DNA of 34,045 nt, taken from NCBI GenBank assembly GCA_903858475.1, contig CAIOIZ010000087.1, positions 1-34,045 of the forward strand, read 5' to 3'. The translations under genes and the position numbers were made by a program. This DNA comes from an uncultured Bacteroidota bacterium (GTDB lineage Bacteria; Bacteroidota; Bacteroidia; Chitinophagales; Chitinophagaceae). Position 1 is the first letter of the stretch; every line of letters starts with the position of its first letter. Below the pieces are notes generated by a model. It was given only the letters and a program-made list of their open reading frames with translations, had not been told where the DNA came from and ran no database searches. Shown here in pieces: positions 1 to 34,045 of this stretch.

Positions 1-1722
1 CTGGCCATTGCCAGCACAAGTAGGGCCCAGGTGGCCGATAAGCCCTTTATTAAATTGGTAGAACCCAGCAAGGAGAAAAATATGGTCAAGACCAGCAGGC
101 AGTTTCTGATTGGTAGTACCTGCAAAACCTGTTCGCTCACCATCAATGGGCAGCCAGTAAAAGTATATGCTACAGGGGGCTTTGCTTATGAACTCAATTT
201 ATTACCGGGAGATACCAGTTTTATTATCAATGCGGCTATTGGATCCGTCAACGGAATCAGTAAGACCATCAATTACAATTATAGCCTAGCGCCCGCACCC
301 GATACTATCAAAACTTTGCAGATTGCCAATGTAGAAACTTTTCCAGTTGGTAATTTATATGTTAGTCCAGGCGATCGAATAGGCTTTAAAGTAAAAGCAC
401 TAAGCGGCTGTACCGTACTTATCAATAATCGTATACCCTTGTACGAAATGCCCACTGGTAAAGGCAATAGAATGCCGGGCATCTATCAGGGCGAGTATAT
501 TGTAAAAGCCACCGATAGTTTTAATATTTCTAAGTGGATGGTGAGTATTACAGACCAATCGGCTGAAACAGTTACTTCCATGAGTAAAAATTGGGTATCT
601 GTTTTTGGTGCCAATATGCCCAATATTGCTGTCACCAAGGGAAGATTGGCTCATTTGTTATTTGGTTTGGGGGAAGATAGGTTGGGCGGAGCCAAGATCG
701 GGTATCTTGATTCCTTGGTACAATTGCAAGTAACCGGAAAAGTAGGGAGTAAATACAAAATACAATTAAGTAAGTATCGAACCGCTTATATTGATGATGA
801 TGCCATTGAGTTGTTGCCAAAGGGGAGTTTTACACCCGAATCGCTTACTGGCTCTTGGCGCGTATATGGCGACTCTTTATATGATTATGTAAACCTCGGA
901 TTGAATACCCGTTTGCCCTATCAGTCATTTCAATTGGTTGATCCTTCAAAAATTGTAGTGGATGTTTTTGGGGCTACCAATAATACCAATTGGATTACCC
1001 AACTTGAAAACACCCGCGAGATTAAAAATGTTTATTATGAACAAGTAGAGGAGGGTGTTTTTCGAATCACTGTTGAACTAAAACATGCACAGCATTGGGG
1101 TCATCAATTATACTATAGCGGAAATAACTTGGTGCTTAAAATAAAACAACCACCTGTTTCGCTCGATCTACATCACTTAACCATTGCGGTGGATGCGGGT
1201 CATGGCGGCACCAATACCGGCGCAGGTGGCCCTACGGGTTCATCTGAAAAAATGTTAACCTTGGCCATTTCTTTAAAACTACAAAAGGCATTAGAGAAAG
1301 AAGGTGCTAAAGTAATTATGACAAGAACCAGCGAGCAGTTTGTAGACAACAAGGAACGAATTTTATTTTACCGGGATAGTGTCCCTGATTTATTAATTAG
1401 TATACACCTTAATTCCAGTGCTGACCCAATTCGTGTAAGCGGCACCGGTACCTTTTATCGTTATATCGGTTTTAGAAACCTGAGTAAGGCTATTTATCAG
1501 CGTATGTTGGAATTGGGACTGAAGGAGTATGGTAATACGGGTAGTTTTAATTTTATGCTCAACAGCCCAACAGAATATCCCACCGCCTTGGTAGAAACAC
1601 TTTTTCTCAGTAATCCAGAAGAAGAGATGAAGGTATTGGAGGAAGGATTTCAGCAGCAAATGGTGAACAAGATGGTGCTGGGCATTAAAGATTTTCTAGC
1701 AGCCTGTAAAAAACAACCCTGA
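1..1722 (+). CDS. N-acetylmuramoyl-L-alanine amidase (Amidase_3), 5' end outside the window
   Basis: Zinc amidase that cuts the bond between MurNAc and the stem peptide of peptidoglycan in the periplasm. The frame is open to the window edge, and the first ten codons (LAIASTSRAQ) look like the end of a signal peptide, so the GTG at 31 is not the start and the gene begins upstream. Counting from base 1, an SH3-like stretch lies near codons 210-290, an AMIN-like stretch near 285-385 and the Amidase_3 domain near 390-570. Zinc ligands fit His401 in DAGHGG, Glu416 in SSEK and His469 in SIHLN; the catalytic Glu is 532 in VETLFLSN. All key residues are intact. It is convergent with the propeller gene downstream. 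Family is secure; the exact substrate role (cell separation or turnover) is not. Confidence 0.93.
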   Translation: MAIASTSRAQVADKPFIKLVEPSKEKNMVKTSRQFLIGSTCKTCSLTINGQPVKVYATGGFAYELNLLPGDTSFIINAAIGSVNGISKTINYNYSLAPAPDTIKTLQIANVETFPVGNLYVSPGDRIGFKVKALSGCTVLINNRIPLYEMPTGKGNRMPGIYQGEYIVKATDSFNISKWMVSITDQSAETVTSMSKNWVSVFGANMPNIAVTKGRLAHLLFGLGEDRLGGAKIGYLDSLVQLQVTGKVGSKYKIQLSKYRTAYIDDDAIELLPKGSFTPESLTGSWRVYGDSLYDYVNLGLNTRLPYQSFQLVDPSKIVVDVFGATNNTNWITQLENTREIKNVYYEQVEEGVFRITVELKHAQHWGHQLYYSGNNLVLKIKQPPVSLDLHHLTIAVDAGHGGTNTGAGGPTGSSEKMLTLAISLKLQKALEKEGAKVIMTRTSEQFVDNKERILFYRDSVPDLLISIHLNSSADPIRVSGTGTFYRYIGFRNLSKAIYQRMLELGLKEYGNTGSFNFMLNSPTEYPTALVETLFLSNPEEEMKVLEEGFQQQMVNKMVLGIKDFLAACKKQP

Positions 1723-1740
1723 TTTATACCAAGGTTGTTT
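1708..1740 (-). terminator. Intrinsic terminator for the minus-strand propeller gene
   Basis: AAACAACC at 1711-1718 and GGTTGTTT at 1733-1740 form an 8-base stem with a 14-base loop. Read on the minus strand the stem runs into six T bases, so it fits a terminator for the gene at 1752-4883. The hairpin overlaps the last codons of the convergent amidase gene. Confidence 0.5.
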
Positions 1741-1751
1741 AGAAACTTTTC

Positions 1752-4700
1752 TTATTGTAAAATGGTCTTTTTTAATTTACTCAACTGTTGATTGATTGTT
1801 TTTATTTGCTTTTGCACTTCCGCCCATTTCATCATCAATAAGCTTAAGTCCAATGCGGCATTGGCTGCAGCTTCTGTCGATTGCAGGGTAGGCAGCATTT
1901 CTGTGTCGTTGATGAGATTAAAAAGACCTACCATATCTGCATTCAACTTATTGAACCCACGGTCACGGTTACCCGAAACACCATTTGCTAATTTGATTAA
2001 GAGGCTATCAGTCAACATGAGTTCGTTGTGTAGGGAGGCCGTAGTGTTGGGCAATAGTTTGTTGATTTGCTGGTGGAAGGAAGCAATCTGCTGTAAAGCC
2101 AGCATGCATTTTTTTCTACCCTCATAACAAGTATAGGCCAGGTTGCGAATGCCCTCTAGGTCTTCGGCAGTGATGTTGACCCTGGGGTCTATGCGTACAG
2201 TTATTTTTTTCGTGTATACCTTACCGTCAACAATTAGTTGAATGGTGTAGGCACCGGGCAATACCCAGGGAGCTGTTTCCTCCGGGGCGGTATTTTTATA
2301 AGTAGCCGAAATGGAATAAGTGGCAGGTACATTCAATGGCTGGTAGTGTAGGTCCCAGGTAAATCGGTGACTGCCTTTTTCGGCAGATAAAATACTTTGT
2401 GGTCGTATCCAGTATAGCGGAATATTAACAGCGGGTATTTTATACAAACTGTCTTTGTTGGAGTAGCGTCGAATTAGATGCCCGTTGTTGTCCTGAATTT
2501 CCAATACTATATCCTTGGCCTTGCTGCCTAAATAATAATCAATGATGGCACCATCCGGTGGATTTTGACCGGCTACTTCTTCTTGTGGAACGGGTGTGTC
2601 GGGGTACAGGCAATGTCGCACACGGGTAGCCAGTGGAGGTGTAAATAAATAGTTTAAATCGGTAATAGCAACATTGTCGGCTGCATAGGACAATTGTGGT
2701 AAATCGCGCAGTGCATTGATATTATCGAGTATCCAAAAACTTCTGCCATGGGTGGCTACTATAATATCATTGTCTTTTATTATCAAATCACGGATAGAAG
2801 TAGCCGGCATATTGAGGCGAAGGGATTGCCAGTTTTCGCCTTCATCAAAAGATACATACACGGCATTTTCGCTGCCGGCAAATAACAATCCTTTTTGTTG
2901 TGGATCTTCTTTTACTACATTAATGGGTTCATCGGGTAAGCCTTTGACTATTTCTTTCCATGTTGTTCCTCCATCAGTGGTTTTGAAAATATGCGGTTTC
3001 ATATCGGATAAGCGTATACGATTTACAGCTGCATAAGCTGTGTTGGCATCAAAATGACTGGCATCCATCAGGGAAACCTTACTCCAGCTAGTGATGGCTG
3101 CTGGGGTTACATCTTTCCAATTCTTTCCTCCATCCCTGGTTACCTGAATTAATCCATCGTCGGTGCCGCACCAGATGGTATTTATATCAAGGTAAGAGGG
3201 GGCTACTGTATAAATAACGCCACGCCTTGCCATTTTTGGAGCGGTATATTTTTCGCGATCATCCTGTGCATAGATGCCGATATTAGCAGGAACATCCCAT
3301 TGCTCTCTCGATAAATCGGGACTGATTATATCCCATTTGCCACCGCCGCTGGTTGTTTTAAACAACACATTGCCGGCGTAGTACAATGTTTTTTTGTCAA
3401 TGGGATTAAAGAGTACAGGAGCCGTTCTGATAAACCGGTATTTGCCTGTTCTGATAGCTTCGGGTGCAATATTTTGTGATTGGCCGGTCCGTTTATCGTA
3501 CCGCGAAATTTTACCACCATAAATAATATTATTATCCAAGGGATCTGCTACCACATAACCATATTCCTCTGCTGCCACCGGATGCCATTCGCGCAAGCCG
3601 ATAACACCGTCATTGCCTCTGGAAGCAATGCCTACACTGCCACTCTCTTGTTGTCCACTGAATACATTATAGGGAAATGCATTGTCGGCACTCACATGAT
3701 AAAACTGGGCCGTAGGTTGGTTGTACCAGCTGGAAAAACTTTCTCCTCCATTTACGGTAACAATGGCACCCTGGTCACTGGCAATAATCATAATCTTGGA
3801 GTCCAGCGGATTAATCCAGATGCGATGATAATCATCGCCGCCGGGTGCACCACGAAAAGCTTCCCAGTTTTTTCCTCCATCCATACTTTTCCATACTACT
3901 ACATCGGCAGTATACACGATATCGGCGTTGTTGGGATCGGCTTTTATTTCTGCAAAATCACTTCCTCTTCCCCATAGTCTTTCATCCGCATTGATATTCA
4001 TCCAATGTTCACCTGCGTCATCACTTCTATAAATGCCTCCGTATTTACCTGCATCAACGGTAGCGTATAGACGATTTGAATTGGAAGGAGCAATACAAAA
4101 TCCGATTCTGCCTAAGCCCTGTTCGGTAGTAGGTAAACCAGTACTCAATTTTTTCCAAGTAGTACCGCCATCTATTGATTTAAAGAGGCCACTTTCTTTC
4201 CCGTTCCAGGCGCCGTTTTCCCAGGGGCCCAGTCGGCCTGCCCAGAGGTCGGCATAAATAATATTGGTATTATTGGGGTCAATGGCTACTTGAATAGCCC
4301 CTGTATTTTCATCTTTGTATAATACCTTTTCCCAGCTAGCACCACCATCTAAACTACGATACACTCCTCTTTCTTCATTGGCACCATAGGGATGGCCTAA
4401 TACGGCAACGAATAGACGATTTTCATTCTTGGGGTCAATGGCTAGGCCGCCAATTTGTTGCACTTTGTCTAACCCAATATGCTTCCAGGTTTTACCTGCA
4501 TCGATAGATTTGTACATGCCATTGCCGATACTTAAATCGGGTCTTTGCAAACCTTCGCCACTGCCTACATATAATACATTGGGATTAGAAGGAGATACCA
4601 CCACATCGCCGATACTGCCCGTCGGCTGGTCATCAAAAATTGGTTGCCAGGTTCTGCCGAAATCATTGGTCTTCCATACGCCACCATTGTTGACTCCCAT

Positions 4701-4883
4701 ATAAAATACATTCGGTTGCGAAGGAATACCAACCGCGCCAACTGTTCTTCCACCCCGGTGTGGACCAATACAACGCCATTGCATACTATTGAACAAATGG
4801 CTATCGAAAGATTGCGCAAAACCATTCGTAAAGAAACTGGCAGCAATCAATAGTTGTAAGAAGCAAACTTTAATTTTTTTCAT
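1752..4883 (-). CDS. Secreted sortilin/VPS10-like beta-propeller protein
   Basis: A 1043-residue exported protein. It opens with a signal peptide (MKKIKVCFLQLLIAASFFTN, then GFAQ). Residues of about 35-730 carry many BNR/Asp-box repeats of the type S.DGG.TW, as in KSIDAGKTW, RSLDGGASW, KSIDGGTTW, KTTDGGTTW and TRDGGKNW, as in sortilin-like and glycosidase-like propellers. About residues 780-930 look like an Ig/FnIII-like segment (FTWDLHY, PGAYTIQLIVDG), followed by a helical tail. Bacteroidota have many such proteins, often annotated as glycosyl hydrolases, but no catalytic residue supports that here. It lies 45 bases downstream of the dicarboxylate transporter on the same strand, so co-transcription is possible. 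Function unknown; a role in binding extracellular polymer or protein is a guess. Confidence 0.85.
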   Translation of the reverse strand: MKKIKVCFLQLLIAASFFTNGFAQSFDSHLFNSMQWRCIGPHRGGRTVGAVGIPSQPNVFYMGVNNGGVWKTNDFGRTWQPIFDDQPTGSIGDVVVSPSNPNVLYVGSGEGLQRPDLSIGNGMYKSIDAGKTWKHIGLDKVQQIGGLAIDPKNENRLFVAVLGHPYGANEERGVYRSLDGGASWEKVLYKDENTGAIQVAIDPNNTNIIYADLWAGRLGPWENGAWNGKESGLFKSIDGGTTWKKLSTGLPTTEQGLGRIGFCIAPSNSNRLYATVDAGKYGGIYRSDDAGEHWMNINADERLWGRGSDFAEIKADPNNADIVYTADVVVWKSMDGGKNWEAFRGAPGGDDYHRIWINPLDSKIMIIASDQGAIVTVNGGESFSSWYNQPTAQFYHVSADNAFPYNVFSGQQESGSVGIASRGNDGVIGLREWHPVAAEEYGYVVADPLDNNIIYGGKISRYDKRTGQSQNIAPEAIRTGKYRFIRTAPVLFNPIDKKTLYYAGNVLFKTTSGGGKWDIISPDLSREQWDVPANIGIYAQDDREKYTAPKMARRGVIYTVAPSYLDINTIWCGTDDGLIQVTRDGGKNWKDVTPAAITSWSKVSLMDASHFDANTAYAAVNRIRLSDMKPHIFKTTDGGTTWKEIVKGLPDEPINVVKEDPQQKGLLFAGSENAVYVSFDEGENWQSLRLNMPATSIRDLIIKDNDIIVATHGRSFWILDNINALRDLPQLSYAADNVAITDLNYLFTPPLATRVRHCLYPDTPVPQEEVAGQNPPDGAIIDYYLGSKAKDIVLEIQDNNGHLIRRYSNKDSLYKIPAVNIPLYWIRPQSILSAEKGSHRFTWDLHYQPLNVPATYSISATYKNTAPEETAPWVLPGAYTIQLIVDGKVYTKKITVRIDPRVNITAEDLEGIRNLAYTCYEGRKKCMLALQQIASFHQQINKLLPNTTASLHNELMLTDSLLIKLANGVSGNRDRGFNKLNADMVGLFNLINDTEMLPTLQSTEAAANAALDLSLLMMKWAEVQKQIKTINQQLSKLKKTILQ

Positions 4884-4928
4884 AATAAAATAGTATTATC
4901 AATGAAATTACTGATAAAGATTTCGGTA

Positions 4929-6392
4929 TTAAAAATTGGGTACAATCAGTGGCAATAATAACCAACTGAATAGTGTAATAAGTATCACAGCAATAATATT
5001 CATGACAAAACCAGTCTTCAACATCTGATGCAATTTGATATGACCACTTGAAAATACGATTGCATTGGGAGGCGTACCCATGGGCAACATACCAGCACAA
5101 CTGGCGCCAAGGGTCATGGGAATGCCTAGTAAAAGCGGATTGATATGAAGGGCATCTGCAACTGCTGAAATTACCGGGGCCATCACAATCACCTGTGCGA
5201 TATTGCTCATCACTTCACTCAGAAAAACCGAAATAAGGGTTACAATAAATATCAATACTAATATATTGCTGGTTGCATAGCTGGCAATGTATTGACCAAG
5301 TTCTTCCATCAATTTGGCTTCTTCCAGCGATTTTGCCATCGCTATACCACCACCAAATAATAATAAAATTCCCCAAGCCATATTTTTGGTATCCGTCCAC
5401 TCCAATAATCTTTCTTCTGGTTTTTCTGCAGAGCGGCCACTGGGCACAATAAATAAACTAATAGCACCTAATAACGCAATGATGGAATCATCGAGTTGAA
5501 ATATTTTTTGTTGGCTATTGATGATGTCCTTGGTAATCCATAAAAAGGCAGTAGTACAAAAAACCAACATCACTCTTTTTTCTTGTTTACTCAGTGGTCC
5601 CATCTCTTTTAATTCAGACAGGATAAAATTGCGACCATCCACACTATGACTCAGGTGATTGGGGTAGAGCCATTTGACCATTACCCAATACAAACACAAT
5701 AGCAAAACCATCGATAAGGGCATACAAAGCAACATCCATTGTAAAAAATCGATGCTGTGTCCGTAATGGTCGTTGAGGTGTCGGATATAAGCCACATTGG
5801 GGGGTGTGCCAATGATGGTGGCAATGCCTCCGAAATTGCTAGCATACGCCAGCGACATCATGAGCGCAAGAGAGAAATTTTTGATATTGGCATTGGGGTT
5901 GGCATGTTGACTGATAACATGTATCACCGAAGCGGCAATGGGAAACATCATCATAGTGGTGGCGGTATTGCTGAGCCACATGCTGATAAATCCTGTAGAT
6001 AATATAAATCCCAAGATGATATTATTGCCATTGGTGCCAGTAAGCTTAATAATATTGAGTGCAATTCTTTTGTGGAGCTGCCATTTTTCAATAGCAATAC
6101 CCAGAAAAAAACCACCCATAAACAAATAGATAATAGAATCCGAATAGGATCGAGACGTTTCTTTAATAGTATTGATACTAAGCAAGGGATAAAGCACCAA
6201 TGGCAATAGGGCTACCACGGCCAATGGCATGGCTTCTAATACCCACCAGCAAATCATTAATACGGCCAATGACAATACCAGTTTTGATTTGTCAGCCAGT
6301 GCCAGCGGGTTGGCAAAAAAGAAAACCAGGAATAGCAGGATACCTGCCAATAAGCTGATTTCTTTTTTGTATTTTTTATAAAATTCGGGCAT
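4929..6392 (-). CDS. DASS-family (SLC13-type) anion or dicarboxylate:Na+ symporter
   Basis: A 487-residue inner-membrane transporter, the usual length for the divalent anion:sodium symporter family. It has many hydrophobic segments and the two-fold repeat of the family. The first substrate/sodium motif is SNTATT (SNT at residues 141-143). In the second repeat the corresponding motif is SNIAQ (396-398), where SNT is more usual. It is followed by the NaDC-like region with GASCAGMLPMGTPPNA. Family members import C4-dicarboxylates, citrate or sulfate with sodium; the substrate cannot be set from sequence alone. The start is an ATG in a divergent region shared with the AhpD-like gene. The propeller gene follows after 45 bases. 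Confidence 0.88.
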   Translation of the reverse strand: MPEFYKKYKKEISLLAGILLFLVFFFANPLALADKSKLVLSLAVLMICWWVLEAMPLAVVALLPLVLYPLLSINTIKETSRSYSDSIIYLFMGGFFLGIAIEKWQLHKRIALNIIKLTGTNGNNIILGFILSTGFISMWLSNTATTMMMFPIAASVIHVISQHANPNANIKNFSLALMMSLAYASNFGGIATIIGTPPNVAYIRHLNDHYGHSIDFLQWMLLCMPLSMVLLLCLYWVMVKWLYPNHLSHSVDGRNFILSELKEMGPLSKQEKRVMLVFCTTAFLWITKDIINSQQKIFQLDDSIIALLGAISLFIVPSGRSAEKPEERLLEWTDTKNMAWGILLLFGGGIAMAKSLEEAKLMEELGQYIASYATSNILVLIFIVTLISVFLSEVMSNIAQVIVMAPVISAVADALHINPLLLGIPMTLGASCAGMLPMGTPPNAIVFSSGHIKLHQMLKTGFVMNIIAVILITLFSWLLLPLIVPNF

Positions 6393-6476
6393 TGACGATG
6401 CAAATAGTTAGGGACAATATAATACAGTTTATTCAATAATCTCCTACCAAAGCCATCATTGCTTTTGCGAATGAAT

Positions 6477-6484
6477 TAACTTTG
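6477..6484 (+). promoter_or_regulatory. Candidate -7 promoter element (TAACTTTG) for the AhpD-like gene
   Basis: TAACTTTG matches the Bacteroidota -7 consensus TAnnTTTG and sits 23 bases before the ATG at 6508. I see no TTG at the usual distance of about 20 bases upstream, so the -33 half is weak. Confidence 0.45.
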
Positions 6485-6507
6485 CAGTTCAAAAAAAATA
6501 TTCCAAA

Positions 6508-6858
6508 ATGAGCAATTTAGTACAGGAATTTAATGATTATCGTACCCGCATGAATGAAGTGATATTGGGCAAGGACAATTTGGTGATAAAGCGGCTCTGG
6601 AACCTCGATACCAATACGTATGCCGAAGGGGCATTGGATGTAAAAACAAAGGAGTTATTGGGGTTGGTAGCCAGTATGGTATTGCGTTGCGACGATTGTA
6701 TCAAATACCATGTAGGTAAAGTACATGAGTTGGGACTTAGTACAGCCGAATTGTATGAAGTTTTTGCAGTGGCCAATATGGTAGGCGGCACCATTGTAAT
6801 TCCACATACCCGCAGGGCTGCCGAATATTGGGAAGAATTGAATCAAAATCCTCAATAA
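6508..6858 (+). CDS. Carboxymuconolactone decarboxylase / AhpD-like protein
   Basis: A 116-residue cytosolic protein of the CMD/AhpD fold. The centre holds the AhpD-type redox motif C-D-D-C-IKYH (CxxC followed by His three residues later), with the typical continuation VGKVHELGLS and the helix FAVANMVGG. The CxxC points to a thiol peroxidase-like or disulfide-linked role rather than muconolactone decarboxylation, which lacks this motif. It begins just after a TAACTTTG element. The ketoacid oxidoreductase beta subunit starts 61 bases downstream on the same strand, so the two may be expressed together under oxidative conditions (inference). Confidence 0.88.
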   Translation: MSNLVQEFNDYRTRMNEVILGKDNLVIKRLWNLDTNTYAEGALDVKTKELLGLVASMVLRCDDCIKYHVGKVHELGLSTAELYEVFAVANMVGGTIVIPHTRRAAEYWEELNQNPQ

Positions 6859-6892
6859 ATCGGTGCATTGATTACAGAACATTTATTTTAAT

Positions 6893-6900
6893 TAACTTTA
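6893..6900 (+). promoter_or_regulatory. Possible -7 element (TAACTTTA) for the oxidoreductase beta gene
   Basis: TAACTTTA differs from TAnnTTTG at one base and lies 19 bases before the ATG at 6920. The nearest upstream TTG (6868-6870) leaves a 22-base spacer, at the long end of the usual range. Confidence 0.3.
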
Positions 6901-6919
6901 TGCCCCAATTGAATTAATT

Positions 6920-7957
6920 ATGTCAGATACAGTTGCAGCTACAACAGCTCCATTAACATCCAAAGATTTTGTGACCGATCAGGAAGTACGCTGGTGCCCG
7001 GGATGCGGGGATTATTCCATTCTTGCGCAGGTACAAAAAGTAATGCCCACCTTGGGTATTCCCAGAGAAAATATAGTAATTGTAAGTGGTATCGGCTGTA
7101 GCAGTCGGTTTCCTTATTATATGAATACCTATGGTATGCATAGTATTCACGGAAGAGCTACTGCTGTTGCCAGCGGATTAAAAGCAGCTCGTCCCGAATT
7201 GAGTGTATGGGTAGTAACCGGTGATGGCGATAGTTTGAGTATTGGCGGTAACCATACCATTCATTTACTACGTAGAAATTTTGATATTAATATTCTTTTG
7301 TTCAATAACCAGATTTATGGTTTAACCAAGGGACAATATTCTCCTACTTCAGAACCAAATAAGGTAACCAAGTCGAGTCCTTTTGGAAGTATCGATCATC
7401 CATTTAATCCATTGGCTTTGGCCATGGGTGCCGATGCTAGTTTCATCGGTCGTTCGATGGACAGGGATCCCAAGCATTTACAATCCATGTTGATTCGTGC
7501 ACAGGCACACAAAGGGTCTTCTTTTCTAGAAATTTATCAGAATTGCAATATTTTCAATGACGGTGCTTTCGAAATATTTACTGAAAAAGGAACCAAGGCC
7601 GATGAAGTATTATTTCTAGAACAAGGCAAACCATTGGTATTTGGCGCCAATGCCAATAAGGGTATCAAATTAGACGGTTTCAAGCCAGTGATTGTTGACT
7701 TAGCAGCCGGTGCTTCAACCGATGACCTTTGGATACATGACGAGAAAGATTTTTATAAAGCACAGATTTTAATCAGAATGTTTGATGACCCAAGATTACA
7801 AGGTCATTTACCAAGACCATTTGGTGTTTTCTTTGAAACAGAAAGACCTTGTTACGAAGAAAGCATGAGTTTGCAGATGGAAGAAATTATTGCTAAAAAA
7901 GGGAAAGGCGATTTGGATAAATTGCTAAGAGGCAATGAAGTTTGGAGCATTAGCTAA
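6920..7957 (+). CDS. korB: 2-oxoacid (probably 2-oxoglutarate):ferredoxin oxidoreductase, beta subunit
   Basis: The TPP-binding beta subunit (345 residues) of the enzyme that oxidatively decarboxylates 2-oxoglutarate or a related 2-oxoacid to acyl-CoA with ferredoxin as acceptor. Four cysteines placed as iron-sulfur ligands are visible: Cys26 and Cys29 in CPGCG, Cys60 in GIGCSS and Cys209 in QNCN. The TPP site is the GDGD motif at about 101-104 with the NN of LLFNNQIYGLTKGQYSPTS. The motif set fits the KorB/OorB group better than pyruvate enzymes. The alpha (or alpha-gamma) subunit, which is normally next door, is absent from both sides. The gene ends in a clear terminator. Family is firm; substrate is inferred. 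Confidence 0.9.
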   Translation: MSDTVAATTAPLTSKDFVTDQEVRWCPGCGDYSILAQVQKVMPTLGIPRENIVIVSGIGCSSRFPYYMNTYGMHSIHGRATAVASGLKAARPELSVWVVTGDGDSLSIGGNHTIHLLRRNFDINILLFNNQIYGLTKGQYSPTSEPNKVTKSSPFGSIDHPFNPLALAMGADASFIGRSMDRDPKHLQSMLIRAQAHKGSSFLEIYQNCNIFNDGAFEIFTEKGTKADEVLFLEQGKPLVFGANANKGIKLDGFKPVIVDLAAGASTDDLWIHDEKDFYKAQILIRMFDDPRLQGHLPRPFGVFFETERPCYEESMSLQMEEIIAKKGKGDLDKLLRGNEVWSIS

Positions 7958-7987
7958 TCAATTTATTGCGCCCTATACAAAATATTC

Positions 7988-8011
7988 AAAGACCCAATTC
8001 AACGGGTCTTT
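7988..8011 (+). terminator. Intrinsic terminator after the oxidoreductase gene
   Basis: AAAGACCC (7988-7995) and GGGTCTTT (8004-8011) form a perfect 8-base stem with an 8-base loop, followed by further T bases. It lies 31 bases after the stop codon and separates this unit from the gene run that begins at 8180. Confidence 0.8.
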
Positions 8012-8121
8012 TTTATTTGTTAAAGAAATAATAAAGCGATAAAAAACCTATTTTAAGCAAGGGGAAATCTAAAAACCGACGTCTAAGTAATAGTACAGTG
8101 TATTGGCTTAAACTTTTACTT

Positions 8122-8137
8122 ATAAGACAGGTCTTAT
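8122..8137. promoter_or_regulatory. Perfect 7-7 inverted repeat, candidate operator before the gene run at 8180
   Basis: ATAAGAC (8122-8128) and GTCTTAT (8131-8137) are exact reverse complements separated by AG. The site lies 42 bases upstream of the first gene of the run, where a dimeric regulator could bind. No T-run follows, so it is not a terminator. I found no convincing TAnnTTTG element in 8012-8179; the rest of this 168-base stretch shows no gene or RNA I recognise. Confidence 0.4.
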
Positions 8138-8179
8138 TTGGATGGAACCGGGATAGTTTATATGTAAAAAAAATAAAAT

Positions 8180-8683
8180 ATGTATATTTCATTAAGACCA
8201 TGGGAAATAGAAGATGCGGCCTTGCTGGCTGAATATTTCAATAATATCAATATTTGGAATAATCTGCGCGATTATATTCCGCATCCCTATTCCGAGGAAG
8301 ATGCAGTGCGTTTTATTGAAGGGCAGATAGCATTATCGCCCACACAAAATTTTGCGATTTTGAATGAGGGTGTATTAGTGGGTGGTATTGGAATCATTTT
8401 GCAAGAAGATGTGTATAGAATGAATGTAGAGTTGGGCTATTGGATTGCTGAACCATTTTGGGCTCAAGGCATTGCAACCATTGCAGTTGGATTAATGACC
8501 GATTATGTTTTTGACAGCTTTGCCATCAATAGAATTGTTGCAGAGGTATTTGATTATAATAAATCAAGTATGCGGGTATTGGAAAAAAATGGCTACCACT
8601 TAGAAACGGTGAGGCGTAAAGGCATATTGAAAAATGATTTACTCCGCGATGATTTTGTATGGGTAAAACAAAAAATATATTAA
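8180..8683 (+). CDS. GNAT acetyltransferase, RimJ/RimL type
   Basis: A 167-residue cytosolic N-acetyltransferase using acetyl-CoA. It begins MYISLRPWEIEDA and shows the RimJ/RimL pattern: ELGYWIAEPFWAQGIAT (acetyl-CoA loop with a reduced Q/RxxGxG-like motif, WAQGIA), then NRIVAEVFDYNKSSMRVLEKNGY near 115-140. Members of this group acetylate the N-termini of ribosomal proteins, antibiotics or small amines; the substrate is unknown. It is first in the gene run and lies 39 bases before the PqqD-like gene. It could be part of that pathway or only a neighbour. Confidence 0.85.
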   Translation: MYISLRPWEIEDAALLAEYFNNINIWNNLRDYIPHPYSEEDAVRFIEGQIALSPTQNFAILNEGVLVGGIGIILQEDVYRMNVELGYWIAEPFWAQGIATIAVGLMTDYVFDSFAINRIVAEVFDYNKSSMRVLEKNGYHLETVRRKGILKNDLLRDDFVWVKQKIY

Positions 8684-8722
8684 TAATATTTCGTACCAAA
8701 CCTTTTAAAAACTTCTCTGATC

Positions 8723-8962
8723 ATGATTAAAAAGAACATTGCCACCAATGAGTTTGGATTTGTATTCAATCCCGCTACAGGCGATTCGTACAGCAGTAAT
8801 CCTGTTGCGGCAGAAATCATTCAATTAATGAAGGACAATCATTCATTGAATGAAATAAAAAAAATATTGCTCGATAAATATGAAGTAGACAAGCTGACCA
8901 TTGAAAAAGATGTAGAAGAATTTATGGGGCTACTGAAAGAAAATAATTTATTAAGCAATTAA
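8723..8962 (+). CDS. PqqD-like small protein (RRE / HPr-rel-A type)
   Basis: A 79-residue protein with the PqqD-like winged-helix pattern: FVFNPATGDSYSSNPVAAEII, where a residue stretch equivalent to the 'N.t...i' turn leads into LMKDNHSLNEIKKILLDKYEVD and the closing helix DVEEFMGLLKENNLL. In known systems PqqD-like domains bind a ribosomal precursor peptide and hand it to a modifying enzyme; the HPr-rel-A group has this shape but an unproven role. It starts 39 bases after the GNAT gene and ends 10 bases before the ATP-grasp gene, so the link to the ligase is tight. There is no radical SAM gene nearby and no visible precursor peptide. The fold call is fairly safe; the function is open. Confidence 0.75.
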   Translation: MIKKNIATNEFGFVFNPATGDSYSSNPVAAEIIQLMKDNHSLNEIKKILLDKYEVDKLTIEKDVEEFMGLLKENNLLSN

Positions 8963-8972
8963 AATTCAAACC

Positions 8973-10025
8973 ATGTCTGAAACTCAACGACCCATCGTAG
9001 TGGCATTAACCGGATTGAATGCTATTGATAGTCCAGGCCCTGGTGTAGCAGTAGCACGTGCGGTACGGGATGGATTGCAGCAGCCAGTTCGCATCATTGG
9101 ACTAGCCTATGAAAATTTGGAACCAGGTATTTATATGGATGGCATTTGTGATAAGACCTATCAAATATCTTATCCTGCAGCAGGCCCCGAAGTATTATAC
9201 AATGTCATTAAAGCAATTCATGAAAAAGAAAAGATTGATGTAATCATTCCAAATTTTGACGCAGAGCTATATAATTTCATCACAATTGCGCCGCGATTAA
9301 AAGCATTGGGAATAAATTCTTTTTTACCCAGCTTCGAAATGTTTGACGCAAGAGATAAATTAAATCTTTATGACTTTGGACAAAAACATGGATTGTTGGT
9401 GCCCAAGGATAAGGCTATTTATTCGATCAATGACCTGGTACAGTTAGGAGAAGATTTCGGCTATCCATTGGTGGTAAAAGGAAAATATTATGAAGCCGTG
9501 GTGGCTTACACTTTAGAACAGGCACAAAAAGCATTTTATAAAATCAGTGCTAAATGGGGACTGCCTATCATCGTGCAACAATTTATTGACGGCACTGAAG
9601 TAAATATTGCAGCATTGGGCGATGGAGAAGGCAATGCGACCAGTATTATTCCTATGAAAAAAATGTATATCACCGATAAAGGCAAGGCCTGGGCTGGTAT
9701 TACATTGGAAGATGAAGCCATGATTCAATTGGCGAAAAAATTTGTAGCTGTTACTAAATGGCGTGGTGGCTTTGAAGTAGAAATCATGAAGACGGCTAAG
9801 GACGAATTATACATCATGGAAATCAACCCTCGCTTTCCTGCCTGGATTTATTTATCGGCAGGTGCTGGACAAAATCAACCGGCTTCCTTGGTGAAAATGG
9901 CGATGGGTGAAAAAGTGCCAGCATTTACCAGCTATGATTCTGGAAAATTATTTATTCGCTATAGTTGGGATCTGATTGTAGATGTATCCCGCTTTCAGCA
10001 ATTCAGCGCCTTTGGCAGTTTATAA
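8973..10025 (+). CDS. ATP-grasp ligase (CarB-like fold), carboxylate-amine or peptide ligase
   Basis: A 350-residue cytosolic enzyme. The N-terminal Rossmann-like part opens PIVVALTGLNAIDSPGPGVA and ends near IIPNFDAELY. The ATP-grasp part follows: PLVVKGK with ATP-binding Lys169, the hinge VQQFIDGTE near 201-209, a basic loop KKMYITDKGKAW, and the Mg-binding strand MEINPRF with Glu283 and Asn285. All core residues of an active ligase are present. Family members form an amide or thioester from a carboxylate through an acyl phosphate. It lies 10 bases after the PqqD-like gene and 33 bases before the decarboxylase, so its product or substrate is probably an amino-acid derivative. A purine or carbamoyl-phosphate role is unlikely given the size and context. 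Confidence 0.82.
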   Translation: MSETQRPIVVALTGLNAIDSPGPGVAVARAVRDGLQQPVRIIGLAYENLEPGIYMDGICDKTYQISYPAAGPEVLYNVIKAIHEKEKIDVIIPNFDAELYNFITIAPRLKALGINSFLPSFEMFDARDKLNLYDFGQKHGLLVPKDKAIYSINDLVQLGEDFGYPLVVKGKYYEAVVAYTLEQAQKAFYKISAKWGLPIIVQQFIDGTEVNIAALGDGEGNATSIIPMKKMYITDKGKAWAGITLEDEAMIQLAKKFVAVTKWRGGFEVEIMKTAKDELYIMEINPRFPAWIYLSAGAGQNQPASLVKMAMGEKVPAFTSYDSGKLFIRYSWDLIVDVSRFQQFSAFGSL

Positions 10026-10058
10026 ACTCATATCACACTAATAATCTAGCATAACAAA

Positions 10059-11405
10059 ATGACAAAATTAAAATACGAGCGGCCCCTGATTAAAAAAATG
10101 AATGCGGGCATGATGAATAAATTTGGTGCGCAAAGTGAATTAACACCTGTTACCCATATTGATGGGGTTGCTGTAAAATCATTGATTCAGCAATATGGTA
10201 GTCCGGTTTTTGTGCTGAGCGAACAAAAAATGCGGCAGAATTATAAATCGGCTGTAAGGGCATTTAGTACCCGTTATCCTAAAGTGCAGTTTGCGTGGAG
10301 TTATAAAACACATTATAACAATGCCGTTTGCAATGTGTTTCATCAAGAGGGCAGCTGGGCAGAAGTGGTGAGTGGCTTTGAATATAAAAAAGCATTGGGC
10401 AATGGGGTGCCGGGTGCCAATATAATTTTTAATGGTCCTGATAAGCACCTAGATGAATTGCAATTGGCGATTGAAAATGATTCGCTGATACACATCGATC
10501 ATTTTGAGGAATTGTATTTACTCATTGACCTATGTGCACAGTTAGATAAAAAAGCGCGTGTAGCCATTCGCGTTAATATGGACACAGGCGTATATCCCAT
10601 GTGGGATCGCTTTGGATTTAATTATGAAAGCGGACAGGCTTGGCAGGCTATTAATAAGATTGTGGCTTCAGGTAAATTACAATTGGTAGGTTTGCATTCG
10701 CATATAGGCACCTACATGTTGAGTACAGCGGCTTATGGAATTGCAGCTGCTAAATTGAGCGACCTTGCTTTGAATTGCAAAAGTCAATTATCTACTACTA
10801 TCAAGTATATTGATTTAGGCGGTGGATTTCCCAGTGCCAATACATTAAAAGGAGCCATTGGCCAGGTGCCTACTCCAACAGTGGATGAATTTGCAGAAGC
10901 CATTACTACTACCATCTTAAATGCGGGCTTCAAAACAGAGGACTTGCCATTGTTGATTTTGGAAAGCGGTCGTGTATTGATTGATGATGCGGGTTATTTA
11001 TTGGGTTCGGTATTGGCTAATAAAAGATTGAGTGATGGCAGAAAAGCCACCATCATGGATTTTGGCGTCAACATCATGTTCACCTCTTTCTGGTACGATC
11101 ATAAAATTAGTCCAGCACAAGAAGTAAGTCAGTTCAATGAAGAGGCCGTAATGTATGGCCCTCTTTGCATGAATATAGATATTGTAAGAGAAAGCGTTAG
11201 TTTACCTTTGTTAAATAGGGGCGATCATGTGGTGGTACATAAAGTAGGTGCATATAATATGACTCAGTGGATGCAGTTTATTGCCATGCGCCCTAATATT
11301 GTATTGATAGATACCAATAATCAAACCCATGTAATACGTAAAGCAGAAACACTAGATTACTTGCAACAATTAGAACAGATACCCGACCACTTGCAAAAAA
11401 AATAA
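10059..11405 (+). CDS. PLP-dependent decarboxylase, LysA / ornithine-DAP decarboxylase family (fold III)
   Basis: A 448-residue enzyme of the alanine racemase-like barrel group that decarboxylates meso-diaminopimelate, ornithine, arginine or related amino acids. The PLP lysine is Lys83 in SYKTHYNN, where LysA usually has YAxKAN. HSHIGTYM, YIDLGGGFP and ESGRVLI line the cofactor site, and Cys370 in GPLCMNID is the active-site cysteine of the family. The C-terminal VHKVGAYNMTQWMQFIAMRP replaces the usual GAYxxxxxxxFN motif. The changed lysine loop and long N-terminal extension suggest a paralogue and not the housekeeping LysA. It follows the ATP-grasp gene by 33 bases, and the transporter-peptidase fusion starts within 4 bases of its stop, in the same frame. 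Substrate unknown. Confidence 0.82.
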   Translation: MTKLKYERPLIKKMNAGMMNKFGAQSELTPVTHIDGVAVKSLIQQYGSPVFVLSEQKMRQNYKSAVRAFSTRYPKVQFAWSYKTHYNNAVCNVFHQEGSWAEVVSGFEYKKALGNGVPGANIIFNGPDKHLDELQLAIENDSLIHIDHFEELYLLIDLCAQLDKKARVAIRVNMDTGVYPMWDRFGFNYESGQAWQAINKIVASGKLQLVGLHSHIGTYMLSTAAYGIAAAKLSDLALNCKSQLSTTIKYIDLGGGFPSANTLKGAIGQVPTPTVDEFAEAITTTILNAGFKTEDLPLLILESGRVLIDDAGYLLGSVLANKRLSDGRKATIMDFGVNIMFTSFWYDHKISPAQEVSQFNEEAVMYGPLCMNIDIVRESVSLPLLNRGDHVVVHKVGAYNMTQWMQFIAMRPNIVLIDTNNQTHVIRKAETLDYLQQLEQIPDHLQKK

Positions 11406-11408
11406 AAC

Positions 11409-13601
11409 ATTAAAAAGATAAAGCCCCACATATCAAGTTTTTTCAAAGGACTACTCAATAGTTATGGAGTATTGTTTTTTTCAAACAATACTTTATTTGC
11501 ATGGCTATTGCTGATTGTTTCATTTTTTAATCCTTACGCGGGTATCACTGGATTAATTGCTGTGATTATGGCTTTGTTATTAGCCAATTTTACCGGCTTG
11601 AATAAAGCAGATACTGCAAATGGCATTTATAGTTACAATGCATTGATTATTGGTATTGGCTTGGGAACGGTGTATCATTTTAGTGCTGCATTCTGGATTT
11701 TGTTACTCATTATAGTTATCTTCTCTGTTGTATTATCTGTGGTATTTCAACGGTTATTGGGCAAGTATGGTTTACCATTTCTCACCATTCCTTTCGTGCT
11801 ATGTTTTTGGTTGATATTATTGTTAACACAGGGCAACACAGCCATTGACTTTAGTTTCAGAAATATTTATTGGATCAATGATTTGTATGCGGTGGGTAAT
11901 TACCAGCTTGTGCGCTTTATCATGTTTATGGAAAACATTAAAATGCCTTCTTTGGTAAGTACTTTTTTTAGGGCAATGAGTTCCTTGTATTTTCAAAATA
12001 ATATATTGGCCGGCATGATTATTGCGGCCGGCATTTTTATTCATAGTCGCATTATTTTTTCTTTGATTGTTATAGGTTTTCTAACTGCCTATGGATTCAA
12101 TCAGGTGGTGATGGCGCATCCTGATGGCATGAATTATTATCTGATGGGGGGCAATTTTATTTTAGTTAGTGTAGCCATCGGAGGTTTTTTTACAGTACCC
12201 TCCAAACATTCATATTTATGGGCTATTATCAGTGTGCCTATTACCTTTTTGATTTTTATGGGAATGGGAAAAATTACTGGTCAGTGGAGCTTGCCGGTTT
12301 ACTCCATGCCATTTTCTATTACTGTGATTTGTATACTCTATTTCTTTACTTTAAAATCACAGATAGGAAGAGTGGTGCTTACGCCTTTACAATTTTATTC
12401 TCCCGAAAAAAATCTATATAGTTTTCTAAGTAATAAAGAACGCTTGATGAATGTCAACACCATTCGCTTGCAGCTCCCCTTTATTGGCGAATGGATGGTA
12501 TCGCAGGGATATGATGGCAATATTACCCATAAGGGAGAATGGAGTAAGGCATTGGATTTTATTATTGTTGACAATGAATTGAAAACCTATGAACAGTTTG
12601 GCGCCCATCCAGAAAATTTTTATTGCTATGGAAAGCCGGTATTAGCACCAGCAGATGGGTTGGTTCAATTTATTGAAGACTTTGTGGAGGACAATGAGAT
12701 TGGAAGAATCAATCAGGAAAAAAACTGGGGCAATAGTATTGTTATCAAACATGCAGAAGGGCTTTTTACAAAGATGAGTCACCTCAAAAAAAATTCTTTT
12801 AAAGTAAAAGCCGGTGATTATGTACGCCAGGGAGATATTGTTGCGGCCTGTGGTAATTCAGGTCGCTCACCAGAACCACATTTACATTTTCAAGTGCAAA
12901 CAACGCCGCATATCGGCAGTAAGACTTTTGCCTATCCCTTTTCCTATTTTATTTCTTCCAATCATGGGGTAGGTATAATTAGTGAATTTAGTGTGCCTGC
13001 TGAAACATTTATAGTATCTAATGTGGTAGCTGATCCTAGTCTACGCGCTGCTTTTGAATTTTTACCTGGTTATAACATGCAGGTAAAAGCAGCGGGTATG
13101 CCCGATGAGCATTGGGAGGTTTTTACCGATGCCTTTAATCAGTCCTATATTTATTGCCATATTACCAAGGCCTTTGCCTATTTTAAAAAAAATGAAGAGG
13201 TTTTTTATTTTACCGGCTTTGAGGGCAATCGCAATAGTTTATTGTACTATTTTTATTTGGCTGCTTATAAAATTTATTTGTCTACCACGCCAGCAGTAGT
13301 AGCACAAGATAAATTTCCTTTGCAATTGGGTAAGAATAATATCTTTAAATGGTTACAGGATATACTGGCTCCGTTTTATATTTTTAGTCGATTGCATTAT
13401 GAATCCATCAATAAAATAGTGTCGAACGATTTCTTGAATCCTGCAGTAGCAATAGAAAGTAAGCAAGTGCGACAGTTTATGTCGGTGCGTAGGCAAACCA
13501 ATCAATTTAGTATTGAAATAAAAAACAACCAAATCAATTCATTTAGTTTTATTAAAAATAACCAGGAAATAAAAGCCCTATGTATACCAAAAGAATATTA
13601 A
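11409..13601 (+). CDS. Urea-transporter domain fused to an M23 peptidase domain
   Basis: About 730 residues. The frame contains no ATG before well inside the first membrane domain; TTG at 11472 would cut into conserved sequence. An ATT at 11409, 3 bases after the upstream stop, would give MKKIKPHISSFFKG and is my preferred start. Residues of about 20-330 are a urea-transporter core with two repeats, each holding its signature: LPFLTIPF at about 122 and LPVYSMPF at 295. Residues of about 350-510 form an M23 (LytM-like) zinc peptidase domain: His374 and Asp383 in HKGEWSKALD, the strand GNSIVIKH, and HLH at 491-493. About 200 residues of unknown type follow. The gene overlaps the next by 22 bases. 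Canonical urea transporters place both ends in the cytoplasm, which is odd for a cell-wall peptidase. Confidence 0.82.
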   Translation: MKKIKPHISSFFKGLLNSYGVLFFSNNTLFAWLLLIVSFFNPYAGITGLIAVIMALLLANFTGLNKADTANGIYSYNALIIGIGLGTVYHFSAAFWILLLIIVIFSVVLSVVFQRLLGKYGLPFLTIPFVLCFWLILLLTQGNTAIDFSFRNIYWINDLYAVGNYQLVRFIMFMENIKMPSLVSTFFRAMSSLYFQNNILAGMIIAAGIFIHSRIIFSLIVIGFLTAYGFNQVVMAHPDGMNYYLMGGNFILVSVAIGGFFTVPSKHSYLWAIISVPITFLIFMGMGKITGQWSLPVYSMPFSITVICILYFFTLKSQIGRVVLTPLQFYSPEKNLYSFLSNKERLMNVNTIRLQLPFIGEWMVSQGYDGNITHKGEWSKALDFIIVDNELKTYEQFGAHPENFYCYGKPVLAPADGLVQFIEDFVEDNEIGRINQEKNWGNSIVIKHAEGLFTKMSHLKKNSFKVKAGDYVRQGDIVAACGNSGRSPEPHLHFQVQTTPHIGSKTFAYPFSYFISSNHGVGIISEFSVPAETFIVSNVVADPSLRAAFEFLPGYNMQVKAAGMPDEHWEVFTDAFNQSYIYCHITKAFAYFKKNEEVFYFTGFEGNRNSLLYYFYLAAYKIYLSTTPAVVAQDKFPLQLGKNNIFKWLQDILAPFYIFSRLHYESINKIVSNDFLNPAVAIESKQVRQFMSVRRQTNQFSIEIKNNQINSFSFIKNNQEIKALCIPKEY

Positions 13602-14749
13602 TTGCAATGATTGGCTGTCTGCTTTTTATACAGACCAATGCACAGGAAGTTGCCGCTATGGCAGCAGCCGATAACAAATCGCTGGCATTGTACAATGCGG
13701 CACAATGGAAGGAGTTGATGAAATTCGGCAAAGCTGAAATTGCCAAAGGGGTCGACTTTCCCATATTAAGAATGCGTACAGGTTATGCGGCATTTATGAT
13801 TGGTAATTTTAGTCAGAGTTTGCTGCAATACAAAAAAGTGTTGGATGGCGATGCTGAAAACGCTGTTGCACTATACTATGTGTACTTAAATAATCTTTAC
13901 CTGAATAATATCACACAGGCCAGGTATTATGCCGCTAAATTACCCGATGAAACAAAGGCGTCTGAGGCCCTCCGTGCAACAAAAATAGCAGGAGTGCAAT
14001 TGGAGTCCAGTTATAAAATACCGGGTGATTCCACTAGGAAAAATGGATTTTATATTCGAGCTGGCATCAATGTTCAATTGGGTTATCGCTTAGAATTGCA
14101 GCAATCGCTGGCTTCTTATAATCAGGATATTAGTGAACCCCGATTACTTTTAATAAGGGATAACCGCCATATAGCTATTCGACAAAATGAATATTATGGT
14201 AAATTGATTTATGCAGCTACTGGTTCTATTGCTTTATTGGGCGGCTATCATTATCTTAATACTCCCTTCAATAATATTATATATAAAAATTCCATTGGCT
14301 TTGCGGGTATTCAATATAATACGCCCTATGTACATTTGAAAGCCATGGCCAGTTTTGGAAAGGTAACCGATACTACTTATACGCAATATGATGGCACAGT
14401 AACAGTGTATCCATTGGGTAACACAAAATTGTATAATATTACCAGGGCTGCCTATGGCGATAATTTCACTTTATCGAATATCCTGGGCTATGGGATAACC
14501 AAAAAAATCTGGTTAGAAGGAAATATTACAGTAGGTAAATTTACCAGCTTATTGGAAAACGATGGACTTTATGTATTCAATGATATTGACCAAAAGCAAA
14601 TCAAGGCGGGTGGTAGCATTTATGCATTACTCGGCAAAAACTTGACGCTCACCTTGAATTATACTTTTGAGCAAAAATTAAAATATAAAACAACCAATAT
14701 TTATTTTTATCAACATTCATTAAACGGAGGATTATCATGGAAATTTTAA
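13580..14749 (+). CDS. TPR-plus-beta-barrel outer-membrane protein
   Basis: A 389-residue exported protein with a signal peptide (MYTKRILIAMIGCLLFIQTN, AQ). Residues of about 25-135 form TPR-like helices (LYNAAQWKELMKFGKAEIAK, LLQYKKVLDGDAENAVALYY). The rest consists of alternating strands rich in Tyr and Gly, as in YYGKLIYAATGSIALLGGYH, and the chain ends in GLSWKF with the terminal Phe typical of outer-membrane barrels. Its plan is like YaiO-type barrels, but I cannot assign it to a family. The start overlaps the preceding gene by 22 bases and has AGGAAAT about 10 bases upstream; its end overlaps the next gene by 13 bases. Both overlaps suggest translational coupling, so it probably works with its neighbours in the envelope. 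Confidence 0.75.
   Translation: MYTKRILIAMIGCLLFIQTNAQEVAAMAAADNKSLALYNAAQWKELMKFGKAEIAKGVDFPILRMRTGYAAFMIGNFSQSLLQYKKVLDGDAENAVALYYVYLNNLYLNNITQARYYAAKLPDETKASEALRATKIAGVQLESSYKIPGDSTRKNGFYIRAGINVQLGYRLELQQSLASYNQDISEPRLLLIRDNRHIAIRQNEYYGKLIYAATGSIALLGGYHYLNTPFNNIIYKNSIGFAGIQYNTPYVHLKAMASFGKVTDTTYTQYDGTVTVYPLGNTKLYNITRAAYGDNFTLSNILGYGITKKIWLEGNITVGKFTSLLENDGLYVFNDIDQKQIKAGGSIYALLGKNLTLTLNYTFEQKLKYKTTNIYFYQHSLNGGLSWKF
14726..14730 (+). promoter_or_regulatory. Strong Shine-Dalgarno site (GGAGG) for the TPR gene
   Basis: GGAGG ends 6 bases before the ATG at 14737 and sets this as the start over the internal ATG at 14758. Most other genes in the window have no such site. Confidence 0.7.
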
Positions 14750-15360
14750 GAAAAACTATGTTGGCCATTGGGGCCATTGTATGCTTTGGCATTACAGCTA
14801 ATGCACAAACAGCAGAGGATATTCAAAAGGCATTTAAGGCAAGCTATATCAACGAATACAAGACCAACTATTCGGGCGCTATTGCCGATTTGCAAAAAGT
14901 ATATAAGGCAGACAGCTATGAAAGCAACCTTCGACTGGGTTGGTTGCAGTATTTATCTAAGCAATACAGTAGTGCGATGGACTATTATCAAAAAGCCATT
15001 GACCTGAAAAAATTCAGTGTTGAAGCCAGGTTTGGTTATATCAAACCTGCTACGGAAGCAAAGCAGTATGTAAAAGTTTATGAGAAATACGAAGAGATAT
15101 TGAAGATTGATCCATATAACAGTTCAGCCAATTATTGGGTAGGTATTTCTTATTATGGAGTGAAGAAATATGATGTTGCTGCTAAGTATTTTGAATTGGT
15201 GCTGAATATGTATCCTTTCGATTACGATGCCAATCACATGTTGGCTTGGTCGTATTTAAATCAAGGAAGATCTGCTGATGCGAAAGTACTATTCAATCAG
15301 GCATTGATCATTAAACCCGGAGATGCTTCTGCCACCGAAGGTTTAGCAAAGTGTAAATAA
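14737..15360 (+). CDS. Periplasmic TPR protein
   Basis: A 207-residue exported protein with a signal peptide ending ITANAQ and at least four tetratricopeptide units, for example AIADLQKVYKADSYESNLRL, YYQKAIDLKKFSVEARFGYI and KYFELVLNMYPFDYDANHML. The start at 14737 is preceded at 14726-14730 by GGAGG, a full Shine-Dalgarno sequence at 6 bases spacing, which is uncommon in this phylum; it lies inside the last codons of the barrel gene. TPR proteins of this kind act as binding scaffolds. It is the last gene of the run and is followed by a strong terminator, so it probably partners the barrel or the M23 domain in the periplasm (inference). Confidence 0.82.
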   Translation: MEILRKTMLAIGAIVCFGITANAQTAEDIQKAFKASYINEYKTNYSGAIADLQKVYKADSYESNLRLGWLQYLSKQYSSAMDYYQKAIDLKKFSVEARFGYIKPATEAKQYVKVYEKYEEILKIDPYNSSANYWVGISYYGVKKYDVAAKYFELVLNMYPFDYDANHMLAWSYLNQGRSADAKVLFNQALIIKPGDASATEGLAKCK

Positions 15361-15376
15361 GAAATGGTAATCATAG

Positions 15377-15405
15377 AAAGGGCGATGCTATCAGCATCGC
15401 CCTTT
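15377..15405. terminator. Strong hairpin terminator between convergent genes
   Basis: AAAGGGCGATGCT (15377-15389) and AGCATCGCCCTTT (15393-15405) form a perfect 13-base stem with a 3-base loop, followed by more T bases on the plus strand. It ends the plus-strand run 8180-15360. It could also stop the convergent asd transcript, though the T tract on that side is poor. Confidence 0.88.
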
Positions 15406-15426
15406 TTTATTTAAGATCGTCTTTGA

Positions 15427-16416
15427 TTACAATAAATTGTTTTGCAAAAGATATTCTGCAATCTGCACCGCATTGGTAGCGGCGCCTTTGCGTAAATTGT
15501 CGCTTACAATCCAGCAATTGAGTGTGTTGGCCTGTGTTTCATCTCGCCTGATCCTGCCCACAAAAGTGTCGTCTTTTTCGTGTGCAGTCAAAGGCATTGG
15601 ATACAAAGCATTGGCGGGGTCATCTTGTACGACTATACCAGGTGCATTGCTCAATAAAGTTTTCAATTCATCGAGATTGAAATCATTTTCAAATTCAATA
15701 TTCACACTTTCGCTGTGGCCACCCATCACTGGAATGCGTACAGTCGTAGCTGTTACTTTAATATTGGAATCGCCAATGATCTTTACAGTTTCATTGGTCA
15801 TTTTCATTTCTTCTTTGGTATAACCATTGTCGAGGAATACATCAATTTGTGGAATGGCATTTAAATCGATGGGGTATTTATAAGCCATTTCTGTTGGCAG
15901 TCCTTTTCTTTCATTCATCAATTGATTAACTGCTTTCACGCCAGTACCTGTTACACTTTGGTAGGTACTTACCACCACCCTTTTAATTTTATACCGCTCG
16001 TGCAAGGGCTTCAATACTACCACCAGTTGAATGGTAGAGCAATTAGGATTGGCAATGATCTTGTCTTCGCGTGTCAATACACCTGCATTTACTTCTGGTA
16101 CCACCAGTTTTTTAGTGGGGTCCATGCGCCATGCACTGGAATTATCGATAACGGTAATGCCAGCAGCGGCAAATTTTGGAGCCAATTCAAGTGAGGTGCC
16201 TCCTCCAGCAGAAAAAATAGCAATAGCCGGGTTGGCAGCGATAGCGGTTTCGTACCCTACTACTTTGTACTGTTTACCCTTAAATTCCACTTCCTTGCCA
16301 ATAGATTTTTCAGAAGCCACAGGTATCAATTCTGTTACCGGAAAATTTCTTTCTGCCAATACTTGCAACATTTTGCTGCCAACCAATCCTGTGGCACCTA
16401 CAACTGCGATTTTCAT
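15427..16416 (-). CDS. asd: Aspartate-semialdehyde dehydrogenase
   Basis: A 329-residue enzyme that reduces aspartyl phosphate to aspartate semialdehyde with NADPH, the branch step to lysine/DAP, threonine and methionine. It opens with the nucleotide-binding GATGLVGSKML. The catalytic cysteine is Cys126 in ANPNCSTIQ, followed by YQSVTGTGVKAV, GGHSESV and GRIRRDE, all in order. Length is normal. The ATG at 16414-16416 follows a leader of about 155 bases that begins at a good promoter and contains a terminator-like hairpin, so expression may be attenuated. It is convergent with the run ending at 15360 and divergent from the lamin-tail-domain gene. Confidence 0.96.
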   Translation of the reverse strand: MKIAVVGATGLVGSKMLQVLAERNFPVTELIPVASEKSIGKEVEFKGKQYKVVGYETAIAANPAIAIFSAGGGTSLELAPKFAAAGITVIDNSSAWRMDPTKKLVVPEVNAGVLTREDKIIANPNCSTIQLVVVLKPLHERYKIKRVVVSTYQSVTGTGVKAVNQLMNERKGLPTEMAYKYPIDLNAIPQIDVFLDNGYTKEEMKMTNETVKIIGDSNIKVTATTVRIPVMGGHSESVNIEFENDFNLDELKTLLSNAPGIVVQDDPANALYPMPLTAHEKDDTFVGRIRRDETQANTLNCWIVSDNLRKGAATNAVQIAEYLLQNNLL

Positions 16417-16460
16417 ATTTTGTTTCCCCCCAGTCTCTTTTTAAAGAGATTTTTATAGTT

Positions 16461-16488
16461 AAAAAAAAGCCTCCCAATTTAGGAAGGC
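16461..16488 (-). terminator. Terminator-like hairpin inside the asd leader
   Basis: On the minus strand GCCTTCC and GGGAGGC form a stem with one mismatch and a 6-base loop (plus 16469-16488), followed at once by eight T bases (plus 16461-16468). It lies between the asd promoter and the asd ATG, so it looks like an attenuator. A GGAAGG on the minus strand (plus 16520-16525) could pair with CCTTCC of the stem and prevent it. Confidence 0.5.
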
Positions 16489-16517
16489 ATGTACTTATTT
16501 GGATATAAAGCAATCAT
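16479..16517 (-). other. Possible leader peptide ORF of asd (12 codons)
   Basis: An ATG at 16515-16517 opens a 12-residue frame, MIALYPNKYMPS, whose TAA falls in the loop of the terminator-like hairpin. It holds one Lys and one internal Met but no run of regulatory codons, so a ribosome-stalling role is uncertain and it may be chance. Confidence 0.2.
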
Positions 16518-16580
16518 CACCTTCCCAAAGGAATATCTTTATTAGATTGTTTTACCTGTTTGATTTTTTTCACCTAAAAA

Positions 16581-16612
16581 CAAAAGTAAAAACATTCAGC
16601 AACCTACCCAAA
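16581..16612 (-). promoter_or_regulatory. Bacteroidota-type promoter for asd
   Basis: On the minus strand TTTG (plus 16609-16612), a 20-base spacer and TACTTTTG (plus 16581-16588) match the -33 TTTG / -7 TAnnTTTG consensus exactly. Transcription would start near 16574, giving a leader of about 155 bases. Confidence 0.7.
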
Positions 16613-16617
16613 TATTT

Positions 16618-16625
16618 TATGTTTG
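16618..16625 (+). promoter_or_regulatory. Candidate -7 element (TATGTTTG) for the lamin-tail-domain gene
   Basis: TATGTTTG matches TAnnTTTG and ends 14 bases before the ATG at 16640. No clear TTG lies 20 bases upstream. If used, it excludes starts further upstream. Confidence 0.35.
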
Positions 16626-16639
16626 TTGAAACTGTTTTT

Positions 16640-18361
16640 ATGCTAACCAAAAAAAGCCTACTGATTGGTTTACTTATTTGTCAACTCCAAGCCATTGCAC
16701 AGCCAGCCCGTCGTTATGATATTGTCATTCATGAAATCATGGCCGACCCTTCACCTGCCATTGCATTACCGAGTAATGAATGGATAGAATTGCGCAATAC
16801 CAGTTTAGTTCCCATCAACCTTGCCGGCTGGCGTATTAGTGATGCAACCAGTACCAGCGGACCAATGCCTAATTATATATTGGCACCCGATAGCATGGTG
16901 ATTGTTTGTACTTCCAGTGCATTAACAGCCATGTCGGTATATGGCGCAACCATTGCAGTGACCAGTTTTCCTTCGCTGGATAATACGGGCGATTTGATAA
17001 GCATTCGCTCACCGCAGAACACGATTATTCATGCAGTAAATTTTACGGATGCCTGGTATCGGTCTGAATTAAAAAAGGACGGGGGTTGGTCATTAGAAAT
17101 GGTGGATATGAAAAATCCTTGTACAGGTTATGATAATTGGATGGCAAGCACCGATTTGAAAGGCGGTAGTCCGGGTAAGAAAAATGCTGTCGCTACTATT
17201 CATCCCGATAAAGAGCCACCGCAACTATTAAGAGCTTTTGCAGCAGATAATCTTCATGTAATACTCAATTTTGATGAACCATTAGATAGTACAATTGCTA
17301 CCAATACCAGTTATTATTCCATTAGTGATGGTATTGGTAATCCAATTGCTGTCAATTTACCAATACCGGTTTTTGATAAGGTACAACTTCAACTTAACAG
17401 CCCTCTAGTGCCCAATAAAATATATACGGTTACCGTGCGTACTATAAAAGATTGCGTAGGTAATATGATAGGCTCAAGTAATTCGGCGCGATTGGGATTA
17501 GCGAAGCTTGCAGATACTGGGCAAATTATCGTCAATGAAATTTTATTTAATCCAAGGCCACAGGGGACCGACTATGTTGAATTATACAATCGCAGTAATG
17601 CCATTATCGATTTAAAGCAATTGTTTATTGCCAATCGAAATAGCAGTAATCAAGTGAGTAATATAAAGCCACTGTCGGCAGATAATTATTTATTTTTTCC
17701 ACAGGACCTATTGGTATTTACCGAAAACCCACAACAAGTGCGATCGCAGTATGTTTGTCAAAATCCTGTTTCTTTATTAACGGTAAGCCCACTTCCCTCT
17801 TTCAACGATGATAAAGGCAATGTTATTCTACTTAATGCACAAGGAATTATAATCGATGAATTGGCATATGAAGACCAATGGCATTTTAAATTGATTAATA
17901 ATAGTGAAGGGGTAGCGCTGGAAAGAATTAATTACTATGTACCCACAAGGGTAGCAGACAATTGGCATAGTGCGGCTTCTTCCGTGGGATATGGAACACC
18001 TACCTATAAAAATTCACAAGCCAATAGCAATACAGAAATCAATGGGGAGCTGAAGGTCAGTCCGGAAATTATTAGTCCAGATAATGACGGTCTCGATGAT
18101 TATGCAGTCATTGACTATCGTTTTCCTACTGCAGGGTATATGGCCAACTGTAGCATCTTTGATGCTTCGGGTAGGCTTGTTCGTTATTTACAAAGAAATG
18201 CACTTTGTGGCACAACGGGTAGTTTTTTGTGGGATGGACTGGGAGAAAAAAATCAATCTTTACCAGTGGGCATATATATATTGTATGCCGAAGTATTTAA
18301 TCTACAGGGAAATAAAAAGCGTTTCAAATTACCCATGGTACTCGCCCAGAAAAAACAATAA
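16640..18361 (+). CDS. Secreted lamin-tail-domain (LTD) surface protein
   Basis: A 573-residue exported protein. I start at 16640, which gives MLTKKSLLIGLLICQLQAIA then Q, a good signal peptide; an ATG at 16619 is possible but lies in a promoter-like TATGTTTG. A first lamin-tail domain covers about residues 25-160 (VIHEIMADPSPA, EWIELRNTS, LAGWRISD), an Ig-like linker about 190-290 (LNFDEPLDS), a second LTD about 300-430 (IIVNEILFNPRP, DYVELYNRS). The C-terminus (SPEIISPDNDGLDDYA, then PVGIYILYAEVFN) resembles the FlgD-like or gliding-motility-associated C-terminal fold of secreted Bacteroidota proteins. Probably a cell-surface or secreted adhesin- or nuclease-associated protein; no catalytic site is visible. 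Confidence 0.82.
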   Translation: MLTKKSLLIGLLICQLQAIAQPARRYDIVIHEIMADPSPAIALPSNEWIELRNTSLVPINLAGWRISDATSTSGPMPNYILAPDSMVIVCTSSALTAMSVYGATIAVTSFPSLDNTGDLISIRSPQNTIIHAVNFTDAWYRSELKKDGGWSLEMVDMKNPCTGYDNWMASTDLKGGSPGKKNAVATIHPDKEPPQLLRAFAADNLHVILNFDEPLDSTIATNTSYYSISDGIGNPIAVNLPIPVFDKVQLQLNSPLVPNKIYTVTVRTIKDCVGNMIGSSNSARLGLAKLADTGQIIVNEILFNPRPQGTDYVELYNRSNAIIDLKQLFIANRNSSNQVSNIKPLSADNYLFFPQDLLVFTENPQQVRSQYVCQNPVSLLTVSPLPSFNDDKGNVILLNAQGIIIDELAYEDQWHFKLINNSEGVALERINYYVPTRVADNWHSAASSVGYGTPTYKNSQANSNTEINGELKVSPEIISPDNDGLDDYAVIDYRFPTAGYMANCSIFDASGRLVRYLQRNALCGTTGSFLWDGLGEKNQSLPVGIYILYAEVFNLQGNKKRFKLPMVLAQKKQ

Positions 18362-18375
18362 AGGCAAGTAATGCA

Positions 18376-19974
18376 TTATTGTCCGGCTAATTGAGCAGCC
18401 ATCTGAATAGCTTTATAGGCATTGACAATTTTACCTGTTTCACATAATTGTTGAAAAGAAACTTTTTTATCTTTATTGCCGGGTAATAATACATCTTTAG
18501 TAATAGTAGTGCCAGAGGTTTTAATGATATCAACGATTTGCGGAGCTGTCAAACTTGGAAAATAAGATCGAATCAAAGCGGCTAAGCCAGCAACAATCGG
18601 GCTGGCCAGGCTGGTGCCACTGGCTACCTGTGTACCATTATTGGCGATGCTGCATTCAATATCAATACCAGGCGCAAAAACATCAACCATCTTTTTTCCG
18701 TAATTACTAAAGCTTACTGCTAGTCCACCTGTAGCTGCATCCCCACTAGCACCAACATTGATAAAATGTGGCATACGGCTGCCATCAAGATAAAAAGCAT
18801 TCGGATAAAAAAAATCAATATCAATATCCTTGCCCTCGTTGCCTGATGCATGCACCAATACTACATCTTTTGATTGTGCATAGCGTATTGCATCGTCTAC
18901 CCATGATTTATCGGGTGAAATGGGTTTTCCAAAACTCATATTAATTACCTGTGCGCCATTATCTACTGCATAGCGAATAGCCAATGCCACATCCTTATCA
19001 TATTCATCTTCGCCCAGTATAGCACGTACCATCATGATGCGCACATTATCGGCAATGCCATCAATACCTAGTTGGTTATTACGAATCGCTCCAATGATAC
19101 CGCTAGTACTTGTACCATGATAACCACTATGGGTTTGAAGGTTGGTATTACCAAACCTTGTTTTACTGATATCGTAGGCATCATCCTTCAGTAATAAATC
19201 ACGAAAATCAATTGGGGTTGTAGTTTTTTGCGTGATATAGGTCTCTTGCTTTTTTACAAAATTTTCATATTCAGTTACAAAATCTGTATTGCTAAAATCT
19301 CTGCCGTCAAAAATATTTAGCCATACCGCTTGGTAATCACGACTACTGTCTTTGGCTTTTTGTGGATGAAGATCCTTTCGTGTAAAAATTGGTTTGCCAA
19401 ATTCTTTTATTAGAAAATTATTACTGGCCTGTATTATTTGGAGGTTGGCCCTAAAATTTATGATGTTTTCATTGGCATTTTGATAGTGGTCATTGATGAT
19501 TTTTGCTGCTCTTTGCCATTCATTGTACAAAAAACTATCTTGTAAGTTCTGTGCGATGTATTTTTTTCCTTCAAATTGATCCTTGAAGCGATGATAGGTA
19601 CGATAGGCTTCGGGTACACTTACACTTAAATTTTCGCCCGAAGGGCTACCCAAAAAATTCCAACCCTGCACATCATCAATATACCCGTTCTTATCATCGT
19701 CTATATTATTATTTGGTATTTCACCTGGGTTAGTCCAGAAAACATCTTTGATATCATTCTGAAGTGTATCGATGCCGCTGTCGATTACTGCTACCACTAC
19801 CGTATGACTTTTTTTTCCTTGCAATAAAGCATAGGCTTTTTGCAAACTGATGCCCTGATAACCATCGTTTTCTTTGTCTTTCAGGTGCCAACCCTTGGTA
19901 TTGGTATTGGCATTTTGTCCAAGGCTACAATAACCAATCGCAGTGACTAGTAAAAGGAAAAATAGTTTTTTCAT
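18376..19974 (-). CDS. Secreted subtilisin-like (S8) serine protease
   Basis: A 532-residue exported protease. The ATG at 19974 gives the signal peptide MKKLFFLLLVTAIGYCSLGQ; an in-frame start further upstream would read through a terminator hairpin and is rejected. The catalytic triad is complete: Asp65 in AVIDSGID, His286 in GYHGTSTSG and Ser455 in GTSLASP. Between Asp and His lies an insert of about 150 residues with an Asp/Asn-rich stretch (NNIDDDKNGYIDD) that looks like a calcium loop, common in Bacteroidota homologues. No sorting domain is seen after the protease domain. It is convergent with the LTD gene, 14 bases apart, without a visible terminator. Confidence 0.92.
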   Translation of the reverse strand: MKKLFFLLLVTAIGYCSLGQNANTNTKGWHLKDKENDGYQGISLQKAYALLQGKKSHTVVVAVIDSGIDTLQNDIKDVFWTNPGEIPNNNIDDDKNGYIDDVQGWNFLGSPSGENLSVSVPEAYRTYHRFKDQFEGKKYIAQNLQDSFLYNEWQRAAKIINDHYQNANENIINFRANLQIIQASNNFLIKEFGKPIFTRKDLHPQKAKDSSRDYQAVWLNIFDGRDFSNTDFVTEYENFVKKQETYITQKTTTPIDFRDLLLKDDAYDISKTRFGNTNLQTHSGYHGTSTSGIIGAIRNNQLGIDGIADNVRIMMVRAILGEDEYDKDVALAIRYAVDNGAQVINMSFGKPISPDKSWVDDAIRYAQSKDVVLVHASGNEGKDIDIDFFYPNAFYLDGSRMPHFINVGASGDAATGGLAVSFSNYGKKMVDVFAPGIDIECSIANNGTQVASGTSLASPIVAGLAALIRSYFPSLTAPQIVDIIKTSGTTITKDVLLPGNKDKKVSFQQLCETGKIVNAYKAIQMAAQLAGQ

Positions 19975-20056
19975 TTTAAACTGACTTGAATATAAAAATA
20001 AGCTTTTTACACATGATGCTTTTTGCAGGAACGGGTTTCCGCTATAATTTAACAAT

Positions 20057-20084
20057 AAAAAAAACCCGGGATTCAACCCGGGTT
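20057..20084 (-). terminator. Intrinsic terminator after the PfkB kinase gene
   Basis: AACCCGGG (20063-20070) and CCCGGGTT (20077-20084) form an 8-base stem with a 6-base loop. Read on the minus strand the stem is followed by a run of T bases (A run at plus 20057-20064), so it ends the kinase transcript before the protease gene. Confidence 0.85.
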
Positions 20085-20104
20085 AAAAATTATTTTTAGA
20101 AAAC

Positions 20105-21028
20105 TTATACCAAATCAATGTCGAAATTCACCAACTGCACAAATTCAGTCAGCCGAGCATCGATGTCTTCTTTGGTGATCTCTTTTAACCTTTCTGGTCC
20201 AAATTTTTCAACACAGAAGCTAGCCATGGCCGAGCCTACAATGATGGCAGTTTTCATATTATCGAAACTAATGTCTTTTGTTTTAGCCAGGTGACCAATG
20301 AATCCACCTGCAAATGTGTCGCCCGCGCCAGTTGGGTCAAATACTTCTTCTAGTGGAAGGGCAGGCGCAAAGAATACGTGCTCTTGGTGGAATAATAAGG
20401 CACCGTGCTCTCCTTTTTTAATAATTAAAAATTGAGGGCCCATTTCCATGATCTTACGGGCAGCTTTTACCAAGGATAGTTCGCCGCTTAACTGACGAGC
20501 CTCACCATCATTCACTAATAGCACATCTACTTTTTTTAATACTGCTTTCAAATCGTCCAATGCAATGTCCATCCAAAAATTCATGGTATCCAGTACAATT
20601 AATTTAGGACGAACGCGCAATTGATCAATTACACTCATTTGTAATTTTGGCATCAGGTTGCCCAACATTAAAAATTCAGCTCCTTGGTAAGATTCAGGAA
20701 CAATGGGATTAAAATCGGCCAGCACATTGAGGTCGGTTACCAGCGTATCGCGGGTATTCATGTCGATATGGTATTTGCCGCTCCAGAAAAATGATTTTTT
20801 ATCAGGAACGATTTCAACACCCTCTAGCTCGATGCCTCTTTTTTTCATTTCATCCATTTCTTCTTGCGGAAAATCGTAGCCAACAATAGAAATTTGTTGA
20901 ATAGGCGTAACAAAATTACCTGCAGCATAGGCTACATAAGTGCCGGAGCCACCAACAATTTTATCTACTTTTCCAAATGGAGTTTCAATTGTATCGAAGG
21001 CCATGGTGCCTACTGAAATTACTGACAT
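20105..21028 (-). CDS. PfkB-family (ribokinase-like) carbohydrate or nucleoside kinase
   Basis: A 307-residue cytosolic kinase. The N-terminal glycine motif is KIVGGSGTYVAYAAGNF and the C-terminal PfkB signature is DPTGAGDTFAGGFIGH, with the catalytic Asp in GAGD. NDGEARQLSG and IIKKGEHGALLF are also typical of the family. The substrate (sugar, adenosine or other) cannot be read from the sequence; the compact lid fits adenosine-kinase-like members found in this phylum. It is alone on the minus strand with its own terminator. A TACTTTTG element on the minus strand (plus 21075-21082), 46 bases upstream of the ATG, may be its -7 site. Confidence 0.88.
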   Translation of the reverse strand: MSVISVGTMAFDTIETPFGKVDKIVGGSGTYVAYAAGNFVTPIQQISIVGYDFPQEEMDEMKKRGIELEGVEIVPDKKSFFWSGKYHIDMNTRDTLVTDLNVLADFNPIVPESYQGAEFLMLGNLMPKLQMSVIDQLRVRPKLIVLDTMNFWMDIALDDLKAVLKKVDVLLVNDGEARQLSGELSLVKAARKIMEMGPQFLIIKKGEHGALLFHQEHVFFAPALPLEEVFDPTGAGDTFAGGFIGHLAKTKDISFDNMKTAIIVGSAMASFCVEKFGPERLKEITKEDIDARLTEFVQLVNFDIDLV

Positions 21029-21074
21029 GGGTAAACTGCTTTTATAAAATGAATAGATGGGTTAAAAACCGATG

Positions 21075-21082
21075 CAAAAGTA
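21075..21082 (-). promoter_or_regulatory. Candidate -7 element (TACTTTTG) for the kinase gene
   Basis: CAAAAGTA on the plus strand reads TACTTTTG on the minus strand, an exact TAnnTTTG match 46 bases upstream of the kinase ATG. I see no TTG at the expected distance upstream. The rest of the 238-base divergent gap to 21266 holds an imperfectly explained inverted repeat (21204-21234) and an AT-rich stretch before 21267. Confidence 0.4.
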
Positions 21083-21266
21083 GTGGATTGGAAAGTGTTT
21101 TACGAGTTGCAGCCCTTTTTTTTACTACTGAATTCAGGGAATATTGAAATAAGTTTCGCTGCCTACGCTTAACTTAGTGTTGGTGACCGCTTTATCAGTA
21201 ACAAAAGCTGCTGTTGAATGACTGGCGCAGCTTTATGATATGATAATATAATTATATATTAAGTAT

Positions 21267-21875
21267 ATGTTGATTCAAGTACATCCGCAAGATCCTCAAC
21301 CCCGGCTTATCAAGCAGGTGGTAGAATGTTTGAAAGACGGAGGTGTAATTGTTTATCCTACCGATACTATTTATGGGTTGGGTTGTGATATCTTTCAACA
21401 TAAAGCAGTGGAAAGAATTTGCAAGATTAAAAATGTTGAGTCCTCTAAAGTGCAGCTGAGTTTTATCTGCAAAGATTTGAGTCACCTCAGCGATTATACA
21501 AAGAGCATTGACACGCCGCTGTATCGGATGCTGAAAAGTTATTTACCTGGTCCCTTTACTTTTATCTTACCCGCCAGCAAACAGGTTCCAAAAATTTTGC
21601 AAAGCAAAAAAAGCACCGTGGGTTTAAGGGTGCCCGATAATATCATATCAAGGCATATATTAGAAGCCTTGGGTAATCCTATACTTAGCGCCTCCTTACC
21701 GGGCGAACAAGTAGAAGACAATACTGATCCTGAAATCATGCAGCAAAAATTTGGTGATAGGGTAGATTTTATCATCGACGGAGGAATAGGTGGCATTGTG
21801 CCATCAACCATTGTAGATTGCACCAGCGATGATTGGCAAATTACTAGACAGGGATTGGGTATTTGGGAAGGATAG
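21267..21875 (+). CDS. Sua5/YciO/YrdC-family protein (threonylcarbamoyl-AMP synthase-like)
   Basis: A 202-residue cytosolic protein of the YrdC fold. The motif YPTDTIYGLGCDIF, the KIKNVESSKVQLSF region and TFILPASKQVP, GLRVPDN and PSTIVDCTSDDW match the RNA- and ATP-binding surface of the family. Full Sua5 proteins have an extra C-terminal domain that is missing; the length fits the YciO/TsaC type. TsaC makes threonylcarbamoyl-AMP for the t6A modification of tRNA, while the role of YciO itself is less settled; KVQLSF in place of the usual KRP.. suggests the YciO branch. The following lipoprotein gene starts 41 bases after the stop. Confidence 0.88.
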   Translation: MLIQVHPQDPQPRLIKQVVECLKDGGVIVYPTDTIYGLGCDIFQHKAVERICKIKNVESSKVQLSFICKDLSHLSDYTKSIDTPLYRMLKSYLPGPFTFILPASKQVPKILQSKKSTVGLRVPDNIISRHILEALGNPILSASLPGEQVEDNTDPEIMQQKFGDRVDFIIDGGIGGIVPSTIVDCTSDDWQITRQGLGIWEG

Positions 21876-21915
21876 CTATTTAAATTATTCTACATTTTTT
21901 AGACAGACAATATTC

Positions 21916-22347
21916 ATGCAACAGCTCCATCATAAAATCATCAACATACTCATTTTCTCCTGCATCACGTCGTTATTTGCTTGTCAGCCAACATATAAAA
22001 AAACAGCTACTCCTTCCGATTGCGCTAGATTTAGAAATGGCAAATTTTTACATCGCTCAGAAGGCGATACCAATTTGTATCGTATTGAAAGAAATGATTC
22101 CATTCAAACTGAATTTATCAGAGAGGCAGGCGAATATGTTCATCTCAAAATCAATTGGACATCGCCTTGTGCCTATGAATTGACTTATTTAAATCAACAT
22201 ATTTTTGGTGCCGACTCCATTCCTGAATCCTATCGCAACATGAAAATAAAAGTGGAAATACTCAGAGCACAAGAGGACAGTTGTTTTGTACTGACGGATG
22301 ATGGGATGAGTAAGAAGGAAGGGTTTTTTTATATTGAAAAAAAATAA
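21916..22347 (+). CDS. Small lipoprotein, unknown function
   Basis: A 143-residue protein. The ATG at 21916 gives MQQLHHKIINILIFSCITSL followed by the lipobox FAC, so Cys is the likely lipidated residue; starts upstream would overlap the preceding gene and bury the signal. The mature part has the motifs CARFRNGKFLHRS, YRIERNDSIQTEF, YVHLKINWTSPCAYELTYLN and ends VEILRAQEDSCFVLTDDGM. It resembles a family of short Bacteroidota lipoproteins with the pattern D/A-x-F-xxGxF....R.....Q.E, often mislabelled in annotations; that link is from memory and unsure. It overlaps or nearly abuts the GNAT gene that follows. Confidence 0.7.
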   Translation: MQQLHHKIINILIFSCITSLFACQPTYKKTATPSDCARFRNGKFLHRSEGDTNLYRIERNDSIQTEFIREAGEYVHLKINWTSPCAYELTYLNQHIFGADSIPESYRNMKIKVEILRAQEDSCFVLTDDGMSKKEGFFYIEKK

Positions 22348-22360
22348 TCCAATTAATTAC

Positions 22361-22822
22361 ATGTTAGCAAGTACTACTTCCATACGAATGTATCAATCCG
22401 GTGACAAAGCTACTGTGCTTCATTTATTTCGATTGAATACACCCAAATACTTTGCCATAGAGGAGGAAAAGGATTTAGATTTTTATCTTGACCATGAAAT
22501 AGAACAATATTTCATTGTAGCGCTAAATAATCAAATTGTTGGATGCGGCGGCATCAATTTTTCAGCGGATAAAAAAACTGGCATTATCAGTTGGGATATA
22601 TTGCACCCCGATTTTCAGGGACAACAAATCGGCACAGCATTGTTGCAATACCGAATTAACATTTTACAAAATAATCCGGCCATTGAAAAAATAATGGTTC
22701 GTACCTCACAACTCGTTTATCCCTTTTATGAAAAAGCAGGCTTTGTATTGCAAGAAAAAATCGCCAATTACTGGGCAAAGGGGATTGATTTATATAGAAT
22801 GGAACTAGCTAGCTCAAAATAA
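22361..22822 (+). CDS. GNAT N-acetyltransferase
   Basis: About 153 residues from the ATG at 22361 (a TTG at 22334 would overlap the lipoprotein gene). The acetyl-CoA signature is clear: ISWDILHPDFQGQQIGTALLQYRI, with the Q/RxxGxG/A core QGQQIGTA, then MVRTSQLVYPFYEKAGFVLQ. The substrate is unknown. It sits 14 bases after the lipoprotein stop and is followed by a terminator hairpin, so YciO, lipoprotein and GNAT may form one unit. Confidence 0.83.
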   Translation: MLASTTSIRMYQSGDKATVLHLFRLNTPKYFAIEEEKDLDFYLDHEIEQYFIVALNNQIVGCGGINFSADKKTGIISWDILHPDFQGQQIGTALLQYRINILQNNPAIEKIMVRTSQLVYPFYEKAGFVLQEKIANYWAKGIDLYRMELASSK

Positions 22823-22847
22823 TGATAGCTTATATTTAAAATATATA

Positions 22848-22875
22848 AAGCCCCCTGCTAGAAAACAGAGGGCTT
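22848..22875 (+). terminator. Probable terminator after the GNAT gene
   Basis: AAGCCCCCTG (22848-22857) and CAGAGGGCTT (22866-22875) pair over 10 bases with one mismatch and an 8-base loop, 25 bases after the stop codon. The T tract after it is short. Confidence 0.6.
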
Positions 22876-22940
22876 ACTTTATACATACTGTGTACCAACA
22901 CAATTGTTATCAAGCTGCTATCTATTAGAAGCAGTACTGA

Positions 22941-23252
22941 TTAATGTCTTCTTTGTGTATCATGCTTTTGTTGACAAATTTTTCTATCGAGTCGTTTTTC
23001 ATCCCTGCGCAAGTCGGCTCTTTCTCTTGGACCAATTTTTCCATCATTTGTTTTATACCGCAGCGCTTCAGCTTTTAATCTTGCTTCTGCTGCTTTCAAA
23101 CGAGCTGTTTCAGCTGCTGTTAATTGTCCGCTTACGACCCCCTGCCGAATACGGCGGTTTTCGTCTTTCAAACTACGATTGGCAGATTGTGCAGTAGCAT
23201 TGAGGGCCATCATGCTAAAGAATAAGGCCGTAAAAAATAATTTAGTTTTCAT
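22941..23252 (-). CDS. Small basic exported protein, unknown function
   Basis: A 103-residue protein with a signal peptide (MKTKLFFTALFFSMMALNAT, AQ) and a highly charged, helical mature part rich in Arg, Lys, Glu and Ala: ENRRIRQGVVSGQLTAAETA, RLKAAEARLKAEALRYK, DGKIGPRERADLRRDEKRLD. The repeated pattern 'RIRQGV.SG.LT..E...L...' and 'DGK..P.ER..L' occurs in small periplasmic Bacteroidota proteins whose role is unknown. The DGK...ER piece resembles an EF-hand-like or Spy-like helix-turn but is not one I can name. It lies alone between GNAT and rnhB; the 145-base gap upstream shows no clear promoter element. Confidence 0.75.
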   Translation of the reverse strand: MKTKLFFTALFFSMMALNATAQSANRSLKDENRRIRQGVVSGQLTAAETARLKAAEARLKAEALRYKTNDGKIGPRERADLRRDEKRLDRKICQQKHDTQRRH

Positions 23253-23397
23253 ACTGAATAAGTTTAATGTAAAGGTGAATAAATCAGTTATACATACATA
23301 GAGGGAAAAGGAGGCCTAAGGTTTAATTGGCCGAGAAATTATTTTGACTAAAGAAGGGGGTGCTCAATGCTTGGTTAGCAAATGCAATAGGTAAAAA

Positions 23398-24009
23398 TTA
23401 AAACAGGGAACTAGCATCCATATTCGAGGGGCTTGCTATAATATTAAAACTTTTGCGGTGTAAGTCGCATAAACCATGTTTGGCTATTGCGGCTCGGTGA
23501 ATGGCAGTGCCATAGCCCTTGTTCTTATTCCACCCATATTGCGGGTATAATAAATGCGCTTCCTGCATAAATGCATCCCGATAGGTTTTGGCTAAAATGC
23601 TGGCGGCAGCAATCGAAGCAATCTTTCCATCCCCCTTTACAATACATTGGTGGGGAATTTTTTTATAGGGCTTGAATCGATTGCCATCAATTAATAAGAA
23701 GGCAGGGGATGATTGCAATTGAGCAATGGCAAGGTGCATGGCTTTATAAGTAGCTTGCAAAATATTGATGCGATCAATTTGAAGATGGTCAACAGATGCT
23801 ACTGCATAAGCGAGACTTTCTTTTTCGATTATACTGCGTAGCAGGTCTCTTTCTTTTTCCTTTACTTGTTTGCTGTCGTTTAACAATGGGTGATAAAAAT
23901 TAGCAGGAAGTATAACAGCAGCAGCAAATACAGGCCCTGCATAGCAACCCCTACCGGCTTCATCAATGCCGGCTTCTACAACTTTATCCTGATAATGACT
24001 TTGTAACAT
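23398..24009 (-). CDS. rnhB: Ribonuclease HII
   Basis: A 203-residue cytosolic enzyme that removes RNA from RNA-DNA hybrids and single ribonucleotides from DNA. The motif GIDEAGRGCYAGPV holds the acidic pair Asp16-Glu17 and the glycine-rich loop, and LLIDGNRF and the C-terminal GYGTAIHRAAIAKHG follow as expected. Length is normal for the family. It is divergent from the heme A synthase gene with 77 bases between the two start codons. Confidence 0.96.
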   Translation of the reverse strand: MLQSHYQDKVVEAGIDEAGRGCYAGPVFAAAVILPANFYHPLLNDSKQVKEKERDLLRSIIEKESLAYAVASVDHLQIDRINILQATYKAMHLAIAQLQSSPAFLLIDGNRFKPYKKIPHQCIVKGDGKIASIAAASILAKTYRDAFMQEAHLLYPQYGWNKNKGYGTAIHRAAIAKHGLCDLHRKSFNIIASPSNMDASSLF

Positions 24010-24072
24010 CTTGGTTCAACAAATATCCGTTAATTGCGCAAATAATTCTTCTTTCCTAACCAACTGGTATAG

Positions 24073-24080
24073 TAACTTTG
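24073..24080 (+). promoter_or_regulatory. Candidate -7 element (TAACTTTG) for the heme A synthase gene
   Basis: TAACTTTG matches TAnnTTTG and ends 6 bases before the ATG at 24087, so the mRNA would be nearly leaderless. This argues against the TTG at 24078 as start, because that codon is part of the element. A TTG at -33 is not evident. Confidence 0.5.
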
Positions 24081-24086
24081 CGCGCA

Positions 24087-25145
24087 ATGGAACATCAATT
24101 AATACAAAAAAACAATCGCCAAGTGGCCATCTGGTTGTTCATTGGAGTAGCAATGATAATGGTACAGGTATTACTGGGTGGCATTACCCGGCTAACAGAA
24201 TCTGGACTATCCATAACCGAGTGGAAGCCCATTACCGGTGCCTTGCCCCCATTGAATGAACAAGCTTGGCAAGGAGCGTTCGACAAGTACAAACTCACCG
24301 ATCAGTTTAAATATGTACACGCTGGATTTTCGCTCCATGATTTTAAATTTATTTTTTTCTGGGAATGGTTTCATCGCTTGTGGGCAAGGTGGATGGGCAT
24401 GGTATTTCTAATTGGGTTTGTATATTTTCTGTTTCAAAAAAAATTCAATCAACCGATGATCCGGCCTATGATGGTGTTATTTGTATTGGGAGCATTACAA
24501 GGAGCAATTGGATGGATTATGGTACAAAGTGGGTTGGTGCCTGAAAAATATTTTGTTGGACATGTGGAACTGGCTACCCATTTTATTGCTGCCATGGGAT
24601 TATTGGCGTATACCTACTGGTTTGCCTTGAAATTATTGATTCCATCATCGGCCCCAATTTTTCATCGGCCACTACATCGTTTATTAATGCAATTATTGCT
24701 TTTATTAATCTTGCAACTTAGTTATGGTGCATTTATGGCTGGATTAAAAGCGGGACAATCGGCCCCAACCTGGCCATCTATTAATGGTTATTTAATTCCT
24801 CCATCTATTAGCGAACTAACGCCTTTTTATAAAAATCTCTTGAATAATAATATAACTATTCAATTTATTCACCGTGGGCTAGCTTATCTAATACTGATTG
24901 TAACGGTGATATGGTGGATTAAAGCAGCAGATATCAAAAACAATAAATTATTCAGTGCATTCAAAAATGCTTACCTAATCATTATTGTATTACAGGTGGT
25001 ATTGGGGGTTATTACAGTATTGAATGCAGCCAAGCCTACTGCCTTGGTATGGTTAGGTACACTGCACCAGTTTACGGGTATGCTTACATTGGTTGCACTG
25101 GTATCCTTACTATACTTGATACGCAGACGACCCATTGCTGCTTAA
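24087..25145 (+). CDS. ctaA: Heme A synthase (COX15/CtaA family)
   Basis: An integral membrane enzyme of about 352 residues that oxidises the C8 methyl of heme O to give heme A for cytochrome c oxidase. It has eight probable membrane helices. Family motifs include VLLGGITRLTESGLSITEWKP near the N-terminus, FIFFWEWFHRLWARWMG with heme-ligand His, GHVELATHF, and in the second half FIHRGLAYL and GTLHQFTGM with the remaining His ligands. The two-repeat COX15-type plan (longer than the Bacillus type) is typical of Bacteroidota and alpha-proteobacteria. It shows the organism has an aerobic heme-A oxidase. It stands alone, convergent with the lipid kinase gene. Confidence 0.95.
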   Translation: MEHQLIQKNNRQVAIWLFIGVAMIMVQVLLGGITRLTESGLSITEWKPITGALPPLNEQAWQGAFDKYKLTDQFKYVHAGFSLHDFKFIFFWEWFHRLWARWMGMVFLIGFVYFLFQKKFNQPMIRPMMVLFVLGALQGAIGWIMVQSGLVPEKYFVGHVELATHFIAAMGLLAYTYWFALKLLIPSSAPIFHRPLHRLLMQLLLLLILQLSYGAFMAGLKAGQSAPTWPSINGYLIPPSISELTPFYKNLLNNNITIQFIHRGLAYLILIVTVIWWIKAADIKNNKLFSAFKNAYLIIIVLQVVLGVITVLNAAKPTALVWLGTLHQFTGMLTLVALVSLLYLIRRRPIAA

Positions 25146-25169
25146 GCAAAAAATTACCATCTAATTAAA

Positions 25170-26069
25170 CTAGGCTACTATCAGTCGGAAGGCCTTTTCA
25201 ATTATTCTGATTTCAAATTTACTAGCAGTATTTGCAGGGTCACCATCAATATGTAAGGGCGCCAACGTTGGATTGTGAATGGTTAAAGCCTTGGTCTGAA
25301 AATAGTGTATGCCTTCCCGTTGGTATTTTGTATGTTCAAAAGACTTCAATTGTCCATACTTGATTTGCTTTAAAACCGACCAAATCATTCGGGCTTTATG
25401 CATCTTATTCACCACTACAATATCTAGTAGTCCATCGTTTAAGCTGGCCAGTGGGGCAATGGTAAAATGGTTACCAAACTGATTGCTATTGGCAATGCTG
25501 ATAAAAAAAGCTTCAGTATGAAATGAATTTCCACTCAAGGATATTTCGAATGGATAAGGTTGGGCTTTTAAAAAATTTTTGGCAGTTTGTTTTACATAGG
25601 TGGCCAGTCCCCTTTTTTTCTGTTGGGCAAAATCATGTGCCACTTGTGCATCAAAGCCAAGTCCGCAAAGCATACAACTAAATGCATCATTGATATAAAG
25701 TGCGTCGATTTCCATCGATTTCCCTTTGAAGATAAGGTCAAGAGCCTTTGAATATTCTTTGGGTATATGGGCGGCAAAGGCCAATCCATTTCCGCTTCCC
25801 ATTGGAATGATACCAATGTTGACAGCCGTCTTTTGTAGCACTTTGGCTATCTGATTAACAGTACCATCACCACCACAAACAATCACATCGGTGATTTGTT
25901 CCTTTTTTATTTTCTCTTGCAAAAAATTATAATCTCCTTCGACATTGGTGGGAACGATTTCAAAAGGAATATGCTTAGCATTGGTTGCTTGCTGAATTTT
26001 TTCTAACAAAACTGCTTTTCCCTTTGTACCTGAAATGGGATTAATGAAATAGATAAACTTACGCTTCAT
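25170..26069 (-). CDS. YegS/DgkB-like lipid kinase (diacylglycerol kinase catalytic domain)
   Basis: A 299-residue cytosolic or peripheral kinase. The N-terminal domain has INPISGTKGK and the nucleotide motif VIVCGGDGTVNQIA, then GIIPMGSGNGLAFA. The C-terminal domain carries CGLGFDAQVAH and the strand APLASLNDGLLDIVVV with the metal-binding DGLLD. This set fits the DgkB/YegS/BmrU family, which phosphorylates diacylglycerol, phosphatidylglycerol or sphingoid lipids. The lipid is not predictable; Bacteroidota make sphingolipids, so a sphingoid substrate is possible. The gene starts 4 bases after the stop of the small secreted protein gene, so the two are almost surely co-transcribed. Confidence 0.9.
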   Translation of the reverse strand: MKRKFIYFINPISGTKGKAVLLEKIQQATNAKHIPFEIVPTNVEGDYNFLQEKIKKEQITDVIVCGGDGTVNQIAKVLQKTAVNIGIIPMGSGNGLAFAAHIPKEYSKALDLIFKGKSMEIDALYINDAFSCMLCGLGFDAQVAHDFAQQKKRGLATYVKQTAKNFLKAQPYPFEISLSGNSFHTEAFFISIANSNQFGNHFTIAPLASLNDGLLDIVVVNKMHKARMIWSVLKQIKYGQLKSFEHTKYQREGIHYFQTKALTIHNPTLAPLHIDGDPANTASKFEIRIIEKAFRLIVA

Positions 26070-26073
26070 TGTT

Positions 26074-26502
26074 TTAATTGACTACAAAACTACCCAAATA
26101 TACCCGCCTATTGGCAATTTTCATTCTTGGATTAGCGGGGCTTAGCAATAAATAGAGTTGAACGGCTTTGCCGGCTTTCAATGCAAGAGAAGTTTTTGTT
26201 TGGCTAATATCAAAATAGCCAGGCCGCTTGCTTTGCATGGCTACGATATAGGAGGTGTCGGATGCTACTTCCAACATTTTTTTATAAATCTGATGATTGA
26301 TCCATTTACTCTGAACCCTAATCATCCATTTTCCTTTTGTACGAATCCATTTTTTGGGTATAGCAATTCCGACATCTGTTTGCTCAGGGGGAATAATGCT
26401 GCTAACAACATTTTTTTGTTGGATAAATACCGTTACGGTATCCTGTGCTCGGCCAGTAGAACTAGTAAATAGTAGTATACATGCAATGATTAAATATTTC
26501 AT
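26074..26502 (-). CDS. Small exported protein, unknown function
   Basis: A 142-residue protein with a signal peptide (MKYLIIACILLFTSSTGRAQ). The mature part begins DTVTVFIQQKNVVSSIIPPE and has strand-like, basic stretches: IRTKGKWMIRVQSKWINH, YIVAMQSKRPGYFDISQTKT, KAVQLYLLLSPANPRMK. I recognise no domain; an Ig-like beta sandwich is possible. It lies between fabH (66 bases upstream) and the lipid kinase (4 bases downstream) on the same strand, so an envelope-lipid role is a fair guess from context only. Confidence 0.7.
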   Translation of the reverse strand: MKYLIIACILLFTSSTGRAQDTVTVFIQQKNVVSSIIPPEQTDVGIAIPKKWIRTKGKWMIRVQSKWINHQIYKKMLEVASDTSYIVAMQSKRPGYFDISQTKTSLALKAGKAVQLYLLLSPANPRMKIANRRVYLGSFVVN

Positions 26503-26568
26503 ATTCTTTTATGTTAGATGCGCTTGCTTACTACTAGCACAGGTAAACTTGATAATGATTTGTTAAGC

Positions 26569-27639
26569 TTACCATTTTATTAAGGCACTAGCCCAAGTAA
26601 AGCCACTTCCAAAGGCAGCTAAACACAGCAAATCACCTTCTTTTATTTTTCCTTCCTGCCATGCTTCACAAAGTGCAATAGGTACGGAGGCAGCAGTAGT
26701 ATTGCCATATTTTTGAATATTATTATAGACTTGGTCGTCACGCAATTTTAATTTTTGTTGTACAAACTGTGCGATGCGTAAATTGGCCTGGTGTGGTATC
26801 AGTAGATTTAAATCGGCAATACTCAGTTGGTTAGCGGCCAATGCTTCCTGAATAACTTCCGGAAATTTAACAATGGCTTTTTTGAAAACTGCAGGACCAT
26901 CCATGGTAGGAAAATTCTGTGCATGGTCAATCATTTGATGGCTCATAAACATTTCCCCCATTGCAGCATCATCATAATCGGCTACTTTGTTTTCTACCCA
27001 ATGATTGGCATGTGTGCCAGGATTATACATCGCCAGTATTTCAGCGCTATTGCCATCGCTGTGCAGGTGAGTACTCAATATACCTTGTTGTGGATTGCTG
27101 CTAGGTTGCAATACCACGGCACCAGCACCATCACCGAAGATGACAGAAATATTTCTACCCCGTGTGCTAAAATCAATTCCGAAGGAATGTTTTTCTGCTC
27201 CAATGACTAAAATATTTTTATACATGCCAGTGCGTATAAATTGGTCTGCTACCGATAAGGCATAAACGAATCCACTGCATTGATTTCTTATATCCAAAGC
27301 GCCTACCTCTTTCATTTTAAGTGCTCTTTGCACAAGTACACCACAGCCTGGAAAATAATAATCGGGGCTAAGGGTGGCAAACACTACAAAGTCGATATCA
27401 GCCGCTGTGATGCCAGCTCTTTCGATGGCAATTTTAGCGGCTTCCACCCCCATGGTGGTGGTGGTTTCTTTGGTACGGTCTGCGTATCTTCTTTCTTTGA
27501 TACCGGTTCTTTCCTGAATCCATTCATCACTGGTATCCATGTATTGCTTCAGGTCTTCGTTGGTAAATACATTGGAAGGAACATACATTCCAATGCCGGC
27601 AATTTTCGCTGTTTTCAGTTGGTTCTTCATTTCGGGCAT
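26569..27639 (-). CDS. fabH: Beta-ketoacyl-ACP synthase III (FabH-type)
   Basis: A condensing enzyme of about 356 residues that starts fatty-acid synthesis from acyl-CoA and malonyl-ACP, or a close paralogue. The catalytic triad is complete: Cys121 in IRNQCSGF, His283 in LIPHQANLRI and Asn313 in KYGNTTAAS. It opens with AGIGMYVPSNVFTNEDLKQY and TSDEWIQERTGIKERR, as in FabH. An internal stretch near 215-240 (ANHWVENKVADYDD) is longer than in the E. coli enzyme, which explains the extra length. ATG codons at 27639 and 27630 are both possible starts; a TTG at 27645 is less likely. A paralogue for branched or specialised acyl primers cannot be excluded. It is divergent from obgE. Confidence 0.88.
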   Translation of the reverse strand: MPEMKNQLKTAKIAGIGMYVPSNVFTNEDLKQYMDTSDEWIQERTGIKERRYADRTKETTTTMGVEAAKIAIERAGITAADIDFVVFATLSPDYYFPGCGVLVQRALKMKEVGALDIRNQCSGFVYALSVADQFIRTGMYKNILVIGAEKHSFGIDFSTRGRNISVIFGDGAGAVVLQPSSNPQQGILSTHLHSDGNSAEILAMYNPGTHANHWVENKVADYDDAAMGEMFMSHQMIDHAQNFPTMDGPAVFKKAIVKFPEVIQEALAANQLSIADLNLLIPHQANLRIAQFVQQKLKLRDDQVYNNIQKYGNTTAASVPIALCEAWQEGKIKEGDLLCLAAFGSGFTWASALIKW

Positions 27640-27780
27640 ATGCAATCGTTTTGTACTGGAAAATTACGAAAGATGTGAGATAGAAAGCCATGAAATATTA
27701 GGATTGGCGAAGCGGCAGATGATAGCACTGCACTATTTCTTAGTTAGAAAAGCAATTCCTACGCTTGCTTTCAAATAATT

Positions 27781-27788
27781 TATCTTTG
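27781..27788 (+). promoter_or_regulatory. Candidate -7 element (TATCTTTG) for obgE
   Basis: TATCTTTG is an exact TAnnTTTG match ending 7 bases before the ATG at 27796, which would give a very short leader. No TTG is found 19-21 bases upstream. Confidence 0.45.
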
Positions 27789-27795
27789 CCTTTCA

Positions 27796-28800
27796 ATGGA
27801 AAAATCAAATTTTGTAGACCAGATACGTATTTTTTGCCATAGCGGCCATGGTGGTGCAGGTAGTAAGCATTTTATGCGAAATAAACTTACGAGCATGGGT
27901 GGCCCCGATGGTGGGGATGGTGGTAGAGGTGCGCATATCATTTTAAGAGGAAATGCACAGCTTTGGACCTTATTACACTTGCGTTATTATAAAAATGTGA
28001 TTGCAGAAGATGGAGAAAGTGGAAGTAAAAATAATAGTACCGGTGCATTTGGAAAGGATATCATCATCGAAGTGCCACTCGGTACCATTGCCCGCGATGA
28101 AGAAACTGGCGAGAAAGAAGTAGAGATTTTGGAAGACGGACAGGAAGTTATTTGGATTAAGGGTGGCAGAGGAGGTTTGGGTAATAGTAATTTTAAAACA
28201 TCCACCAACCAAGCGCCCGATCATGCTCAACCTGGTGAGGATGGTGTTGAAGGATGGAAAGTACTAGAACTAAAAGTATTGGCCGATGTAGGCTTGGTTG
28301 GATTTCCCAATGCAGGAAAATCTACTTTATTAAGTGTTATCACTGCCGCCAAACCTAAAATTGCCAATTATGCTTTTACCACCTTAACCCCTCAATTGGG
28401 TATGGTTGCTTATCGGGATGGCAAAAGCTTTTGCATTGCCGACCTGCCAGGTATTATTGAAGGAGCTGCAGAAGGCAAAGGACTGGGGCATCGTTTTCTT
28501 CGGCATATAGAACGAAATTCTACTTTATTATTTTTAATTCCTGCAGATAGTGCAGATCATAAAAAAGAATTTGCTATTCTAAAAGCAGAATTGAAAGCCT
28601 ATAACTCCGAAATGCTGCAAAAGGATTTTGTAATTGCTATTAGCAAATCAGATATGTTAGACGATGAACTGAAAGCTGCCATCAAAAAAGAATTGCCTAA
28701 AAACATTCCCCATATATTTATTTCTTCGGTGGCCGGACAAGGACTCAATGAACTAAAAGACCTGCTTTGGAACACCCTGAATGCCACCCCTAAAGTATAG
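27796..28800 (+). CDS. obgE: Obg-family GTPase
   Basis: A 334-residue essential GTPase that binds the large ribosomal subunit and takes part in ribosome assembly and the stringent response. The glycine-rich Obg fold fills about residues 1-158 ([34 protein letters not shown]). The G domain follows with Walker [10 protein letters not shown], switch [14 protein letters not shown], and a degenerate NKxD as SKSD, then SSVAGQG. The C-terminal OCT domain of Bacillus-type proteins is absent, as is normal in this phylum. The 'SKSD' in place of NKxD is worth noting but is also seen in Obg relatives. It is monocistronic or leads its own unit. Confidence 0.96.
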
Positions 28801-28869
28801 CTTGAATTTACCTAGTAGATTGTATTGTAATATGATTTAAATGTTGTTAATTGCATTAAAACAAACAAC

Positions 28870-29685
28870 ATGAAGAATGTTATATTATCATTTGTACTGC
28901 TGATGACGATTTCTTCCTTCAGCTACGCACAAAAATCAAGTAAGCAATTAAAAAAAGTATTGGAATTAGCCATGCCCGGAGAAGCAGGCGGGTTAGATGG
29001 AACCAGAGGAGCCAATGTAGCGTATAACCCTTTTTTGAAAAGGTATTATGCAGCATTTGCTGGAAATGTTGGATATCCATTAGCGGTCTTTGATTTGAAA
29101 GGTAAAATGGTATCTGAATCCGATTTGAAAACCCAGGCGGATATCAGAGGGCTTTGGTTCAATCCTGTTACCAAAACATTACAAGGGAATTGTTATTCAG
29201 ATGGTGGATGGGTGAACTATCCGCTTGATAAAAACGGCATACCCGACTTGCCTACTTCCTTATTAGACGAAACAGGTATGTATCAACCAGATGAACAATC
29301 GGTGGGCACATTTGATGCTAAACTAAAAACGGTGTATTTTCTAAGCGGGAATTCAGTTATAGCTTACAATATGAAAGGGCTAATAGGGAAAGCTGTTCAA
29401 TTGAATCCACTGGCAGCATTATCTGAAGATGCTGAACCAGATGAATTGTCATCATCTTATAATAATACGACCGTTATTTTTACTGGTATACCTAAACAGG
29501 AGTTTGGAATATATAATACTGATACCAGAAAAATTGAATTGTATAATAGGGCCAACGGCGTTTATGCCAACAGCTGGCAGTTGCCTGAAGATGCACCCAA
29601 TTATTCTGATTTTAACCTGGCTTTTTGTAATGGATTGTTGTGGTTATTTGATCAGGAAACAAGGATTTGGTACGCCTATAAATAA
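28870..29685 (+). CDS. Exported protein, possibly a beta-propeller, unknown function
   Basis: A 271-residue exported protein with a signal peptide (MKNVILSFVLLMTISSFSYA, Q). The mature part has repeated strand-turn units around AVFDLKGKMVSESDLKTQ, GLWFNPVTKTLQGNCYSDGG, GTFDAKLKTVYFLSGNS and IYNTDTRKIELYNRANG, which suggest a propeller of the YVTN/NHL sort. No catalytic motif is seen. It stands alone: obgE ends 69 bases upstream and a strong terminator follows. Confidence 0.72.
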   Translation: MKNVILSFVLLMTISSFSYAQKSSKQLKKVLELAMPGEAGGLDGTRGANVAYNPFLKRYYAAFAGNVGYPLAVFDLKGKMVSESDLKTQADIRGLWFNPVTKTLQGNCYSDGGWVNYPLDKNGIPDLPTSLLDETGMYQPDEQSVGTFDAKLKTVYFLSGNSVIAYNMKGLIGKAVQLNPLAALSEDAEPDELSSSYNNTTVIFTGIPKQEFGIYNTDTRKIELYNRANGVYANSWQLPEDAPNYSDFNLAFCNGLLWLFDQETRIWYAYK

Positions 29686-29706
29686 TTGTACGATTTTCAT
29701 TTTTAT

Positions 29707-29738
29707 GGATACCCTGCTGAACATCCAGCAGGGTATCC
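29707..29738 (+). terminator. Strong intrinsic terminator
   Basis: GGATACCCTGCTG (29707-29719) and CAGCAGGGTATCC (29726-29738) form a perfect 13-base stem with a 6-base loop, followed by TTTTAT. It lies 21 bases after the stop of the exported protein gene. Confidence 0.9.
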
Positions 29739-29752
29739 TTTTATATAGGCGC

Positions 29753-29782
29753 TTGTAGAAGAATATGCTTCTGCTAACTTTA
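29753..29782 (+). promoter_or_regulatory. Probable promoter of the CPBP-like gene
   Basis: TTG (29753-29755), a 19-base spacer and TAACTTTA (29775-29782) fit the Bacteroidota promoter with one mismatch. The first possible start codon, TTG at 29794, would be only a few bases into the transcript. Confidence 0.45.
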
Positions 29783-29793
29783 TCAAAATTCAA

Positions 29794-30723
29794 TTGAATA
29801 CGATAATTAAATATATCAGCGATTACTATAACAGGACTTTTCATCCTGTTTATTTTTGCTTGATACTGCTTCTCGTAGGCTCATTGATCTATCTCAATTA
29901 TTGGCATGGGCTGGAACTTAATTATATTCTAAGTGGCGATACCTGGATAAAAAGATTTACTGGTTATTACTTGCTTTATTGTACGCCCTTAGCCATTGGG
30001 TTTGTATTGCAATTATTTTTTTATAAAGACTGCAGCTATTTCAAAAATCGTTGGTTTTGGGTGATCTTATTTATTTCACCAGCCATCTTTTCTTTGAGGG
30101 TCAATTTTGATTTGCACGAATATTATATCACTCAATTATGGAGTGGCGACGAACAGGTTTTTTGGACGCGTTGTTTGAATTGGATAGTGAGGGTATTGGT
30201 GCTAGTCGTATTGATATTTTTTATATGGTTCATTAAAGACAAAAAGAACCAGCCCTTTTATGGAATAAAAGCGCTTGGCCGTGCAAGGCCTTATTGGCTA
30301 ATGTTATGCCTGATGGCGCCCATGATTGTGTTGGCGAGCACACAACCCGATTTTTTAGCGATGTATCCCAAGGCGCAATTTATCAATGGACTTCATTTCT
30401 CACAGGAAATCTGGCGATGGGTTGTGTATGAAATCTGTTATGGGTTTGATTTTGTAAGCATTGAATTTTTCTTTCGCGGATTTTTAATTCTTGCTTTATT
30501 AAATATTTGTGGCAAACAATGTATTGTACCAGTAGCTTGTTTTTATTGTACTATTCATTTTGGTAAACCATTGGGAGAAGCCATCAGTAGTTTTTGGGGT
30601 GGATTGCTTTTAGGTATTGTAAGTTTTAATACGCGCAGTATTTGGGGTGGATTGATGGTGCACCTTGGTATTGCCTGGATGATGGAAGTTGGCGGATGGT
30701 TAGGAGCCCTTCTGAAAAAGTAG
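29794..30723 (+). CDS. CPBP-like intramembrane protease or Abi-like membrane protein
   Basis: A 309-residue protein with about eight membrane helices. There is no ATG at the N-terminus; TTG at 29794 gives MNTIIKYISDYYN and is preceded by a promoter-like site, so I take it as start. The C-terminal half shows the CPBP (CAAX protease and bacteriocin-processing) pattern: SIEFFFRGF with Glu224 and Arg228, FYCTIHFGKP with His255, and VHLGIAW with His290. The first Glu of the usual EExxxR motif is Ile223 here, so catalysis is uncertain. Related proteins act in peptide processing, self-immunity or protein sorting. It has its own promoter and a possible terminator. Confidence 0.75.
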   Translation: MNTIIKYISDYYNRTFHPVYFCLILLLVGSLIYLNYWHGLELNYILSGDTWIKRFTGYYLLYCTPLAIGFVLQLFFYKDCSYFKNRWFWVILFISPAIFSLRVNFDLHEYYITQLWSGDEQVFWTRCLNWIVRVLVLVVLIFFIWFIKDKKNQPFYGIKALGRARPYWLMLCLMAPMIVLASTQPDFLAMYPKAQFINGLHFSQEIWRWVVYEICYGFDFVSIEFFFRGFLILALLNICGKQCIVPVACFYCTIHFGKPLGEAISSFWGGLLLGIVSFNTRSIWGGLMVHLGIAWMMEVGGWLGALLKK

Positions 30724-30747
30724 GCAGCATTTGATTACCTATAAGTA

Positions 30748-30777
30748 TCCTTACAAAATAAAGTTATCTTGTAAGGA
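30748..30777. repeat. 9-base perfect inverted repeat (weak terminator or operator)
   Basis: TCCTTACAA (30748-30756) and TTGTAAGGA (30769-30777) are exact reverse complements with a 12-base loop, 25 bases after the CPBP-like stop. Only ATTCTTT follows, so termination would be weak; it also lies just upstream of the promoter for the next gene and could bind a regulator. Confidence 0.4.
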
Positions 30778-30787
30778 ATTCTTTGTA

Positions 30788-30818
30788 TTGACGTCGTTCT
30801 ATTGCTTGATTACTTTTA
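30788..30818 (+). promoter_or_regulatory. Probable promoter of the lipoprotein gene
   Basis: TTG (30788-30790), a 20-base spacer and TACTTTTA (30811-30818) fit the Bacteroidota promoter with one mismatch in the last base. The ATG at 30843 follows after 24 bases. Confidence 0.45.
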
Positions 30819-30842
30819 TAGTGTAGTTGGAATTAGATCACC

Positions 30843-31373
30843 ATGAAACGTTTATGTTACATAACGTGTTTGGGGTATTCCCTTTTGCTGGCAGGATGTC
30901 CATATTCTTCCTCTTATAAACTTGACGATGTGCCCAGTATTTACGTGGAAGATGAATTGTTGGGCAATTGGGCTTGTTTTGTAAAAAAGCCGGGAACTGA
31001 AAGAGAAGAGCCGGTTAAACTTATCCTCAGCAAAAAAAATGAAACGGAATACAATATCGCCTTTACTGGTTATCTCGACGAATTAAAGCCCTTTCGTATT
31101 GTTAACAACGATACGGTTAAAGGCAGCGCCTCTATGAGTGCTTTATTGGGCCGTCAGTTTTTGAATATTGAAATTAATGCAAGAACCTATATTGCAGAAT
31201 TACAATTTGCAAATGATACGCTTTCCATATTACCCCTTGCCGAACATTTTACATCCCGTATAGTACACAGTGGTAAAGCCTTGAAACAAATGCTGGAGTT
31301 TCATTATAAAACACGTACCCATCCTATGTTTGATGAGGATTTTTGTTTGAAAGATATGGTGAAAGTAAATTGA
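30843..31373 (+). CDS. Lipoprotein, unknown function
   Basis: A 176-residue lipoprotein: MKRLCYITCLGYSLLLAGC has a clear lipobox (LAGC) followed by PYSSSYKLDD. The mature part begins with VEDELLGNWACFVKKPGTER and continues with strands such as KLILSKKNETEYNIAFTGYL and QFLNIEINARTYIAELQF, a plan like small lipocalin-like or DUF-type lipoproteins that open with a 'LGxW' motif. No function is assigned. It is convergent with the paaY-like gene with one base between the stop codons. Confidence 0.75.
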   Translation: MKRLCYITCLGYSLLLAGCPYSSSYKLDDVPSIYVEDELLGNWACFVKKPGTEREEPVKLILSKKNETEYNIAFTGYLDELKPFRIVNNDTVKGSASMSALLGRQFLNIEINARTYIAELQFANDTLSILPLAEHFTSRIVHSGKALKQMLEFHYKTRTHPMFDEDFCLKDMVKVN

Positions 31374-31374
31374 C

Positions 31375-31968
31375 CTATCCTTTCCTTTCATTCCAGGTAG
31401 TATAATGTGCCGCTTGAATAGGGGGCATTTCCTGTATGCTTCGAAGTGGCTCACAAACTTTCCAATCCTCCATCATCTCTTTCGGTAATGCTTGGTAGAG
31501 TGCTGTTCCTTCTGCTTTCCAGTCTAGCATGGTATCTGTTACCTCTTTTATTTTTTTTGCGGGGTTGCCAACTAACAGTGATCTATGTTCGAAAACACTA
31601 TCTGCTTTTACAAAGCTCAGCGCGCCAACAATGCATTCATCTCCAATCACAACATTGTCCATGATTACGGCATTCATGCCAATCAAACTATTTTTTCCAA
31701 TGCTTGCCCCGTGTATGATGGCGCCGTGTCCTATATGTGCTCCGGCTTTCAACAAAACAGTAACGCCAGGAAACATATGGATGGTGCAATTTTCCTGTAC
31801 ATTACAACCATCTTCCAAAATAATTTGACCCCAATCGCCACGTAGTGCTGCACCTGGGCCGATATAACAATCCTTTCCAATAATCACATTGCCAGTTACC
31901 GCTGATTGCGGATGTACAAAAGAACTTGGGTCTACCACCGGTATATATCCTTTGAATTGGTAAATCAT
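31375..31968 (-). CDS. paaY: PaaY-like hexapeptide-repeat protein (gamma-carbonic anhydrase fold)
   Basis: A 197-residue trimeric left-handed beta-helix protein. Hexapeptide units run from about residue 20 to 135 (VTGNVIIGKDCYIGPGAALRG, GCNVQENCTIHMFPG, GAHIGHGAIIHGA, NSLIGMNAVIMDNVVIGDEC), with the His ligands of the gamma-carbonic anhydrase metal site in TIHMF, HIGHGAIIHG. The C-terminal tail YQALPKEMMEDWKVCEPL is typical of PaaY. In the phenylacetate pathway PaaY is a thioesterase that removes inhibitory CoA adducts. It is the last gene of the visible paa cluster. CaiE is a close alternative but the context favours PaaY. Confidence 0.88.
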   Translation of the reverse strand: MIYQFKGYIPVVDPSSFVHPQSAVTGNVIIGKDCYIGPGAALRGDWGQIILEDGCNVQENCTIHMFPGVTVLLKAGAHIGHGAIIHGASIGKNSLIGMNAVIMDNVVIGDECIVGALSFVKADSVFEHRSLLVGNPAKKIKEVTDTMLDWKAEGTALYQALPKEMMEDWKVCEPLRSIQEMPPIQAAHYTTWNERKG

Positions 31969-32006
31969 ATTAATAAAGATTGCTGCTATGAACTAATGCT
32001 ATATTG

Positions 32007-32420
32007 CTAGGCAATGAGCGGTTTGGTGGTACGATAACAAAGTCCCTTAAATTGTGCCACCAATTGCTTTGATTGATTGTAAATACCGATATGGTAGAGG
32101 CCAGTAGTTCGGCCATTGTGTATTTCTTCAGCAATAGCGGTTAGCTGATCGCCTACCGACACAGGTTTTATAAAATTGATGGAAGTATCTAAAGCTACAG
32201 ATAAAACATTGCGGTTATTACATGCAAAAGCGAATGCACTATCTGCCAATGAAAAAGCAATACCACCATGCACAATTCCAAAACCATTAACCATTTCGGG
32301 TCTCACCTTCATCTCTATTTTGCTAAAGCCTTCTTTAATGTCAATTATTGAAATACCCAACCATTGCGAAAACAAATCATTTTTCATCATGTGGTCGACC
32401 ACTTCGGCGGGACTATGCAT
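32007..32420 (-). CDS. paaI: PaaI-like hotdog-fold thioesterase
   Basis: A 137-residue cytosolic thioesterase. The hotdog core is seen in VNGFGIVHGGIAFSLADSAFAFACNN, where the HGG turn and the following acidic residue (Asp in SLADSA) form the active site, and in ALDTSINFIKPVSVGDQLTAIAEE. Its length fits the PaaI group. PaaI hydrolyses hydroxyphenylacetyl-CoA and related esters that would drain CoA during phenylacetate breakdown. It lies 38 bases before the paaY-like gene and 23 bases after the paaG-like gene on the same strand. Confidence 0.9.
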   Translation of the reverse strand: MHSPAEVVDHMMKNDLFSQWLGISIIDIKEGFSKIEMKVRPEMVNGFGIVHGGIAFSLADSAFAFACNNRNVLSVALDTSINFIKPVSVGDQLTAIAEEIHNGRTTGLYHIGIYNQSKQLVAQFKGLCYRTTKPLIA

Positions 32421-32443
32421 TGTTTGTTTTTTAAAATGATAAA

Positions 32444-33220
32444 TCAGTTGCCTTTAAAATGCGGTTTTCTCTTTTCCGTAAATGCTGCAATTCCTTCTGT
32501 ATAATCTTGGGTTTGGGCTGCTTTTTGCTGGTATTCGTCTTCCAATAGCAGTTGTTGTTCCCAGTCATTAGCAAATGAATGATTCAATGCATGTTTGGTA
32601 TACGCCAATCCCTTTGTTGGCATTTGCGAAAGATCCGATGCTATTTTTTTACTTTCTTCTTCAAATAAATCATCTACAATTACTTTATAAATCATGCCCA
32701 TTTTTTCAGCATCAAAAGCACTTAGCTTATCACCTGTTAGCATGAGTGCAGATGCTTTCTGCCAACCCACTAGGCGGGGAAGGGTAAAAGTGCCGCCGCT
32801 ATCGGGAATCAAGCCTATTTTACTGAAAGCCTGAATGAAACTTGCCGAAAGACTGGCAACCACGATATCGCAACACAAAGCGATATTGGCACCAGCGCCG
32901 GCCGCCACCCCATTAACAGCCGCTACTACCGGCTTGGGTAAATTTCTAATGCGTTTTACAATGGGATTATAATGCTCGCTTAAAATTTGCGCCATTGCTA
33001 TTGGGTGATCACCTACTAATTCTCCAATATCCTGGCCAGCACAAAATGCCTTTCCTGCGCCAGTGATATAAACGGCTCTTACTTCATGCAAGGATGCACA
33101 TTCGTCTAGCCTTGCCTGTAAGTTAAGCGCCATTTCACGGTTAAAGGAATTAAATTTCTCGGGCCTATTCAAAGTGATAAAAGCGACCCCATTTCTGATT
33201 TCGAATAATATGGATGACAT
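32444..33220 (-). CDS. paaG: Enoyl-CoA hydratase/isomerase of the phenylacetate pathway (PaaG/PaaB-like)
   Basis: A 258-residue crotonase-fold enzyme. The ATG at 33220 gives MSSILFEIRNGVAFITLNRP, the usual N-terminus; an upstream TTG at 33241 falls inside a promoter element and is rejected. The oxyanion-hole motifs are AFCAGQDIGEL and AVNGVAAGAGANIALCCDI, and the active-site acid lies in IPDSGGTFTLPR. PaaG turns ring-1,2-epoxyphenylacetyl-CoA into the oxepin, while PaaF hydrates enoyl-CoA esters; the Asp in PDSGG fits PaaG. It follows paaD after a 110-base gap that holds its own promoter. Other crotonases are possible but the setting makes PaaG likely. Confidence 0.85.
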   Translation of the reverse strand: MSSILFEIRNGVAFITLNRPEKFNSFNREMALNLQARLDECASLHEVRAVYITGAGKAFCAGQDIGELVGDHPIAMAQILSEHYNPIVKRIRNLPKPVVAAVNGVAAGAGANIALCCDIVVASLSASFIQAFSKIGLIPDSGGTFTLPRLVGWQKASALMLTGDKLSAFDAEKMGMIYKVIVDDLFEEESKKIASDLSQMPTKGLAYTKHALNHSFANDWEQQLLLEDEYQQKAAQTQDYTEGIAAFTEKRKPHFKGN

Positions 33221-33238
33221 AACAACAGATTTACTCTT

Positions 33239-33269
33239 CAAAGATATTGGGTATTTGGGTTACAAACAA
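33239..33269 (-). promoter_or_regulatory. Bacteroidota-type promoter inside the paa cluster, before paaG
   Basis: On the minus strand TTG (plus 33267-33269), a 20-base spacer and TATCTTTG (plus 33239-33246) match the -33/-7 consensus. It lies 18 bases upstream of the paaG ATG at 33220. Confidence 0.65.
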
Positions 33270-33330
33270 TGGCCATGAATAGGTAAAAGATAACAACTGA
33301 AGAGATGCAAGATTCCCTTATAAAATTGCA

Positions 33331-33831
33331 TTAGTGACATTTAAAATAATCGAAGGGCTCCAAACATTCATTGCATTGATAGAGCGCCTTGCAGGCGGTG
33401 CTGCCAAACTCACTGATTAGTCGGGTATTATGCGCATTGCATTGCGGACATTCAACGCCATCGGCAGGGATACTGAATTTTTTATCTGGGGCAGCAATAC
33501 CATAGGTTTTTAATTTTTCTTTACCCGCTGCTGTCATCCAATCGGTGGTCCAGGCTGGTGATAAAACTTGTTCAATGCGTATATCAGTATAGCCATTTTC
33601 TAATAGGGCTAATCGAATTTCCATGTTAATCATATCCACCGCGGGACAACCATTGTATGTTGGGGTGATGCCAATAGTGACAGTAGGGTTGTCTAAATTG
33701 CGTGTATTCGATAACGTTATGCTTCTGATGATGCCCAAATCCATTATACTCAATACGGGTATTTCGGGATCAGAAATCTTTTCGAGTACCTGCCTTATTT
33801 TATTTTCTTCAGTTTCCATGGAATTTACCAT
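33331..33831 (-). CDS. paaD: Phenylacetyl-CoA epoxidase subunit PaaD (PaaJ), iron-sulfur assembly-like
   Basis: About 166 residues. PaaD is needed for activity of the PaaABCE ring 1,2-epoxidase, probably in maturation of its metal site. The N-terminal MIP18/DUF59-like domain is seen in VLEKISDPEIPVLSIMDLG and GITPTYNGCPAVDMINMEI. The C-terminal zinc ribbon has CPQCN, STACKALYQCNEC and ends EPFDYFKCH, as usual. The ATG at 33831 overlaps the paaC stop (ATGGTAA), which suggests translational coupling; an ATG at 33819 is an alternative. It is followed by the paaG-like gene after 110 bases. Confidence 0.93.
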   Translation of the reverse strand: MVNSMETEENKIRQVLEKISDPEIPVLSIMDLGIIRSITLSNTRNLDNPTVTIGITPTYNGCPAVDMINMEIRLALLENGYTDIRIEQVLSPAWTTDWMTAAGKEKLKTYGIAAPDKKFSIPADGVECPQCNAHNTRLISEFGSTACKALYQCNECLEPFDYFKCH

Positions 33832-34045
33832 TCGCAATTGGGATAAGTTCTTTGCATGTATTGCAGATCGGTGAGTATGAAACCCAGGTGTTCGGTATGT
33901 GTACCAGTTTTACCACCTGTTTGAAAATAGGTGTTTTCAGGAATGGGTATCCTTGCTTCAGCTAACAGTAGTTGTAACTTGGCTAACCAGTTTTCATTTA
34001 AAGCTTTAAAATCAATACCACTAATCAATTCGTATGGGGTAGCTA
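33825..34045 (-). CDS. paaC: Phenylacetyl-CoA epoxidase subunit PaaC, C-terminal part (gene runs off the window)
   Basis: Only about the last 73 codons are visible; the frame stays open to the window edge, so the start lies beyond 34045. PaaC is the structural partner of the di-iron subunit PaaA in the epoxidase. The visible part reads ATPYELISGIDFKALNEN at its upstream end, then LLAEARIPIPENTYFQTGGK, and ends with the conserved tail GTHTEHLGFILTDLQYMQRT, YPNCEW. It overlaps paaD by 7 bases. The TTG at 34028 is not the start. Confidence 0.9.
   Translation of the reverse strand, partial: ATPYELISGIDFKALNENWLAKLQLLLAEARIPIPENTYFQTGGKTGTHTEHLGFILTDLQYMQRTYPNCEW

Follow-up and report, generated by a model that had tools for sequence, protein, structure and literature searches.

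A run of seven plus-strand genes in the 34,045-nucleotide stretch of DNA analysed here (the window, from an uncultured Bacteroidota bacterium) is real and constitutes one system. Its core is a cassette of genes for a PqqD-like protein, an ATP-grasp ligase, a fold-III PLP decarboxylase (DC) and a urea-transporter/M23 fusion (UT-M23), which is kept in order in many Bacteroidota and probably makes and handles a small molecule. DC begins with a short tail that, by its motif, would be a docking tag like those usually seen on the substrate peptides of such systems. The known clients of RiPP recognition proteins are precursor peptides; with moderate confidence, we propose that the RiPP-type recognition protein of this cassette serves an enzyme rather than a free precursor peptide.

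Table 1. Features of the gene run, with positions in the window.
Feature	Position	Strand	Details
GNAT acetyltransferase	8180..8683	+	167 aa; lineage-limited member; Acetyltransf_3 3.9e-25 (Pfam)
PqqD-like RRE-type protein (RRE, RiPP recognition element)	8723..8962	+	79 aa; PF05402 1.9e-13
ATP-grasp ligase, distantly CPSase-like	8973..10025	+	350 aa; ATP-grasp_3 PF02655 1.5e-10
Fold-III PLP decarboxylase (DC)	10059..11405	+	448 aa; Orn_Arg_deC_N 4.1e-29; nearest N-citrylornithine decarboxylase
Leader-like N-terminal tail of DC, residues 1-23	10059..10127	+	YERPLI 10074-10091; K21-F22-G23 10119-10127
UT-M23 (urea-transporter/M23 fusion)	11409..13601	+	730 aa from probable ATT; PF03253 8e-51, PF01551 2.7e-18
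Putative outer-membrane barrel protein	13580..14749	+	389 aa; signal-peptide-like N-terminus by eye
TPR protein	14737..15360	+	207 aa; TPR families (Pfam); signal-peptide-like N-terminus by eye
Terminator-like hairpin 3' of TPR gene	15375..15407	+	-23.4 kcal/mol, z -6.2 vs shuffles (15366-15415 folded)

The seven open reading frames that the sequence-only reading had assigned to the run were all present where it had placed them, separated by gaps of 39, 10, 33 and 3 bases (the last counted from the ATT start at 11409) and joined by overlaps of 22 and 13 bases. Both hairpins that it had proposed as terminators bounding the run folded well below their shuffles: the downstream one as given in Table 1, and the upstream one at 7980-8020 with -11.8 kcal/mol (z -4.2). 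A pattern scan listed only the 15366-15415 hairpin of the two, and it gave fewer promoter-like sites than its shuffles did. No ATG, GTG or TTG start would retain the conserved N-terminal residues of UT-M23. The TTG start given in the list, at 11472, corresponds to residue 22 and would lose the invariant Y19 and the nearly invariant S18, indicating that the ATT at 11409 is the probable start.

The order PqqD, ATP-grasp, DC and UT-M23 was found in 44 of 54 class-level loci, the window included, and in 76 of 80 loci from named genomes, where three others end at a contig edge inside the ATP-grasp gene; these two sets of loci overlap. The same order was present at 20/20 loci from other classes, drawn from 28 carriers there. 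Where the sequence-only reading had allowed for scattered homologues and an order unique to this genome, we found the opposite, and the recurrence of the order across the phylum indicates that the run exceeds chance. Among 198 genomes of the window's class, DC (E <= 1e-60) and the PqqD-like protein (E < 1e-25) were found in the same 50. UT-M23 was found in 54, including 49 of those 50, and the fiftieth (G098) had a fragment. In three genomes (G026, G151 and G042) DC lies on another contig, apart from UT-M23 (loci L072, L037 and L074), indicating that linkage alone is insufficient to explain the co-occurrence. UT-M23 occurred without DC in 5/54 genomes, indicating that the two halves of the cassette are separable. 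Five genomes beyond the 50 matched the PqqD profile less strongly (E 5e-11 to 6e-5), and one locus (L106) had a tailed DC with neither the PqqD nor the ATP-grasp gene upstream. TPR homologues were present at 49/54 class-level and 17/20 other-class loci, and barrel homologues at 46/54 class-level loci and only 3/20 in other classes. Gene order and co-occurrence support the idea of a single system, in which the four cassette proteins recur in order, mostly with the TPR protein and, in the window's class, with the barrel protein.

A GNAT homologue directly upstream of the PqqD gene (E <= 1e-4; 153 loci checked altogether) was found at 21 of the 80 nearest named loci and at none of 53 class-level and 20 other-class loci. 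The 53 class-level loci had led us to treat GNAT as an outsider, a view rejected on the 21 named loci; its membership, as claimed earlier, applies to the window's lineage only (0/73 elsewhere). GNAT scored under all NCBIfam cutoffs. PADLOC models gave no match to the other six proteins at a threshold of 0.001, and an anti-phage defence system was rejected. Carriage on plasmids was likewise rejected, as DC searched at 1e-80 had no match in a plasmid collection.

As judged from its sequence, the PqqD-like protein is a relative, not a member, of the lasso RRE (B1) family. The best PDB matches of its profile were lasso RREs, TbiB1 (2.2e-11) and TfuB1 (4.8e-7), and its scores were far below the curated lasso cutoffs (29.6 of 70 bits for NF033530; 28.5 of 80 bits for NF033536). 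Position 21 is Asp or Glu in 117/120 sequences and adjoins the column that is Tyr in both TbiB1 and TfuB1; the mapping of FusE Tyr33 onto Ser22 is uncertain. In contrast to a lasso cluster, the cassette proteins include neither a leader peptidase nor a lasso cyclase: B2 leader peptidase and Asn-synthetase-like cyclase were absent from the Pfam and NCBIfam matches of the window's seven proteins, and no further family was common at the class-level loci.

All 133 intact DC N-termini carried a tail of the form [YF]xxPx[ILV]...K in lasso register, with Y at -17, P at -14, I/L/V at -12 and Gly at +1. Unlike in lasso systems, the leader is on an enzyme, and position -2 is Lys rather than Thr. Counted from the first motif residue, Pro +3 and Lys +15 were present in 113/113 and 20/20 intact tails and Gly +17 in 113/113 and 19/20, and the first position was Tyr in 112/113 and 17/20 (Phe in the remainder). 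Conservation fell after +17, most clearly in other classes, and the spacing from the Tyr to the enzyme body was 41 in 109/110 class-level or named tails and in 17/20 other-class tails. The available text of PMC12710340 names YxxP as a known RRE recognition motif; in the BsfA lasso system, Ala replacement of Y, P and L was largely tolerated (PMC10368454, in its accessible part).

When the tail profile was run against the 198 genomes in search of a stand-alone copy, it recovered DC N-termini only, one each in 49 genomes, and a missed precursor peptide resembling the tail was rejected. The earlier statement that no precursor peptide is visible therefore stands for a separate precursor and fails for the leader, which is visible at the DC N-terminus; that this is not a standard RiPP locus agrees with the lack of a separate ribosomal precursor in that search. 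Co-evolution of the tail was dropped as support for a link to PqqD or ATP-grasp. At 38 loci the partial r was 0.22 with PqqD, 0.35 with ATP-grasp and -0.03 with UT-M23; at 124 loci with control segments it was 0.25 with ATP-grasp (rank 6/58) and 0.13 with PqqD (rank 15/58), several segments of the enzyme body being as strong. Nor was the low pLDDT of the tail in a DC monomer model (about 52) counted as support, since the body loops 263-268, 340-345, 370-379 and 402-408 were equally low.

Among PDB chains, the DC profile matched 7kh2 best (253 bits), against 194 bits for DAP decarboxylase and 121 for BtrK. C370-M371 was present in 124/124 sequences and K83 in 123/124, with one gap. Where the solved DAP decarboxylase 1twi has Glu beside Cys, DC has Met, and the portion of PMC7857480 available to us describes the acidic residue replaced by Met in the Cys-Met signature as the binder of the free side-chain amine. 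DC scored below the diaminopimelate decarboxylase (LysA) cutoff of TIGR01048 (217.6 of 297.9 bits) and below the FslC cutoff of NF041039 (212.3 of 500 bits). Because DC is nearest to a decarboxylase of a conjugated amino acid, with which it has the Cys-Met signature in common, the earlier suggestion of a small amino-acid-derived product is plausible. The ATP-grasp protein kept K169, E209, E270, E283, N285 and R287 in 124/124 sequences; it scored below every NCBIfam cutoff, and its nearest solved chains were distant.

UT-M23 comprises a UT domain (about 11448-12341), an M23 domain (about 12528-12899) and a further C-terminal domain, to which the best 50 Foldseek matches listed gave no identity. 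Its model (pLDDT 88) recovered the UT and M23 folds in Foldseek. H374, D383 and H458 were present in 52/52 sequences and H491 and H493 in 51/52; we take H374, D383 and the HxH pair H491/H493 to be the metal-site residues, so that the M23 domain appears to keep its His, Asp and HxH motif. The barrel protein had no Pfam match at E <= 1, and 'barrel' is therefore a reading of its sequence. We know of no described role for these protein families, the UT-M23 fusion included.

Starting from the observed order, co-occurrence and motif, we propose a scheme of binding, chemistry, product and transport. The PqqD-like protein, as a relative of the lasso RREs, would bind the lasso-leader-like tail of DC, and this binding may couple DC to the ATP-grasp ligase, whose gene adjoins that of PqqD phylum-wide. 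The ligase would link an amino acid with either an amine or a carboxylate; DC would then remove the alpha-carboxyl of the conjugate, leaving a small amide-linked amine. GNAT may acetylate this product in the window's lineage, where the presence of a GNAT fits an amine. UT-M23 and the TPR protein, together with the barrel protein in this class, would form a membrane and periplasmic part that passes on the product or acts with it.

Such an order of ligation before decarboxylation would follow that of FigA/FigC and of BtrJ/BtrK. In rhizoferrin synthesis by FigA/FigC (FslA/FslC), the accessible literature describes the same order, and DC is nearest to FigC/FslC and likewise has Met beside the catalytic Cys. 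However, the ligase is an ATP-grasp protein here and an NIS synthetase there, the DC tail has no alignment to FigC, the position of FigC His357 is Ile373 in DC (Ile in 124/124), and the score is below the FslC cutoff. In the butirosin pathway, BtrJ is the ATP-grasp partner of BtrK. BtrK, matched by the DC profile, is, in the part of the literature available, a fold-III decarboxylase acting on a carrier-bound amino acid, but the cassette has no acyl carrier protein by Pfam or NCBIfam, and BtrK scored 121 bits against 253 for FigC.

The tail could also be explained in other ways. That it is a structural or regulatory extension unrelated to PqqD is rather unlikely in our judgement. Its near-fixed length and wide conservation would also suit a dimer or gating element, the co-evolution test gave it no edge over several body segments, and RRE-like folds exist outside RiPPs, where RRE-Finder matches include helix-turn-helix and other non-RiPP proteins (PMC7470986, in the part available); against this, RREs of the group nearest to PqqD bind motifs of this type. 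Somewhat more doubtful still is a covalent carrier arm, in which PqqD would present Lys21 (lasso position -2) to the ATP-grasp ligase for loading of an amino acid on the side-chain amine, after which the arm would enter the DC active site for decarboxylation and later release. Lys +15 is present in 133/133 tails, 113 of them not chosen for Lys, and both the drop in conservation after +17 and the near-fixed spacing are consistent with an arm, as is the use of carrier-bound or peptide-linked amino acids by the DC relatives BtrK and MccE (PMC7857480, same portion). However, Lys21 may be a recognition contact only, given the acidic position 21 of PqqD and the contribution of lasso RREs, in the literature available in part, to a pocket for residue -2; we also found no precedent for such an enzyme-borne carrier. 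If true, DC would bring its own substrate arm, with leader and carrier united in one tail, and the pathway would be RiPP-like but lack a free precursor peptide and would feed an envelope transporter-hydrolase. An ordinary RiPP cluster, with its precursor missed and the DC tail incidental, seems improbable. Structure-based mining judges RRE proteins by nearby known RiPP enzymes, and ATP-grasp is among those marking RiPP neighbourhoods (PMC12710340, in the text available); yet among the families listed from class-level loci (ORFs of at least 45 aa), PqqD was the sole small one, and the tail profile found DC N-termini only, a precursor of other sequence lying outside its reach.

For the membrane half, peptidoglycan work as the main job is a tentative possibility: UT-M23, TPR and barrel proteins would form a wall hydrolase complex, and the synthetic half would make a tuning or protective amine. 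The retained M23 metal-site residues and fold, a stand-alone relative with a signal-peptide-like start, and the genomes with UT-M23 and no DC are in line with this. The charge counts of UT-M23, weak evidence either way, lean to both termini inside, which would place M23 in the cytoplasm. Urea uptake feeding ureolysis is very improbable and was rejected on the distribution of urease. The UT domain clearly has the fold and family of urea transporters such as dvUT and UT-B (Pfam UT 173.4 bits, cutoff 25), and at one of the two Gln/Glu positions of the pore 18/23 aligned members retain Gln (Val in the window). In contrast to those transporters, it is part of a fusion with M23 and another domain, it fell below the yut-type cutoff of TIGR03441 (116.1 of 274.6 bits), Ala, Gly or Ser aligns with the Glu of dvUT GEVMFQ in 52/52, and the signature Thr is replaced by Ser in 51/52 and 43/52. 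Urease alpha was found in 3/198 class genomes, of which only G188 carries UT-M23 (1/54).

In 2009, Iyer and co-workers reportedly surveyed operons of amidoligase ATP-grasp enzymes, and that work may mention parts of the cassette. Graspetides and other ATP-grasp RiPPs likewise have a central ATP-grasp ligase, but the tail profile found no precursor peptide here in 198 genomes; the accessible text of a graspetide survey (PMC8939145) mentions no decarboxylase, urea or M23. A description of the PqqD/ATP-grasp/DC/UT-M23 gene set was not found among the literature matches listed, which were available in part and cover few subscription journals.

If a recognition protein does serve DC, the only leader found is on an enzyme and is kept across classes of one phylum, which would widen the roles of RRE proteins. 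The cassette would also supply a rule by which further systems of this kind could be sought. With loci in the cultured genera Pedobacter, Mucilaginibacter and Hymenobacter, it would offer a defined, testable pathway that includes the UT-M23 fusion.

The sequence-only reading had taken the gene run for a single system, and the recurrence of its order supports this. A search of 198 genomes from the window's class matched UT-M23 over most of its length in 54; G098 in addition carries a fragment at a contig end. When 53 wide stretches and the window were clustered (54 class-level loci), UT-M23 was found in 52, TPR in 49, barrel in 46, the decarboxylase (DC) in 45, ATP-grasp in 44 and PqqD in 39; the next commonest family, an AraC-like regulator by eye, was found in 11. 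A comparison more sensitive than clustering gave the order PqqD, ATP-grasp, DC, UT in 44 of the 54 loci and all six cassette genes in order in 34. The ten loci lacking the four-gene order include seven UT loci that PqqD, ATP-grasp and DC do not adjoin; also among the ten are L072 with UT alone, L082 with an M23-only protein and L031, whose contig starts within DC. Named genomes were scanned independently, and of the best 80 loci among the matches listed, a set that partly overlaps the class-level one, 76 also had the four-gene order; three of these 80 were cut off inside the ATP-grasp gene, and L106 had DC but neither of the genes that normally precede it. That scan's 583 confirmed stretches possibly include other decarboxylases and are not a carrier count. 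In a phylum sample DC was found in 34 of 395 genomes, 28 of them outside the window's class, and all 20 other-class loci fetched from those 28 had the four-gene order, with TPR in 17 and barrel in 3.

The AraC-type regulator (roughly 200 aa; its N-terminal stretch looks HMA-like by eye; e.g. L046, L047, L049, L051 and L055) lies upstream of PqqD in most of its 11 class-level loci, and in L056-L058 the cassette is flanked by response regulators and a hybrid histidine kinase. Five loci (L060, L062, L066, L067 and L077) are a variant without adjoining PqqD, ATP-grasp or DC, in the order UT-M23, TPR, barrel; three of these loci continue with a second TPR match. Broken cassette genes occur in L053 (G187), L081 (G057) and L179 (G201), the breaks being a DC split into two pieces, a UT-M23 spread over two open frames and a UT matched by tblastn as two pieces.

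The co-occurrence search proposed in the earlier reading, run on the 198 class genomes with thresholds of E <= 1e-60 for DC and E < 1e-25 for PqqD, returned both in an identical set of 50 genomes, of which 49 also had UT-M23 and G098 its fragment. Weaker PqqD-profile matches (E <= 1e-4) occurred in five further genomes, and UT-M23 without DC in five genomes. In G026, G151 and G042, DC sits on a different contig from UT-M23, and the stretch around UT-M23, at least 8 kb in each case, contains no DC. Carrier distribution was patchy: DC is missing from the phylum sample's other member of the window's genus.

In the window, all genes of the run are present where they had been placed, the gene overlaps are indeed 22 and 13 bases, and both terminator-like hairpins fold far better than shuffles. 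A Pfam search matched GNAT, PqqD, ATP-grasp, fold-III decarboxylase, UT, M23 and TPR, and gave no match for the window's barrel protein. PqqD and ATP-grasp are 10 bases apart in the window; among 38 adjacent pairs with mechanically called starts, the two ORFs overlap in 24. The start of UT-M23 is likely an ATT codon (table), because no ordinary start codon retains the conserved first helix. The decarboxylase/UT-M23 junction varies among close relatives.

Features with coordinates, in the window unless a locus is named
Position	Strand	Feature
11403-11474		UT-M23 in frame with decarboxylase, immediately 3' of its stop; available starts near-cognate or losing the N-terminus
11409		ATT, likely UT-M23 start
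31375-34043	minus	Gene run resembling phenylacetate degradation genes (by eye, short N-terminal stretches)
L106:5229-8075		Tailed decarboxylase after DnaA-like ORF (by eye); no PqqD or ATP-grasp upstream; contig end immediately past it

The best matches of the PqqD family profile were the lasso-peptide recognition elements TbiB1 (2.2e-11) and TfuB1 (4.8e-7), and the window protein fell far under curated lasso cutoffs. Such elements are known to recognise a YxxP motif (PMC12710340). Among 115 distinct DC sequences, two without an N-terminus, the leader-like tail carried YxxP in 112 of 113 and FxxP in one, with Lys at +15 (Lys21) and Gly at +17 in all 113. The 20 other-class tails, picked with K at +15 (none of the 20 failed), had Y in 17 and F in 3, P and K in 20 and G in 19. 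The distance between Y and the body of the enzyme could be measured in 110 tails of the first set and was 41 in 109 of them; among the other-class tails it was 41 in 17 and 43 in 3. Past +17, conservation fell sharply in other classes, and several later positions were still conserved in the first set. PMC10368454 places the lasso motif at -17 to -12, the recognised residue at -2 and Gly as core residue 1; the DC tail has the same register, but with Lys where lasso leaders have Thr. Taken by itself, the Gly match could have arisen by chance, as two of the roughly 25 positions are conserved Gly. Matches to the tail profile were solely DC N-termini, one each in 49 of 198 genomes; G042, the fiftieth carrier, has a DC fragment only and no match. 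The tail is unaligned in DC's two best solved relatives, and its model confidence (~52) says little, since several body loops are equally low.

A bolder reading than tail docking is that Lys21 is a covalent carrier, which would fit its invariance. We consider this unlikely; an acidic residue in 117 of 120 PqqD sequences could explain the invariance as simple recognition. Against docking itself, one lasso system largely tolerates loss of the recognition motif (PMC10368454), and RRE-like proteins are also found outside RiPPs (PMC7470986). A co-evolution test of the tail with PqqD and ATP-grasp gave no clear signal.

DC was nearest to N-citrylornithine decarboxylase (253 bits), followed by DAP decarboxylase (194), with BtrK also matched (121). 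In FigC, an N-citrylornithine decarboxylase, Met stands beside the catalytic Cys where free-amine decarboxylases carry an acidic residue (PMC7857480). Cys-Met was present in 124 of 124 DC family members and Ile occupies the position of FigC His357, so DC probably acts on a conjugate that is not citryl and has no free side-chain amine. Six ATP-grasp residues inspected were invariant in 124.

The earlier inclusion of GNAT held for the window's lineage. Homologues (50-81% identity) lie on the same strand just 5' of PqqD in 21 of the best 80 named loci among the matches listed, including the window's seven nearest relatives (L084-L090), whereas none was found in 53 class-level or 20 other-class loci. 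GNAT is therefore a lineage-limited member; an acetyltransferase in the cassette would fit an amine product.

The UT-M23 model (pLDDT 88) recovered both folds, and the M23 metal-site residues were intact in 51 or 52 of 52. At the pore positions that bind urea in urea transporters, all 52 sequences had Ala, Gly or Ser in place of the dvUT Glu, the signature Thr was mostly Ser, and a second position kept Gln in 18 of 23 members but is Val in the window's protein. Urease was present in 3 of 198 genomes, one of them a carrier. Charge counts lean to M23 inside the cell; one stand-alone relative is secreted-looking.

Gene order, co-occurrence, the tail with its register and active-site conservation were all observed. 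In the mechanism we propose, PqqD would bind the DC tail and so couple DC to ATP-grasp; ligation would come first and decarboxylation after, the product may be acetylated, and the envelope half with UT-M23 would also play a part. The cassette falls short of what defines RiPP, lasso, LysA, FslC and urease-linked systems, in agreement with the first view that this is not a standard RiPP locus. No description of the gene set was found in open-licence literature among the matches listed. Known superfamilies account for every part except the barrel protein, and the novelty lies in the system.
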